A stretch of DNA of 58,969 nt, taken from Stenotrophomonas maltophilia R551-3. GTDB lineage: Bacteria > Pseudomonadota > Gammaproteobacteria > Xanthomonadales > Xanthomonadaceae. The stretch spans positions 4,515,001-4,573,969 of the forward strand of contig NC_011071.1 of the NCBI RefSeq assembly GCF_000020665.1. The letters are read 5' to 3'. Positions 1 through 58,969 of this stretch are shown here, piece by piece; within the stretch, counting starts at the first letter, position 1; the number at the start of each line of letters is the position of its first letter. The translations under genes were made by a program, and so were the position numbers. Below the pieces are notes generated by a model, which saw only the letters and a list, made by a program, of their open reading frames with translations, was not told the DNA's origin and searched no databases.

Positions 1-606
1 CAGGTACCAGCTGTTGCCAAAGATGCCGGTGGTGATGCTGAGCGCGAAGGTGATGACCAGCGACAGGCCATCCGGCACATCCAGCAAGGTCTCCACCACG
101 CTGATCAGCAGCAGCAGGCCAGCCCACATCGCCGCCAGGCGGTACATCTTGCGGTACATCATCCACACCAGGCCGAGCAGGAAGGCAGGCCAGTGCCAGG
201 TGCCAGTGCCCGTGGCGATGCCTTGATCCAGCCGCCAGCGCTGGCGATAGATCGGGAAGTTGCCTCCCACCACGCTGGCGTACAGCGCCAATTCGCCCTC
301 CAGCCCAGCCGCCGCTGCCGTATCCGGTGCAGTGGCCGGCGCACGATACGGATCGGAGGGATCGCCGACGCTCGGCGCGATGCCCTCAACGACAGGGGCC
401 GCGTCGATATCCGGGGCCGGAACCACGTCGATGGGCGTTGAAACCTGATCCAGCTCGGCCAATGGACGCCACGACGGCATCCCTTCGCACCACAGCAGCG
501 TGCGTGCCGTTACCGTCCCGTCCTGCTGCAGCTTGCGAAGGCCGGCCAGGTCGACCGGCCCACTGCTCTGCCTGCCATTGGCATACCACCACTGTGCTTC
601 CTGCAT
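1..606 (-). CDS. GYF-domain / DUF2628 membrane protein, C-terminus cut by window edge
   Basis: The reading frame runs off the left edge, so only the first 202 codons are present. Residues about 4-50 look like a GYF_2 (DUF4339) module (WWYANGRQSSGPVDL, later CEGMPSWRPL). An acidic, Pro/Ala-rich linker follows, then a block typical of DUF2628 (tryptophan-rich WHWPAFLLGLVW, YRKMYR) and at least two hydrophobic membrane segments. Families with this layout are inner-membrane proteins of unknown function; the GYF module usually binds proline-rich peptides. Start choice: an AGGAAGG Shine-Dalgarno lies at 616-622, well spaced for the ATG at 606 but touching the alternative ATG at 615. The function is not known. 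Confidence 0.75.
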   Translation of the reverse strand, partial: MQEAQWWYANGRQSSGPVDLAGLRKLQQDGTVTARTLLWCEGMPSWRPLAELDQVSTPIDVVPAPDIDAAPVVEGIAPSVGDPSDPYRAPATAPDTAAAAGLEGELALYASVVGGNFPIYRQRWRLDQGIATGTGTWHWPAFLLGLVWMMYRKMYRLAAMWAGLLLLISVVETLLDVPDGLSLVITFALSITTGIFGNSWYL

Positions 607-656
607 GTTCTCCATCCTTCCTGCGTACATCATCAAACTGGAACTGCTGCCACCAC

Positions 657-1523
657 CTATAGCGGGGCACTGGCCAGGGTCTGTGCCAACCGGTGGCGCT
701 CCCCCGGTGCGAGGGTGATCTGCTCGGGGCCGGCATTGGCCACCTCCAGGCAGACATAATCGTGCCAGCCGTCGCCAACGTCCGCCATCTTCGCCGCCGC
801 GTCCGCACCCGGGTTCCATGCCACCAGGGTCTGGCTGCCTTCGCTGCGGATCTCGATCCGCCGCTGCAGTACGGGATCACGCAGCACGTAATGGCCGCCG
901 GCACCGGTATAGATGCGATCGCAGCGGCCGGGATCACGCGGATCACGCAATGACCACGGTCCCTGCTGCAGGCGCGCCTGCGCGTAATCCTCGTACTTGT
1001 CGAGATACTGCAGTCCATCGAGGCCATCCACCTCGACGCGACCGGCATCGCCAACGCGGAAATAGCTGTGCAGGGCCTGGGTGAAGGTCACCGGCGAAGC
1101 CCCGATGTTTTCGCTGGTCAACTGCTGATGCAGCTGGTGGCCGATGCGCACCTGCATCTGCAGGCGCAGGCCGAGGTCGACGCACGGAGGTGGCGCCAGT
1201 TGCAGCGTCACCTCACCGTCATCGCCCTGGAGGGCCTGCAGCAGCTCCCAGCGCGCGGTACGCACCAACCCGTGTGCGGGAACATCAGCGTCCTGGCCCT
1301 GGCGGCCGAACCACGGCCAGCACACCGGCACACCGCCACGGATCGGCGTGGGCAGTTCGGCGCGCGTGGGCGACAGCCACAACAGGTCGTGCTGCCCTTC
1401 CGGAATGAACGACAGCAGCTGTCCACCGAACACGCTGATGACCGCCGTGGCATTGGCGGTTCGCACCTGCCAGGCCTCCAGCCCGTGATACAGGCCGGTG
1501 CTGATGTCCAGATTCGACTGCAT
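657..1523 (-). CDS. D-hexose-6-phosphate mutarotase (aldose 1-epimerase family, YeaD-like)
   Basis: This 288-aa protein has the galactose-mutarotase-like beta-sandwich signature: LLSFIPEGQHDLLWLSP, then the family hallmark PIRGGVPVCWPWFG, then ALHSYFRVGD, which carries the expected catalytic histidine. Members interconvert the anomers of phosphorylated hexoses in the cytoplasm. The length fits the YeaD group. The ATG at 1523 is chosen because AAGGAG sits about 9 nt upstream; the frame stays open further upstream, but that stretch is arginine/proline-rich and looks non-coding. It lies just downstream of the transglycosylase gene on the same strand, about 40 nt away, so co-transcription is possible. 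The family is clear; the substrate is inferred. Confidence 0.85.
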   Translation of the reverse strand: MQSNLDISTGLYHGLEAWQVRTANATAVISVFGGQLLSFIPEGQHDLLWLSPTRAELPTPIRGGVPVCWPWFGRQGQDADVPAHGLVRTARWELLQALQGDDGEVTLQLAPPPCVDLGLRLQMQVRIGHQLHQQLTSENIGASPVTFTQALHSYFRVGDAGRVEVDGLDGLQYLDKYEDYAQARLQQGPWSLRDPRDPGRCDRIYTGAGGHYVLRDPVLQRRIEIRSEGSQTLVAWNPGADAAAKMADVGDGWHDYVCLEVANAGPEQITLAPGERHRLAQTLASAPL

Positions 1524-1563
1524 GCGATGACGCTCCTTGAAGACCGCGGCGATGATGTCGCGG

Positions 1564-2832
1564 TCAGCGTGCCGTCGGCAAGGCCTTCTGCCCAGCGGGT
1601 GCGATGGCGGCCGCCTCTTCCTGCAGCGCGCGCAGGATGCGTTGGCCGGCACGCCCATCGGCATTGGCCCAGCCGAGGCGCTGCTGCTCGGACTGGATCG
1701 CGCGACGGGTGGCGGTACCGATCATGCCGTCGGCACTGCCGATATCGTGGCCACGGGCCAGCAGCAGGGCCTGCAGTTGGCGGCGCTCACCACGACCGAT
1801 GCCGGGGTCGTCGGTCGGCCAGGCGGTGGCCAGCCCGGAGCCGCCGCGCAGCTGGTCGGCCAGGGTGGCGATCGCCAGCGCATAGCTTTCAGCGGCGTTG
1901 TAGCTGTAGATCGCGTCATAGTTGCGGAACACCAGCAGCGCCGGACCCTTGATCCCTGCCGGCAGCAGCAGCGCGGCACGCGCGTCGGCCGGGAGGTTGG
2001 CCGGTGCCAGCGCGCTGCCATCCAGCGCAGTCACGCCCTGCGCGCGCCAGTCGGCCAGCGCGCGGCGTTGGGTACGGCCGGCCAGGCCGGCATTGAAGCC
2101 GGCCGGGATACGGACCTCCATGCCCCATGGCTCGCCACTGCGCCAGCCGGCACGCTTGAGGTAGTTGGCGGTGGACGCCAGTGCATCGGGAATGCTGCCG
2201 ACCAGATCGCGGCGGCCATCGCCATCACCGTCCACGGCAATGCGTGCATAGGTGCTGGGCATGAACTGGGTATGGCCGAACGCGCCCGCCCAGGAACCAG
2301 TCAGCCCCTGCGCCTGCAGGTCACCCCGGTCGATCAGCTTGAGCAGGGCCAGCAGTTCGCCACGGAAGAAGGCCTGGCGACGGCCCGCACAGGACAGCGT
2401 GGCCAGGGACTGCAGCAGCGGGCGCTTGCCGAACACGCGGCCATAGTCGCTCTCCACGCCCCAGACCGCGACGATGGTGGTCGGATCGACGCCGTACTGT
2501 GCGGACACGCGATCGAGCAGGTCACGATGCTGCTGCAGCATCGCGCGACCATCATCGACCCGCTGACGATCGACCAGCGCGGCCAGGTAATCCCAGATCG
2601 GCGTGGTGAATTCCGGCTGCGCGTCGAGCAGGCCAAGCACGCTGGGGTCCGGGGTGAGGCCGGCGGTGATTTCGTTGAAGCGCTCGGCACTGATGCCCTG
2701 GCTGGCGGCCGTTGCCTGCAGGCCCGCCAGGCAACGGCTGAAGGCCGGATCGAGGCCGGCATCGGGCGCCGCCAGCTGTGCCGGCGTCGAGGCGAGGGCG
2801 GCGGCCAGGCCGAGCGTGATCAGAATGGGCAT
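1564..2832 (-). CDS. Lytic murein transglycosylase, MltB (SLT_2) family with peptidoglycan-binding domain
   Basis: The 422-aa product starts with a short export signal (about residues 1-20). An SLT_2 catalytic domain covers roughly 28-320, with the catalytic glutamate at E127 in AVWGVESDYGR and the family motifs GAFGHTQFMPSTY and DLVGSIPDALASTANYL. A C-terminal PG_binding_1-like domain (about 345-405, with GMIGTATRRAIQ) follows. The enzyme should cleave the MurNAc-GlcNAc bond in the periplasm with 1,6-anhydro product formation. There is no lipobox, so it is likely a soluble MltB-like form rather than a lipoprotein. About 40 nt separate it from the mutarotase gene downstream. Family confidence is high; the exact paralogue is not fixed. 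Confidence 0.9.
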   Translation of the reverse strand: MPILITLGLAAALASTPAQLAAPDAGLDPAFSRCLAGLQATAASQGISAERFNEITAGLTPDPSVLGLLDAQPEFTTPIWDYLAALVDRQRVDDGRAMLQQHRDLLDRVSAQYGVDPTTIVAVWGVESDYGRVFGKRPLLQSLATLSCAGRRQAFFRGELLALLKLIDRGDLQAQGLTGSWAGAFGHTQFMPSTYARIAVDGDGDGRRDLVGSIPDALASTANYLKRAGWRSGEPWGMEVRIPAGFNAGLAGRTQRRALADWRAQGVTALDGSALAPANLPADARAALLLPAGIKGPALLVFRNYDAIYSYNAAESYALAIATLADQLRGGSGLATAWPTDDPGIGRGERRQLQALLLARGHDIGSADGMIGTATRRAIQSEQQRLGWANADGRAGQRILRALQEEAAAIAPAGQKALPTAR

Positions 2833-2916
2833 GGCGTCCTCCGTGTTGCCGGTGCAGGGCCATCTTAGGGCCAGCGGTGCAGCCGAACCTGAAGCGGCAC
2901 CGGCGGGTGATCGGTC

Positions 2917-3891
2917 CTACAGGGCGCGCAGCAGGCGCAGGCCATAGGCCGGGGCGTCGGCATCCCAGCGCTGCACCACCTGCAGCCCGGCCTGCTGCAG
3001 CAGCTGTTCGAAGCTGTCATCGGTGTACTTGTGGCTGTACTCGACGCGGATCGGTTCGTCGGCGGCAAAGTGGAAGGTGCGGCCGTCCAGATGCACATCC
3101 TGCGCCCAGCGGCTGACCAGATCGGTCTCGATGCGCAGCCGCGCGGTGCTGTAGCAGGCGCGGTGGCGGAAGCCGTCGAGGTCGAAGTCGCTGCCGATCT
3201 CGCGGTTGAGCCGGGCCAGCAGGTTGAGAGTGAATGCGGCGGTGACACCCTGCGCATCGTTGTAGGCCGCTTCGATCAGCGCCGGGTCCTTGTGCAGGTC
3301 GATGCCGACCAGGGCCAGCCCGTCACGGCCCATGGTCTGGCGCATCGCGCGCAGCAGTGCGGCCGCGTCTTCGCCTTCAAAGTTGCCCAGCGTGGAACCG
3401 GGGAAGAACAACAGGCGACGCGCGGGCTCGCGCTCTGGCATGGGCACGGCGACAGGGCGGGTGAAGTCAGCACAGACCGGCAGCATCTCCACCTCCGGCA
3501 GCGCCGGGGCCAGATGGTCGATGCTGGATAGCAGTGCGGCCCGCGAGATTTCAATCGGCGTGTAGGCCACCGGGTCGTGCAGGGCGGCCAGCAGCAGCGC
3601 GGTCTTGCGGCCGCTGCCGCTGCCCAGTTCCACCACGTGCAGGCGCGGGCCGACGCTGCGGGCGATGTCCGGCAGCACCCGCTTCAGCAGCGCGAGCTCG
3701 GTGCGCGTGGGGTAGTACTCGGGGGTCTGGGTGATCTGCTCGAACAGGCGCGAGCCACGTGCGTCGTAGAAGTACTTGGACGGCAGCTGCCGCGGCGTAC
3801 GTGAGAGCCCGGCCACCACGTCGGAGAGGATCTGCTGGCGGCCGGGAGTGAGATCGGTCAATGCCTGCAGCGCGTCATGCACGGTGCTCAT
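2917..3891 (-). CDS. egtD: L-histidine N(alpha)-methyltransferase EgtD
   Basis: The 324-aa protein matches EgtD. It has the N-terminal PSKYFYDARGSRLFEQIT and YYPTRTE motifs, the SAM-binding VVELGSGSGRKT, and SRAALLSS and FFPGSTLGNF further on. EgtD trimethylates histidine to hercynine, the first step of ergothioneine synthesis, in the cytosol. The start at 3891 (MSTVHDALQAL) is chosen because its ATG overlaps the egtB stop codon in an ATGA arrangement, a sign of translational coupling. It is the second gene of an egtB-egtD operon. egtA, egtC and egtE are not nearby. Confidence 0.93.
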   Translation of the reverse strand: MSTVHDALQALTDLTPGRQQILSDVVAGLSRTPRQLPSKYFYDARGSRLFEQITQTPEYYPTRTELALLKRVLPDIARSVGPRLHVVELGSGSGRKTALLLAALHDPVAYTPIEISRAALLSSIDHLAPALPEVEMLPVCADFTRPVAVPMPEREPARRLLFFPGSTLGNFEGEDAAALLRAMRQTMGRDGLALVGIDLHKDPALIEAAYNDAQGVTAAFTLNLLARLNREIGSDFDLDGFRHRACYSTARLRIETDLVSRWAQDVHLDGRTFHFAADEPIRVEYSHKYTDDSFEQLLQQAGLQVVQRWDADAPAYGLRLLRAL

Positions 3892-5198
3892 GTGAGGTCC
3901 CTGGCCAGGCGCAGCCCGGAGAACTGCCAGCGCGCCGGCGGCATGAAGAAGTTTCGGTAGCTGGCGCGCACATGTCCGCGCGGCGTGGCGCAGCTGCCGC
4001 CGCGCAGCACCCACTGCCCGCACATGAACTTGCCGTTGTACTCACCCAGGTTGCCGGCGAACGGGCGGAAACCGGGATAAGCGCCGTAGGCCGATTGGGT
4101 CCATTCCCAGACATCGCCGAACAGCTGGCGCAGTCCACTGCCCTGCCCCGCCAACGGGTGCAGGTGGTCATCCTCGGCGAAGTGGCCGCTGACCGGTTGC
4201 GACGTCGCAGCCGCTTCCCATTCGAACTCGCTGGGCAGGCGTGCACCGGCCCAGCGGGCGCAGGCGTCAGCCTCGTAGTAGCTGAGATGGCAGACCGGCG
4301 CGTGCGGATCCAGCGCACGCCAACCGCCGAGGGTGTACTCGCGCTGCAGGTCGTCATCCCAGTACAGCGGGTGCTGCCAGCCCTCGGCTTCGCGCAGCGC
4401 CCAGCCTTCGCTGAGCCACCAGCGCGGCTCCCGGTAACCACCGGCCTCGATGAAGGCGTGGTACTCGGCATTGCTGACGGGACGCTCGGCCAGTGCGTGC
4501 GCGGGGAGCACCACGCGGTGCGCTGGCGATTCGTTGTCATAGGCGAACGCGGCCTGCTGCGGCCATGCCGCGGCGCCGACGGTGACGATGCGCTCGGGTG
4601 ATTCGATCCAGCCCTGAGCGCTGGCGTTGCCTGCGACGGGTTGCAGGTCTTCGCGATATGGCGGCTGCAGCGGATTGCACCAGAACGCATGCTTGATGTC
4701 GGTGAGCAGCAGTTCCTGGTGCTGCTGCTCGTGCTGCAGGCCCAGCTGCAGATGCTGCAGTGCCTGTTCATCGAGATCGCCCGCCGCCAACCGCGATTGC
4801 ACCTGCGCATCGACCTGCTTGCGGTAGTCGCGCACCTGCTGCAGCGAGGGCCGCGACAGCAACCCGCGCTGTGGCCGCGCATGCGCCGGGCCGATGCTCT
4901 TGTAGTAGCTGTTGAACAGGTAGTCCCAGGCCGGGTCATGCGCTGGCGCGGTGCCGAAACCCGCCAGCACGAAGCGTTCGAAGAACCAGGTGGTGTGGGC
5001 CAGGTGCCATTTGCTCGGGCTGGCGTCAGCCATGCTCTGCAGCATGGCGTCCTCGGCACTGAGCGGCGCGGCCAGCTGCAGGCTGCGCGTCCGTACATGG
5101 GCGAACTGGCGGGCGAGATCGTGCTGCGGGGCAGCGACGGCGGCGGGTACGCTGTCCATGTGGGCAGCATCGGCGCTGGACGGTGAGTGCGACGTCAT
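3888..5198 (-). CDS. egtB: Ergothioneine biosynthesis sulfoxide synthase EgtB
   Basis: The 436-aa protein has the two-part EgtB layout. An N-terminal DinB-like domain carries the iron-binding histidines (WHLAHTTWFFE near residue 64, and HEQQHQE at 156-162 giving H-x3-H-x-E). A C-terminal FGE-sulfatase/formylglycine-type domain contains RLPSEFEWE, DVWEWTQSAY, VLRGGSCATP and FSGLRLARD. EgtB uses Fe(II) and O2 to join a thiol donor to hercynine. It precedes egtD with a 4-nt overlap. With no egtC or egtE homologue nearby, the thiol donor (gamma-Glu-Cys or free Cys) cannot be told from this sequence. OvoA is less likely because the C-terminal methyltransferase fusion is absent and a separate EgtD is present. 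Confidence 0.93.
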   Translation of the reverse strand: MTSHSPSSADAAHMDSVPAAVAAPQHDLARQFAHVRTRSLQLAAPLSAEDAMLQSMADASPSKWHLAHTTWFFERFVLAGFGTAPAHDPAWDYLFNSYYKSIGPAHARPQRGLLSRPSLQQVRDYRKQVDAQVQSRLAAGDLDEQALQHLQLGLQHEQQHQELLLTDIKHAFWCNPLQPPYREDLQPVAGNASAQGWIESPERIVTVGAAAWPQQAAFAYDNESPAHRVVLPAHALAERPVSNAEYHAFIEAGGYREPRWWLSEGWALREAEGWQHPLYWDDDLQREYTLGGWRALDPHAPVCHLSYYEADACARWAGARLPSEFEWEAAATSQPVSGHFAEDDHLHPLAGQGSGLRQLFGDVWEWTQSAYGAYPGFRPFAGNLGEYNGKFMCGQWVLRGGSCATPRGHVRASYRNFFMPPARWQFSGLRLARDLT

Positions 5199-5309
5199 GG
5201 TTCGGCGTCACTTCGTTCACATGGATGAGCCTGCCGCATTCAAGAAGCCGCCACGAACGCCGCTAACGGCAATGCTGCGGCCGCGTCGTCACCGCGCTGG
5301 AATTCCTGC

Positions 5310-6590
5310 TTGCCCCTGCATCCGCTCCGCCAGCCTGCGCATTACCTGTTCGTGCTGCCCGCCATGCTGGTTGCCGTGGTGCTGTGCACCGCATTGGATA
5401 CCGCAGACGTGGCCAGCCCGGCGCAGCGCATCCTGCCCTGGCTGCTGGCCTGCCTCGGCGCGGGGCTGGCCCTGCTCTACCACCAGATACGTTCGCTCTG
5501 CCTGCTGCTGGTGGTGGCGGTCATGTTCGCGCTGCTGCACCAGGATGTCGGCGGCTACCTGCGCAGCGGCCATGTCGGCGCGCTGACACCGCTGCGCTTC
5601 CATGCCATCTCGGCGTGGCTGCCATTGCTGTTCACCGGCCTGTCGTTGTGGCCGGAGCGCGGGCGCCGACGCCAGGACCTGCTGCTGCGCGGCGTGGTAT
5701 GCAGCGTGGCGCTGCTGATCTTCCTGCTGCTGGCCACGCAGCAGCCGCGCGGCATGCACGATCTGCTGTCGAACCGTCACTGGGCGTGGATCCCGGCCGA
5801 CTGGAACGCGCTGGCGCAGCTACCGGCGCTGCTGTTCCTGCTGGCGACCGCCGCGCTGGGCTGGCAGGCCTGGCGGCACCCGCGCCCGTTGCACACGGCA
5901 ATGCTGCTGGCGCTGCTGTGCCTGTGGTGGATGCTGCCACGGGTGTTCCTGCAGCCGGTGCTGCTGCCGGCGCTGAGCTGCGCCGCCCTGCTGCTGGTGC
6001 TGGGTGCGATGCTGCAGGAGTCCTTCCACATGGCCTTCCGCGATGAGCTGACCGGCCTGCCGGGGCGCCGCGCGTTCAACGAGACCCTGCAGCGGGCACG
6101 CGGCACCTACAGCATCGCGATGGTGGACGTGGACCACTTCAAGTCATTCAACGATACCCATGGCCACGACACCGGCGATGACGTGCTGCGACTGGTGGCC
6201 TCGCGGCTTGCGAAGGTCGGCGACGGTGGTCGGGCATTCCGCTATGGCGGCGAGGAATTCGCGGTGGTGTTCCTGGACCGTCCGGCGGCGGCCTGCGTCG
6301 ATGCGGTCGAAGCCCTGCGGCAGAGTATCGAGGACACCCGCATGCAGCTGCGCGACCGCAGCACCCGCAGCCGCGACGACGAGGCCGGTCGACAGCAACG
6401 CGGACGCGGTGGCAGCGGCCAGGTCGTGCAGGTGACGGTGAGCATCGGCCTGGCCGACAGTCGTGTGGACCAGCGGCCGACGGCGGTGGTCAAGGCCGCC
6501 GACCAGGCGCTGTACGCGGCCAAGGACGGGGGCCGCAACCAGGTGCATGCGCAGGCCGGCCAGCGCGTGCTGGCCATGCGTGGCGGCTGA
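5310..6590 (+). CDS. Membrane-bound GGDEF diguanylate cyclase
   Basis: The 426-aa protein has about six N-terminal membrane segments (residues about 12-235) followed by a GGDEF domain from about 243. The active-site motif is GGEEF at 313-317, preceded by DELTGLPGRRAFNE and VDVDHFKSFNDTHGHDTGDDVL. It should make cyclic di-GMP from two GTP at the inner membrane. The inhibitory I-site, normally RxxD upstream of the active site, reads KVGD (302-305), so product inhibition may be weakened. A basic low-complexity insert lies at about 352-370. The start is uncertain: TTG at 5310 has no good ribosome site. It is divergent from egtB and ends 3 nt before the converging YchJ-like gene. Confidence 0.88.
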   Translation: MPLHPLRQPAHYLFVLPAMLVAVVLCTALDTADVASPAQRILPWLLACLGAGLALLYHQIRSLCLLLVVAVMFALLHQDVGGYLRSGHVGALTPLRFHAISAWLPLLFTGLSLWPERGRRRQDLLLRGVVCSVALLIFLLLATQQPRGMHDLLSNRHWAWIPADWNALAQLPALLFLLATAALGWQAWRHPRPLHTAMLLALLCLWWMLPRVFLQPVLLPALSCAALLLVLGAMLQESFHMAFRDELTGLPGRRAFNETLQRARGTYSIAMVDVDHFKSFNDTHGHDTGDDVLRLVASRLAKVGDGGRAFRYGGEEFAVVFLDRPAAACVDAVEALRQSIEDTRMQLRDRSTRSRDDEAGRQQRGRGGSGQVVQVTVSIGLADSRVDQRPTAVVKAADQALYAAKDGGRNQVHAQAGQRVLAMRGG

Positions 6591-6593
6591 GGC

Positions 6594-6986
6594 TCAGACC
6601 GCGTCGAGGTAGTACCAGCGGCCTTCGATGCGCTGGAAGCGGCTGTGTTCGGTCATCTTCACCGCGCTGCCGCCGCCGATGCGGTAGCGCGCGGTGAAGC
6701 GGACGTCGGCGCTGTCGGCACCGGTAATGGTGTGCTCGTGCACGGTCAGGCCCAGCCAATGCGTGCGCTGGCCCGGCGCATCGTCCAGCGTCAGCTCGGC
6801 CGGACGCGTGTCCGGGTGCCAGGTCTGGCGCAGGTAGTCGGCCAAACCGCGCACGTAGGCGCTGTAACGCGAACGCATCAGGCGCTCGGCATCAGGCGCC
6901 GCGTCGCCAGCATGGAAACGGCCGCAGCAGGCGGCGTAGTCGGCGGGCAGGCCGCAGGGACAGGGATCGGCGGGTTTTCGGCTCAT
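6594..6986 (-). CDS. YchJ-like (UPF0225) SEC-C motif protein
   Basis: The 130-aa protein begins [12 protein letters not shown] and contains the SEC-C cysteine cluster (CPCG, then YAACCG), followed by the YchJ-type NTF2-like fold ([12 protein letters not shown], then W at the WHPDTRP site, FTARY, and ending RWYYLDA). SEC-C motifs bind zinc; the molecular role of YchJ proteins is not established. The ATG at 6986 is preferred over an upstream start because the motif-bearing N-terminus then matches the family. It converges on the diguanylate cyclase with a 3-nt gap. Confidence 0.85.
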
Positions 6987-7080
6987 GCCGGCATTGTCGC
7001 CGGGTTGCACGGATTGATCCACGCGCGGCACGGGTCAGCTGATGCAGGACAGGCGTATGCTGTCGCGCCCCCCACCTTGA

Positions 7081-7869
7081 TTGATCGCCGTGCTGGAACT
7101 GGTTCCCCCTGAGTTGTGGTGGCTGGTGGTGATCGCCTTCATCGCCGGCCTTGTGGATGCCGCCGTCGGTGGCGGTGGCCTGGTGCAGCTGCCCGGCCTG
7201 TTCACGGTGCTGCCGCAGCAGACGCCGGCGATGCTGTTCGGTACCAACAAGTTCAGCTCGATGTTCGGCACGGGTGCAGCGGCCTGGCGCTATGCACGCA
7301 ATGTGCGCTTCCCGTGGAAGCCGGTGCTGTTCGCGGCTGGCACGGCCTTCATCTTCTCCTTCGCCGGGGCCACCGCGGTGAGCCTGCTGCCCAAGGATGC
7401 GGTGCGCCCGCTGGTACTGGTGCTGCTGATCGCGATGCTGGCTTACACGCTATGGAAGAAGGATTTCGGTGCACTGCACCGGCCGCAGGAGATCGGCCGC
7501 CGCGAGCTGGCCATCGCACTGGCCATTGGTGCGGCGATCGGCTTCTACGATGGCTTCTTCGGGCCAGGTACGGGCAGCTTCCTGATCTTCCTGTTCGTGC
7601 GCTTCTTCGGCCTGGATTTCCTGCGCGCATCGGCCGCGTCAAAGGTGGTGAACCTGGCGACCAATGTGGCGGCGATCTCGTTCTTCGTGCCGACCGGCAA
7701 CATCCTGTGGCTGTTCGCGCTGCCGATGGCGGCGGCCAACATCATTGGATCGGTGGTGGGCACGCGGTTGGCGCTGAAGGGCGGTACGCCGTTCATCCGC
7801 AAGCTGTTCGTGGGGCTGGTGGTGGTGCTGATCGCGCGGATGGCGTGGGATACGTTGCGCGGAGCGTGA
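7081..7869 (+). CDS. TSUP (TauE/SafE, YfcA-like) membrane permease
   Basis: The product of about 260 aa has seven to eight hydrophobic segments and two TSUP repeats: an N-terminal half with GLVDAAVGGGGLVQLP and GTNKFSSMFGTGAA, and a second with IGFYDGFFGPGTGSF and ASAASKVVNLATN. The family moves sulfite, sulfoacetate or other small organosulfur anions across the inner membrane; YfcA-type members have no assigned substrate. The start is either TTG at 7081 or GTG at 7090, and neither has an obvious ribosome site. It is divergent from the YchJ-like gene and is followed by a SMAG repeat pair. Confidence 0.85.
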   Translation: MIAVLELVPPELWWLVVIAFIAGLVDAAVGGGGLVQLPGLFTVLPQQTPAMLFGTNKFSSMFGTGAAAWRYARNVRFPWKPVLFAAGTAFIFSFAGATAVSLLPKDAVRPLVLVLLIAMLAYTLWKKDFGALHRPQEIGRRELAIALAIGAAIGFYDGFFGPGTGSFLIFLFVRFFGLDFLRASAASKVVNLATNVAAISFFVPTGNILWLFALPMAAANIIGSVVGTRLALKGGTPFIRKLFVGLVVVLIARMAWDTLRGA

Positions 7870-7875
7870 GTGCGG

Positions 7876-7946
7876 TTGCCGGCCAGCGGCCGGCACTACC
7901 GGGTCATGAACCCCGCCCATGGGTAGTGCCGGCCGCTGGCCGGCAT
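7876..7946. repeat. SMAG/REP palindrome pair (GTAG-headed, inverted)
   Basis: Two copies of a GTAG-headed palindrome (core GCCGGCCGCTGGCCGGC) face each other: a minus-oriented copy at 7876-7899 and a plus-oriented copy at 7923-7946. Each folds into a strong GC hairpin. This matches the SMAG repeats described for S. maltophilia. It lies between two convergent genes and may stabilise or end both messages. Confidence 0.85.
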
Positions 7947-7965
7947 TCCCATTCAATCGGCCGGG

Positions 7966-10900
7966 TCAGGCCTCCGCTTCTTCCGGTTCGTTGGCCTGCT
8001 GGCGGCTGCGCTCGGGCAGCTTCAGGCGCTTGCCTTCTTCGTCGTACTCGATCAGCAGCACACCGGAGTCGTGGCGGCCGCTGATTTCGACGAAGCAGGC
8101 GCCACCGATGAACGGTTCCAGCGTCATCACCGACTTCAGCGGGGTGGCGACCACCATCTGGAAGCCGAAGTTGTCGAAGATGTTCATCGCCAGTGCGGTG
8201 AACTCGTTGTCGGCTTTGTCGAAGGCTTCGTCGAGCACGACCGCGGCGTAACTGGGCAGCTGGCTGTCGGCGCCACCGAGCTGGTAGCGCAGGGCCGCGG
8301 CCAGGCAGGTGGTGGCCAGCTTCTGGCGCTGGCCGCCGGACTTGCCAGCGCCGCTGCGGTAGATCTCGACCTGCTGGCGCGTCTCCGCATCCAGCTCGAC
8401 GCCGATGAACTCCACGTGCATGCGCACGTCCAGCACCAGCTCGCGCCAGCGCTTGTCTTCGCCTTCCTGTGAGCCCAGGCGGTTGACCAGCTGGCGCAGC
8501 ACGGTGAACTGCGATTCGGCCAGCTCACGCTGCTCGGTCTGCTGCTGCGACAGCACCTCGCGCAGCTGCAGGTGGAACTCGCCGACTTCCGGCAGGCGGC
8601 GATCGTTCAGTTCGATGGTCAGCAGCGTGCCGCGGTTGAACGGCACCTGTTCCAGGCTCGCGTTCACTTCGTCCAGGCGCTGGCCGATCGACTTGCGGGC
8701 CTCGGCACTGTGACGCTGCAGCGCCAGCAGGTTGTTCTTGCTCTGGTTCTGCAGCAGGTCGAAGAAGCGCTCTTCGTGCTGCGGCAGGCCATCACGCTCC
8801 AGGCGTTCGAGGCGGGCCAGGAAGTCTTCGGCCGAGGCCACCGACACGGTGAAGTCGCCCGATTCCTCCGGCCACTGCTGGATGAAGCGGCGGAAGCAGC
8901 CGATCAGCTGGTTCTCGATGCGGTTGAGGTCCTGCTGCGAAGACGACAGCTGCTCGTTCAGTGCGTTGCTGACCTGGCGCATGTGCGCTTCCAGCGTTTC
9001 CAGGCTGAGCGGGCCCTGCTCCTGCAGGCGCTCGGCAAGTCCAGCCTCGTGCTCCTGGGCCAGGCTCGGCAGCACCAGTGCACGGCTCTGCTGGCGTGCA
9101 CGGTCCAAGCGATCTCGTTCCTTGACCAGCTGGCCGCGCTCGACGCGGACGTCCTCATAGGTGCGGCGGGACTGCTCGATGTCGGCGCGCACGGCGTCGA
9201 TCTGCTTGGCCAGCTTGGCCAGATCGGCATTGCCTTCGCGCAGGTCGCGCAGGGTGGCCTCGATGTCGCTCAGGCGCTGCTGCGGGGCGGCAATGTCGAT
9301 CTCGTTCCAGCTGATGCTGACCAGTTCGTGGCAGGCCAGGCGACGTTCATTGTCGCGGTCACGCTGGCCGCGCAGCCGCGCGATATCGGTCTCGCAGCTG
9401 GCGATGCGCTTGGCCAGTTCCTGTGCTTCGCGCTCGAAGGCGCCCACCTTGTCGTGGTTGTTGAAGCCAAGGATCCAGCGACGGCGGTCACCCACCGCGC
9501 TGCGGTCGTCCTTCTCGAAGCGGTCGCCCGGATGCTTGACCTGGCCTTCGCGGGTGATGCCGCGGTCGACGTTGCGCAGCTGCTTGGCATCCACGCACTC
9601 GTAGTCGAAGCGCTTGCCGAGCTCACGCCGCAGCCAGCTTTCGAACACGTGGTCGCGCAGTTCCAGCTTGTGCAGCAGCGACTTCGCCGATGGCTCACGG
9701 GCGAACGCATCATCGTTGCGGCGCACGCGGTAATAGGTGAAGCGCATGCCCAGGTGGGTACGATTCACCCACTCGGCGACCTCGTTGTAGTGCTTGTCAT
9801 CGACCAGCAGCGACAACGCGAAACCGCCCAGCACGCGCTCGATGGCACCCTGCCAGCCCTGCTCTTCCGAGCGGACCTGGATCAGCTCACCGACGAACGG
9901 CAGCGCCGCTTCGGCGATGCCGGTTTCCTCGGCCAGGCGTGCGCGCAGCTTCTGCATCGGCGCCGGAATGTTGGAGGGGGTGCGCTGCATCGCTTCGAGT
10001 TCGCTGCGCACTTCACCGAAGCGGCGCTCGTCGTCGCGCTTGCCGCCGAGGCGATCGCTGATCGCATCGTCCAGTGCCGCCGAGGCACGCTGGCGGTCCT
10101 GCAGTTCGTTCTGCGCGCGCTCGACCAGTTCGGCGAAGCCATGGGCGTCATCGGGCAGTTCGGCCTGCAGCTGCTGTGCCGCTTCCTGGGCCTGGTCACG
10201 CTTGGCCTTGCGGCGGTCGCGCTCGGCTTCGGCACGGCCCTGCTCACGTTCCAGTTCCTCGATGCGCTCACCGCCCTGCTGACGGCGCTGCAGCTCCAGT
10301 TCGGCCAGGCGCTCGGTGTGGTTGTCGAGCGCGGCACGGCGCTGGGCTTCTTCGCCGAGCAGGCCACGGTCACGCACGTCCATCTCGCGCAGGCGTGCTT
10401 CGATCAGTGCCTGGCGGCGGCTTTCGCGGAAGCTGTCGACGCCGAGCTTCAGCGCTTCATCGTCGCCACGCTGGCGGTGCATCTGCTTCAGGTCGCCGTA
10501 GTAGGCGCGTGCCGGCAGCAGGGTTTCCACCTGGCGGCGAGCGGTGACCACGGCCTGGTGCGCGCCATCGAGTTCGGCGAAGTCGCTGACCAGGCGCTCG
10601 GCGGCGTCGAAGGTCTTCGGCGTGTCGAGCATGAAGTCGCGCAGGAAGACATTGAGGTCGCCCAGGTTCTTCGCCGACTGCGTCTTGTGCAGCAGGCGCA
10701 GCGCCATCTCGTTGTCGATGCCGAGCAGGTCGCGGAAGCGCTCGGCGTAGCCGGAGAACGTGTCGAAGTGGTGCAGGTCGGCCAGCTTCTGCTTGAGCTT
10801 GCGCAGGTCCAGGTCGAAGCCGCCGAGATCCTTGGCGATGTCGAACGGACGCTCGGCGATCATGTAGTGCTTGCGCACGTCGCCGGCCGAGGTGCCGTTG

Positions 10901-11346
10901 CCGGAGATCCACAGCAGGCGCACCAGGCTGACCACGCGGCCGTCGCCGGCGCGGTATTCCAGCACCAGTGCGGTCCAGGTCGCGCCCTTGCGCAGGTACT
11001 GCGTAGCGATTTCGCCGGTACCGCTGTCCTGCTGGTCGGCCCACGCGCCACGCACATAGGACACCAGGTTGCGGTCGCGGCCACTGCGCTCGGCTTCACG
11101 CGCGGCAGCGTTGAAGTCGACGATGGCCGGCGGCGTCAGCAGCGCGGACATGGCATCGAGCAGGGTCGACTTGCCCGAGCCGGAACGGCCGACGAACAGG
11201 AAGCCGCGCTCGGCGATCGGCACTTCGGTCAGGCCGTTGAAGGTGCCCCAGTTGTGCACCTGCAGGCGGCGCATGCGGAACTGCTGCAGGCGCGGATCCG
11301 GCAGGCCTTCGTTGAACAGGGCGGGAGTGTGCTTGGAGATAGCCAT
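7966..11346 (-). CDS. SMC-like ATPase, MksB / Wadjet JetC type
   Basis: The 1126-aa protein has SMC architecture. Walker A GRSGSGKST is at 53-61. A long Glu/Arg/Gln-rich coiled coil runs from about 280 to 460. A hinge-like segment at about 490-570 carries GELIQVRSEEQGW and AIERVLGGFALSLLVDD. A returning coiled coil occupies about 650-900. The ABC signature SGGQRQKLA is near 1003 and Walker B VVLDEAFDKAD near 1035. Such proteins load on DNA and extrude loops; in Wadjet systems they drive cleavage of circular plasmids, and in MksBEF they help chromosome organisation. It is the last gene of a three-gene operon, 16 nt after the DUF4194 gene. No nuclease gene (JetD/MksG) follows. Confidence 0.9.
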   Translation of the reverse strand: MAISKHTPALFNEGLPDPRLQQFRMRRLQVHNWGTFNGLTEVPIAERGFLFVGRSGSGKSTLLDAMSALLTPPAIVDFNAAAREAERSGRDRNLVSYVRGAWADQQDSGTGEIATQYLRKGATWTALVLEYRAGDGRVVSLVRLLWISGNGTSAGDVRKHYMIAERPFDIAKDLGGFDLDLRKLKQKLADLHHFDTFSGYAERFRDLLGIDNEMALRLLHKTQSAKNLGDLNVFLRDFMLDTPKTFDAAERLVSDFAELDGAHQAVVTARRQVETLLPARAYYGDLKQMHRQRGDDEALKLGVDSFRESRRQALIEARLREMDVRDRGLLGEEAQRRAALDNHTERLAELELQRRQQGGERIEELEREQGRAEAERDRRKAKRDQAQEAAQQLQAELPDDAHGFAELVERAQNELQDRQRASAALDDAISDRLGGKRDDERRFGEVRSELEAMQRTPSNIPAPMQKLRARLAEETGIAEAALPFVGELIQVRSEEQGWQGAIERVLGGFALSLLVDDKHYNEVAEWVNRTHLGMRFTYYRVRRNDDAFAREPSAKSLLHKLELRDHVFESWLRRELGKRFDYECVDAKQLRNVDRGITREGQVKHPGDRFEKDDRSAVGDRRRWILGFNNHDKVGAFEREAQELAKRIASCETDIARLRGQRDRDNERRLACHELVSISWNEIDIAAPQQRLSDIEATLRDLREGNADLAKLAKQIDAVRADIEQSRRTYEDVRVERGQLVKERDRLDRARQQSRALVLPSLAQEHEAGLAERLQEQGPLSLETLEAHMRQVSNALNEQLSSSQQDLNRIENQLIGCFRRFIQQWPEESGDFTVSVASAEDFLARLERLERDGLPQHEERFFDLLQNQSKNNLLALQRHSAEARKSIGQRLDEVNASLEQVPFNRGTLLTIELNDRRLPEVGEFHLQLREVLSQQQTEQRELAESQFTVLRQLVNRLGSQEGEDKRWRELVLDVRMHVEFIGVELDAETRQQVEIYRSGAGKSGGQRQKLATTCLAAALRYQLGGADSQLPSYAAVVLDEAFDKADNEFTALAMNIFDNFGFQMVVATPLKSVMTLEPFIGGACFVEISGRHDSGVLLIEYDEEGKRLKLPERSRQQANEPEEAEA

Positions 11347-11362
11347 GCGATGTTAGGGTCTC

Positions 11363-14244
<2,882 letters not shown>

Positions 14245-14360
14245 TGCGTACAGCGTCCCGAACGGGGGGCGAGCATCGTACCCGACCGGGGGGTGAGTCG
14301 TCCTGTTGGGACGGTTCATCGGGGGGTACTTCCGGCGCGTGCTTGCTATCGGTCTGGAGT

Positions 14361-14456
14361 GGGAGAGGGGGCTGCGCAGGACACGCCGTAAACCCGTCCC
14401 TGGGGGCTCGATGGCGCCATCCATGGCGCCAACGGTCCTGCGCAGCCCCCTCTCCC
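14361..14456. repeat. Nested hairpin element, copy A
   Basis: A perfect 22-nt inverted repeat (14361-14382 against 14435-14456) encloses a 52-nt core that itself folds into an inner stem around CCATCCATGG (about 14412-14431). A second copy of the same core, in the opposite orientation, lies at 14631-14759. No ORF with coding character spans it. This and the following entries account for the roughly 600-nt gap between folE and the marR-type gene. Confidence 0.8.
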
Positions 14457-14554
14457 CCTCCCTGACGGTTTCCTGCGGGCGCGACGAGGCCACCCGAAAG
14501 CGGGGGCAAAAGCTGGGGGTCATGGCTTCGGGGGCACTGCGCGCCGCTGCCTTG

Positions 14555-14579
14555 GTAGGTGCGGACCGTTGGTCCGCAC
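14555..14579 (+). repeat. GTAG-headed SMAG-like hairpin
   Basis: GTAG at 14555 is followed by a 9-bp stem with a 3-nt loop (GTGCGGACC / GGTCCGCAC). It has the same overall design as the other SMAG elements but a different stem sequence. Confidence 0.7.
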
Positions 14580-14630
14580 TGCTTCGGCTCCCGCCCTTGC
14601 CTTTAAAGAGCCAACCCACCGCGCCCGCCG

Positions 14631-14759
14631 GGTGATGGGAGGGCAGCGGGGGCCGGGCGGGGCAGGACCGTCCGCGGCATGGATGCCGCGGCCGAGCCTA
14701 CAGGGACGTACTTGCGGCGTGTCCTGCACCGTCCGGCCCCCGCAGCCCCACCCGACACC
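14631..14759. repeat. Nested hairpin element, copy B (inverted relative to copy A)
   Basis: Outer arms at 14631-14668 and 14721-14759 pair imperfectly but over a long stretch. The 52-nt core at 14669-14720, read on the minus strand, aligns without gaps to the core of copy A. The inner stem differs from copy A at three base pairs, and each difference is compensated on the other side. The core also contains a GTAG-headed hairpin (minus strand, from 14701). Confidence 0.8.
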
Positions 14760-14809
14760 AGGCAGGCGCAGCGCTTTCCTCAACACACCCGCCCATTCAG
14801 AAAAATCTA

Positions 14810-14840
14810 TTGATAGGAATGAAATTAGTAGTATCCTATC
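14810..14840 (+). promoter_or_regulatory. Promoter with overlapping MarR-type operator
   Basis: In an unusually AT-rich patch, a candidate -35 TTGATA (14810-14815) and -10 TATCCT (14832-14837) are spaced 16 nt apart. An inverted repeat GATAGGA (14812-14818) / TCCTATC (14834-14840) covers both. Placed just before the MarR-type gene, it is a good candidate for an autorepression site. Read from sequence only; no start site is known. Confidence 0.6.
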
Positions 14841-14848
14841 TATCTCTT

Positions 14849-15304
14849 ATGGACCGACCCCTCGACGAGCGCACCGTGCTGCAGATGCAGCTCAGCTCCG
14901 GCCTGCTTTACGCAGGGCGGCAGTGGCAGCGCCTGGCCGACAGCCGGCTCGGCAGCTACGGCATCTCCACCGCCTGCACCATGCCCCTGCTGATGATCGG
15001 CCGCTCCGGTGGCGGCATCCGCCAGGTGGCGCTGGCCCAGCAGCTGGGCATGGAGGGTCCTTCCCTGGTCCGCCTGCTGGACAAGCTGTGCGCCAGCGAC
15101 CTGGTCCGCCGCGAGAGCGACGCCAGCGACCGCCGCGCCAACCTGCTGTGGCTGACCGACGCGGGACACGCGCTGGTCAGCGAGCTGGAAGACCAGTTGA
15201 TCGGACTGCGCCAGGACGTGTTCGGCGAGCTTTCCATGGATGAACTGCACGCCGTGCTGAAGGCATGGCGCCTGCTGGCCGAGGCCGCCGACCGCATCAC
15301 GTAA
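14849..15304 (+). CDS. MarR-family transcriptional regulator
   Basis: The 151-aa protein has the MarR winged helix-turn-helix: IRQVALAQQLGMEGPSLVRLLDKLCASDLVRRE with the wing residues SDASDRRANLLWLTDAG. Helices at both ends form the expected dimer interface. MarR proteins often repress efflux genes and release DNA on binding phenolic ligands. The ATG at 14849 (MDRPLDERTV) is chosen because it directly follows the promoter/operator patch; an upstream in-frame ATG would fall inside the operator. No Shine-Dalgarno is visible, so translation may be leaderless or nearly so. It stands before a FUSC-type efflux operon, which it most likely controls. Confidence 0.88.
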   Translation: MDRPLDERTVLQMQLSSGLLYAGRQWQRLADSRLGSYGISTACTMPLLMIGRSGGGIRQVALAQQLGMEGPSLVRLLDKLCASDLVRRESDASDRRANLLWLTDAGHALVSELEDQLIGLRQDVFGELSMDELHAVLKAWRLLAEAADRIT

Positions 15305-15324
15305 GACCGCTGCCCCCGAATACC

Positions 15325-15354
15325 GCCGCTGCCGTGCACACGCCAGCGGCTTTT
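15325..15354 (+). terminator. Rho-independent terminator candidate after the marR-type gene
   Basis: A 7-bp stem GCCGCTG (15325-15331) / CAGCGGC (15344-15350) with a 12-nt loop is followed by TTTT. It would separate the regulator from the efflux genes, at least partly. The U-tract is short, so read-through is likely. Confidence 0.5.
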
Positions 15355-15412
15355 ACCCGTTGCTGCTGTTTCGTTGTTCCTCCCCTCCCCCACCTCGCCC
15401 CCGCCCCTACCG

Positions 15413-15622
15413 ATGCCCGGTGAATTCAGTCTCCACGGAGTGTTCGTCCCGACCCTGCTCGGGTTGATGCTGCTGGCCTATCTGGTCAACAGCGGCCTGC
15501 ACGCGCTGCTGCAGCGTGCCGGCGCCTATCGCCATGTATGGCACCCGGCGCTGTTCAACCTGGCCCTGTACGGGATCGTGCTTGGCCTGCTGTTCCACCT
15601 CCTGCGTTGGATGCAATCGTGA
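15413..15622 (+). CDS. DUF1656 small membrane protein of efflux operon
   Basis: This 69-aa protein has two hydrophobic helices (about 8-28 and 44-64) and begins MPGEFSLHGVFVPTLLGL, typical of the DUF1656 proteins found beside FUSC/AaeB-type exporters. Its exact role is unknown; it probably assembles with the inner-membrane pump. Its stop codon overlaps the GTG start of the next gene (GTGA), indicating coupled translation. Confidence 0.85.
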   Translation: MPGEFSLHGVFVPTLLGLMLLAYLVNSGLHALLQRAGAYRHVWHPALFNLALYGIVLGLLFHLLRWMQS

Positions 15623-16536
15623 ACAAGATCGTGAAGAAGACCCTGCCGGTGCTGCTCACCAGCGCAGCCGTGATCGTCGCCCTGCTGGTGCTGCGCCAGC
15701 TGTGGGTCTATTACATGGATGAGCCGTGGACCCGCGATGCCCATGTCGGCGCCGACGTGGTGCAGGTGGCGCCGGACGTGTCCGGGCTGGTGGAAACGGT
15801 GCAGGTGGCCGACAACCAGGCGGTGAAGAAGGGTGACCTGCTGTTCGTGGTCGACCGAGCCCGTTACCGCATCGCGCTGGAGCAGGCCAAGGCCAGCCTG
15901 GGCGAGCGCCAGGCCTCGGTGGCACAGCTGCGCCGCGAGATCGGCCGTGACCGCAGCCTGCAGGACCTGGTCGCCGCCGAGGACGCCGAAGTGCGCCGCG
16001 CCAAGCTGCAGGCCGCACAGGCTGCACTGGCCACCGCACAGGCCGCGGTCGACCTGGCCGAGCTCAACCTGAGCCGCACCGAGGTGCGCGCACCGGCCGA
16101 TGGCCGGGTCAACGACCGCACCATGCGCGTGGGTGACTACGTGGTGGCCGGCAAGCCAGTGCTGGCGCTGCTGGATACCGGCTCGTTCCGCATCGATGGC
16201 TACTTCGAGGAAACCCGACTGCGTGGCGTCGCGCCGGGGCAGCGCGTGGACATCCGCCTGATGGGTGAATCGACCCCGCTGCGCGGCCATGTCGAGAGCA
16301 TCGCCGCCGGCATCGAGGACCGCTACCGCAGCAATGGCAGCACCCTGCTGCCGAACGTGACCCCGGCCTTCGACTGGGTGCGCCTGGCCCAGCGCATCCC
16401 GGTGCGCATCGCCATCGACGAGGTGCCCAAGGGCGTCGAACTGATCGCCGGCCGCACCGCCACGGTGACCGTGGACACCGGCCGCCACCCGCACAACGAC
16501 AAGGCCGGCACCGCGCCGACACAGGCGGGCCTGTGA
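15619..16536 (+). CDS. HlyD-family periplasmic adaptor (AaeA/FusB-like)
   Basis: The 305-aa membrane-fusion protein has one N-terminal anchor (about 8-27). A biotinyl-lipoyl-like segment follows (VQVAPDVSGLVETVQVADNQ, KKGDLLFVVD), then an alpha-hairpin of about 75 residues and the returning lipoyl half (LSRTEVRAPADGRVNDR). It bridges the inner-membrane FUSC pump and the outer-membrane channel. The GTG start at 15619 is chosen because it overlaps the previous stop in GTGA; the longer frame upstream lies inside the DUF1656 gene. The next gene starts with an identical GTGA overlap. Confidence 0.9.
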   Translation: MNKIVKKTLPVLLTSAAVIVALLVLRQLWVYYMDEPWTRDAHVGADVVQVAPDVSGLVETVQVADNQAVKKGDLLFVVDRARYRIALEQAKASLGERQASVAQLRREIGRDRSLQDLVAAEDAEVRRAKLQAAQAALATAQAAVDLAELNLSRTEVRAPADGRVNDRTMRVGDYVVAGKPVLALLDTGSFRIDGYFEETRLRGVAPGQRVDIRLMGESTPLRGHVESIAAGIEDRYRSNGSTLLPNVTPAFDWVRLAQRIPVRIAIDEVPKGVELIAGRTATVTVDTGRHPHNDKAGTAPTQAGL

Positions 16537-17993
16537 ACGCCGCCCTGCCCCGTCTCGGCCTGATCGTCGCGCTGGCCAGCCTGGCCGCGTGCAGGACCGT
16601 CGGCCCCGACTACGCATTGCCGGAAGGTTCGGCGTTCAAGCGTCCGCAGGCCAATGCCGCCTTCATCGATACGCAGAACCCGCAGATTGCCGCCAACCAG
16701 GCGCTGCCCGACCGCTGGTGGTCGCTGTACAACGACCCGGTGCTGGATCGCCTGATCACCCAGGCGCTGCGTGACAACGTGGAACTGAAGGCCGCCGATG
16801 CGCACCTGCGCCGTGCCGCGGCGGTGTACGAACAGGCACTGGATGCCGGTGGCTTCGAGTATGAAGCCGAAGCCGGTGCCAGCCGCGCGCAGCTGTCGGC
16901 CGAATCGTTCCTGCAGGAGCACGAGCTGCCGGTGATCAACCTGGCCGATGGCAAGTTCGCGGTCAGTTACCAGTTCGATCTGTTCGGCAAGCTCAAGCGC
17001 GGCGCCGAAGCGGCCCGTGCCGACGACCAGTCGGTCGCTGCGGCACGCGATCTGGCCCAGGTCAGCGTGGTCGCGCAGGTGGCCGACAGCTATCTGGAAA
17101 TCTGCCACGCCAACCACGAACTGCACGTGGCCGAGCATTCCCTGCAGCTGCAGCAGCGCAGCCGCAGCGTTACCGAGCGCCTGATCGCGGCCGGCCGCGG
17201 CACGCCGCCGGAACTGGCCCGCGCCAATGCCCAGGTGGCGCTGCTGGAAGCTGCACTCCCGCCGCTGCAGGCGCAGCGCTCGGCCGCCGCCTATTCGCTG
17301 GCCGCCCTGCTTGGACAGACCCCGGGCCAGCTGCCGGCCGGTGTAATCGACTGTGCACATGCCCCCAGCCTGGCGCAGCCGCTGCCGGTCGGTGATGGCC
17401 GTGCACTGCTGCAGCGTCGCCCGGACGTGCGCCAGGCCGAGCGCAAGCTGGCCTCGGCCACCGCGCGGATTGGCGTGGCCACCGCCGAGCTGTATCCGGA
17501 CATCCGCCTGGGGGCCTCGCTCGGTGCCGCTGGCCTGCTCGAGGACTTCGGCACGCCGATGACCCAGCAGTGGTCGATCGGCCCGCTGATCTCGTGGACG
17601 CTGCCGTCGTCCGGCACGCACGCACGCATCCACGCCGCCGAAGCCGGTGCCGATGCGGCCCTGGCCGAGTTCGACCACACCGTGCTGCAGGCGCTGCGCG
17701 AGACCCAGACCGCGCTGGACCGCTATGCGCAGGACCTGCGCCGCCTGCAGTCGCTGCGCATCGCGCAGGAGCAGGCCGCACTGGCCGCCGAGCAGAACCG
17801 CCGGCTGTACCAGGGCGGCCGCACGCCGTACCTGTCCAGCCTGGATGCCGACCGCAGCCTGGCCACCAGCGATGCCACCCTGGCGGCCGCCGAAGCGCAG
17901 GTCTCGCGCGACCAGATCCACCTCTTCCTGGTGCTGGGTGGCGGTTGGCAGGCCAGCGCCGCCGCGCCCAACGCCTCGACCGCAGCGAAGTAA
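16533..17993 (+). CDS. Outer-membrane efflux lipoprotein, NodT/TolC family
   Basis: The 486-aa protein has a lipoprotein signal (LAAC lipobox, Cys20) followed by VGPDY, the classic start of NodT-type channels. Two OEP repeats cover about 55-250 and 265-460, with WWSLYNDPVLDRLI, VSYQFDLFGKLKRG, LLQRRPDVRQAERKLA and LYQGGRTPYLSSLDA. It forms the trimeric outer-membrane duct of the tripartite pump. The GTG start at 16533 overlaps the HlyD stop by 4 nt. It lies between the adaptor and the FUSC pump, as expected of a full tripartite operon. Confidence 0.92.
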   Translation: MNAALPRLGLIVALASLAACRTVGPDYALPEGSAFKRPQANAAFIDTQNPQIAANQALPDRWWSLYNDPVLDRLITQALRDNVELKAADAHLRRAAAVYEQALDAGGFEYEAEAGASRAQLSAESFLQEHELPVINLADGKFAVSYQFDLFGKLKRGAEAARADDQSVAAARDLAQVSVVAQVADSYLEICHANHELHVAEHSLQLQQRSRSVTERLIAAGRGTPPELARANAQVALLEAALPPLQAQRSAAAYSLAALLGQTPGQLPAGVIDCAHAPSLAQPLPVGDGRALLQRRPDVRQAERKLASATARIGVATAELYPDIRLGASLGAAGLLEDFGTPMTQQWSIGPLISWTLPSSGTHARIHAAEAGADAALAEFDHTVLQALRETQTALDRYAQDLRRLQSLRIAQEQAALAAEQNRRLYQGGRTPYLSSLDADRSLATSDATLAAAEAQVSRDQIHLFLVLGGGWQASAAAPNASTAAK

Positions 17994-17996
17994 GCC

Positions 17997-20036
17997 ATGA
18001 ACGCGCTGACCGACCGCCAGGCCTGGCTGTTCTCGATCAAGACCTACCTGGCCGCGGTGGCCGCGCTGTACATCGCCATGGCCGGCAACCTGTCGCGCCC
18101 GTACTGGGCGATGGGCACGGTGTACATCGTCAGCCAGCCGCTGCTGGGCCCGACCCGGGCCAAGGGCGTGTACCGCATCGTCGGCACCCTCGTGGCCGGC
18201 CTGGCCACCCTGCTGGTGTTGCCGGCGCTGGTGGAAACGCCGCTGGTGCTCAGCGCGGCGATGTCGATCTGGCTGGCCGGCTGCCTGTTCATGGCCCTGC
18301 TCAACCGCGGCCCGCGCGGCTACGCGTTCCTGCTGGCCGGCTACACGACGGCCTTCATCGGCTTCCCGGCCGTGACCTCGCCGGAAACCATCTTCGACAC
18401 GGTGGTGGCACGCAGCGAGGAGATCATCCTCGGCACGGTGGTGGCGGTGCTGTTCGCATCGCTGCTGTTCCCGGCCTCGGTACGCCCGATGCTGCGCGCG
18501 CGCATCGGCAACTGGATGGAGGACGCCGCACAGTGGTGCCGGCAGATCCTTGAACGTGGCCGCGCGCATGCGCCGCGCAACCGGCTGGCCGCCGACCTGG
18601 TGCAGTTCGAGGCGCTGATCGAGTTCCTGCGCCGCGATGATCCACGCCATGCCGGTTCGGCGGTGTCGATGGAGCGCCTGCGCGAGCGCATGCTGCTGCT
18701 GTTGCCGGTGCTGTCCTCGATTGCCGATCGCCTGAGCGCGCTGCGCAGCGACGGCCAGGCCCTGCCCGAAGGGCTGCCGGCACTGGTCGACGATATCCAC
18801 AACTGGCTGGACGGGCCCACCAACGCCAGCGAGTACGCCCGCCTGCGCGCGCGCATCAGCGCGCTGAAGCCGCAGGTGGACCGCGACCTGCAGCACCTGC
18901 AGCTGGCCAGCCTGCTGCTGCGCCTGGAGGAACTGGTGGACCTGTGGCAGGACTGCCGCACGTTGCAGCATGCAATCGACCACGGCACCGCGCCGCTGGA
19001 CCGCGCGCACTACCGCATCCGCACCGAACGCGTGGCCGCCGACAAGCACGTCGACTACGGCATGGCGCTGTTTTCCGCGCTTAGTGCCGGCGTGGCGCTG
19101 ATGAGCTACTGCGTGCTGTGGATCGCGCTGGGTTGGGAAGGTGGTGGCAACGGCGCGATGATGGCGGCGGTGACCGCCGCGTTCTTCGCCGCACAGGACG
19201 ACCCGGCACCGAGCATGGTGTCGTTCCTGGTATGGGCGATGGTCGCGTCGGTGGTGGCCGGCGTGTACCTGTTCGGCGTGTTCCCGGCCGTGCACGACTT
19301 CGGCCTGCTGGCGCTGGTATTGGCGGTGGCGTTCCTGCCGCTGGGGCTGATGCTGCACCATCCGAAGAGCGCGCTGTTCGCACTGCCGCTGACGGTGAAC
19401 CTGGCCGCGCTGCTGAGCCTGCAGAACACCTACAGCGCCAACATCCAGACCTTCCTCAACTCGTCGATCGCGATGTTCATCGGCATTGGCTTTGCCGTGG
19501 TGATGACCCGCCTGTTCCGTTCGGTGGGTGCCGAGTGGACCGCACGCCGCCTGGTGCGGCAGGGCTGGACCACGCTGGCCGAGGCCGCCGAAGGCCGTGG
19601 CCAGCAGGACCGCCAGCGCTTCGCCGCACGCATGCTCGACCTGCTGGGCCTGCTCGCACCGCGCCTGGCGGCGACGCCAGAGGGCAGCGACATCGCCTCG
19701 GTGGACATGCTCAACGAAGCGCGCATCGGCCTGAACATCCTGCAGCTGCGTCGCGCACGGCTGGAACTACCCGAGCGCAGCCGCGAAGCGGTCGAGCACA
19801 TCCTGGAAGAGATCGCCGTGCATTACCGCCGTCAGATCGCCGCGCGCAAACCGATTGTGGCGGCCGAGGCGCTGCGGGAGCGGCTGGATACCTCGCTGGG
19901 CCGGGTCGGCAGCGTGGCTGCCTGCAAGGCCCGCGATGAAGCCCTGATGGGCCTGATCGGCCTGCGCTTCGCGCTGTTCCCGGAGGCCAAGGCATTGGCG
20001 CCGGGGCTGGCGGATGCCGGCGCGCCGTCCATGTAA
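17997..20036 (+). CDS. FUSC-family inner-membrane efflux protein (AaeB/FusC-like)
   Basis: The 679-aa protein has two membrane blocks (about 15-165 and 350-500), each followed by a soluble helical domain, the PET/FUSC layout. Typical motifs are SRPYWAMGTVYIVSQPL and GTLVAGLATLL near the start and DYGMALFSALSAGVALM before the second block. Relatives export aromatic acids (AaeB) or fusaric acid. The start is 3 nt after the NodT stop. The substrate is not predictable, but MarR control fits a phenolic or aromatic acid. The operon ends here, followed by a SMAG repeat pair. Confidence 0.9.
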   Translation: MNALTDRQAWLFSIKTYLAAVAALYIAMAGNLSRPYWAMGTVYIVSQPLLGPTRAKGVYRIVGTLVAGLATLLVLPALVETPLVLSAAMSIWLAGCLFMALLNRGPRGYAFLLAGYTTAFIGFPAVTSPETIFDTVVARSEEIILGTVVAVLFASLLFPASVRPMLRARIGNWMEDAAQWCRQILERGRAHAPRNRLAADLVQFEALIEFLRRDDPRHAGSAVSMERLRERMLLLLPVLSSIADRLSALRSDGQALPEGLPALVDDIHNWLDGPTNASEYARLRARISALKPQVDRDLQHLQLASLLLRLEELVDLWQDCRTLQHAIDHGTAPLDRAHYRIRTERVAADKHVDYGMALFSALSAGVALMSYCVLWIALGWEGGGNGAMMAAVTAAFFAAQDDPAPSMVSFLVWAMVASVVAGVYLFGVFPAVHDFGLLALVLAVAFLPLGLMLHHPKSALFALPLTVNLAALLSLQNTYSANIQTFLNSSIAMFIGIGFAVVMTRLFRSVGAEWTARRLVRQGWTTLAEAAEGRGQQDRQRFAARMLDLLGLLAPRLAATPEGSDIASVDMLNEARIGLNILQLRRARLELPERSREAVEHILEEIAVHYRRQIAARKPIVAAEALRERLDTSLGRVGSVAACKARDEALMGLIGLRFALFPEAKALAPGLADAGAPSM

Positions 20037-20043
20037 TGCGATC

Positions 20044-20101
20044 CGCCGGGCATGGCCCGGCGCTACCATCGTCATCCGGTAGCGCCGGGCCATGCCCGGC
20101 G
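20044..20101. repeat. SMAG/REP palindrome pair (GTAG-headed, inverted)
   Basis: A minus-oriented copy (20044-20066) faces a plus-oriented GTAG copy (20079-20101); the stem is GCGCCGGGC / GCCCGGCG around a CAT centre. It lies between the efflux operon and the next gene on the same strand and could limit read-through. Confidence 0.85.
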
Positions 20102-20130
20102 TCCTTACGCCACGGCAACAGGACGGTTCA

Positions 20131-20529
20131 ATGAGTTACGACATGATGGTGTTCGAGGCCAGTGCGGCCCCGCGCGAGGCTGCGGCTTTCATCGCCTGGT
20201 TCGAAAAGCAGACGCAGTGGAACGAGCGCCACGAGTACGACGACCCGGCGGTCAGCAGCCCGGCACTGCAGGCGTGGTTCGCGGAGATGGCACAGGAATT
20301 TCCGCCAATGAACGGGCCGCTGAGCAACGACGAGGACGACCGTGCCGAGGTGACCGAGTACAGCATCGGTAGTCAGGTGATCTACGGCGCGTTCGCCTAT
20401 TCGGTGGCCGAACGTGCGCATGGCCGCGTGCAGGACCTGGCCGAGAAGCACGGCGTGGGCTTCTTCGACGTGAGTGCCGACGAAGCGGCGATCGTGTTCC
20501 CGGATGGCCTGGTGTTGATCGCGGAGTAA
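20131..20529 (+). CDS. Conserved hypothetical protein
   Basis: This 132-aa acidic, soluble protein begins MSYDMMVFEASAAPREAAAF. It contains AWFAEMAQEFPPMNGPL, an acidic DEDDRAE patch, and TEYSIGSQVIYGAFAYSVAERA, and it ends DGLVLIAE. There is no signal or membrane segment. The ATG at 20131 follows CAGGACGG at a reasonable spacing. I do not recognise a function. It stands alone, fenced by a SMAG pair upstream and another hairpin repeat downstream. Confidence 0.8.
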   Translation: MSYDMMVFEASAAPREAAAFIAWFEKQTQWNERHEYDDPAVSSPALQAWFAEMAQEFPPMNGPLSNDEDDRAEVTEYSIGSQVIYGAFAYSVAERAHGRVQDLAEKHGVGFFDVSADEAAIVFPDGLVLIAE

Positions 20530-20531
20530 CT

Positions 20532-20572
20532 GGGGTCGGAGCCCGTTCCCGTTGGGGACGGGATCCGACCCC
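20532..20572. repeat. GGGGTCGGA hairpin repeat between convergent genes
   Basis: An inverted repeat of the form GGGGTCGGAnCCC...GGGATCCGACCCC. It lies between the hypothetical gene's stop (20529) and the convergent recD stop (20576). Related copies are at 33823-33861, 47114-47144 and 52364-52392, with a half copy at 37232-37244. It may act as a bidirectional terminator. Confidence 0.7.
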
Positions 20573-20575
20573 GCG

Positions 20576-22456
20576 TCAGAACAGCTGGCCCTGCACGGTG
20601 GGCTGTTCGATGCGCGCCGGTGCTTCAGCCACCTCTTCCGCACCCAGCCGCCAGGCCAGACCACCCAATCGGCTGGCGTGGCGCTTCAATGCGGCCTGCA
20701 GCACATCGGCGCTGCCGGCCACATGCAGCACCTGGCGGGCGCGGGTCAGGCCGGTGTAGACCAGTTCGCGCGACAGCACGCGGCTGTCCTGGCGTGGGAG
20801 CTGCAACCACACTTCGTCGAACTCCGAACCCTGCGCCTTGTGCACGGTCATCGCGAAGGCGCTTTCATGCGCGGGCAGTGCGGCCGGGTGGAAGGCGCGC
20901 GGCTGGTCGACGCTGTCGCCGGGGAACCAGGCCACCATCGCGCCGCTGCCATCACGCAGGCAGATGCCGATATCGCCGTTGAACAGGCGATGCCGGTAGC
21001 TGTTCTCGGTGACCAGCAGCAGGCGACCCTGGAAGTAGCCGGGGGTGTTGCCGGCCAGCAGCTGTTCGATGCGGCTGTTGAGCCCGCGTGCGCCCTGCGG
21101 GCCTTCGCGCAAGGCGGTCAGCACACGCAGGCGCCCGGCCTGCTGCAGGGCAAGCACTGGATCAGCCGCGTCGGCCAGTGCTCGCCAGTGGCCCAGCAGG
21201 TGCTCGCGCTGGCCACGCAGCGGATCGGCCTCGCCTTCGTGGAAATGCACGCCGGCCAGTTCACCGCTGCGCAGCAGCTGCAATGCTGTGCTGCTGTCGC
21301 CCTCGCGCACGGCGTGGGCCAGCGGTGCCAGATCCAGCGCATCGCTCTGCCGGTAGCCGCGCTGCAGCTGCACGCGGCGCCCGGCGAAGGCGCGTGGTGC
21401 GGCCTGCGGCTGCAAGATGGCCGGCGCCAGAAGACCATGCAGTGCCTGCGCGTCATCAGCGCGGGTACCGATGCCATCACCGCTGGCACGCAGGATCGCG
21501 CTGAGCACGTCGCCGGCCTCGACCGAGGGCAACTGATCGGGATCGCCGAGCAGGATCAACCGGGTGCCGCTGGCGATCGCGTCGACCAGCTTGGCCATCA
21601 TCGGCAGATCGATCATCGAGGCTTCGTCGACCACCACCACATCCACCGGCAGCGGATTGTCGGCATGGTGGCGGAAGCGCGGTGAATCGGGAATCACGCC
21701 GAGCAGGCGATGCAGGGTGGTGCCGGTACTGGGCAGCGCCGCGCACAACGCCGGGTCCAGTCCTTGTTCCTGCAGCCGTTGCACGGCGACGCGAAGGCTC
21801 TCGGCCATGCGCTCGGCGGCACGCCCGGTGGGCGCGGCCAGCGCCACCTCGGGCAGCGGCTGGCCGGCGTGCCGGGCCTGCGCGGCCAGCAGCAGCAACA
21901 GGCGCGCGATGGTGGTGGTCTTGCCGGTGCCGGGGCCGCCGGTGACCAGCGCCAGCGGATGGCGCAGGGTCACGCCGGCGGCGCGTGCCTGATGATCTTC
22001 GCCGCCCAGTGCCTGCGGGAACAGCTGCGCGAACAAAGGCGCCAACGCTGCCATGTCCGGCGCCGGCAGCGGATGCCGGCCGATGCGCTGCAGCCCAGCC
22101 GCCAGCTGACGCTCGTACTCGCGATAGCGGCGCAGGTAGAGCAGGCCGTTCTCCAACACCAGCGGCGCATCCTCGGCGATGGCGTCGGCCTGCTCCGGCG
22201 TCGCGACCCACGGCGATGCGCACAGCTGCTCCAGCCAGTCCTGCGCGGCAGGCCACTCGGGTACGCCTTCCAGCAACCGCTGCGGTTGCGCCGGATCGAA
22301 CGCAGCATGGCCTTGCGATACCGCCAGCGACGCAAGCGCAGCCGCCAGCGCCACGCTCTCGGGCGTGTCGTCGCGCAGCCGCTGCAGGCTGGTCGCTAGT
22401 GCATGGTCGAGGGTGCGCAGCAGGCCCTTCTGGTGCAGTTCCTTCAGCAGGCTCAT
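20576..22456 (-). CDS. recD: Exodeoxyribonuclease V alpha subunit RecD
   Basis: The 626-aa SF1B helicase has Walker A GGPGTGKTTT (173-182), Walker B region VVVDEASMIDLPMM, LLGDPDQLPSVEAGD, and the C-terminal AFAMTVHKAQGSEFDEVWL with VYTGLTRAR. It is the fast 5'-to-3' motor of RecBCD, which processes double-strand breaks for RecA. Its ATG overlaps the recB stop (ATGA). It is the last gene of recC-recB-recD. The length matches the family (E. coli about 608 aa). Confidence 0.95.
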   Translation of the reverse strand: MSLLKELHQKGLLRTLDHALATSLQRLRDDTPESVALAAALASLAVSQGHAAFDPAQPQRLLEGVPEWPAAQDWLEQLCASPWVATPEQADAIAEDAPLVLENGLLYLRRYREYERQLAAGLQRIGRHPLPAPDMAALAPLFAQLFPQALGGEDHQARAAGVTLRHPLALVTGGPGTGKTTTIARLLLLLAAQARHAGQPLPEVALAAPTGRAAERMAESLRVAVQRLQEQGLDPALCAALPSTGTTLHRLLGVIPDSPRFRHHADNPLPVDVVVVDEASMIDLPMMAKLVDAIASGTRLILLGDPDQLPSVEAGDVLSAILRASGDGIGTRADDAQALHGLLAPAILQPQAAPRAFAGRRVQLQRGYRQSDALDLAPLAHAVREGDSSTALQLLRSGELAGVHFHEGEADPLRGQREHLLGHWRALADAADPVLALQQAGRLRVLTALREGPQGARGLNSRIEQLLAGNTPGYFQGRLLLVTENSYRHRLFNGDIGICLRDGSGAMVAWFPGDSVDQPRAFHPAALPAHESAFAMTVHKAQGSEFDEVWLQLPRQDSRVLSRELVYTGLTRARQVLHVAGSADVLQAALKRHASRLGGLAWRLGAEEVAEAPARIEQPTVQGQLF

Positions 22457-25400
22457 GCACTGGCTCCACGGGCACGCGCAGCCAGTTCGGCCTGGGCCTG
22501 TTCGCCACCGGCGAACAACGCATCCAGGGCATCCACCAGCGCCAACGGGAAGCGGTCCACATGCACACCGTTGCCGGCGGCATCCAGGCCGCGGCAGAAC
22601 AGATAGCGGATGCCGCCCATGTCGCGCTCGTAGTCGTAGGCCGCACCCAGGCGGAAACGCAGCCAGCGATGTAGAGCCACCGTATAGATCAGCGCCTGCA
22701 GGTCGTACTCGCTGTGGCGCATGGCAATGGCCAGCAGGTCCGGGCTGTAGCCGGGCAGGCGGTTGGATTTGTAGTCGAGCACATACCAGCGCCCGTCGCG
22801 CACGTAGGTCAGGTCGATCATGCCGGTCATCAGCCCTTCCAGGCGGCGGCGCTGCCCGAAGCCGCGACGCGTGCTGGAAACCCCATGTGCATGCAGCACC
22901 TGCAACAGCGCCGGCACCGTGGTCGGTTCGATGGCGAAATGGAAGTCGATTTCCGCGCGGCGCTCGCCTTCACCCAGGCTGTGCAGCGCACCGCCCTCGG
23001 GCAGCGGCACGGTGAGCGTGTGGCCCACCAGCGGCACCAGCACCGCCACGCCATCGTCCAGGTCGGCATCGGCATAGCCTTCGTCGTGCAGCGCCTTGCG
23101 CAGTACCTCGGCCTGTCCCTCAGGGGCTTGCAGACCTGGCTGCCAATCACCCCATGCGGCGAAGTCGACGTTCTCCATCGCCTCGTGCAGCACATTGCCG
23201 AAGCGACTGCCCATGAAGCGCGGGTCGATCGGCGCGCTGTCTTCGGCGGCCACGGTGGGTTCGGGCAGCGCCGGTTCCAGCGGCAGTTCCGGGCCGGCCG
23301 GTTCGTCGGCCGCCGGTGCCGGCAACTCGGTGGCCGCCGCTTCGATATCGTTGCCAACACCCGCATCTGCGTGGGCCAGCTGGGTGAAGCTGTAGACCCA
23401 CCAGTCGTGCGGCACGCGCCGGGTCAGAGCACGCACCGCCGGAAGGTCGCCTTCCACTTCGGCCGCCAGCTGCGGCAGCGCGGCCGGTGCCTCACTGTCA
23501 TCGATGTGCACATCGGCGTGCGCGCGCAGCGCCTGCAGGTCACCCAGCAGCGGCGCCAGCCGCGTCTTGCCGAGCCCGGCCAGATCACCCACGGCGATCC
23601 ACAGCGCATGCTCGGCACGGGTCAGTCCCACATACAGCAGGCGCGCATCCTCGGCCCGCTGCTCGCGCTCACGTTGGTTGCTGGCCGCTTCCCAGGCCTC
23701 GTCCTTGTCCAGTTTCCAATGCAGCTGGCGCTGGCCACCGACGTGCACCGTGCAGTGCGAGGCGGTGTTCGGTGCGCCGCCGTCGATGCCGACGAAGGGC
23801 AGGAACACCAGCGGATACTCCAGGCCCTTGCTCTTGTGCAGGGTGATGATCTGTACGCGCCGCGCATCCGATTCCAGGCGCAGCAGCTGCTGCTCGTCAT
23901 CCTGATCGGCGCTGGCCATCTGCCCCTGCAGCCAATCCAGCAGGCCGTGCATGCCCAGCGCCTGCGCCGAGGCTTCCTGCAGCAGTTCGCCCAGCTGCAG
24001 GTAATTGGTCAGGCGGCGCTCGCCATCGATCAGCGCCAGCAGGCGTTCGCCCTGTGCGGCACAGACGTCGGCGATCACTGCGAACGGTCCGCCGCGCTGC
24101 CAGCGCTCACGCCAGTGCAGCAGTTGTGCCTGGAACTCGCGTTGCAGGTCGCCCTCGCGTTCCATCGCCGCTATCGCACTGGCCCGCTGGCCAAGCAGCA
24201 CGGTGGCCAGCACCGCACGCAGGCGGCCTTCGTCGGCGGGTTGCAGCAGCGCCAGCAGCAGCGCGCGCAGATCACGTGCTTCGCTGGTGGCGAACAGGCT
24301 CTGCTTGCCGGCCGCCACGGCGGGAATGCCGACCGCTGCCAGCGCGCGCTGCACCAGCGTGGCCTCGCGATGCGAGCGCACCAGCACCGCGATATCACCG
24401 GGTTGAACCGGGCGTCCACGCAACACGGCATTGCCTGCACGCGCCTCGACCAGGATCTGGTGAATCGCAGCCACGCAGGCCTGGGTCGCGGCATCACGCG
24501 AGGCGTCCGCACTCATCGCCTTGTCACCGCCACTGCGCAGCACGCGCAGGGTGAGTGCCGTGGCGGCATGGCCATCACGCTGGTAGTCCTCGTCGATGCG
24601 CACGCCACCGGGGCGCACCGGCTCGAACTGGATGTCGCGTTCGAGGAAGGCGTCTTCGCCACCGTTGTCGTACAGCGCCTGCAGCGCGCGCAGCACCGCC
24701 GGGCGTGAGCGGAAGTTCTGGTCCAGCACCGGCGCCTGCTGCGCCACCTGCTTGGCCTTCAGGTAGGTGTGGATATCACCGCCGCGGAAGCCGTAGATCG
24801 CCTGCTTGGGGTCGCCGATCAGGAACAGCGCCGGCGCCAGGCCGAGTTCACGCACCTCCGGCGAATCGCCGAACACGGTGTGGAAGATGCCCCACTGGCG
24901 ATCGTCGGTGTCCTGGAACTCATCGACCAGCGCGATGCGGTACTGCGCACGCAGTTGTTTCACCAGCGTCAACCGTTGCGGGCCTTCCAGTGCCAACGCC
25001 ACGCCATCGATCAGGTCGTCGTAGGTCTGTACCCGGCGCGTGCGCTTCAGCGCCTGCAGGCGCTGCGTGGCTTCGGCGCGAAGCGCGTGCAGGAAATTCA
25101 ATGCAGTGGCACGCAACCAGGCATCGCGTTCGGCCAGCAGCGCTACATAGCGCGCCAACGGTTCCTGCAATAGCGACGACGGCGTGCGGTCGAGGAATTT
25201 CTTGTTGGTCTTGTCGGCCAGCCCATCCGGCAGCAGCGCCGGCAGGCGCTCGCTGGCCAGCAGCTCGCGCGGGTCGCCGCGCTCAGCCCAGGCCAGCAGC
25301 TGTCGGCCCAGCGGGTGCAGCCAGCCCAGCTTGTAGGACACGCCGTTGATCCACTTGTTGTCGACGGCATCGCAGAGGTCGATGAAGAACTGCTCGCCAT

Positions 25401-26133
25401 GTTCGCGCACGCTTGCGGACAGTGCCTCGGCCGCGCTCTGCAGCGCCGGGTGTGGATCAGCCAGCGTCACCGGCTGTGGCAACGGGTGCAGTGGCGGCGT
25501 GCCCAGCAGCGCGCGCAGATCGGCCGCCAGCGCGTCCGGGTTGGACCACAGCCAGGTCAGCGGCTCCAGCGTGGCCGGGTCATTGGCATGCACGCGCCAC
25601 AGATCAGCGGCCAGCTCCTCCAGCAGTTCACGATCGCTGGCCAGCAGTTCCGGCGGATCAAAGGTGTGGCCGCTTTCCAGCGCATGCTCGCGCAGCACGC
25701 GGGTGCAGAAGCCGTGGATGGTGAAGATGGATGCCAGGTCGATTTCGTCGGCAGCCACCTGCAGGCGGCGCTTCAATGCAGAGGCGCTCTCGGAGCCGCC
25801 CTGCAGATGACGCTGCAGCACGTCGCGGGTCAATCTCGCGTCGGGTGCTTCACCCTCGGCCGGTTCCAGATCGACCAGGCGCGCGGCCAGCGCCAGGCGC
25901 TCACGGATGCGCTTGCGCAGTTCCTGGGTGGCCGCATCGGTGAAGGTCACCGCCAGGATCTGGCCGATGCGAAGGCCCTGCTCCACCACAAGGCGGGTGA
26001 ACAACGTGGCCAGGGTGAAGGTCTTGCCGGTGCCTGCGCTGGCTTCGATGAGGCGGATGCCGTCCAGCGGCAGGGCCAGGTAGGGATCGCCCGCCATGCG
26101 CTGGGTTTCCTTGTCTGCGATGGCGGTGTTCAT
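22453..26133 (-). CDS. recB: Exodeoxyribonuclease V beta subunit RecB
   Basis: The 1226-aa protein has an N-terminal UvrD-type helicase with Walker A ASAGTGKTFTLA (31-42), AVTFTDAATQELRKR, the VDEFQDTDDRQW motif and LLYVGLTRAEHAL. A C-terminal nuclease domain carries GMIDLTYVRDGRWYVLDYKS, whose D...DYK residues are the catalytic set. It provides the 3'-to-5' motor and the only nuclease site of RecBCD. The start is taken at 26133 (MNTAIADKETQ) because it overlaps the recC stop in ATGA; a longer frame upstream lies inside recC. Confidence 0.95.
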   Translation of the reverse strand: MNTAIADKETQRMAGDPYLALPLDGIRLIEASAGTGKTFTLATLFTRLVVEQGLRIGQILAVTFTDAATQELRKRIRERLALAARLVDLEPAEGEAPDARLTRDVLQRHLQGGSESASALKRRLQVAADEIDLASIFTIHGFCTRVLREHALESGHTFDPPELLASDRELLEELAADLWRVHANDPATLEPLTWLWSNPDALAADLRALLGTPPLHPLPQPVTLADPHPALQSAAEALSASVREHGEQFFIDLCDAVDNKWINGVSYKLGWLHPLGRQLLAWAERGDPRELLASERLPALLPDGLADKTNKKFLDRTPSSLLQEPLARYVALLAERDAWLRATALNFLHALRAEATQRLQALKRTRRVQTYDDLIDGVALALEGPQRLTLVKQLRAQYRIALVDEFQDTDDRQWGIFHTVFGDSPEVRELGLAPALFLIGDPKQAIYGFRGGDIHTYLKAKQVAQQAPVLDQNFRSRPAVLRALQALYDNGGEDAFLERDIQFEPVRPGGVRIDEDYQRDGHAATALTLRVLRSGGDKAMSADASRDAATQACVAAIHQILVEARAGNAVLRGRPVQPGDIAVLVRSHREATLVQRALAAVGIPAVAAGKQSLFATSEARDLRALLLALLQPADEGRLRAVLATVLLGQRASAIAAMEREGDLQREFQAQLLHWRERWQRGGPFAVIADVCAAQGERLLALIDGERRLTNYLQLGELLQEASAQALGMHGLLDWLQGQMASADQDDEQQLLRLESDARRVQIITLHKSKGLEYPLVFLPFVGIDGGAPNTASHCTVHVGGQRQLHWKLDKDEAWEAASNQREREQRAEDARLLYVGLTRAEHALWIAVGDLAGLGKTRLAPLLGDLQALRAHADVHIDDSEAPAALPQLAAEVEGDLPAVRALTRRVPHDWWVYSFTQLAHADAGVGNDIEAAATELPAPAADEPAGPELPLEPALPEPTVAAEDSAPIDPRFMGSRFGNVLHEAMENVDFAAWGDWQPGLQAPEGQAEVLRKALHDEGYADADLDDGVAVLVPLVGHTLTVPLPEGGALHSLGEGERRAEIDFHFAIEPTTVPALLQVLHAHGVSSTRRGFGQRRRLEGLMTGMIDLTYVRDGRWYVLDYKSNRLPGYSPDLLAIAMRHSEYDLQALIYTVALHRWLRFRLGAAYDYERDMGGIRYLFCRGLDAAGNGVHVDRFPLALVDALDALFAGGEQAQAELAARARGASA

Positions 26134-29100
26134 GCGTTGCCCTCCTGGCGTGCTTCGGTGCCGAGAGTGCGGCCTTCGCGCACCGCGCTGAAGACCACCT
26201 GGCTGTTGCGCAGCAGCTCGGCATAGCTGGCATCGGTGGCGAACGGGTCGGCACCGCGCAGCAGCAGCTGCCAGGCGTCGCTGCTGGATTCGCCCCAACT
26301 GCGGTCGCTGCCATGCCACTGCTTCCAGCCTTCGCTGCGCTGTTTTTCTGCCGGTGCGTTGTACAGCACCCAGCCGGTATACGGGGCAAAGCGCAGCGGC
26401 TCACGCAGGCCGCGCTGGCGCAATTGCAGCAGCGCACGCAGCGCGGCGCGTGCAGCGGGGGCGCTCAGTGCTGGCAGCACATGCGGGCCGGGACCGGCGT
26501 CACCGCCATCGTGGAACTGCACCAGCGGCAACGCATCGCCGGCGGCGTTGGCCAGCAGCCAGTCCAGGCCCTGGCGGATCACTGCATTGCCATTGAGCGT
26601 GCCGGCCCGCAGGCGCACCAGCCCTTCGGGATGCCGATCAGCCACGCGGCCGTGCAGGCGCACGCCGTCGATGTCCACTTCGTAGCGACGGCTTTCCAGC
26701 GGTTCGCCCTGCATCCAGCCCAGCAGCGCACTGGCATACGGGCGCGTCTTCAACTGCTCCACCTCGAACTGGCGCTCGCCCAATGGACCCGACGGCAGCA
26801 GTCCACGCGCGCGCAGTCGCGGATACAGCGGCTCGGAATCGCCGCTGAGCGTGGCGCGCACCACGGCCGCCTGCACGCTGCGCTTTTCCGGGCCGCGCGA
26901 TGACAGCACCAGCGGTTCCAGGTCATCGACCTCCTCGACATCGTCGGCCAGGCGCAGGCCCAGCGACTGCGCGAGGAACTGCCCGGCCGGGTCGCACAGG
27001 AAACGGCGCAGGGTATCGAGCGCGACCTCGTCTTCCACTGCATCGTCGAGCGGCGGCGGCAACGGTGCGTCGAACCACGGCTGCAGGCCGCCGCGCTGGC
27101 CGGTGAGGCGGCCGGCAGCCGGATGCCACTGGCGGCGATAGCTGAAGCGACGCGGGTCGCCATCACCGAATGCGGCGGGCGAGAACGGCTGCAAGGCATG
27201 GCGCACGGTGAAGTCGCGGACCGCCGCAGGCGGATCGAGGTGATACGCAGCGGCGGCATCGATCAGTTCACTGACCAGCACCGACGGCTCGCGCACGCTG
27301 CCATCGCGCGGATCGGCGCCGAGATAGCTGAGATAGAACACCTCCTGCGCGGCGGCGAACAGCTGCAGGAACAGGAAACGGTCGTCCTCGCGGGTGGAGC
27401 GGTCGCCCGGTCGGCGGCGCGGCGTGTCCAGTTCGGCGGTGAGCTGGTTGAGACCGGCCGCCGGGTCACGGCGCGGGAAATCGCCATCATTGAGGCCCAG
27501 CACGCAGATCACCCGGAATGGCAGCAGGCGCATCGGCACCATGCGGCCGAAACTGATGCCACCGGTCAGCAGCGGTGCGCGCGTATCGGCCTCGGACAGT
27601 GCACCGGCAAAATGCGAACGCACCACCTCCGGCGGCACGCCGTCTTCGAAACCGGCCTTGGCGGCATCGTCGGCAAACTGGTTCAGCAGCTTGCGCAGGC
27701 GCTCCAGCGCGCGCTGGCTGTTGGGCGAACTCGGCGCGGTCGGCAGCAGCGCATCGAGCAGCGACAGCAGGCGCTGCCGCCACTGCGCCGGGGTCAGCAG
27801 CTCACCGAGGCGACGCTGATAGACCGCCAGCACGCGCAACAGGCGCAGCAGCCGGTCCAGCGCGTCCAGTGCACCACCTTCCAGTTCGATCCACGGCGCG
27901 ACACCGGCCAGGTCGGCCTCGCTGCCGGTGGCGTGACCGAGCACCAGGCGGTCCAGTGCGAACTGCCAGGTGTAGGCGTCGTCGGCCGGCGCCTGGTGCT
28001 GGTGGCGGTGCTTCGCATCCAGGCCCCAGCGTGCACCGGCCTGCTGCAGCCAGCCGTGCAAGCGGTCGAAGTCCACCGCTTCCAGCCCGGCCGCTTCGGC
28101 CAGCGGTGCACTGGCCAGCAGGTCCAGCACTTCATTGAGCCCGAATCGCGATACCGGCAGGCCCAGCAGGTGCACGAACACATCGGCCAGCGGTTCACCG
28201 GCCAGCGGGCTGCTGTCGGCCAGCGCATAGGGGATGTGCTCCTCCTCGCCACCACGGCCGCCGAACACCGCTTCCAGGTACGGCACGTAGGGATCGATGT
28301 CCGGCGCCAGCACCGCGATCTCGCGCGCCTGCAGCGGCGGGTCGAAGCGCGGGTCCTGCAGCAGGCTGCGCAGCTGGTCGTGCAGCACCTGCAGTTCGCG
28401 CAGGCGGGTGTGGCAGGCGTGCACCTGCAGGCTGGGGTCGTCGCTGCGCAGGCCGTCGCGCAGCTCACCCGAGGGCAGCGCGCGGCGGTGGAACAGATCG
28501 CGTTGCAGGCGATGCAGCAGGCTGTCGGACAGGCCGCCTTCGTCCAGGGTCGGCCGGGTGTCCTCCTCCGGATCGGAATAGGCCGCAATCTCGCCGGCCG
28601 GGTGCACCACCTCGTAGCTGCCCAGCACCGCCATGAAGTCGCGGCCCGCCGCGCCCCAGGCTTCCAGCAGGCGGTTCTCGCCGGCCGCTTCACCGAAGGG
28701 ATCAGGCGCGCCGCTGCGCAGCCGCTCGGCCAGGGTCTGCAGATCGCCCCAGTACGACTGCACCGGGGTGGGCATATAGAAGTGCAGCTCGCCGACCCGT
28801 GCCTGGGTGGCCATCACCCGCAGCACATCGGGCGAGATGTTGAGCGTCGCGAACGCGGACATGCGCAGCGGCAAGCCCTGCGGCAACGGCTTACCGGCGC
28901 CCTCGAAGCGGTCCAGGTATTCCTGGATGCGGCGCGCGCGATAGTCGTGGCCGTGGGTGATGGTGCGCCACAGGATCGCCTGCGGGTCGGCCGGATCGGC
29001 ACCGGCGGCCCAGCGCAGCAGCCAGTCACGGCGCCAGGCCTGGTACTTCTCGAACACCGAGGCCAGCTCGCCGGCCAGCGCCCACGGCTTCAACGCGTCG

Positions 29101-29474
29101 CCACCGGCAAGATAGGACTGCAGCGCGCGCATCGGTGGCTGCGCCAGCAGTGCCGGGTCACGCAGTGCCTGGTACAGCTTCCAGTGCAGGCCGGCTGCAT
29201 CCAGGTCGTCCTGCTCGCCGCTGATGTTGGCCTTCAGCGCGCGGGCCACGAATTCGCCCGGGGTGAGGAATTCGAGGTTGGCGGCAACGCCGAATTCCGC
29301 GGCCAGTGTCGCTTGCAGCCAGCGCCGCATCGCCACCTGCGGGATCAGCACCACCTCCGGCGCCAGCAGCGGCTGGCCAGGTACCGGCGCACGCACGTTG
29401 CGTGCCAGCAGCGCGGCCAGCACGTCCAGGGAGTTGGAATGGTAGAGGCGGAAATCGCTGCCCGGGTCACTCAT
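26130..29474 (-). CDS. recC: Exodeoxyribonuclease V gamma subunit RecC
   Basis: The 1114-aa protein matches RecC, beginning MSDPGSDFRLYHSNSLDVLAALLA with QVAMRRWLQATLAAEFGVAANLEF soon after. Central motifs include FRVICVLGLNDGDFPRRD and REDDRFLFLQLFAAAQEVFYLSYLG. RecC is an inactive helicase homologue that recognises Chi and splits the DNA strands for RecB and RecD. It heads the recC-recB-recD operon; unlike in E. coli, no ptrA lies between recC and recB. The start is uncertain: ATG 29474 has no strong ribosome site, and in-frame starts further upstream exist. Confidence 0.93.
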   Translation of the reverse strand: MSDPGSDFRLYHSNSLDVLAALLARNVRAPVPGQPLLAPEVVLIPQVAMRRWLQATLAAEFGVAANLEFLTPGEFVARALKANISGEQDDLDAAGLHWKLYQALRDPALLAQPPMRALQSYLAGGDALKPWALAGELASVFEKYQAWRRDWLLRWAAGADPADPQAILWRTITHGHDYRARRIQEYLDRFEGAGKPLPQGLPLRMSAFATLNISPDVLRVMATQARVGELHFYMPTPVQSYWGDLQTLAERLRSGAPDPFGEAAGENRLLEAWGAAGRDFMAVLGSYEVVHPAGEIAAYSDPEEDTRPTLDEGGLSDSLLHRLQRDLFHRRALPSGELRDGLRSDDPSLQVHACHTRLRELQVLHDQLRSLLQDPRFDPPLQAREIAVLAPDIDPYVPYLEAVFGGRGGEEEHIPYALADSSPLAGEPLADVFVHLLGLPVSRFGLNEVLDLLASAPLAEAAGLEAVDFDRLHGWLQQAGARWGLDAKHRHQHQAPADDAYTWQFALDRLVLGHATGSEADLAGVAPWIELEGGALDALDRLLRLLRVLAVYQRRLGELLTPAQWRQRLLSLLDALLPTAPSSPNSQRALERLRKLLNQFADDAAKAGFEDGVPPEVVRSHFAGALSEADTRAPLLTGGISFGRMVPMRLLPFRVICVLGLNDGDFPRRDPAAGLNQLTAELDTPRRRPGDRSTREDDRFLFLQLFAAAQEVFYLSYLGADPRDGSVREPSVLVSELIDAAAAYHLDPPAAVRDFTVRHALQPFSPAAFGDGDPRRFSYRRQWHPAAGRLTGQRGGLQPWFDAPLPPPLDDAVEDEVALDTLRRFLCDPAGQFLAQSLGLRLADDVEEVDDLEPLVLSSRGPEKRSVQAAVVRATLSGDSEPLYPRLRARGLLPSGPLGERQFEVEQLKTRPYASALLGWMQGEPLESRRYEVDIDGVRLHGRVADRHPEGLVRLRAGTLNGNAVIRQGLDWLLANAAGDALPLVQFHDGGDAGPGPHVLPALSAPAARAALRALLQLRQRGLREPLRFAPYTGWVLYNAPAEKQRSEGWKQWHGSDRSWGESSSDAWQLLLRGADPFATDASYAELLRNSQVVFSAVREGRTLGTEARQEGNA

Positions 29475-29592
29475 CGTGCACAGTGTGCAGCACGGCACGC
29501 AGTATTCAATGATCCGGGCCATCGCCGGTACGGATTGTTCCGGGACCCCTGCCGATTGTCCCGGCCTGCGCGAGGCCTTGCCGTGCAACAAT

Positions 29593-29626
29593 ACTGGACC
29601 GTCCAGTCTGCTTATGTTCAGCAGAC
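29593..29626 (+). promoter_or_regulatory. Two overlapping inverted repeats upstream of mlaF
   Basis: ACTGGAC / GTCCAGT with a 1-nt centre spans 29593-29607. It overlaps GTCTGC (29606-29611) / GCAGAC (29621-29626). The sites lie in the 184-nt divergent gap between recC and mlaF and look like regulator-binding sites. No regulator is identified. Confidence 0.4.
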
Positions 29627-29658
29627 GGGCCCGATCCTTCGATGTCTAAAAAACGTTA

Positions 29659-30456
29659 ATGGTGCCCATGTCGGCTTCCGCCTCCAGTCTGGTGCAGTTA
29701 TCCAACGTCCGCATCGACCGGAGCGGGCGCACGATCCTGCGCGACGTGTCGCTGCAGGTGCCCAAGGGCAGCATCACGGCGGTGCTCGGTCCGTCGGGCA
29801 GTGGCAAGTCGACCCTGCTGGCGGCGCTGACCGGCGAACTGCGCCCGGTCGCCGGCGAGGTCACCCTGTTCGGCAAGCCGATTCCGCACGACAGCGGCGC
29901 GCTGCTGGAAATGCGCAAGAGCGTGGGCGTGCTGCTGCAGGGCAATGGCCTGCTGACCGACCTCACCGTGGCCGAGAACGTGGCGCTGCCGCTGCGCACC
30001 CACACCCGCCTGCCCACTGCGGTACTGCGCCGGCTGGTGCAGATGAAACTGCATGCGGTGGGCCTGCTGGCCGCCGCCGATGCCTGGCCGCGCGAGCTGT
30101 CAGGTGGCATGGCGCGCCGCGTGGCGCTGGCCCGTGCACTGGCGCTGGACCCGCCGCTGATGATCTACGACGAGCCGCTGACCGGGCTGGACCCGATCGC
30201 CTCGGGGGTGATCATGAGCCTGATCCAGCGCCTCAACCACAGCCTGGGCCTGACCAGCATCATCGTCAGCCACCACGTGCACGAGACCCTGCCGATCTGC
30301 GACCAGGTGATCGCGATCGCCAATGGCGGCATCGTGTTCCAGGGCACGCCCGAGGCACTGCAGTCCAGCCAGGACCCGCTGCTGCGGCAGTTCCTGCACG
30401 GCCAGCCCGATGGCCCCATCCCGTTCGATGCCGCGCCGCGCGCGAGGGTCGCCTGA
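29659..30456 (+). CDS. mlaF: ABC transporter ATP-binding subunit MlaF
   Basis: The 265-aa ATPase has Walker A GPSGSGKST, a Q-loop in VGVLLQGNGLLTDLTVAEN, signature LSGGMARRVALARAL, Walker B LMIYDEPLTGLDP and the H-loop IIVSHHV. It powers MlaFEDB, which moves phospholipids between the inner membrane and MlaC to keep outer-membrane asymmetry. It starts at ATG 29659 or at ATG 29668 (MSASASSL). Its stop overlaps the mlaE start by 1 nt (TGATG). It is the first gene of mlaFEDCBA. Confidence 0.93.
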   Translation: MVPMSASASSLVQLSNVRIDRSGRTILRDVSLQVPKGSITAVLGPSGSGKSTLLAALTGELRPVAGEVTLFGKPIPHDSGALLEMRKSVGVLLQGNGLLTDLTVAENVALPLRTHTRLPTAVLRRLVQMKLHAVGLLAAADAWPRELSGGMARRVALARALALDPPLMIYDEPLTGLDPIASGVIMSLIQRLNHSLGLTSIIVSHHVHETLPICDQVIAIANGGIVFQGTPEALQSSQDPLLRQFLHGQPDGPIPFDAAPRARVA

Positions 30457-31205
30457 TGCCGTTCGTTCAAGCCACCCGCTCGCTGGGTCGTGCCGGCCTG
30501 TTCTCGCTGACCGTGCTGCGCGGTTCGCTGCCGACCCGTGATTTCCTGGCCGAGCTGACCCGCGAGATCTACAAGATCGGTGCGCGCTCGCTGCCGATCA
30601 TCGCCGTCGGCGGTGCCTTCGTCGGCCTGGTACTGACCCTGCAGGGCTACCGCACGCTGACCACGTTCGGTGCGGCCGACGCACTATCGACCCTGCTTGG
30701 CCTGTCGCTGTACCGCGAACTGGCACCGGTGCTGACCGCGCTGCTGTTCATCGGCCGCGCCGGAAGCTCGATCGCCGCCGAACTGGGCCTGATGCGCGCC
30801 ACCGACCAGATCAAGGCGCTGGAGCTGATGGCCATCGACCCGGTGGCCAAGGCCGTCGCGCCACGCTTCTGGGCGGCGGTGCTGACCGTGCCGCTGCTGA
30901 CCGGCATCTTCTGCTCGCTGGCAATCAGCGCCAGCTACTTCGAAGCCGTGCACGTGCTCGGCCTGGACAATGGCGTGTTCTGGTCGGCGCTGCGTGGCAG
31001 CGTGGACTTCTGGGACGACTTCGGCGTGGCGATGCTGAAGTCGGCGATCTTCGGCGGCACTGCCGCGCTGGTGGCCGCCTATGTCGGCTTCCACGCCGAA
31101 CCGACCATTGAAGGCACCTCGGTCGCCACCACCCGCGCGGTGGTCAACGCCTCGCTGCTGGTGCTGATGTTCAACTTCGTGCTGTCGGCAATGTTGTTCA
31201 CCTAA
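30456..31205 (+). CDS. mlaE: MlaE-family permease
   Basis: The 249-aa protein has five to six membrane segments and the MlaE signature: GAFVGLVLTLQGYRTLTTFGA, LSLYRELAPVLTALLFIGRAGSSIAAELG, then DQIKALELMAIDPV. It is the membrane component of the MlaFEDB phospholipid transporter. The ATG at 30456 shares one base with the mlaF stop codon. Confidence 0.95.
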   Translation: MPFVQATRSLGRAGLFSLTVLRGSLPTRDFLAELTREIYKIGARSLPIIAVGGAFVGLVLTLQGYRTLTTFGAADALSTLLGLSLYRELAPVLTALLFIGRAGSSIAAELGLMRATDQIKALELMAIDPVAKAVAPRFWAAVLTVPLLTGIFCSLAISASYFEAVHVLGLDNGVFWSALRGSVDFWDDFGVAMLKSAIFGGTAALVAAYVGFHAEPTIEGTSVATTRAVVNASLLVLMFNFVLSAMLFT

Positions 31206-31263
31206 CCCCTCCATCGGCGGCGCGCATCGGCGCGCGGCCACCACGACTGATCAGGTACTCCAC

Positions 31264-31788
31264 ATGGCCATCCGCGGTCCCAGACTTGAATTCTCTGTCG
31301 GCGCTTTCCTGCTGCTGGCCCTGGCCTCGCTGATGGTGCTGGCCGTGGCCTCGACCAACCAGCGCTGGAGCTGGGGTGGCGAAGGCTATGAACTCAAGGC
31401 CCGTTTCTCCCAGGTCGGCCAGCTGCGCAAGCAGGCGCCGGTGAAGATCGGCGGCGTCACCGTTGGCCAAGTCGCCGCGATCGACCTGGACCCGGTGAAG
31501 TTCGAATCGATCGTGACCCTGCGCATGGACAGCAAGGTCAAGGATCTGCCGGCCGACACTTCCGCCGGCATCTTCACCAGTGGTTTGCTGGGCGAGAGCT
31601 ATATCGGTCTTCAGCCCGGCGGCGATCCGGACGTGCTCAAGCCCGGTGAGGAGATCGTCTTCACCCAGCCGGCGGTGGACCTGATCCAGCTGGTCGGCAA
31701 ATACATGTTCAGTGGCGGCGCCGGTGGCGGCGCTGCTCCGAAGCCCAACGATGGCGCGCAGGCGCCTGCAACGGAACCGCAACCATGA
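31264..31788 (+). CDS. mlaD: MlaD, MCE-domain lipid-binding subunit
   Basis: The 174-aa protein has one N-terminal membrane anchor (about 11-29) and a single MCE domain (about 38-118) with YELKARFSQVGQLRKQAPVKIGGV, then GLLGESYIGLQPGG. A hexamer of MlaD forms the periplasmic lipid channel of MlaFEDB. It lies 58 nt after mlaE and overlaps mlaC by 4 nt (ATGA). Confidence 0.95.
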   Translation: MAIRGPRLEFSVGAFLLLALASLMVLAVASTNQRWSWGGEGYELKARFSQVGQLRKQAPVKIGGVTVGQVAAIDLDPVKFESIVTLRMDSKVKDLPADTSAGIFTSGLLGESYIGLQPGGDPDVLKPGEEIVFTQPAVDLIQLVGKYMFSGGAGGGAAPKPNDGAQAPATEPQP

Positions 31789-32447
31789 AGATGAAACTGA
31801 TCCCGGCCCTGCTCGCCTCGTCGCTGCTGCTGGCCACCCCGTTCCTGGCCCAGGCGCAGGCCAGCGCTCCCGCCGCTGCCGCGACGCAGGGCCAGGCCGG
31901 CAAGGTGGTGATCGATGCCAGCAGCCGCATCCTGGCGACGCTGCAGCAGCGCAAGAGCGAGTTCACCAGCAACCCGGCCAGCCTGCGCAGCTACATCGAC
32001 AGCGAGCTCAACCGCACCTTCGACCGCGACTATGCCGCGCGCCTGGTGCTGGGTACCCACGCACGCGGTGCCGCCGATGCGGACATCAAGCTGTTCGCCA
32101 ATGCCATGGCCGACAACCTGATGCAGCGCTACGGTTCGACCCTGCTCAACATCCAGGGCAAGCCGAGCTTCCGCTTGAAGAGCGAGAGCCCGCTGCCGGG
32201 CAACCGTGGCGTGCGCGTGCTCACCGAGCTGGTGCGCGCCGGCAGCGAACCGACCCCGGTGGAGTACTGGATGCGCAATGAAGGCGGCCAGTGGAAGATC
32301 TTCGATGTGAACATCGAAGGCATCTCCTACGTGCAGACCTTCCGCAACCAGTTCGATGCTCCGCTGCGCCAGAAGGGCATCAAGCAGGTGGCCACCGAGC
32401 TGCAGAGCGGCAGCATGCAGGCCGGGCCCGCGGGCAATGGCAAGTAA
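31785..32447 (+). CDS. mlaC: MlaC, periplasmic phospholipid shuttle
   Basis: The 220-aa protein has a Sec signal (MKMKLIPALLASSLLLA, with cleavage likely after AQA). The Tol-Ttg2 domain follows, with SYIDSELNRTFDRDYAARLVLG, GVRVLTELVRAG and GGQWKIFDVNIEGISYVQTFRNQF. It carries phospholipid between MlaA at the outer membrane and MlaFEDB. It overlaps mlaD by 4 nt and mlaB by 11 nt. Confidence 0.95.
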   Translation: MKMKLIPALLASSLLLATPFLAQAQASAPAAAATQGQAGKVVIDASSRILATLQQRKSEFTSNPASLRSYIDSELNRTFDRDYAARLVLGTHARGAADADIKLFANAMADNLMQRYGSTLLNIQGKPSFRLKSESPLPGNRGVRVLTELVRAGSEPTPVEYWMRNEGGQWKIFDVNIEGISYVQTFRNQFDAPLRQKGIKQVATELQSGSMQAGPAGNGK

Positions 32448-32748
32448 CGCGCTGGCGCTGCTGGAAGGCGACACCCTGCGCCTGCGCGGGGTGCTGGACC
32501 GTGCCGCGGTGATCGCGCTGTGGCCGCAACTGCAGGCACTGCCGGCGAAACTGGCACGGCTGGAGCTGGGCGAGGTCGAGCGCGTGGACAGCGCCGGCCT
32601 GGCCCTGCTGGCCGAGCTGGCCGCGCGTGCACGCACGAGCGGCCATCCGCTGGCGATCTCCGGCGCGCCGGCCGGCTACAACGAATTGAGCGCGGCCTAC
32701 CGGCTGTCGCCCGACCTGGATTTCAACGCTACTTCTGCTGCGAGCTGA
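32437..32748 (+). CDS. mlaB: MlaB, STAS-domain subunit
   Basis: The 103-aa cytoplasmic STAS protein has LRLRGVLDRAAVIALWPQL, LARLELGEVERVDSAGLALLAELAA and HPLAISGAP. MlaB binds and stabilises the MlaF ATPase. The ATG at 32437 (MASNALALLEG) overlaps the end of mlaC by 11 nt and gives the expected family length; a longer frame upstream lies within mlaC. mlaA begins 1 nt after its stop. Confidence 0.9.
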   Translation: MASNALALLEGDTLRLRGVLDRAAVIALWPQLQALPAKLARLELGEVERVDSAGLALLAELAARARTSGHPLAISGAPAGYNELSAAYRLSPDLDFNATSAAS

Positions 32749-32749
32749 C

Positions 32750-33760
32750 ATGAACGTCGTACGCACTCTCCCCCTGATCGTCCTGGTCACCGCCCTCACC
32801 GCCTGCGCCGGCAAGCCCGCGCGCAGCGATGCACCGGTTGCCAGCACCGTGGTCCCGGCCAGCACCACCGCCGAGGCGCCAGCCGTCGATACTGCAACGG
32901 CCGAAGCCGGCTCGGCCGCGCCCGTTGCCAGCCCGCCGGCTGCGGCCAGTCTGCCTCCGGCCGCGGCCGCTTCCAGCGCCGACACCGACGCTGCGAAGAC
33001 CGCAGCCGCCACCGCACCGGGCGGTGACGACGACTTCGACGCCCTCTACGGCGGTGCCGGCAACACCGGCAGTGCAGCGGCCTACGACCCGTGGGAACCG
33101 TTCAACCGCAAGGTGCACAAGTTCAACAACGCAGTCGACCGCGGCGTCGCCCGTCCGCTGGCCACCGCCTATACCCACGTGGTGCCGCGCTTTGCGCGTA
33201 CCGGCGTCAGCAACTTCTTCAGCAACCTGCGTGCGCCGGTGACCATCACCAACCAGCTGCTGCAGGGCCGCGGTGGCGATGCCTGGGACAGCCTGGGCCG
33301 CTTCCTGATGAACAGCACGCTGGGTATCGGCGGCCTGTTCGATCCGGCCAGCAAGGCGATGGTGCCGCGTCGCAATGAGGACTTCGGGCAGACCCTGGGT
33401 GCCTGGGGCTGGCGTCGTTCGCGTTACGTGGAACTGCCGTTCTTCGGCCCGCGCACCGTGCGCGATGTGTTCGGCCTGGCCGGTGACATTCCGCTGTCGC
33501 CGATCCGCCGCATCGAAGAGGACAAGCTGCGCATCGGCCTGCAGGGCCTGCAGCTGGTCGATACCCGCGCCCAGCTGCTGGCGATCGACGACCTGCGCGA
33601 CACCGCCGTGGACGAGTACTCGCTGGTCCGCGACGCGTGGATGCAGCGCCGCAACTACCAGATCGAGAACGATCTGCGCAGCAAGCGCGACCGTGGCCAC
33701 GACGATGCCAATTCGCCGATCCCGGTCGATGCGATGCCGATGCCGCAGTGGACGCACTGA
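32750..33760 (+). CDS. mlaA: MlaA (VacJ) outer-membrane lipoprotein
   Basis: The 336-aa lipoprotein (lipobox LTAC, Cys19) has an unusually long Ala/Pro/Thr-rich linker (about 20-90) before the MlaA domain. That domain starts YDPWEPFNRKVHKFNNAVDR and includes GVSNFFSNLRAPVTITNQLLQG, RRNEDFGQTLGAWG and FFGPRTVRDVFG. MlaA removes misplaced phospholipid from the outer leaflet and hands it to MlaC. In E. coli mlaA is unlinked from mlaFEDCB; here it completes one operon, closed by a terminator. Confidence 0.93.
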   Translation: MNVVRTLPLIVLVTALTACAGKPARSDAPVASTVVPASTTAEAPAVDTATAEAGSAAPVASPPAAASLPPAAAASSADTDAAKTAAATAPGGDDDFDALYGGAGNTGSAAAYDPWEPFNRKVHKFNNAVDRGVARPLATAYTHVVPRFARTGVSNFFSNLRAPVTITNQLLQGRGGDAWDSLGRFLMNSTLGIGGLFDPASKAMVPRRNEDFGQTLGAWGWRRSRYVELPFFGPRTVRDVFGLAGDIPLSPIRRIEEDKLRIGLQGLQLVDTRAQLLAIDDLRDTAVDEYSLVRDAWMQRRNYQIENDLRSKRDRGHDDANSPIPVDAMPMPQWTH

Positions 33761-33778
33761 GTCCTTCCATCGGCGCAT

Positions 33779-33808
33779 GAAAAACCCCGCCTCGGCGGGG
33801 TTTTTCTT
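33779..33808 (+). terminator. Rho-independent terminator of the mla operon
   Basis: The stem AACCCCGCC / GGCGGGGTT is flanked by A-rich sequence on the left and a run of T on the right, 19 nt after the mlaA stop. It is a textbook intrinsic terminator. Confidence 0.9.
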
Positions 33809-33822
33809 TTGCGGCCCTGGAT

Positions 33823-33861
33823 GGGGTCGGAGCCCTTTCCCATGGAAAGGGATCCGACCCC
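33823..33861. repeat. GGGGTCGGA hairpin repeat
   Basis: A near-perfect inverted repeat running from GGGGTCGGAGCCC to GGGATCCGACCCC with a CATGG centre. It ends 6 nt before the 3' end of the convergent glutathione peroxidase gene and belongs to the same family as 20532-20572. Confidence 0.75.
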
Positions 33862-33867
33862 GACCGA

Positions 33868-34413
33868 TCAGGCGGCCAGCGCGGCTTCGATCGCCTCGCG
33901 CACGCGCGCATCGTCAGCGGCCACGTCCGGGGCGAAACGGGCGATGACCTTGCCATCACGGCCGACCAGGAACTTCTCGAAGTTCCACAGCACCGCCGGT
34001 GCCGGATGGATCGGAATCTCCTTGCTGGCCAGGCGCTCGCGCAGCGGGCCTTCACCGATCGACTGCGGCTGGGCGGCGGTCAGCTGCTGGTACAGCGGGT
34101 GGGTGTCGTCACCGGCCACGCTGATCTTGGAGAACATGGGGAAGCTGACGTCGTAGGTGAGCTGGCAGAACTGCTGGATTTCCGCCTCGCTGCCCGGCTC
34201 CTGGCCGAGGAAGTTGTTGGCGGGGAAGCCCAGCACTTCCAGGCCCTGTGCGTGCTTTTCCGCATACAGCGCCTGCAGGCCTTCGTATTGCGGGGTCAGG
34301 CCGCACTTGGAGGCGACGTTGACCAGCAGCAGTACCTTGCCCTGGTAGTCGGCAAGCGAGGACGGCTGGCCGTCGATGGTGGTGAGGGAAATGTCCTGGA
34401 TCGGGGTGCTCAC
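33868..34413 (-). CDS. Glutathione peroxidase family protein
   Basis: The 181-aa thioredoxin-fold peroxidase has the peroxidatic cysteine in LVNVASKCGLTPQY, the GFPANNFLGQEPGS motif and the WNFEKFLVGRDG motif carrying catalytic Trp and Asn. It reduces peroxides using glutathione or thioredoxin in the cytosol. The GTG at 34413 (VSTPIQDISL) is chosen because a GGAG lies about 7 nt upstream and the length then matches the family; an in-frame ATG at 34452 would add a poorly conserved leader. Confidence 0.9.
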   Translation of the reverse strand: MSTPIQDISLTTIDGQPSSLADYQGKVLLLVNVASKCGLTPQYEGLQALYAEKHAQGLEVLGFPANNFLGQEPGSEAEIQQFCQLTYDVSFPMFSKISVAGDDTHPLYQQLTAAQPQSIGEGPLRERLASKEIPIHPAPAVLWNFEKFLVGRDGKVIARFAPDVAADDARVREAIEAALAA

Positions 34414-34469
34414 GCGGGGCTCCGGCAACAGCGGGGAATGGCCCACCAGCATAGCGCCGCGCGATGCCG

Positions 34470-34547
34470 GTAGTGCCGGCCGCTGGCCGGCAATCATGCG
34501 ACCGTTCGCAAGGGTTCATGAGGTTGCCGGCCAGCGGCCGGCACTAC
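34470..34547. repeat. SMAG/REP palindrome pair (GTAG-headed, inverted)
   Basis: A plus-oriented GTAG copy (34470-34492) and a minus-oriented copy (34525-34547) carry the same GCCGGCCGCTGGCCGGC core as the copies at 7.9 and 42.7 kb. They lie between the glutathione peroxidase start and the 3' end of the next gene. Confidence 0.85.
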
Positions 34548-34549
34548 GA

Positions 34550-34948
34550 TCAATCCACGCAGATCGTGCCCAGCGCCTTTCCATCCTCGATGCGCTGGCG
34601 GCAACCGAAGTTCTGGCTGGCGTCGCGCTGGCAGGTACCGGTGGCCGGACTGCCGGCGGCCACTTCGCCCGTGGCCAGGCACTGGCCGGTGCAGTCGCTC
34701 TTGCGGCTGCAGGCCTTGCCGGCATCAGCATGGGGAATCACGCATTGCTCGCGCTGCAGCCGGCCGAGCCGCTGCAGGGTGCCACCCGCTGCCTGGCAGT
34801 CGACGTCACGCGCTTCGCGGTACGCCTCGGCTGCTTCAGGGCTGGTGGCTGCGGCAGGTGTCGCCGCCGTATCGGCAGCCGGCGGTGCGCTGCTGCAGGC
34901 GGCAAGCAACGCGGTCAGGACGAGGCTGGTACAGAGGCACAGACGCAT
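34550..34948 (-). CDS. Small cysteine-rich lipoprotein, unknown function
   Basis: The 132-aa protein has a lipoprotein signal (LLAAC lipobox), an Ala/Pro-rich spacer, then a compact C-terminal part with at least seven cysteines (VDCQAAGG, EQCVIPH, KACSRKSDCTGQCLA, GTCQRD, FGCRQRI, TICVD). The spacing suggests a disulphide-bonded periplasmic domain. No family is recognised. The ATG at 34948 (MRLCLCTSLV) is chosen because it puts the signal peptide at the N-terminus. It is downstream of rmuC on the same strand. Confidence 0.75.
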   Translation of the reverse strand: MRLCLCTSLVLTALLAACSSAPPAADTAATPAAATSPEAAEAYREARDVDCQAAGGTLQRLGRLQREQCVIPHADAGKACSRKSDCTGQCLATGEVAAGSPATGTCQRDASQNFGCRQRIEDGKALGTICVD

Positions 34949-35019
34949 GGCGGTACCTGATCGAGACGGACAGGCCGCCAGCATACGCATCGACGATGCA
35001 GGCGGCGTGTCCGCGTGAC

Positions 35020-36576
35020 TCAGGTCTCGTCGGTGTCGCCGTCGCTGCCTTCGTCCTCGCCCGCCGCATCACTCTCGGCCAGATCGCCCAGCAGCGACTG
35101 CGCCTGTTCGGATGCCAGCGACTCCACGCCACGCAGGCGCCGTTCGATCGTACGCGTCTTGCGGCTGGCCTCGCCGATGCTGCGACCAACCGTGGTGATC
35201 TGCTTCTCGGCCTTTTCCAGGATGCCGGCGAACTTGCCGAACTCGCTCTTCACCGCACCCAGCAGGCTCCACACCTCGCTGGAACGCTGCTCGATGGCCA
35301 GCGTGCGGAAGCCCATCTGCAGACTGTTGAGCAGGGCGGTGACCGTGGTTGGCCCGGCCACCACCACGCGGTGCTCGCGCTGAAGCAGATCAACCAGGCC
35401 CGGGCGCCGGATCACTTCGGCATACAGGCCTTCGGTGGGCAGGAACATCACCGCGAAGTCGGTGGTGTGCGGCGGCGCGATGTACTTGTCGCAGATCGAC
35501 TTCGCCTGCACGCGTACCGCGCGCTCCAGCTGGATGCCTTGCAGGCGCACACCCTCGGCGTCGCCCTGCTCCTGCGCGTCCAGCAACCGCTCGTAGTCCT
35601 CACGCGGGAACTTGGAGTCGATCGGCAACCACACCGGCGTGTCGTCGCCGCTGCGACCTGGCAGGCGCACCGCGATATCAACCATCTCGCCGCTGTCCGG
35701 GCGCACCTTCACCGCACGTGCGTACTGCTCCTGGGTCAGCGTCTGCTCGAGAATGTTCTCCAGCTGCACTTCGCCCCAGCTGCCGCGGTTTTTGACGTTG
35801 GTCAGCACGCGCTTGAGGTCGCCGACGCCGGTGGCCAGCTGCTGCATCTCGCCGAGGCCGCGCTGCACCTGCTCCAGGCGTTCGGAGACCAGCTTGAAGG
35901 AATTGCCCAGGCGGGTTTCCAACGTCGACTGCAGCTTCTCGTCCACGGTGTGGCGCATCTGCTCCAGCTTCTGCGCATTGTCGTTCTGCAGCGCGCGCAG
36001 CTGTTCTTCCAGGGTCGTGCGCATTTCAGCGATGCGTTGCTCGTTGCGCTGGGTCAGTTCCTGCAGGCGCAGGCCCAGGCTTTCGGTCAGGCGCTGCTGC
36101 GACTGCGCACCTTCCTCGCGACCCTTGCGCGCATCGTCCACCAGGGTCTGGCGCAGCGCGCCGAGCTGGGTATCGGTGCGCCCGGTGAGTTCCTGCAGCT
36201 GCTGGCCGAAGGCATGGATGCGTGCCTCCTGCTGCTGGCCGAACACTTCCAGCTGCGCGCGCAGTTCCTGCAGGCGTTGGCCCATCAGCGCACCACTGCG
36301 CTGCTGGCTTTCAGCCGCTTCGGCACGCGCCTTGCGCGCGTCTTCGCCGAGCGCTTCGCGCAGCAGGTCCAGGCGCTGGTCGGTGCGGGTGGACAGATCG
36401 GTCAGCGCACGGGCGAAGCCATCGAGCTGTTCGCGCAGTTCACTGCGCCCGGAGCGCGCTTCCTCACGCACGGCCTGTTCCAGGCGGTCGTGCGGCGGGC
36501 GGCGCAGCAGGGCGACCAGCTGCAGGATGAGCACGGCCAATAGAAGGCCGCCAATAAGCAGATATTCGGTTTGCAT
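35020..36576 (-). CDS. rmuC: DNA recombination protein RmuC
   Basis: The 518-aa protein has an N-terminal membrane helix (about 4-23) and a long Gln/Glu/Arg-rich coiled coil (about 30-235). The RmuC nuclease-like domain follows at about 250-490, with KNRGSWGEVQLENILEQTL, VWLPIDSKFPREDYERLL, FAVMFLPTEGLYAEV, TTVTALLNSLQMGFRTLAIEQ. The family limits inversions and rearrangements; the biochemistry is not well defined. The ATG at 36576 (MQTEYLLIGG) is chosen because it places the membrane helix first. It is divergent from the GST gene. Confidence 0.93.
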   Translation of the reverse strand: MQTEYLLIGGLLLAVLILQLVALLRRPPHDRLEQAVREEARSGRSELREQLDGFARALTDLSTRTDQRLDLLREALGEDARKARAEAAESQQRSGALMGQRLQELRAQLEVFGQQQEARIHAFGQQLQELTGRTDTQLGALRQTLVDDARKGREEGAQSQQRLTESLGLRLQELTQRNEQRIAEMRTTLEEQLRALQNDNAQKLEQMRHTVDEKLQSTLETRLGNSFKLVSERLEQVQRGLGEMQQLATGVGDLKRVLTNVKNRGSWGEVQLENILEQTLTQEQYARAVKVRPDSGEMVDIAVRLPGRSGDDTPVWLPIDSKFPREDYERLLDAQEQGDAEGVRLQGIQLERAVRVQAKSICDKYIAPPHTTDFAVMFLPTEGLYAEVIRRPGLVDLLQREHRVVVAGPTTVTALLNSLQMGFRTLAIEQRSSEVWSLLGAVKSEFGKFAGILEKAEKQITTVGRSIGEASRKTRTIERRLRGVESLASEQAQSLLGDLAESDAAGEDEGSDGDTDET

Positions 36577-36621
36577 GGGGCAAGTGTAGGCTGGCCGAGT
36601 CTCAACTGCTGCGTCAGGACC

Positions 36622-37227
36622 ATGCTCACCCTGTACGGAAAGGCGACCTCGATCAACGTGCGCAAGGTGCTGTGGCTGGGCGCCGGGCTGGATCTCCCGC
36701 TCCACCACGAACCGGCGCCATCGCCGGCGCTGCTGGCCACGCTGAATCCGAACCTGCAGGTACCGGTGCTGCGCGATGGCGACTTCGTGCTTTGGGAATC
36801 CAACAGCATCTGCCGCTATCTGGCCGTGCGTAGCGGCCGCGACGACCTGCTGCCCGCCGCCCCCCAGGCCCGCGCCCGGGTGGAGCAATGGATGGACTGG
36901 CAGGCCAGCGACCTCAACAGTGCCTGGCGGCAGGTGTTCATGGCCCGTGTCCGCCAGCATCCGGATCATCCGGATGACGCCCGCGCCGAGGCCAGCCTGG
37001 TGCAGTGGAACCGGCTGATGGGCGTCCTTGATGCACAGCTGGCCACTACCGACGGCTACGTGGCGGGCAACACCTTCACTCTGGCCGACATCGTGCTCGG
37101 GCTGTCGACCCAACGCTGGCGCAGCACGCCGGGCAGCAAGCCGGTACTGGCACACGTAGATGCCTGGTTCGAGCGCCTGCGCGAACAACCCGGTTTCGCC
37201 GAGTACGTCGACAACGGTGTGGCCTGA
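36622..37227 (+). CDS. Glutathione S-transferase family protein
   Basis: The 201-aa protein has a thioredoxin-fold N-terminal domain (LTLYGKATSINVRKVLW, NPNLQVPVLRDGDFVLWESNSICRYLA) and an all-helical C-terminal domain (ending YVAGNTFTLADIVLGLSTQRW). The ESNSI stretch is the glutathione-binding site. The substrate is unknown. The ATG at 36622 follows GTCAGGAC. A half copy of the GGGGTC hairpin repeat lies just after the stop. Confidence 0.9.
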   Translation: MLTLYGKATSINVRKVLWLGAGLDLPLHHEPAPSPALLATLNPNLQVPVLRDGDFVLWESNSICRYLAVRSGRDDLLPAAPQARARVEQWMDWQASDLNSAWRQVFMARVRQHPDHPDDARAEASLVQWNRLMGVLDAQLATTDGYVAGNTFTLADIVLGLSTQRWRSTPGSKPVLAHVDAWFERLREQPGFAEYVDNGVA

Positions 37228-37231
37228 GGCA

Positions 37232-37244
37232 GGGGTCAGATCCC
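37232..37244 (+). repeat. Half copy of the GGGGTC hairpin repeat
   Basis: GGGGTCAGATCCC matches one arm of the repeat family seen at 47114-47144 and 52364-52392; the other arm is missing. It lies between the GST gene and the convergent alcohol dehydrogenase gene. Confidence 0.45.
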
Positions 37245-37266
37245 TTCGGCGCGGAAACAACCTGCC

Positions 37267-38274
37267 TTACCAGCCTTCCAGCACGATCTTGCCCTTTGCG
37301 CGATGGCTCTCCAGCAGCGCATGCGCGCGCCGCAGGTTGCCCGCGTCGATGCGGCCGAAGTGCTCGCCCAGGGTGGTCTGCAGCACACCGCCATCGATCA
37401 GCTCGGCCACCCGGTTCAACAGATCGTGCTGGCGTTGCATGTCGGCGGTGCGGTACAGCGGCCGGGTGAACATCGATTCCCAGTGCAGGGACAGTGCCTT
37501 GCGCTTGAGTGCCATCACATCCAGCTGGCCCGGATCATCGATCAGCCCCAGCTGGCCCTGCGGCGCCAGCAGTTCCACGATCTGCGCGTAGTGCTGGCCG
37601 GTATGGGTCAGGCTGGCCACGTGCAGTACCTCGCTGATGCCAAGCCGTGCCAGGCCTTCGGCCAACGGCAGGCTGTGGTCGATCACATGATGCGCGCCCA
37701 TCGCATAGACCCAATCCTGGGTATCCGGACGCGAGGCGGTGCCGATCACGGTCAGCTTGGTCAGCTTCCGCGCCAGCTGCACCAGGATCGAACCAACGCC
37801 ACCGGCAGCACCGATCACCAACAGGGCCTGCCCTTCGCCACCGCCCTCGGGAATGCGCAGGCGGTCGAACAGCAGCTCCCAGGCGGTGATCGCAGTCAGT
37901 GGCAACGCGGCGGCGGCGGCATCACCCAGACTGGCCGGCTTGCGGCCGACGCTGCGTTCGTCCACCAGCTGGTACTCGGCATTGCTGCCCGGGCGGTCGA
38001 TGACGCCGGCGTAGTAGACCGCGTCACCGGGCCGGAACAGGGTCACCTCGCTGCCCACCGCGTCGACGATGCCGACCGCGTCCCAGCCCAGCACGCGCGG
38101 GCCGTCGGTGGCCACGCCGCGGCGGACCTTGGTGTCGACCGGGTTCACCGCCACCGCGCGCACCGCCACCCGCAGGTCACGCGGGCCGGGCTGCGGCAGC
38201 TCCAGTTCGATGTCGATCAGGGCCTGGGCATCATCGATCGGCAGGCCGGCATGGGTATAGGCAATGGCGCGCAT
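37267..38274 (-). CDS. Zinc-type alcohol dehydrogenase / quinone oxidoreductase family (MDR) protein
   Basis: The 335-aa MDR protein has a GroES-like N-terminal domain (VNPVDTKVRRG, VLGWDAVGIVDAVG) and a Rossmann domain with the nucleotide motif LLVIGAAGGVGSILVQLARKL. The structural zinc cysteines are absent, as in quinone-oxidoreductase-like members, so it is probably NADPH-dependent and zinc-free. The physiological substrate is unknown. The start at 38274 (MRAIAYTHAG) is preferred over an arginine-rich upstream extension that overlaps the divergent regulator. It is divergent from the LysR gene, its likely controller. Confidence 0.88.
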   Translation of the reverse strand: MRAIAYTHAGLPIDDAQALIDIELELPQPGPRDLRVAVRAVAVNPVDTKVRRGVATDGPRVLGWDAVGIVDAVGSEVTLFRPGDAVYYAGVIDRPGSNAEYQLVDERSVGRKPASLGDAAAAALPLTAITAWELLFDRLRIPEGGGEGQALLVIGAAGGVGSILVQLARKLTKLTVIGTASRPDTQDWVYAMGAHHVIDHSLPLAEGLARLGISEVLHVASLTHTGQHYAQIVELLAPQGQLGLIDDPGQLDVMALKRKALSLHWESMFTRPLYRTADMQRQHDLLNRVAELIDGGVLQTTLGEHFGRIDAGNLRRAHALLESHRAKGKIVLEGW

Positions 38275-38365
38275 GGCAGCGGTCCAGTGGGGAAGGAGGC
38301 GACAGGTTGCGCCGCGCATGGCCCCGCAGAAAGGCGCAGAATCAGTCAGCACTTTCACTCTGGCA

Positions 38366-39337
38366 ATGAAGATGATCCGCTTCGACGACCTGCAGCTGTT
38401 CGTCCGCACCGCCGCACTGGGCAGCTTCTCGCAGGCGGCACGCGAGGCCGATCTGCTGCCTGGCCAGGTTGCTGCGGCAGTGGCACGGCTGGAGCGCGAA
38501 CTGGACCTGCGGCTGTTCGTGCGCACCACCCGCAGCCTGCGCCTGACCGGCGAGGGCGCCCTGTACCTGCCCTATGCACAGGAAGTGCTGGCTACCCTGC
38601 GTGAGGGCCAGGCGCGCGTGCAGGGCGAGGATGCCGAACTGCATGGCACCCTGCAGCTGTCGGCGCCGTCGGACTTCGGCCGCAACCTGCTGCTGCCGTG
38701 GCTGAGCGCCTTCCGCGCCGCGCACCCGCGGCTGCGCCTGCACCTGCGCCTGTCCGACGAAGTGGCCGACGTGTTCCGCGATCCGGTCGACGTGGCGATC
38801 CGCATCGGCCACTTCGACGACGCCAGCTACGTGGCGTTGCCCCTGCTGGAAGGCAACCGGCGCGTGCTGGCAGCCGCACCCGATTACCTGCAGCGGAACG
38901 GCATGCCCACGCGCCTGGAGGATCTGCGCGAGCACGATTGCCTGGTCTATCAACTCAATGGCCGCGCCTACGATCGCTGGTCGTTCGACGTGGATGGACG
39001 CCGCGTGGTGATGCCGGTGCGCGGCCCATTGGTCTGCGACGATGCCGACGTGGTGCGGCGCTGGGCGGTGGCCGGCGAAGGCATCACCTACAAATCCTGG
39101 CTGGACCTGCGCGAGGACGTGCTGGCCGGGCGCCTGCAGCTGCTGCTGGATGGTGTTGGCAGCAGCATTCCGCTGCAATTGGTGTGCCCGCACCGCAAGC
39201 AGTTCTCGCCGGCGGTACGGCAACTGCACGCGCAGCTGCGGCAGCACCTGCAACCGCTGCTGTCTGGCATGCCCAGTGGCCTCACCCGCCCCCTGTCGCC
39301 AACTGCGGCGCTGGCCGACAATGGCGGCCCCCCGTAA
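38366..39337 (+). CDS. LysR-family transcriptional regulator
   Basis: The 323-aa protein begins MKMIRFDDLQLFVRTAALGSFSQAARE with a winged helix-turn-helix at about 5-63, then a LysR substrate-binding domain (GTLQLSAPSDFGRNLLLPWL, VDVAIRIGHFDDASYVALPL). It is probably a CrgA/DsdC-like local regulator. It is divergent from the alcohol dehydrogenase gene with a 91-nt gap, the usual layout for a LysR regulator and its target. The start is ATG 38366 or 38372. Confidence 0.9.
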   Translation: MKMIRFDDLQLFVRTAALGSFSQAAREADLLPGQVAAAVARLERELDLRLFVRTTRSLRLTGEGALYLPYAQEVLATLREGQARVQGEDAELHGTLQLSAPSDFGRNLLLPWLSAFRAAHPRLRLHLRLSDEVADVFRDPVDVAIRIGHFDDASYVALPLLEGNRRVLAAAPDYLQRNGMPTRLEDLREHDCLVYQLNGRAYDRWSFDVDGRRVVMPVRGPLVCDDADVVRRWAVAGEGITYKSWLDLREDVLAGRLQLLLDGVGSSIPLQLVCPHRKQFSPAVRQLHAQLRQHLQPLLSGMPSGLTRPLSPTAALADNGGPP

Positions 39338-39352
39338 CAAGAGGACGCCGCC

Positions 39353-39982
39353 ATGCCGTGGATGGGCATCCAGGACCTGTGGACGTTTCTGGTCGCCGTG
39401 CTGGTGTTTCTCGCCCTGCCCGGCCCCGGCACCTTCACCCTGCTGACCGCCACCGGCCGTGGCGGCGTGCGTGGCGGCTACACCGCGCTGGCCGGCCTGC
39501 TGGTCGGTGACCAGATCCTGATGTGGCTTGCGCTGGCCGGCGTGGCCGCGCTGCTCAAGGCCAACCCACTGGTGTTCCACGCGGTGCAGTACCTCGGCGC
39601 GGCCTACCTGGTGTGGGTGGGCATCAGCCTGCTGCGCACGCCCAAGCATGAGGGCGGTGACGCCGGCCCGATCCGCATGCAGCCGGGTCGCTACTTCCAG
39701 CAGGCGATCCTGGTCAGCCTGCTCAACCCGAAGGCGATCCTTTTTTACATGGCCTTCCTGCCGTTGTTCATCGATCCGAAGGCGCACCAGGGCATTGCTA
39801 CCTTTGCGGCGCTGGCCGGCATCATCCTGGTGGTCAGCATCGCCTACTGCTCGATGTTGATCGGGGTCGGCAATCTGGCCCGCCGCCGGCTGATCCAGCA
39901 CCCGCGGATCAGCGATGCGCTGCGCCGCGTGGCCGGCCTGTTCCTGGTGGGGTTCGGCATCCGGCTGGGGCTGAACGGATGA
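39353..39982 (+). CDS. LysE/RhtB-family amino-acid exporter
   Basis: The 209-aa protein has six hydrophobic segments and the family motifs LALPGPGTFTLLTATGRGG and GAAYLVWVGISLLR, with LLNPKAILFYMAFLPLFI in the fourth helix. The family exports amino acids or their derivatives across the inner membrane; the substrate is unknown. It starts 15 nt after the LysR gene and overlaps the next gene by 4 nt (ATGA), so it may be co-transcribed with both. Confidence 0.9.
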   Translation: MPWMGIQDLWTFLVAVLVFLALPGPGTFTLLTATGRGGVRGGYTALAGLLVGDQILMWLALAGVAALLKANPLVFHAVQYLGAAYLVWVGISLLRTPKHEGGDAGPIRMQPGRYFQQAILVSLLNPKAILFYMAFLPLFIDPKAHQGIATFAALAGIILVVSIAYCSMLIGVGNLARRRLIQHPRISDALRRVAGLFLVGFGIRLGLNG

Positions 39983-40407
39983 AACCCTGGCCGACGGCGA
40001 TGGGCGCCCTGCTGCTTCTGGCCAACACGACCGCCCCGGCGGCCACCGCGCAGGATCATCGCTGCCTGAGCGGCGGCCGCAATGACGGTATCCATCTGGA
40101 ATGGCGTTGGCTGGATGACGGCCAGGCCGACGTTCGCTATGCCGGACAGCGCGAACGCCTGCTGCTGCGCCGGGTTTCGATGGAGACCACGGTGCTGGCC
40201 GAAGACCGTCCCTACCAGTTCGACAGCGTCTGGGAAGAGCACGTCGACGGCCGCCTCAACGGTCGCTACACGATCAGCACGCAGGGTGCGCTGGTGCTGG
40301 ATCTGCGCTACGAACGCGCCCGCGATGGCCGTCGCACCTCCTTCCACGATGACATCGAGGCCTGGCAGGAAGACGGCTGCCACTGGCCCGGCAAGGCGGC
40401 CGAATGA
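39979..40407 (+). CDS. Secreted conserved hypothetical protein
   Basis: The 142-aa protein has a Sec-type signal (MKPWPTAMGALLLLA, cleavage likely after ATA near residue 24). The small mature part carries one cysteine near each end (HRCLSGG and EDGCHWPG), probably a disulphide pair. The rest looks like beta-strand-rich sequence (GIHLEWRWLDDGQADVRY). No family is recognised. It overlaps the LysE gene by 4 nt and the following gene by 4 nt. Confidence 0.75.
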   Translation: MKPWPTAMGALLLLANTTAPAATAQDHRCLSGGRNDGIHLEWRWLDDGQADVRYAGQRERLLLRRVSMETTVLAEDRPYQFDSVWEEHVDGRLNGRYTISTQGALVLDLRYERARDGRRTSFHDDIEAWQEDGCHWPGKAAE

Positions 40408-41102
40408 ACACCATGGACGACGACATCCTGCTGGAGCGCAGCTGGGAATATCGGGAGGAGATGCTGTACCGGCAGTTGTTCGGCGATACCGGGCCGGGGA
40501 TCTACCCGATCGATATGGATCTGCTGCGCAACGTCTTCAAGCAGGAGCAGATCGACCCGCGCTGGCTGCATGTCGGCGTCAATGCCTGTCCTCCGCACGG
40601 TGATCGAAGGCACTGGATCTATGTCAGCTCCGGCCTGTCCAACCCCTGGGAAGGGCGGCACGAAGATGGCGATTCGGGGTTGGGCATCGAACTGATGCTT
40701 GAGACGCAGGAAGAAGCAACGTGGGCACTGACCACTTTGCGCTGGTTCACTGCGTACCACCTGCTGCTGTGCCACTCACGCATGCCCGGCAATCCCTTGG
40801 CGCCATGGGACCGGCTGAAGCTGGGAGGTCCGGTGGATCACGCAGGGAGCATGCTGCAGGCGGCCGTCTTCGTTCCGTCACTGCATTTTCCTGGCCCCCA
40901 TCAATTGCCATCGGGACGATTCGACTTCCTGCAGCTGCTGCCATTGACCCTGGACGAGCACGCGTTCGGCCGCGCCCAGGGCTTCGAAGTGCTGGTGGCC
41001 CAGTTGAAAACCCAAGGTGCGGCGCCGGTGGTCGATCCGCAGCGGGTCAGCATCGATCTGGCCCCTGCTCTCACGCTTCAAGCGCCTCCGGGCCCACCTT
41101 GA
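40404..41102 (+). CDS. Suppressor-of-fused-like domain protein (tentative)
   Basis: The 232-aa soluble protein begins MNTMDDDILLERSWEYREEMLYRQLFG. It contains RHWIYVSSGLSNPWEG, GIELMLETQEEATWALTTLRWF and LLPLTLDEHAFGRAQGFEVL. This order resembles the bacterial SUFU domain (PF05076), whose members often act as immunity-type or housekeeping partners of unknown biochemistry. The call is by motif resemblance only. It overlaps the preceding secreted protein gene by 4 nt. A 177-nt gap with no clear feature follows. Confidence 0.6.
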   Translation: MNTMDDDILLERSWEYREEMLYRQLFGDTGPGIYPIDMDLLRNVFKQEQIDPRWLHVGVNACPPHGDRRHWIYVSSGLSNPWEGRHEDGDSGLGIELMLETQEEATWALTTLRWFTAYHLLLCHSRMPGNPLAPWDRLKLGGPVDHAGSMLQAAVFVPSLHFPGPHQLPSGRFDFLQLLPLTLDEHAFGRAQGFEVLVAQLKTQGAAPVVDPQRVSIDLAPALTLQAPPGPP

Positions 41103-41279
41103 GGGATCGAATCATTTCGAATCCTGCCAGCGTTTGTGCCGATTCCGGCAGCATGCTCGGAGTACAGCCGCGTCGGTGACGCATCTGACCCACGTATGAC
41201 CCCCGTCAGTGGTAATGCTGCGCTGCGTTCGGTCACACTCGGGAACTTGTCGTTCTCAGTCACCCCTTCCGAGGCCTGC

Positions 41280-42707
41280 ATGTCCCTGTTCCGGCGCAAG
41301 TCCCTAGATTCCGTCACCGTCCACGAAGCCGGCAGGCGCCTGGTCCCGACCCTCAGCTGGCCGCACCTGATCGCGCTGGGTATCGGCGCCATCGTCGGTA
41401 CCGGCATCTACACGCTGATCGGCGTCGGCGCCAACCTGGCCGGCCCGGCGGTACTGATCTCCTTCGCCATCGCCGGCGCGGTGTGCGCCTGCGCGGCGCT
41501 GTCCTACGCCGAACTGTCGACGATGATGCCGGCTGCGGGCAGCGCCTACACCTACAGCTACAGCGCGCTGGGCGAAGTGTTCGCCTGGGTGGTGGGCTGG
41601 AGCCTGATCCTGGAGTACTCGCTGGTGGTGAGTACGGTGGCGGTCGGCTGGTCGGGTTACTTCGTCGGTTTCCTCGAATGGGTCCACACCCAGTTCGGCT
41701 GGAACGTGCAGCTGCCTGCCTGGCTGGCTGCCGGTCCGCACGTGGAAGGCGGCATGATCAACCTGCCGGCGATCGTCATCACCTGGCTGGTGGCACTGAT
41801 GCTGATGGCCGGCACCAAGGAAAGCGCCACCCTCAACGCCATCCTGGTGGTGTTCAAGCTGATCGCGCTGGCCATCTTCGTGGCCGTGGCCCTTCCCGCC
41901 TTCGACAGCAACAACCTGCAGCCGTTCATGCCCTATGGCTTTGCCAAGTCGATGGGCCCTGACGGCGTCGAGCACGGCGTGATGGCGGCGGCGGCGATCA
42001 TCTTCTTTGCCTTCTACGGCTTCGATGCGATCTCCACCGCAGCCGAGGAAACCAAGAACCCCAGCCGCGACCTGTCGATCGGCATCATCGGTTCGATGAT
42101 CGGCTGCACCATCGTCTACGTGCTGGTGGCGCTGGCGGCCGTGGGTGCGATGAGCTACGCCGTGTTCGGCCACAGCGCCGAGCCGCTGGCGCTGATCATG
42201 CGCCAGCTCGGCCACCCGACCGCAGCAATGGTGATCGGTGTGATCGCGATCATCGCCCTGCCGACCGTGCTGTTGGCCTTCCTGTACGGCCAGAGCCGCA
42301 TCTTCTTCGTGATGAGCCGCGATGGCCTGCTGCCGCGCGGCCTGTCCAAGGTCAACGCACGCACCGGCACGCCGGTAGCGACCACGCTGTTCACCGCCGT
42401 GGTGGTGTCGGCGCTGGCCGGCGTGGCGCGCCTGGACGAGATCGCCGCACTGGCCAACGCCGGCACCCTGGCCGCGTTCACTGCGGTAGGTATCTGCCTG
42501 GTGGTGCTGCGCCTGCGCGAACCGAACCGTGAGCGCAGCTTCCGCACGCCGTTGGCCTTCGTAGTCGGTCCGCTGGCCGCGCTGGGCTGCATCTACCTGT
42601 TCATCAGCCTGCCACACCGCACCCAGCTGTACTTCCTGCTGTGGAACGTGGCCGGCCTGGTGCTGTACTTCCTGTACAGCCGCCGCCACGCGTTGATCGC
42701 GAAATAA
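41280..42707 (+). CDS. APC-family cationic amino-acid permease
   Basis: The 475-aa protein has twelve or more membrane segments and matches the CAT branch of the APC superfamily: LIALGIGAIVGTGIYTLIGVGA, GPAVLISFAIAG, LSYAELSTMMPAAGSAYTYSY, FFAFYGFDAISTAAEETKNPSRDL. It imports amino acids with protons or sodium. The start at 41280 (MSLFRRKSLDSV) follows GAGG and matches family members; an in-frame upstream extension of 48 codons lacks hydrophobic character. A SMAG pair follows its stop. Confidence 0.9.
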   Translation: MSLFRRKSLDSVTVHEAGRRLVPTLSWPHLIALGIGAIVGTGIYTLIGVGANLAGPAVLISFAIAGAVCACAALSYAELSTMMPAAGSAYTYSYSALGEVFAWVVGWSLILEYSLVVSTVAVGWSGYFVGFLEWVHTQFGWNVQLPAWLAAGPHVEGGMINLPAIVITWLVALMLMAGTKESATLNAILVVFKLIALAIFVAVALPAFDSNNLQPFMPYGFAKSMGPDGVEHGVMAAAAIIFFAFYGFDAISTAAEETKNPSRDLSIGIIGSMIGCTIVYVLVALAAVGAMSYAVFGHSAEPLALIMRQLGHPTAAMVIGVIAIIALPTVLLAFLYGQSRIFFVMSRDGLLPRGLSKVNARTGTPVATTLFTAVVVSALAGVARLDEIAALANAGTLAAFTAVGICLVVLRLREPNRERSFRTPLAFVVGPLAALGCIYLFISLPHRTQLYFLLWNVAGLVLYFLYSRRHALIAK

Positions 42708-42718
42708 CCGGTTCACCG

Positions 42719-42789
42719 GTAGTGCCGGCCGCTGGCCGGCAACTCGGATCCTGTTGATACGGGCAATGCCGGCCAGCGGCCGGCACTAC
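42719..42789. repeat. SMAG/REP palindrome pair (GTAG-headed, inverted)
   Basis: A plus-oriented GTAG copy (42719-42742) and a minus-oriented copy (42766-42789) share the GCCGGCCGCTGGCCGGC core and lie between two convergent genes. Confidence 0.85.
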
Positions 42790-42799
42790 CGCAGGGCGG

Positions 42800-44047
42800 T
42801 CAACCGCCCTGCTTTGCAGCGTAATCCTGCGCCTGGCGCATCACCCGCAGCAGGTTGCCGCCCCAGATGCCGGCAATCTGCTTCTCGGTATAGCCCTTGC
42901 GCAGCAGCCACGCGGTGATCTTCGGCAGCTGGCTGACATCGGGCAGGTCACTCAGGCCACCGCCGCCGTCCCAGTCCAGGCCGATGCCCACGTGCTCGGG
43001 ACCGACCACCTTGAGGATGTGCTCGAAGTGGGCGAAGAAATCGTCCAGGCTGGCATGCCGCACCGGATGCTCGTGGTCCAGCGCCTGCTCGGCCTTCAAC
43101 AGCGCAACGCCCTGTTCGATGCCCATGCCTTCCCAGCCGCCGAGCTGCTTGCTCAGCGCTTCTTCGGCCTGCTTGCGCTCGGGCGTCTTTGCCGTGTCGA
43201 TCAGGTAGCCGCCATAGGCATTCACCTGGATCACGCCGCCGGCCTTGGCCAGCGAGCGCAACCGCGCATCATCAAGGTTGCGTGGATGGTTGTAGACCGC
43301 CTTGGCCGAACTGTGCGACAGCACGAACGGCACCGGCATCATCGCCAGCAGGTCGTCGAACACTGCATCGGACGCATGCGACTGGTCGATCACGATGCCC
43401 AGCTTCACTGCCTGCCGTACCAGATCCTTGCCGGCCGGGCTCAGGCCCTTCCACTCCGCGCCTTTGGGGTCGGTGGCCGAATCGGCGAACTCGTTGTTGG
43501 CAAAGTGCACGGTGCTGAGCAGGCGCAGGCCGGCGCGATGGTAGAAGGACAGCAGGCTGGGATCGGCCACCAGCGGGCTGGCATTTTCCATGCTGATGTA
43601 GACCACGCGCTTGCCCGCGGCCTTGATCCGCGCCGCATCATCGGCGGTCAGCGCCAGCGCGAAGCGATCGGGATTGGCCGCCAGCATCTCGCGGATCTGC
43701 AGCAGCCGCTGCAGGCCGTGGTCACGCTCGGCCAAGTGCGCGGCGGCACTGCGATCGCCCTGGTCGGTGTAGATCGCCCAGAAGCCACCATCCAGCGCAC
43801 CTTCGACCATGCGCGGGTAGTCCACCTGCGAAAGCGCGTTGCGGTCGTGGCGCTGCTCGATGTCAAAGCCGCTGCGACCGAAGTTGGCCGGTGTATCCAG
43901 GTGGCTGTCGAGAGTGACCAGGCGCTGCTGCAGTGCCTTGGCACGGGCCAGCTCCTGCGCGCTGAACTCAATGGCGTTGGCGGACAGCGGCGCGCAAAGC
44001 GCCAGGGCAAGCACTACGGACAAGCGACGCAACGAAGGCATGGGCAT
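42800..44047 (-). CDS. Membrane (renal) dipeptidase family, peptidase M19
   Basis: The protein of about 415 aa has a Sec signal (SVVLALALCAPLSANA) and the M19 fold. It has the metal-binding TLDSHLDTP near the start, then VVYISMENASPL, IDQSHASDAVFDDLL, PFVLSHSSAKAVYNHPRN and VGIGLDWDGGGG. The family hydrolyses dipeptides with two zinc ions; here it is probably periplasmic. The start is ATG 44047 or ATG 44041 (MPSLRRLSVV); the latter has better ribosome-site spacing. It is divergent from the next unit. Confidence 0.9.
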   Translation of the reverse strand: MPMPSLRRLSVVLALALCAPLSANAIEFSAQELARAKALQQRLVTLDSHLDTPANFGRSGFDIEQRHDRNALSQVDYPRMVEGALDGGFWAIYTDQGDRSAAAHLAERDHGLQRLLQIREMLAANPDRFALALTADDAARIKAAGKRVVYISMENASPLVADPSLLSFYHRAGLRLLSTVHFANNEFADSATDPKGAEWKGLSPAGKDLVRQAVKLGIVIDQSHASDAVFDDLLAMMPVPFVLSHSSAKAVYNHPRNLDDARLRSLAKAGGVIQVNAYGGYLIDTAKTPERKQAEEALSKQLGGWEGMGIEQGVALLKAEQALDHEHPVRHASLDDFFAHFEHILKVVGPEHVGIGLDWDGGGGLSDLPDVSQLPKITAWLLRKGYTEKQIAGIWGGNLLRVMRQAQDYAAKQGG

Positions 44048-44195
44048 CCACCGATGTTGGGAGACGCCGACCATAGCGCCGTGAGGGTGACCCGGGGTAG
44101 TGCCGGACGACAGCGCGCGTGCTCCATTACACTCGGTGGCAGCCGCTAACGGCACTGGCAGCCTCGCGCTGCATTGCTCCTGGAACGGAACCTTG

Positions 44196-45005
44196 ATGTC
44201 GCATCCTGTCCCTCCACCACTTCCCAGCGAACACCCGGTACCCGCCGGGCCCAACGTCGAACAACTCAAGCGCGATGTGCTGCCGGTCCTGTTCGCCGGG
44301 CGCATCGACATCGGTCGCTATGGCCCGGCCGAACTGGCCAGCGCCAGTGCGGAGCCCGCATGGCAGGACGGTAGTGCCAACGCGTTGGCCAAGGCGCTGG
44401 CCGAACTGGTCAACCGCCTTTCCGAGCATGACCCCAATGCACTGCTGGAACGCGCTGGCTGGTGGGACCGGTTCACCGGTGCCGACATCGAGCAGCGCCT
44501 GCGTCGACGCATCGCGCTGGGGGGAAACGGTGACGTGCTGGCCGAGATCGAGCGCCAGGCGATCGCGGTGCGCGGCAGCGTCGATCGGTTGAACGCACAG
44601 CTGGAGCTGCATGACGTGCAGGGCGCCCACTTGCAGATCTACATCGATGCGGGCGTGCAGTTCCTGCAGGAACTGCCTCCGGGCAGTGGTGCCAGTGACG
44701 ATCCGATGGTGCTGGATCGACCGGTGGAACGCCTGCAGCGCCGCATCGCCAACCTGACCGCGCTGCTGGCCAGCCATTCGATGAGCCGGATCCAGGTGCA
44801 GCTGGCGCGCAACCACGCCATCGAACTGCTGGACCGCTACAGCGAGACGGTGCAGATCCTGCTGCCGATCTGGCGCCAGACCATCCTCGCCCTGCACAAC
44901 AACGACAACGCCAGCCCGCAGATGGTCGCCCGCGCCTCGCAGGCACAGGACCAGTTGAAACAGGCCCTGCAGCAGCTGCTGCGCACTTCCGGAGAACCGG
45001 CATGA
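44196..45005 (+). CDS. Helical protein of unknown function (first gene of a pair)
   Basis: The 269-aa protein is almost entirely helical after a proline-rich N-terminus. Recognisable stretches are VEQLKRDVLPVLFAGRIDIG, RAGWWDRFTGADIEQRLRRR and ASHSMSRIQVQLARNHAIELLDRY. The general pattern (a helical body with a conserved asparagine/histidine stretch near the end) recalls TelA/KlaA-type tellurite-resistance proteins, but this is weak. It overlaps the following membrane-protein gene by 4 nt (ATGA), so the two products probably work together. I do not assign a function. Confidence 0.7.
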   Translation: MSHPVPPPLPSEHPVPAGPNVEQLKRDVLPVLFAGRIDIGRYGPAELASASAEPAWQDGSANALAKALAELVNRLSEHDPNALLERAGWWDRFTGADIEQRLRRRIALGGNGDVLAEIERQAIAVRGSVDRLNAQLELHDVQGAHLQIYIDAGVQFLQELPPGSGASDDPMVLDRPVERLQRRIANLTALLASHSMSRIQVQLARNHAIELLDRYSETVQILLPIWRQTILALHNNDNASPQMVARASQAQDQLKQALQQLLRTSGEPA

Positions 45006-45880
45006 TCACGTCCCGGCCCGACCCACTGAGGGTACCGGCGGAACTGCAGCCGCGGGTCGAAGCCGTTCCCGGACTGCGCGCGCTGTATCGCCGGGGTTCG
45101 TTCGCACGCACCCTGGGTCTGGCGTGTCTGGCGGTGCTGCCGGCCACTGCGCTGCTGTCCATGATATTCCTGCAGGGGCTGACTGGCAGTCCGCCCTCGG
45201 CACACGTGCCGGCCGGCTACGGTACTGATCCCGGCACGTCTGCCATGCTGCTGCTTGCCAGCCTGATCCTCTTTGGCGGGTTGCTGTTCTGGATGGGATT
45301 CGGCCTGCGCAGGGTGCTGCTCAACCGCGGCGTACGCCACTTCACCTTCTCGTTCGTGATTGGTGGCTCGTTGCTGGTCGGCTTGCTGTTCGGCAACGGA
45401 ATCGTCAGTCCCGACTTCAGCCGGGCTGACGCCGGCGATGGCACGAAGCTCGACAGCAGCCAGCTCGGCAAGCTCATCGACAGCCCGGGTTTCACGACGC
45501 TCAGCCCGCAATGGCAGGGCTACCTGCAGGCGCAGCGCTCGCTGGCAAGACCCAGCATCCCCTTGAACGATATCGGCCAGGCCATCGCCCGCGGCGAGGA
45601 CATCGGTATCACGGTGCCTGATGTCATCCGTGCGCGCTTTGAAGCCAAAGCCAAGGTCCCCTATTCGGTGCGCAGCCAAGCGTGGCTGCGTGACCATTGG
45701 CTGCGCATGGGCGCGCTGCACTTCATCGGCACAGCGATCGCCTGGTCACTGCTGCTGCTGGTCATCGCTGGCATCGGCCTGACCACCTTGGGCTATCACG
45801 TGCGCGGCCGGGCCCGGGTGATCAACGGCCTGCTGCAGCAGTTGCAGGCGCCGCCCCCGCAGGCCGGCGCACAACCCTGA
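45002..45880 (+). CDS. Membrane protein of unknown function (second gene of a pair)
   Basis: The 292-aa protein has about four membrane helices (near 37-57, 79-99, 116-131 and 243-263). A soluble loop of about 110 residues lies between the third and fourth (KLDSSQLGKLIDSPGFTTLS, PLNDIGQAIARGEDIG). The C-terminal tail is Pro/Gln-rich. No family is recognised. It is translationally coupled to the preceding helical protein. A hairpin-forming GC-rich stretch follows the stop, before the convergent rlmI gene. Confidence 0.7.
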   Translation: MITSRPDPLRVPAELQPRVEAVPGLRALYRRGSFARTLGLACLAVLPATALLSMIFLQGLTGSPPSAHVPAGYGTDPGTSAMLLLASLILFGGLLFWMGFGLRRVLLNRGVRHFTFSFVIGGSLLVGLLFGNGIVSPDFSRADAGDGTKLDSSQLGKLIDSPGFTTLSPQWQGYLQAQRSLARPSIPLNDIGQAIARGEDIGITVPDVIRARFEAKAKVPYSVRSQAWLRDHWLRMGALHFIGTAIAWSLLLLVIAGIGLTTLGYHVRGRARVINGLLQQLQAPPPQAGAQP

Positions 45881-45920
45881 GGTGTTACCGGCCGGCGACC
45901 GGCAACACACCTGCCATGGA

Positions 45921-47090
45921 TCAGTCCACCACGCGGCAGAACACGGCCTTCAGGTAACGCGATTCCTGCACGTGGGCCATGAACGGATGATCCGGACCGG
46001 CGCCGGCCACCTTCAGGATCTGGATCGTGCGGCCGGAGAAATAGGCCGCGCGGCGCAACATGTCGAGGAACTGGTCCTCGGCCACCAGGCCGGTGCAGGA
46101 GAACGTGGCGAACAGGCCACCGGGCTTGACCACGCCCAGCGCCAGCTTGTTCATGTCCAGGTACTTCTTCAGCGCGGTGATCACCTGGTCGCGGTCGCGG
46201 GTCATCTTCGCCGGGTCCAGGATCACCACGTCGTACTGTTCGCCGCGGTTGGCGGCATCGCGCAGCCACGGGAAGATGTCGGACTGGATGAACTTCGGGC
46301 GCACGTTGTTCAGGCGCGAATTGCCCTTGGCGATCTGGATGACATCTTCATCGATGTCGATGCCGACCACGTCCGAGGCGCCACGCGCCGCTGCATACAC
46401 GGCGAAACCGCCGGTGTTGCAGCACAGGTCCAGCACGCTCTTGCCTTCCACCTGCTGGCTCAGCCACTCGCGGTTCTCGCGCTGGTCGGCAAAGAAGCCG
46501 GTCTTGTGCGCACCGGCCGGGTCGGCGCGGAACTTGATGCCGTACTCGGTGATCACCGACGCTTCGGTGGTGGTGTTGCCATGGAAGTCGAAGCTCTCCT
46601 GCTTCTGCACGTGCTCATCGGCGAAGCTGTGGAAACGGCAACCCGGGAACTGCTCGCGCAGCGCTTCGTAGATCCATTCGCGGTGGCGGAACATGCCGGC
46701 GGCGAAGAACTCGACCACCACCAGATCGTTGTATCGGTCCACCACCAGGCCGGACAGGCCATCGCCTTCGCTGTGCACCACGCGCCAGGCGTCGGACACC
46801 GCATCGAGCTTCAGCACCTCACGGCGCAGCGACACGGCCTGGGCGATCTTGCGCGAGAACCAGCCGGCATCCACCGGCACGTTCTGATCGGTTTCGAGGA
46901 TGCGCACGGCGATGCGCGAGTGCCCGTTGTAGAACCCGCGGCCGATGAACTCCCCGTCCACGCCGACCACGTCGACGATGGAACCGGGCTTGGGCCGGAC
47001 GGTCGGCTTCTCGACCAGTTTCTGGAAGATCCACGGGTGGCTGGAACGCCACGCATTCTTGAGGCGGACAATCGGAAGGGGGGTATTCAT
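45921..47090 (-). CDS. rlmI: 23S rRNA (cytosine-C5) methyltransferase, RlmI family
   Basis: The 389-aa protein has an N-terminal PUA domain (IVRLKNAWRSSHPWIFQKLVEK, GEFIGRGFYN) and a Rossmann methyltransferase domain. Motifs are KTGFFADQRENREWL, VLDLCCNTGGFAVYAA, VVGIDIDEDVI and FATFSCTGLV, which carries the catalytic-type cysteine. RlmI methylates C1962 in 23S rRNA with SAM. Oddity: the DPPK motif expected at motif IV reads DPAK (LDPAKMTRD). The length fits RlmI (E. coli 396 aa). RlmO-type specificity is possible but less likely. Confidence 0.85.
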   Translation of the reverse strand: MNTPLPIVRLKNAWRSSHPWIFQKLVEKPTVRPKPGSIVDVVGVDGEFIGRGFYNGHSRIAVRILETDQNVPVDAGWFSRKIAQAVSLRREVLKLDAVSDAWRVVHSEGDGLSGLVVDRYNDLVVVEFFAAGMFRHREWIYEALREQFPGCRFHSFADEHVQKQESFDFHGNTTTEASVITEYGIKFRADPAGAHKTGFFADQRENREWLSQQVEGKSVLDLCCNTGGFAVYAAARGASDVVGIDIDEDVIQIAKGNSRLNNVRPKFIQSDIFPWLRDAANRGEQYDVVILDPAKMTRDRDQVITALKKYLDMNKLALGVVKPGGLFATFSCTGLVAEDQFLDMLRRAAYFSGRTIQILKVAGAGPDHPFMAHVQESRYLKAVFCRVVD

Positions 47091-47113
47091 CCACCTATTG
47101 TAAACCGGGCGCC

Positions 47114-47144
47114 GGGGTCAGATCCCCGCAGGGGCTCTGACCCC
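47114..47144. repeat. GGGGTCAGA hairpin repeat
   Basis: The inverted repeat GGGGTCAGATCCCC / GGGGCTCTGACCCC lies in the 349-nt gap between rlmI and the TerC-family gene. It belongs to the same family as 20532-20572. Confidence 0.75.
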
Positions 47145-47152
47145 GGCCGGCA

Positions 47153-47175
47153 TGCCAACCAAGGTTGGCATCTAC
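47153..47175 (-). repeat. GTAG-headed SMAG-like hairpin
   Basis: On the minus strand a GTAGA head is followed by stem TGCCAACC / GGTTGGCA. It is a single copy, directly next to the GGGGTCAGA hairpin repeat. Confidence 0.65.
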
Positions 47176-47235
47176 CAGAGCGGGGACCCCGGCCACCGGG
47201 CATTTGACGGCAGCCCGGCCAGGCCGCAGAATCGG

Positions 47236-47365
47236 CGCCAGAAGGGGAGTAGCTCCCAGACGTTGTCGCCGTCATTTCGAGCCCGCAGGCTCCGGTGCAA
47301 CGGCAGTTCCAGCCGACTGGAACTGCGAGCGAGACCTTCGCCGTACTGGCGAAGCTCTGTCCCTG
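47236..47365 (+). ncRNA. yybP-ykoY (manganese) riboswitch upstream of terC-family gene
   Basis: The leader carries both conserved pieces of this riboswitch class: GGGGAGTAGC at 47244-47253 and GCGAGACCTTC region at 47329-47339. A 10-bp stem GCAGTTCCAG / CTGGAACTGC lies at 47303-47326. A second stem, CTTCGCC / GGCGAAG, follows the second motif (47336-47354). yybP-ykoY RNAs sense Mn2+ and often control TerC/Alx-type and MntP-type genes, and a TerC-family gene begins 75 nt downstream. Boundaries are approximate. Confidence 0.8.
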
Positions 47366-47439
47366 GATCCCCCTCCCGATCCTCCGTTGCAGATCCTCGC
47401 CGTCCGGCCTGGCATTCATTTTTCCAACGGACATTCCCA

Positions 47440-48402
47440 ATGCAGACGATCGGTAACGTGTGGTTGTGGGGCGGCTTCGGAGCAGTGGTGATCATCGCCC
47501 TGCTGGTCGACCTCGTGTTGATGCGCCATGGTGGACCGCACAAGGTCACCTTCAAGGAGGCCCTCTGGTGGTCCATCGGCTGGGTCGCGCTGGCCCTGCT
47601 GTTCAACGCCGGCCTCTGGTACTACCTCAATGAGACCGCCGGCCAGGTCGTGGCCAACAAGGTCGGGCTCGAGTTCCTGACCGGTTACCTGGTCGAGAAG
47701 GCGCTGGCGGTCGACAACATCTTTGTCTTCCTGATGATCATGAGCTACTTCGCGGTGCCGGAGGAGCAGCGCCAGAAGGTGCTGATCATCGGCATCCTGG
47801 GCGCGATCGTGCTGCGTACGGTCATGATCTTCGCCGGCAGCGTGCTGATCACCCAGTTCCATTGGCTGCTCTACGTGTTCGGTGCCTTCCTGCTGTTCAC
47901 TGGCTGGAAGATGTGGTTCGCCGCCGGCCAGGAACCGGACCTGGAGGCCAACCCCGCCCTGCGCTGGATGCGCAAGCACCTGCGCCTGCTGCCGGATTAC
48001 GCCGGCAACGCGATGAGCGTGAAGCGCGACGGCGTGCGTTGGTTCACCCCGCTGTTCGCGGTGCTGATCCTGATCGCGGTGACCGACGTGATCTTCGCCG
48101 TGGACAGCATCCCGGCGATCTTCGCCATCACCACCGACCCGTTCATCGTGCTCACCTCCAACGTGTTCGCGGTGCTGGGCCTGCGTGCGATGTTCTTCCT
48201 GCTGGCCGGCATGGCCGACCGCTTCCACCTGCTGCCGTACGGTCTGGCACTGGTGCTGGGCTTCATCGGCATCAAGATGATGATCATCGACCTGTTCAAG
48301 ATCCCGACCCCGGTGTCGCTGGGCGTGGTGGCGGTGATCATCGCCGCGACCGTGGTGCTGAGCCTGAAGTACCCGCCGAAGGAAGGCTCCGGCCACGCCT
48401 GA
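47440..48402 (+). CDS. TerC/Alx-family integral membrane protein
   Basis: The 320-aa protein has eight to nine membrane helices and the family's paired acidic motifs VEKALAVDNIFVFLMIM and VTDVIFAVDSIPAIFAIT. Members export or handle metal ions; Alx is linked to Mn2+ export in E. coli. The ATG at 47440 (MQTIGNVWLWGG) is chosen because the upstream open frame runs through the riboswitch and has no coding character. The manganese riboswitch leader strongly suggests a role in Mn2+ balance. A strong hairpin follows the stop. Confidence 0.92.
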   Translation: MQTIGNVWLWGGFGAVVIIALLVDLVLMRHGGPHKVTFKEALWWSIGWVALALLFNAGLWYYLNETAGQVVANKVGLEFLTGYLVEKALAVDNIFVFLMIMSYFAVPEEQRQKVLIIGILGAIVLRTVMIFAGSVLITQFHWLLYVFGAFLLFTGWKMWFAAGQEPDLEANPALRWMRKHLRLLPDYAGNAMSVKRDGVRWFTPLFAVLILIAVTDVIFAVDSIPAIFAITTDPFIVLTSNVFAVLGLRAMFFLLAGMADRFHLLPYGLALVLGFIGIKMMIIDLFKIPTPVSLGVVAVIIAATVVLSLKYPPKEGSGHA

Positions 48403-48410
48403 TCACGGCC

Positions 48411-48435
48411 GGCCGGCGGGATTGTCCCGCCGGCC
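48411..48435 (+). terminator. Hairpin after the terC-family gene, terminator candidate
   Basis: A perfect 11-bp stem (GGCCGGCGGGA / TCCCGCCGGCC) with a 3-nt loop begins 8 nt after the stop codon. There is no T-run, so it may stabilise the 3' end rather than terminate by itself. Confidence 0.5.
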
Positions 48436-48496
48436 GCACCCCACTCTCCCGCCGCGGTGGCCTTGGTTTCGCGCCAGTCACCGCCATTGCTGAGGT

Positions 48497-49267
48497 ATGA
48501 ACAGCAACGCGCCCCTGCCCGCTGGCGACGCGCCAGCCCCCCGCAATGACCGCATGCGTATCCTGCGGGCGTTCAACGTCAGCCTGGCCGCGGTGCTGGT
48601 ACTGATCGCCGTGTTCGCGCTGCAGGGCACGTTCGACTGGCGGCCATGGGCGGTTGCGCCACTGGAAGCGAAGGGCCTGCTTGGCCTGATCGGCGGCCCG
48701 CTGCTGCATGCCTCGGTCGAGCACATCGCCGCCAACAGCATCGCCATCCTGATCCTCGGCACCCTGGCCGGCAGCGTCTATCCCAAGGCCACCCTGCGCG
48801 CACTGCCGCTGTTGTGGCTGGGCTCGGGGATCGGCGCGTGGATGCTCGGCAATCCGGGCAGCGTGCACCTGGGTGCCAGCGGCGTGACCCATGGCCTGAT
48901 GTTCCTGCTGGCCAGCCTCGGCCTGCTGCGCCGCGACCGTGCGGCAATCGCCACTGGACTGATCGGCATGCTGTTCTATGGCGGCATGCTGATGACCATC
49001 CTGCCGCACGCCGATGGCGTCTCCTGGCAGTCGCACATGGGCGGCGCCTTCGCTGGCATCATCGCTGCGCTGCTGTTCCGCAACGCCGATCCGCTGCAGC
49101 CCCGCCAGCGCTACAGCTGGGAAGACGAAGAGGACACGGTCGAGCCGCTGGCCGACGACGAGCTGGAACTGCCGTCGCCGCAACGCGTGCCGGTGCTGTG
49201 GCAGCCGCGAGAGGGCCAGGACTACGTGGTGATCCCGTTCCGCCGGCCGGACGAGCCGCGCGGTTGA
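48497..49267 (+). CDS. Rhomboid-family intramembrane serine protease
   Basis: The 256-aa protein has about six membrane helices. The catalytic serine S128 sits in HLGASGVTHG and the partner histidine H180 in SHMGGAFAG. The HxxxxHxxxN oxyanion motif (H71, H76, N80) is also present. Rhomboids cut transmembrane substrates within the membrane. The C-terminal tail (about 200-256) is acidic and soluble (SWEDEEDTVEPLADDELEL). A SMAG pair follows. Confidence 0.9.
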   Translation: MNSNAPLPAGDAPAPRNDRMRILRAFNVSLAAVLVLIAVFALQGTFDWRPWAVAPLEAKGLLGLIGGPLLHASVEHIAANSIAILILGTLAGSVYPKATLRALPLLWLGSGIGAWMLGNPGSVHLGASGVTHGLMFLLASLGLLRRDRAAIATGLIGMLFYGGMLMTILPHADGVSWQSHMGGAFAGIIAALLFRNADPLQPRQRYSWEDEEDTVEPLADDELELPSPQRVPVLWQPREGQDYVVIPFRRPDEPRG

Positions 49268-49277
49268 TCTGGTGGAC

Positions 49278-49342
49278 CCGCCGGGCATGGCCCGGCGCTA
49301 CCGTTTGTGGATCTCTCGGGTAGCGCCGGGCCATGCCCGGCG
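49278..49342. repeat. SMAG/REP palindrome pair (GTAG-headed, inverted)
   Basis: A minus-oriented copy (49278-49301) faces a plus-oriented GTAG copy (49320-49342). The stem sequence is the same as the pair at 20044-20101. It lies between the rhomboid gene and the convergent glycerophosphodiesterase gene. Confidence 0.85.
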
Positions 49343-49353
49343 TCATTGACGGG

Positions 49354-50469
49354 TCAGTCCGTCGCGTTGCCCGCCGCGCCCATCCCATCCACCGCCTGCC
49401 GGCCCAGTGCCGGGTCGTCGGTGAAGAAGGCATCGATGCCGGTGGCCAGATAGGCGCGCATCTCGGCAACCGACCCCTCTGCATTGCGCGCCTTGTCGGC
49501 GCCCTTGCGCAGGTTGCTGGCCTGAAAATGGTTCTCCGGGCGGAAGGTATACGGAATCACCATCAGGCCCACTGCATGTGCGTCCTGTACCAGCGTGGTC
49601 GGTGTCCCCAGTGCGCCCTTGGCGTCCAGCGGAATGATCGAGCGCAGCTCCGGGCCGATGCTGTCGGCGTAGCTGGCGATGTCCTTCAGTCCAGCCGGCG
49701 TCATCATCTGCGCGTAGGTCAGCTTGCCACCGGCCTTGGCGACGTCGGCCGGCTGGGTATCGCCCTTCCACAGCAGCTGCAGCAGGCGGATGTTGCTGCC
49801 GCGCGGGATCTTGCCGCGCAGGTAGCGCAGGTTGGCGGTCTCGAACGACTGGATGGTGACCGGGCCAACGTTGGTATAGGCATTGCCGCGCAGGGCGGCC
49901 AGCAGCTTGTCTTCCATCGGCAGGCCGACCGACTGGAAGTAGGTCGGGTGCTTGATTTCCGGCACCAGGCCGATGCCGCAGTTGGCACGACCGGCCTGCT
50001 GCACCAGGAAGGCCAGGATCTCGTCTAGGCTGGCGATGCGGAACTGGCCGTCGTAAGCGGTGCTGCGCAGTTCCGGCAGGCGCTCGCGCGCGTAGAGTGT
50101 CTTCAGCTCGGCCAGGGTGAAGTCTTCGGTGAACCAGCCCTCGACCTTCTGCCCGTCGATGACCTTGCTGGTCCGGCGGCTGGCAAATTCCGGATGCGAG
50201 GCGACATCGGTGGTGCCGCTGATCTCGTTCTCGTGGCGGGCCACCATCACCCCGTCCTTGGTCATCACCAGGTCCGGTTCGATGTAGTCGGCGCCGTCGG
50301 CGATGGCCTGCGCATAGGCGGCCAGGGTGTGCTCGGGCAGCAGCGCGCTTGCGCCGCGATGGCCATAGACCGACACCTTGTGCGCGGCCGGGGTGGAGGA
50401 TTCAGCACTCATGGCCACCGATGGTGCCACGGCCAGCGACAACAGCAACGCACAACCCCACGACTTCAC
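49354..50469 (-). CDS. Periplasmic glycerophosphodiester phosphodiesterase (GDPD)
   Basis: The 371-aa protein has a Sec signal (WGCALLLSLAVAPSVAMSA) and a GDPD catalytic domain: YGHRGASALLPEHTLAAY, YIEPDLVMTKDGVMVARHE and VPEIKHPTYF, with FFTDDP near the end. It splits glycerophosphodiesters into glycerol-3-phosphate and an alcohol, as GlpQ does. The GTG at 50469 (VKSWGC) is chosen because GGGGAAG lies about 6 nt upstream; the longer frame continues through a region without signal-peptide character. Confidence 0.9.
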   Translation of the reverse strand: MKSWGCALLLSLAVAPSVAMSAESSTPAAHKVSVYGHRGASALLPEHTLAAYAQAIADGADYIEPDLVMTKDGVMVARHENEISGTTDVASHPEFASRRTSKVIDGQKVEGWFTEDFTLAELKTLYARERLPELRSTAYDGQFRIASLDEILAFLVQQAGRANCGIGLVPEIKHPTYFQSVGLPMEDKLLAALRGNAYTNVGPVTIQSFETANLRYLRGKIPRGSNIRLLQLLWKGDTQPADVAKAGGKLTYAQMMTPAGLKDIASYADSIGPELRSIIPLDAKGALGTPTTLVQDAHAVGLMVIPYTFRPENHFQASNLRKGADKARNAEGSVAEMRAYLATGIDAFFTDDPALGRQAVDGMGAAGNATD

Positions 50470-50589
50470 TGCGACTTCCCCAAGCGGTATGTGATGGGCG
50501 TCAGTATGCGGCGGGAATGTGACAGGTTGGGGGAAGCGGGCGTGGCGGCCAGGCTTCACGGCTGGCCGCGTTTCGCATCCATCCAATTC

Positions 50590-50608
50590 TTCAATCTTTC
50601 TGATTGAA
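50590..50608. promoter_or_regulatory. AT-rich inverted repeat upstream of the beta-protein gene
   Basis: TTCAATC (50590-50596) and GATTGAA (50602-50608) are separated by 5 nt, in the 200-nt divergent gap between the GDPD gene and the beta-protein gene. It could be a regulator-binding site for either. A hairpin follows at 50641-50656. Confidence 0.4.
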
Positions 50609-50640
50609 TCGCCAAGATCATCCGCCATAGCCTCGATTCA

Positions 50641-50656
50641 CCAACACCGATGTTGG
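50641..50656 (+). promoter_or_regulatory. Leader hairpin just before the beta-protein ribosome site
   Basis: CCAACA / TGTTGG with a 4-nt loop is followed after 1 nt by the GGAGGAG Shine-Dalgarno (50658-50664). The hairpin could tune access to the ribosome site. Confidence 0.4.
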
Positions 50657-50669
50657 CGGAGGAGTGTTC

Positions 50670-51758
50670 ATGCAGAAGTCGATATATGTGCCGATTCTGA
50701 AATGGCGACAAGGTGAGTACCTCGCGGTAGGTCGCACAAGCGAGACCATCAAGGACTGGATGTATCCCCTGTTCGAGATTCCCGTCGAGCAGTGGGATTT
50801 CGAAAACGAGATGCCCGCCAAGTCCCTCGACGATCATCTGAAGAACGTTGGCAAGCGCCTGGCGACCAACTGGAAGAAACGCCCTTGCCTGTTCGATTCG
50901 CCGTATCTTGGCGGAGACGACACCGTAGCAAACGGTGACCATCACCTCACACACATATTCGACCTTGCCCGATCGGCCGGCTGCCAGGTCATTCCGGTCA
51001 CAGGCATCGGTAGGCATCTGCAGTATCAGCAGGCGGTTGCCAGCATCGTCGCCCAGGATGGCCGGGGCTGCGGCCTGCGTCTGCTGCCCGACGACGTTGA
51101 GGGAGATCCTGCTGCAAGGATCGACGGTTTGTTGCGCCTGCTCAGCGTGACCCCCGACCAGGTCGACCTCGTACTGGATAGCAGCAGCGATGTCGCAGCG
51201 GCCCCTGCGCTGCAGGCGGGTCTCTGGCAGACATGGATCGCGGCAGTGCCGCACGCTGGCCAATGGAGGTCGTTCACCGTGGCCGGCGGCAGTTTCCCAT
51301 CCAGCCTGAGCCCTTCAGCGAACTATCGGCCCCATGGTGATGTTCCCCGCCGGGAATGGCGCGCGTACACCCGGCTGGTCGCCGCTGGGCAACAGCCTTG
51401 GTTCGGTGACTACGGATGTGCGTCGCCGCAGACCGAGATGATGGACCCGCGGCTCTTTGATCCAAACGCCAAGATCAAGTACACGATCGATGATCATTGG
51501 AGGGTGGTCGTTGGAACCCAGGTCAAGCGCAACGGCCGCGACCAGTATCGCGACCTGTGCAGGCATCTGGTCACCGACGTCCCGGTGGTCTTCATGGGAC
51601 GCGGTTATAGCACGGGTGATGCCTACATCGAGGATTGCGCCACCAGCGCGGCCAGTACCGGCGGCAGCTCGACCTGGCCGACGGTGGCCACCAGCCATCA
51701 CCTGACTAAAGTTGTTCGCGACCTCGCCAGGCTGTACGGCGCTTCAACTGTTCCCTGA
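50670..51758 (+). CDS. Beta-family protein (T4 beta-like, PF14350 type)
   Basis: The 362-aa soluble protein begins MQKSIYVPILKWRQGEYLAV and contains MYPLFEIPVEQW, HLTHIFDLARSAGCQVIPVTGIG, REWRAYTRLVAAGQQPWFGDYGC and YTIDDHWRVVVGTQVKRNGRDQY. These match the beta-protein family found in phages and bacterial accessory islands, whose function is unknown. The ATG at 50670 has an excellent GGAGGAG ribosome site 5 nt upstream. Base composition is less GC-rich than the surrounding housekeeping genes. Its last 53 nt overlap, on the opposite strand, the end of the sce7726-like gene. Such pairs recur elsewhere (sce7725/sce7726-type), which suggests joint function. Confidence 0.75.
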   Translation: MQKSIYVPILKWRQGEYLAVGRTSETIKDWMYPLFEIPVEQWDFENEMPAKSLDDHLKNVGKRLATNWKKRPCLFDSPYLGGDDTVANGDHHLTHIFDLARSAGCQVIPVTGIGRHLQYQQAVASIVAQDGRGCGLRLLPDDVEGDPAARIDGLLRLLSVTPDQVDLVLDSSSDVAAAPALQAGLWQTWIAAVPHAGQWRSFTVAGGSFPSSLSPSANYRPHGDVPRREWRAYTRLVAAGQQPWFGDYGCASPQTEMMDPRLFDPNAKIKYTIDDHWRVVVGTQVKRNGRDQYRDLCRHLVTDVPVVFMGRGYSTGDAYIEDCATSAASTGGSSTWPTVATSHHLTKVVRDLARLYGASTVP

Positions 51759-52293
51759 CCTGCGCGCGGATTTCCGCAAGACTGTAGAGCTCCGACAGAC
51801 GTTCGCATAGCGCTGCGCGGTTACCGCGCAGCGCTGCTTTTTCAAGCGTCCGCCCGCCGATCAGAGCAGAAAGTTCATCGCGCCAGAGGAGTGCAGCGAC
51901 AGCCGTCGCGCTCACCGATGGATTGAGCCTTGCAGGCCGCAGCAGTTCCAGTCTCACTGCGTTACGCACTCCACGTGATGCCAGCCTGACCCCCCACCAG
52001 GCAGGCAGCGTTTCCAGCGCGTGATCCAGGTGGCGCTGGCCCACGACGATTGTCGCCTTATCGAGAACATCGGAGTAGAACTGCTGCTGCAGTGGCAGTC
52101 TCCGCAGCGTGTCGACATCACTCTTGATCTCGTAGCCGTGAAGGTGGCCATTGATGACACAGACATCGACCCGGCAGGCCCCGCGGGCAAGCCCCAATTC
52201 CTCCACCACGAGGGTGTTCGGATTGGCGACATGCTCAGCAATGACCTTGCCCAGCAGAGCTGATCGCACGTCACTGTCGGTTATCGGGTTCAT
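51706..52293 (-). CDS. sce7726-family protein, putative PD-(D/E)XK nuclease
   Basis: The 195-aa protein has the sce7726 layout: NTLVVEELGLARGACRVDVCV then GHLHGYEIKSDVDTLRRLPLQ. The E31/E32, D43 and E55-I56-K57 residues fit a PD-(D/E)XK nuclease core. The C-terminal half is helical with a winged-helix-like feel (WRDELSALIGG, RLSELYSLAEIRAQV). No catalytic activity has been assigned to the family that I know of. It converges on the beta-protein gene with a 53-nt 3' overlap. The start at 52293 has no obvious ribosome site. Confidence 0.75.
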   Translation of the reverse strand: MNPITDSDVRSALLGKVIAEHVANPNTLVVEELGLARGACRVDVCVINGHLHGYEIKSDVDTLRRLPLQQQFYSDVLDKATIVVGQRHLDHALETLPAWWGVRLASRGVRNAVRLELLRPARLNPSVSATAVAALLWRDELSALIGGRTLEKAALRGNRAALCERLSELYSLAEIRAQVREQLKRRTAWRGREQL

Positions 52294-52363
52294 GGCGGGA
52301 TGGTATCAAGGAGGTGTCGCGCCCCGGGTTGAAACCACGTGGCATCGATTGTGGTGATGTCGA

Positions 52364-52392
52364 GGGTCAGAGCCCCTTTGGGGATCTGACCC
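52364..52392. repeat. GGGTCAGAG hairpin repeat
   Basis: The inverted repeat GGGTCAGAGCCCC / GGGGATCTGACCC with a TTT loop begins 71 nt after the sce7726-family start and ends 7 nt before the mnmE 3' end. It may act as the mnmE terminator on the minus strand. Confidence 0.7.
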
Positions 52393-52398
52393 TGTGGA

Positions 52399-53748
52399 CT
52401 ACTTCCCAATGCAGAAACTGGAGAAGATCCTTCCCAGCAGGTCATCGGCACTCATCTGCCCGGTGATCTCGCCCAGCGCGTCGTGGGCCAGCCGCAGTTC
52501 TTCGGCGGCCAGCTCCAGGTGTTCGTGGGCCAGCTCGCCATCGGCGCGCTGCGCGTGTTCCTGCGCACGCTCGATTGCATCCACATGCCGCGTGCGCGCG
52601 GAGAACTCGCCGTCCACCTGCTCGCCCGCCCCGGCCGAGGCAATCGAACGCAGGCGCGCGTGCAGATCTTCGAGTCCGGCGCCGGTGGCGGCGGAAACGA
52701 ACACGCGATCCGGATCGTCCAGTGCCGGCAGCGCCGTCAGCAGGTCTGACTTGTTGTGGATGTAGACCTTGTGCGGAACCGCCGCCACGGCATCGCCCAG
52801 CGCCGCTTCACCCGCAGCCGGATCGCGCGCATCCAGCACGATCAACGCCAGGTCGGTGCGCTCGATCTCCACATGGGCGCGGCGCATGCCTTCGCGTTCG
52901 ATGGCATCGCCGCCGTCGCGCAGGCCGGCGGTATCGACCAGGGTCAGTTCCAGGCCATCCAGGCGGATGGTCTCGCGCAGGGTGTCGCGGGTGGTGCCGG
53001 CAATGTCGGTGACGATGGCGCGCTCGCTGCCGGCCAGGGCATTGAGCAATGAACTCTTGCCCGCATTGGGCGGCCCGATCAGCACTGCATGCAGGCCATC
53101 GCGCAGGCGACGGCCGCGTTCGGCATCGCGGCGCAGCAGGGCCAGGTCACTGCGCGCCTGCTTCAGCCCACGCCGTACCTGCGCCCCACCAAGCGTATCC
53201 AGCGGTTCGTCGGCGAAGTCGATGGCCGCTTCCACGTGGATGCGCAGCAGCACCAACTGCTCGACCACCGCGTCGATGCGGCGGGAGAACACGCCGTCCA
53301 GCGAACGGCGTGCAGCGCGTGCGGCGCGGTTGTCACCCGCGGCGATCAGGTCGGCGATGGCCTCAGCCTGGGCCAGGTCGAGCTTGCCGTTGAGGAACGC
53401 GCGTTCGCTGAACTCACCCGGGCGCGCCTGACGCGCACCGAGCGCGATGCAGCGCGCGACCAGTTGCTGCAGCAGCACCGGGCTGCCATGGCCCTGCAGT
53501 TCCACCACTTCTTCGCCGGTGAAGCTGTTCGGCGCCGGGAACCACAGCACGATGCCATCATCAATGACCTCGCCGTCGGCATCGCGCAGGCGTGCGTAAT
53601 GCGCATGGCGCGGGCGCAGCGCAGGCGCACCCAATGCGTTGGCGATGGCCGCAGCGCGCGGACCGGACAGGCGCAGCAGACCGACGCCACCCGCGCCGGG
53701 TGCGCTGGCGATGGCCACGATGGTGTCGGTGCGGATCGCGTCATTCAT
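52399..53748 (-). CDS. mnmE: tRNA modification GTPase MnmE
   Basis: The 449-aa protein has the N-terminal folate-binding domain (about 1-120) and helical domain. The inserted G domain carries G1 GPPNAGKSS (225-233), DIAGTTRDT (248-256), DTAGLRD (272-278) and NKSDL. The C-terminal motif CIGK (446-449) holds the essential cysteine. With MnmG it installs the 5-carboxymethylaminomethyl group on wobble uridine in tRNA. It ends the oriC-proximal block rpmH-rnpA-yidC-(lipoprotein)-mnmE and starts 3 nt after the lipoprotein gene. Confidence 0.96.
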
Positions 53749-53751
53749 GGC

Positions 53752-56424
53752 TCAGAGTTTCTCCAGCTGCGCGCGCGCCTGTGCTGCGCCGCTGCCCTGC
53801 GGCTGCAGCGCAAGGTAGGTGGTGTAAGCCTGTTTGGCCTTGGCCTTGTCGCCCGCGTTGAAGTAGGCATCGCCAAGATTCAGATAGGCCACCGCACGCG
53901 ACGGGTCGATCTTCAGCGTGTTCTCCAGCCAGCGCGCAGCTTCGGCATAGCGTTGCTGGCGGTAGTAGACAAAGCCCAGGTTGTTGGCGGCCTGGGCGAA
54001 GTCCGGGCGCAGCTTCAACGCTTCGGTGAACTGCGCGACGGCTTCGTCGTACTGCTTCTCGCGGTACAGCTGCAGGCCACGGTCGTTGGCCTGCTGCGCG
54101 CGCTGGCGGTCCGAGGCCGGGCCGGCAGTGGGCACCACCAGCTTGGCCTTGCCGCCCTGCAGGTCGGCCACGGTCACTGGTGCCTGAGCACCCTTGGCTT
54201 CGCTGGCGGCATCCACCTTGTTGTTCAGCGCGATCGCATCGGCAGTCAGCTGGCGCGTGTCGGCATTGAGGAATTCCTGGCTGTCCGGCACCTGGAACAC
54301 GAACTCGCCGCCCTGCGAACCGGGCAGGCTGCCGAAGGCCGGTGTCTGGTGTGAAACCGCGGACACCGCCGGCGCCACGTAGGCGGCCAGTTCGGTGCCG
54401 GTGATCAAGCCATCGCCATTGAGGTCCCCCTTGCCGGCCAGCGCCTGCAGCAGCACCCAGGTGAACACCGAATGGCCGTTCGGGCCGGCATCGGCCACCT
54501 GCTGGTCGGCACCGCCGGCGGTCAGCATCTGCCGCGCGCTGCGGCGTGCGTTCTCGCGCAGGAACGACGACGAAGACGGGCCACCGCGGGTCAGGCCCAG
54601 GCCGCTGTAGCAGGCATCCATCACGAACATCACATGCTTGGCCTGCATGCTCTCGGCGATGTTCTGGATGTCGGTCATCGCGATGGCGTCGGTGGCAAAT
54701 TCCTTCGGATCCGAATCGACCGGGATGATGTAGCCGAGATCGCGCCCGGAGGCGAGCTGGCGGGTCGCGCCATGGCCGGCGAAGAACACGAACACGCGGT
54801 CGTTCTTGCCGGTGCGGTCATCGGCCAGGCGGTCGTGGAAGGCGGCCAGGATGTTGTTGCGGGTGGCCTGCTCGTTCTTCAGCACGATCACCTGCGAGGA
54901 CGGGAAGCCGAACCGCCCGGTCAGGGTATCGGCCACCGCCTGTGCGTCATGGCTGGCGTACTCCAGCTTCGGCCACTTGGCGTAGGTGTCGATGCCGACC
55001 ACGATCGCCCACGACTTCTCGTAGCCGGTGGTGACGGTGGCGGCACGGGCCTCGCCCTTGCGCGCGCGGGCGACAGTGAATTCACGGCCATTCCAGCCGG
55101 CGAACTGGTAGCCGTCGGCAATCAGCCGGTCGAGAATCTGCGGCAGCGCCTTCACCGCCCGGTCGTGGATGTCGTGGAACAGGATGATGCCGCGCTGTTC
55201 CTTGTTCACCTGGTCGAGCACGCGCTGCACGATCGACTCCGGCACCGGGTCGGCCCAGTCCATCGAGTCGATGTTCCACATGATCGACTTCAGTCCGGCC
55301 TCGTTGAGCAGCTGCAGGCCTTCGGCATTGCGCGCGCCGTACGGGAAGCGGAACAACGGCGCGCGCTTGCTGTCGACATCCTTCAGCAGCGTATCGGTGT
55401 CGAGCACCTGCTGGCGCAGCGCATCGCCGGTGGTGCGCGACAGCTGGGCGTGGGTCAGGCTGTGGTTGCCGACCGCATAGCCTTCTTCCATCAGGTTGCG
55501 GCTGATCTTCGCCATCGGCCCGAGGCTGACTTTGCCATCACTCTCGACCTTGCCGAGGTTGCGGCCGACTTCGAAGAACACGCCCGGTACGTCGTAGCGC
55601 TTGAGGATCGCCACCACTTCATCGGTGTAGGCCTTGTGCGGGCCATCGTCGAAGGTCAGCACCACGGTCTTGGCGGGCAGGTCGCGGCCGAAGATCTCGC
55701 GGTCGCTGTCCTTCATCGACATCGGGTACGGCTCGATCACCCCGTAGTCGCGCAGGATCGCTTCGCGGCTGTAATCCTTGTGCAGGTGGGCGATGTAGTC
55801 GTCCCACTTCTCGCGCTTCAGCTCGATGGCGCGGGTGCGCTCGAAGCGGCTGAAGATGCGGGTCAGTTCCTGGTTGTAGTTGCGTTCGATCTCGTCGAGC
55901 GCCTCCAGGTCCTCGCCGATGCGCTGGTGCAGCTTCACCGCCGGCAGCGACGAATCGGTACCGACCCGCTCGTGCAGATCACGCAGTACTTCGCGGAAGG
56001 CCAGGCGATCGGCATCGAACAGTTCCGGTGCGGATTCGATGTAATCCAGCACCGTGCCGAGGGTGGCGAAGCGCTGCGGGCTGGAACCGCGCAGCAGGGT
56101 GTCGAACTGCGCGGCGATGACCGTGCGTTGTTCCAGGCCATCGTGGAACAGCTGCTGGCCCACACGCGTGGAGGTGCCGCGGTCGGCGGCCGACTGCTGT
56201 TCTTCGTCGGCCAGCAGCACGATGATCCGGCGGTAGCCATCCAGCTGCTTCTGCAGCGCAGCCAGCAACGGCGCGGCGGCAGGATCGGCGGCGGCCGCGG
56301 CCTGTGCGCTGGGCTGGGTCACGCCGGTTACCGGTGCCTTCGCGTCCTTGTCGCCACAGCCGGCAACGACCAGGGTCAACAACAGCGAGGGCAGGAACAG
56401 GCGGAACGACGACGCACGCGGCAT
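53752..56424 (-). CDS. Lipoprotein fusing NodB deacetylase, caspase-like (C14) and TPR domains
   Basis: The 890-aa protein has a lipobox (VAGC, Cys23) and a helical region (about 50-230). A polysaccharide deacetylase domain (about 250-445) carries TFDDGP (257-262), NHSLTH (320-325), RFPYG (359-363) and LFHDIH (415-420). A caspase-like C14 domain (about 468-700) has the dyad His551 (FFAGHGA) and Cys605 (DACYSG) and an EF-hand-like loop (D667-E678). Three TPRs (about 775-885) follow. All metal and catalytic residues appear intact. It should sit in the periplasm or outer membrane. Both activities on one lipidated chain are unusual. It lies between yidC and mnmE with 3 nt to mnmE. Confidence 0.9.
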   Translation of the reverse strand: MPRASSFRLFLPSLLLTLVVAGCGDKDAKAPVTGVTQPSAQAAAAADPAAAPLLAALQKQLDGYRRIIVLLADEEQQSAADRGTSTRVGQQLFHDGLEQRTVIAAQFDTLLRGSSPQRFATLGTVLDYIESAPELFDADRLAFREVLRDLHERVGTDSSLPAVKLHQRIGEDLEALDEIERNYNQELTRIFSRFERTRAIELKREKWDDYIAHLHKDYSREAILRDYGVIEPYPMSMKDSDREIFGRDLPAKTVVLTFDDGPHKAYTDEVVAILKRYDVPGVFFEVGRNLGKVESDGKVSLGPMAKISRNLMEEGYAVGNHSLTHAQLSRTTGDALRQQVLDTDTLLKDVDSKRAPLFRFPYGARNAEGLQLLNEAGLKSIMWNIDSMDWADPVPESIVQRVLDQVNKEQRGIILFHDIHDRAVKALPQILDRLIADGYQFAGWNGREFTVARARKGEARAATVTTGYEKSWAIVVGIDTYAKWPKLEYASHDAQAVADTLTGRFGFPSSQVIVLKNEQATRNNILAAFHDRLADDRTGKNDRVFVFFAGHGATRQLASGRDLGYIIPVDSDPKEFATDAIAMTDIQNIAESMQAKHVMFVMDACYSGLGLTRGGPSSSSFLRENARRSARQMLTAGGADQQVADAGPNGHSVFTWVLLQALAGKGDLNGDGLITGTELAAYVAPAVSAVSHQTPAFGSLPGSQGGEFVFQVPDSQEFLNADTRQLTADAIALNNKVDAASEAKGAQAPVTVADLQGGKAKLVVPTAGPASDRQRAQQANDRGLQLYREKQYDEAVAQFTEALKLRPDFAQAANNLGFVYYRQQRYAEAARWLENTLKIDPSRAVAYLNLGDAYFNAGDKAKAKQAYTTYLALQPQGSGAAQARAQLEKL

Positions 56425-56478
56425 GGCGGACTCGATGGATGGAGGAACGGTGTGCCGGCGATTCTAACGCCGGATGCG

Positions 56479-56504
56479 AAAAGCCCGCCTTGCGGCGGGC
56501 TTTT
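56479..56504 (-). terminator. Rho-independent terminator of yidC
   Basis: The stem GCCCGCC / GGCGGGC has a 4-nt loop and is flanked by AAAA and TTTT, so it works in either direction. It lies 70 nt beyond the yidC stop and 55 nt upstream of the lipoprotein start, so the lipoprotein probably has its own promoter. Confidence 0.85.
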
Positions 56505-56524
56505 GCTGGTCGGTCAGGCCAGGA

Positions 56525-56549
56525 GCAGTCGACTAACAGTCGACTCTAC
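56525..56549 (-). repeat. GTAG-headed SMAG-like hairpin
   Basis: On the minus strand a GTAG head is followed by AGTCGACT / AGTCGACT, an 8-bp stem around a 3-nt loop. It lies between the yidC stop and its terminator. Confidence 0.7.
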
Positions 56550-56573
56550 CAAGCAGGTGACCTGCCGGTCGGA

Positions 56574-58289
56574 TTACTTCTTTTTGACCGGGGCCGGTGC
56601 GGTGGTGGCCGGAACCGGCTCGCCGCCATGGCGCTTGGTCATCCACCACTGCTGCAGCAGGCCCAGGCCGCCGTTGACCACCCAGTACAGGACCAGGCCG
56701 GACGGCATGAAGGCCATCATGACGCCGAACACCAGCGGCATGAACTGCATCATCTTCTGCTGCATCGGGTCCATGCCCGGTGCCGGGGTCAGCTTCTGGG
56801 TGAACCACATCACCGCCACGTTGATCACCGGCAGGATGAAGTACGGGTCGCGTGCGGTCAGGTCCTGGATCCAGCCGAACCAGGGCGCCTGGCGCAGTTC
56901 GACCGATTCCACCAGCACCCAGTACAGCGCGAAGAAGATCGGCATCTGGATGAGGATCGGCAGGCAGCCGCCCATCGGGTTGATCTTTTCCTTCTTGTAC
57001 AGCTCCATCATCGCGGTCTGGAACTTCTGGCGGTCATCGCCATAGCGTTCCTTCAGCTGCGCGATGCGCGGCTGGAAGCGACGCATCTTGGCGCCACTCT
57101 TGTACTGGGTCGCCGACAGCGGGTACAGCACCAGCTTCAGCAGCACCACCAGGCCGACGATCGCCCAGCCCCAGTTGCCAACCAGCTTGTGCACCTGGTT
57201 CAGCACCCAGAACAGGCCCTGGCCGATCACCGCCATCATCGAGAAGCGGCTGTAGTCGACCACGCGGTCCAGGCCCGGCACGTCTTCCTTGGCGATCAGG
57301 TTGACCAGCTTCGGGCCGACCCACAGGCGGGCTTCGGTGCTGGTGGACTGGCCCGGGGCCACGGTGAAGGCCGGGCCACGCGCTTCGATCAGGTCACGAC
57401 CGGCCACCTGCGACAGCACGTAGTGTGCGGTCTGGTCCTTCTGCGGGATCCAGGCGGTGAAGAAGTGGTGCTGCAGCATCGCCAGCCAGCCGCCGGTGAT
57501 GTTCTGGTTCAGCGTGCCGTCTTCCAGGTAGTCCTTGAACGCACGACGCTGGTACTTCTTGTCGTTGTCGTACCAGGTGGCGCCGTTGAAGCTGAAGGAA
57601 TCCGGGTTGGTCATGCTCCGCGACAGGATGGTCGGGGTGCGGTCCAGGGTGCGGTAGACATAGCCGTTCCAAGGAGCGGCGCCGGTGTTGCTGACTTCAT
57701 CCTTGAAGCGCACGGCATACTCGTTGCGCGAGACGGTCAGCGTGCGCTTGATGGTCACGCCGCTGTCGGCGGTCCACACAAACGGGATCTGCAGCTCGTT
57801 CTGGCCCTTGGCCAGCACGAAGTCCTTGGTGTCACCGACCAGCTTGAAGCCGTCGGCACCCGGCACCGGGGTGTTCTTGTCTTCACTGGCCCAGCCACTG
57901 ATCGCGCTGTACGGATGCGCGGGGTCTTCGGTCAGCAGGCGCACCGGCGGGCTGCCTTCGTCCTTGGTCTGCGGGAACTGCAGCAGCTCGGCGTCGAGCA
58001 CGCGGCCGCCATCGAGCACCAGGCGCAGCACGTCGGTGGTGACGGTCACGCGCTGGCTGGCCGGCGTGGCACTGGCCTGGGCCTGCACTGCGGCCTGGCC
58101 CGGGGCGCCCGGGACCTGCGCGTTGGGTACGCTGCCCGGGGTCGCGCCCGGAACACTCTGTGCAGCGGCCGGAGCCGACGTGGTCGTCGGTGCCGGGGTC
58201 GGGGCAGCCTTTTCGCGGCTCCACTCCATCCACAGCAGCACGGCCACCATCAGCCAGGCAAAAATAAGGAATACGCGGGTCTGGTTCAT
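56574..58289 (-). CDS. yidC: Membrane protein insertase YidC
   Basis: The 571-aa insertase has an N-terminal membrane helix (about 5-22), a large periplasmic P1 domain (about 60-340) and the C-terminal five-helix core: [62 protein letters not shown], and [21 protein letters not shown]. It inserts and folds inner-membrane proteins alone or with SecYEG. The Lys-rich tail aids ribosome contact. Its ATG shares one base with the rnpA stop codon (TGATG). No yidD lies between rnpA and yidC. Confidence 0.96.
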
Positions 58290-58783
58290 CAGCGGGCAGG
58301 CTCAGCGGTGCCGGAACGCGGTGCCGGCTCGGTCAAAGAGGGAGTTGCGATGCCATCAGGCGGCGGCATTGTGCCGTCCACGCCCGGCGTGGGCAATGCA
58401 CGCAGGCGCCGCAACAGGCGCAGGAAGGCCTGGCGGATATCGTCGTTGCTGGCGTTACGCGCAGCACTACGAGCCACGACGACGAAGTCGCCTGGCTGCA
58501 TATCGGTTCGTGTCTGACGCAAGGCGTCGCGCAGGACGCGCTTGATCCGGTTACGCCCAACGGCGTGCGGATCGACCTTGCGGGAAACCGCCAGACCCAG
58601 CCTGGCCGGCCGGTCAGCCGGCAGCCAGTGCAGGGTCATCAGCGGATCGGACACACGGCGGGCGCCGTTGAAGACCGTTGAATATTCGGCACGCGTGCGA
58701 ACCCGCGCAGAGCGAGGGAATCGCTTGCGCGGGTCTGCAGTATTCACTGTCGAATGGATTGCGTCTGCCGCTGGATGCGGCAT
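58289..58783 (-). CDS. rnpA: Ribonuclease P protein component
   Basis: The RnpA fold is clear: [42 protein letters not shown] with the RNR motif, and [21 protein letters not shown]. It helps the catalytic RNA process tRNA 5' ends. The C-terminal tail (about 130-164) is Pro/Thr-rich and not typical of the fold. The start is ATG 58783 (164 aa) or GTG 58747 ([10 protein letters not shown], 152 aa); the latter matches relatives better. It follows rpmH by 5 nt and is coupled to yidC. Confidence 0.93.
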
Positions 58784-58788
58784 GGCAA

Positions 58789-58929
58789 TCAGGCGCTCAG
58801 GACTTTGCGGCCCTTGGCGCGGCGACGCGACAGGATCTTGCGGCCGTCAGCGGTCTTCATACGGGCACGGAAGCCGTGGTCGCGCTTACGCTTGAGGTTG
58901 CTGGGCTGGAAGGTGCGCTTGGTGGCCAT
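58789..58929 (-). CDS. rpmH: 50S ribosomal protein L34
   Basis: The 46-aa protein begins [20 protein letters not shown] and ends with GRKVLSA, the complete L34 sequence pattern. GAGAGG sits about 6 nt before the ATG at 58929. It is the first gene of the block reading away from oriC, so dnaA should lie just past the window's right edge. Only 40 nt of its upstream region are present. Confidence 0.97.
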
Positions 58930-58969
58930 GTGGGCCTCTCGTATGAATGGGACGGAAAGAACCGGAAAT

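Follow-up and report, generated by a model that had tools for sequence, protein, structure and literature searches.

Between yidC (56574-58289) and mnmE (52399-53748) the chromosome of Stenotrophomonas maltophilia R551-3 carries an ORF (53752-56424, minus strand; start ATG, stop TGA) of 890 aa, in which a polysaccharide deacetylase and a caspase-like protease appear on one chain behind a lipoprotein signal; the question raised by this locus is whether the two belong to one genuine protein and, if so, what they would do together and in which compartment. The window, i.e. the whole stretch of DNA analysed, comprises 58,969 nucleotides and is the terminal stretch of the 4.57-Mb chromosome. From the N to the C terminus the product consists of the lipobox, a helical N-domain, a CE4/NodB domain, a C14 caspase domain bearing an EF-hand-type loop, and TPRs, and the features of the locus are the following.

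56479..56504, minus strand: terminator-type hairpin (11-bp stem, 4-nt loop, four T) in the interval between yidC and the gene (sequence; folding)
56356..56424, minus strand: signal sequence with lipobox, residues 1-23, C23 being the lipidated Cys (sequence; Cys in 40 of 47 alignment rows)
55747..56289, minus strand: all-helical N-terminal domain, about residues 46-226 (Pfam null result, AlphaFold2 model, fold searches)
55090..55683, minus strand: CE4/NodB polysaccharide deacetylase domain, residues 248-445, five motifs intact (Pfam, motifs, alignment, fold match)
54286..55029, minus strand: C14 caspase-fold protease domain, residues 466-713 (Pfam, model, fold match)
54772..54774, minus strand: catalytic His551 (sequence; 47 of 47 rows)
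54610..54612, minus strand: catalytic Cys605 (sequence; 47 of 47 rows)
54391..54426, minus strand: EF-hand-type loop DLNGDGLITGTE, residues 667-678, with a helix on either side (alignment, shuffles, model)
53758..54111, minus strand: C-terminal TPR array, about residues 772-889 (Pfam, model, fold match)
53749..53751, minus strand: 3-nt gap from the stop of the gene to the start of mnmE (sequence; identical 3 nt in 36 of 65 loci)

The original prediction had read from motifs an intact NodB site, an intact caspase dyad, an EF-hand-like loop inside the protease part and C-terminal TPRs, all behind a lipobox and between yidC and mnmE, and the Pfam domains and the AlphaFold2 model of the whole chain agree with this reading. 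The lipobox is LVVAGC at residues 18-23, with C23; PF01522 matches residues 248-379 (E 5.4e-26, above the cut-off), PF00656 residues 471-667 (E 8.6e-22), and several TPR models fall within residues 781-888. All five NodB motifs are present (T257FDDGPH, H321SLTH, R359FPYG, D386SMDW and H417DIHD), while the His/Cys dyad, H551 (FFAGHG) and C605 (VMDACYSG), lies in a p20 fold and the 12-residue loop within the caspase fold. The pTM of the whole-chain model is 0.38, which leaves the relative placement of the domains unfixed, and the local pLDDT reaches only about 59 near C605 and about 70 at the EF-hand-type loop. No second copy was found in the same genome; beyond the gene itself it gave a single weak match, which is confined to the NodB part (residues 251-439, E 4e-6).

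The combination of domains had been thought novel, but it was published in 2012 by Asplund-Samuelsson et al. (PMC3501461) as the 'Xanthomonas-type metacaspase', composed of polysaccharide deacetylase, metacaspase and TPR; the domain fusion is already known and the present protein is a member of this family. The description there is identical in domain order, His/Cys dyad, trmE/mnmE neighbour and a predicted operon, and its taxa are Xanthomonas, Stenotrophomonas and Xylella; EF-hand and calcium are absent from its main text, and its accessible parts make no mention of a lipobox, a helical N-domain, betaproteobacterial members or an anchor swap. New here are the invariant EF-hand-type loop, a predicted conflict of specificity, the anchor swap and the survey of empty sites. 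No functional test or assay of such a protein was found in the open-access literature searched.

A sequencing join of what are separate genes in relatives was ruled out, the frame being single and uninterrupted in 87 of the 92 loci compared besides the window's own (some possibly one strain under two handles), apparently broken or shortened in four, and truncated by a contig end in one (L047); the recurrence of the same domain order in Xanthomonadaceae and also in Betaproteobacteria likewise argues against a join. The frame ends near residue 802 in G092 (loci L015/L016) and in L076, possibly one strain, the N-terminal part lies outside the main frame in L088, and L094 is shortened, so that the gene may be dispensable there. 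These four and L047 were dropped from the alignment, whose 88 rows were reduced to 47 under 92% identity (the window's protein and 46 others). Both enzyme sites are identical in all 47 non-redundant rows, namely the CE4 metal site (motif 1 Asp-Asp and motif 2 His-x3-His; D259, D260, H321 and H325), the key residues of CE4 motifs 3-5 (RxPY, DxxDW and LxHDxH; R359, P361, Y362, D386, D389, W390, H417 and H420), and H551 and C605. A second alignment (46 rows), extended to more distant proteins, again showed the residues tested to be invariant, among them D493, D603, R613, R628 and R631 (46 of 46). Motif 1 reads TFDDGTH in the cluster P0006.

In the family sample, 14 of 119 genomes, belonging to 6 of 54 genera, carry the gene at E 1e-30, and a class-wide sample of 369 genomes gave three with the gene at E 1e-60, namely the source genome and two others of its genus. 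The gene also occurs in Undibacterium, Duganella, Roseateles, Paucibacter, Pelomonas, Uliginosibacterium, Scleromatobacter and a Fluviicoccus MAG, the copies in these taxa sharing 53-64% identity over their best-matching segment. In the tree, all rows from Xanthomonadaceae group together (100/100), along with one 'Azonexus' MAG. The distance between yidC and mnmE is 2,780-3,428 nt in all 14 genomes of the family sample with the gene, and at most 1,180 nt in 97 of the 99 gene-less genomes having both neighbours on one contig (6 of the 105 gene-less genomes were not measurable; the exceptions are 7,168 and 92,470 nt), so that in most genomes lacking the gene yidC and mnmE are direct neighbours. 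Two MAGs labelled Azonexus (L049 and L051) contain copies that share 80-81% identity with the Stenotrophomonas protein and have no yidC or mnmE alongside; L049 is nested in the Xanthomonadaceae group, and these copies were either acquired by recent transfer or come from wrongly binned contigs. Copies with 89-99% identity also turned up in assemblies assigned to Knufia, Bacillus subtilis and Rhizopus (P0070, P0099, P0306, P0334 and L060), which are probably contaminated with Stenotrophomonas.

The lipobox Cys is missing from seven alignment rows, which belong to the Fluviicoccus MAG and to six betaproteobacteria, all outside Xanthomonadaceae. By simple rules the lipobox pattern was found in 119 of the 120 closest relatives, and among the 120 relatives listed for the Scleromatobacter query in 44, with 72 having a TM-like N-terminus and 4 neither; P0216 looks like a false lipobox. 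Judged from these N-termini, what the family retains is tethering to the membrane, with the enzymes predicted to lie outside the cytoplasm. Since many distant relatives swap the lipobox for an N-terminal membrane anchor, a periplasmic, peptidoglycan-facing enzyme is more likely than a surface one, and the cell-surface location suggested earlier gives way to the periplasm, which the 72 of 120 distant relatives would fit better.

The gene, its locus and domain order, the conserved catalytic and EF-loop residues, the anchor signal and the CE4, protease and TPR folds are established computationally, and the reading that we favour, at a probability of roughly 0.4, is that of a membrane-anchored, periplasm-facing two-enzyme protein, in which we infer catalytic activity, the glycan substrate, the P1 preference, the binding and role of Ca2+, and the periplasmic side. 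The CE4 domain would strip N-acetyl groups off an envelope glycan, with peptidoglycan the probable substrate; the orthocaspase domain would cut after Arg/Lys and would need Ca2+ in the EF-hand-type loop for its folding or action, making it competent only after export to a Ca-rich compartment; and the TPRs would dock a partner or substrate protein. The C14 fold, the His/Cys dyad and the acidic S1-type residues are common to this protein, the orthocaspases (MaOC1), the metacaspases and the MALT1 paracaspase; unlike them, it is exported, is joined to CE4 and TPRs, and contains the EF-hand-type loop, which is missing from most of the 28 distant caspases considered below.

The loop extends over 12 residues from D667 to E678, with ligands at positions 1, 3, 5, 9 and 12 and Gly at 6, a pattern that arose in 28 of 20,000 sequences made by shuffling the protein's residues. 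In the AlphaFold2 model it is flanked by helices 653-665 and 676-690, forming a helix-loop-helix; because no EF-hand Pfam model matched at E 0.1, it is called an EF-hand-type loop rather than a member of the EF-hand family. The ligands D667, N669, D671, T675 and E678 are invariant in 47 of 47 rows and in 46 of 46 rows of the broader alignment, and position 672 is G in 46 and 39 of them, respectively. Two listings of full-length relatives, comprising the best 120 of 2,188 matches and the best 120 of 1,722, show the pattern in 238 of their 240 entries, the two misses being P0162 and P0163, of which P0162 still has the ligands as a row of the broader alignment. When the caspase part alone served as query, 108 of the 120 listed proteins (of 517), many of them gene fragments, had the pattern; these include stand-alone caspases with signal-peptide-like N-termini, so the same loop also exists on proteins of a single enzyme domain. 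Among 28 more distant caspases (27 of 30 loci, three from Stenotrophomonas having been dropped, plus L126), 6 have the loop in the corresponding alignment position and 22 do not match, which rules it out as a fusion-specific trait; the EF loop goes with the caspase part rather than with the fusion. The printed ORFs of the best 30 loci of a PF00656 search showed no EF pattern (L117 was without an ORF).

EF motifs together with caspases are not unheard of, since an EF-hand motif is mentioned in 7 archaeal orthocaspases (PMC6426788); a description of an invariant EF-hand-type loop in the Xanthomonas-type metacaspase family was not found in the open-access literature searched. The strict conservation of the loop suggests that the protease may need calcium and thereby raises the question of whether there is a calcium-dependent class of bacterial orthocaspases, to which the sequence suggests a positive answer. 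Alternatively, a permanently bound ion could merely stabilise the fold, without gating, and the protease would then act constitutively on misfolded or unwanted envelope proteins. A lone EF loop is unusual and may be structural, which counts against the favoured reading, and a loop facing the periplasm would normally be loaded with Ca; moreover, the fold manages without the loop, as is evident from the 22 of 28 distant caspases lacking a match, and orthocaspases, which lack p10, are described as calcium-independent in their activation (PMC5756287). However, all five side-chain ligands are invariant in the family, more than a dispensable loop would need, and we regard the structural role as a serious but somewhat unlikely alternative. 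Calcium or peptide gating of the protease, as initially proposed, is possible. Its most elaborate form, an exported, calcium-dependent caspase branch with an EF-hand switch past the catalytic Cys that controls the tethered peptidoglycan deacetylase through cleavage of a TPR-docked substrate, appears unlikely; such caspases would be active only outside the cytosol, and cleavage of the docked envelope protein would set where and when the deacetylase acts.

In another reading the CE4 domain acts on an exported polysaccharide of the poly-GlcNAc or capsule type, the assembly of which is aided by the TPR and caspase parts. Two points count for it: exopolysaccharide as well as peptidoglycan is a substrate of CE4 enzymes, and proteins that export exopolysaccharide can contain TPRs. 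PgaB is indeed listed by NCBIfam, far under the cut-off, but the motifs follow the order 1-5, as opposed to the circularly permuted PgaB type. Furthermore, no glycosyltransferase or export gene was detected among the 10 neighbour ORFs given to Pfam (two without a match and one more with weak content only), nor did a glycosyltransferase/export cluster recur across 14 non-Xanthomonadaceae loci, in which a minority of the neighbour ORFs had been identified, and an exported substrate is therefore rather improbable compared with an envelope glycan.

At the sequence level, D493 and D603 align with two Asp of the yeast metacaspase, and the equivalent acids are those that we take to line the S1 pocket of metacaspases. 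Such acidic residues, in contrast to the basic pocket of animal caspases, predict cleavage after Arg/Lys, and, given this metacaspase-like pocket, cleavage after Asp at P1 (DEVD) is not expected. Characterised non-caspase C14 enzymes so far favour Arg/Lys (PMC5756287), so the DEVD-cleaving activity of Xanthomonas would not be expected of the fusion protein either. This bears on the view that the protein executes a caspase-like programmed cell death (PCD) in Xanthomonas, with stress freeing the caspase part, which would cut after Asp: the homologue of X. campestris pv. glycines (GI 88792532) has been called a PCD metacaspase and is cross-reactive with caspase antibody (PMC3501461), and DEVD-type activity has been measured in Xanthomonas cells (PMC4006831), although in the available portion of the latter paper it is tied to no named gene. 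Apart from the acidic S1 pocket, an exported and anchored protein should not reach cytosolic targets, 4 of the 92 loci appear to have a broken or truncated frame, and 105 of the 119 genomes in the family sample gave no match at E 1e-30, all of which makes this role very improbable. As for the source of the DEVD activity underlying the PCD claims, the S1-type residues suggest that it is not this protein. It is a matter of speculation that R613, R628 and R631, in the low-confidence stretch past C605, are self-processing sites. Self-release of the deacetylase by a cut in the linker between NodB and caspase was rejected as a general mechanism, at least one of 46 rows having a linker without Arg/Lys.

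The CE4 fold and motifs are common to the favoured two-enzyme protein and the peptidoglycan deacetylases PgdA, PdaC and Bd3279, which, unlike it, to our knowledge have no protease domain. Employment against other cells in predation or fratricide, after the manner of the Bdellovibrio peptidoglycan deacetylase Bd3279 with its helical N-terminal cap, is extremely improbable, for although Bd3279 (5jp6) is the second Foldseek match of the whole model and likewise has an all-helical domain ahead of CE4, the fold search with the N-domain alone gave no match at E 0.001 and no Bd3279 among the listed rows, thus lending no support to relatedness of the two folds, and the fusion protein bears a membrane anchor. 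The N-domain has no Pfam match, and the best E values of its sequence searches were only 0.48 and 0.23. A NodB protein without caspase is encoded on a plasmid of Caballeronia sp. M1242 (L127, 1892-3271), and its stretch ahead of NodB matches the query from residue 191; it is possibly a caspase-free relative, the part from residue 191 onward corresponding to the end of the helical N-domain. Six plasmid records with relatives were found, none covering 80% of the query.

The gene had been supposed to be independently expressed behind its own terminator. The hairpin at 56479-56504, which was found by sequence and folding, has an 11-bp stem and only four T, and it was not listed by a consensus terminator scan; no sigma-70-type promoter was found in 52300-56700. 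On the other side, the gene is probably co-transcribed with mnmE, since its stop lies only 3 nt ahead of it, a point absent from the original prediction; the gap is 3 nt in 36 of the 65 loci measured and ranges in the others from a 4-nt overlap to 462 nt, and a two-gene operon with trmE/mnmE has been predicted for Xanthomonas and Stenotrophomonas (PMC3501461). Independence may thus hold towards yidC but not towards mnmE. Outside Xanthomonadaceae, no neighbour in the 14 loci names a pathway, and the sole cluster present in more than two of them, apart from the gene itself, is a histidine-kinase-type gene (4 of 14).

The order yidC-gene-mnmE is kept in 75 of the 76 loci with both neighbours found in the stretch compared, 65 by rule and 10 by eye, where the stop-to-stop frame runs into yidC; four loci have one neighbour only and 14 have neither. 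In L075 and L091 the ORF picker took an opposite-strand frame instead of the gene. In the exception, S. koreensis (L067), the gene lies behind mnmE, through either a local rearrangement or a second entry. Beyond mnmE in the window (50664-52293), a Beta_protein gene (PF14350, plus strand) and a sce7726-family gene (NF033832, minus strand) converge, the former overlapping the end of the latter. The sce7726-family gene was found in 4 of 94 loci (L022, L027, L028 and L077), many being too short to reach this region, and the two genes may constitute a strain-variable pair behind mnmE.
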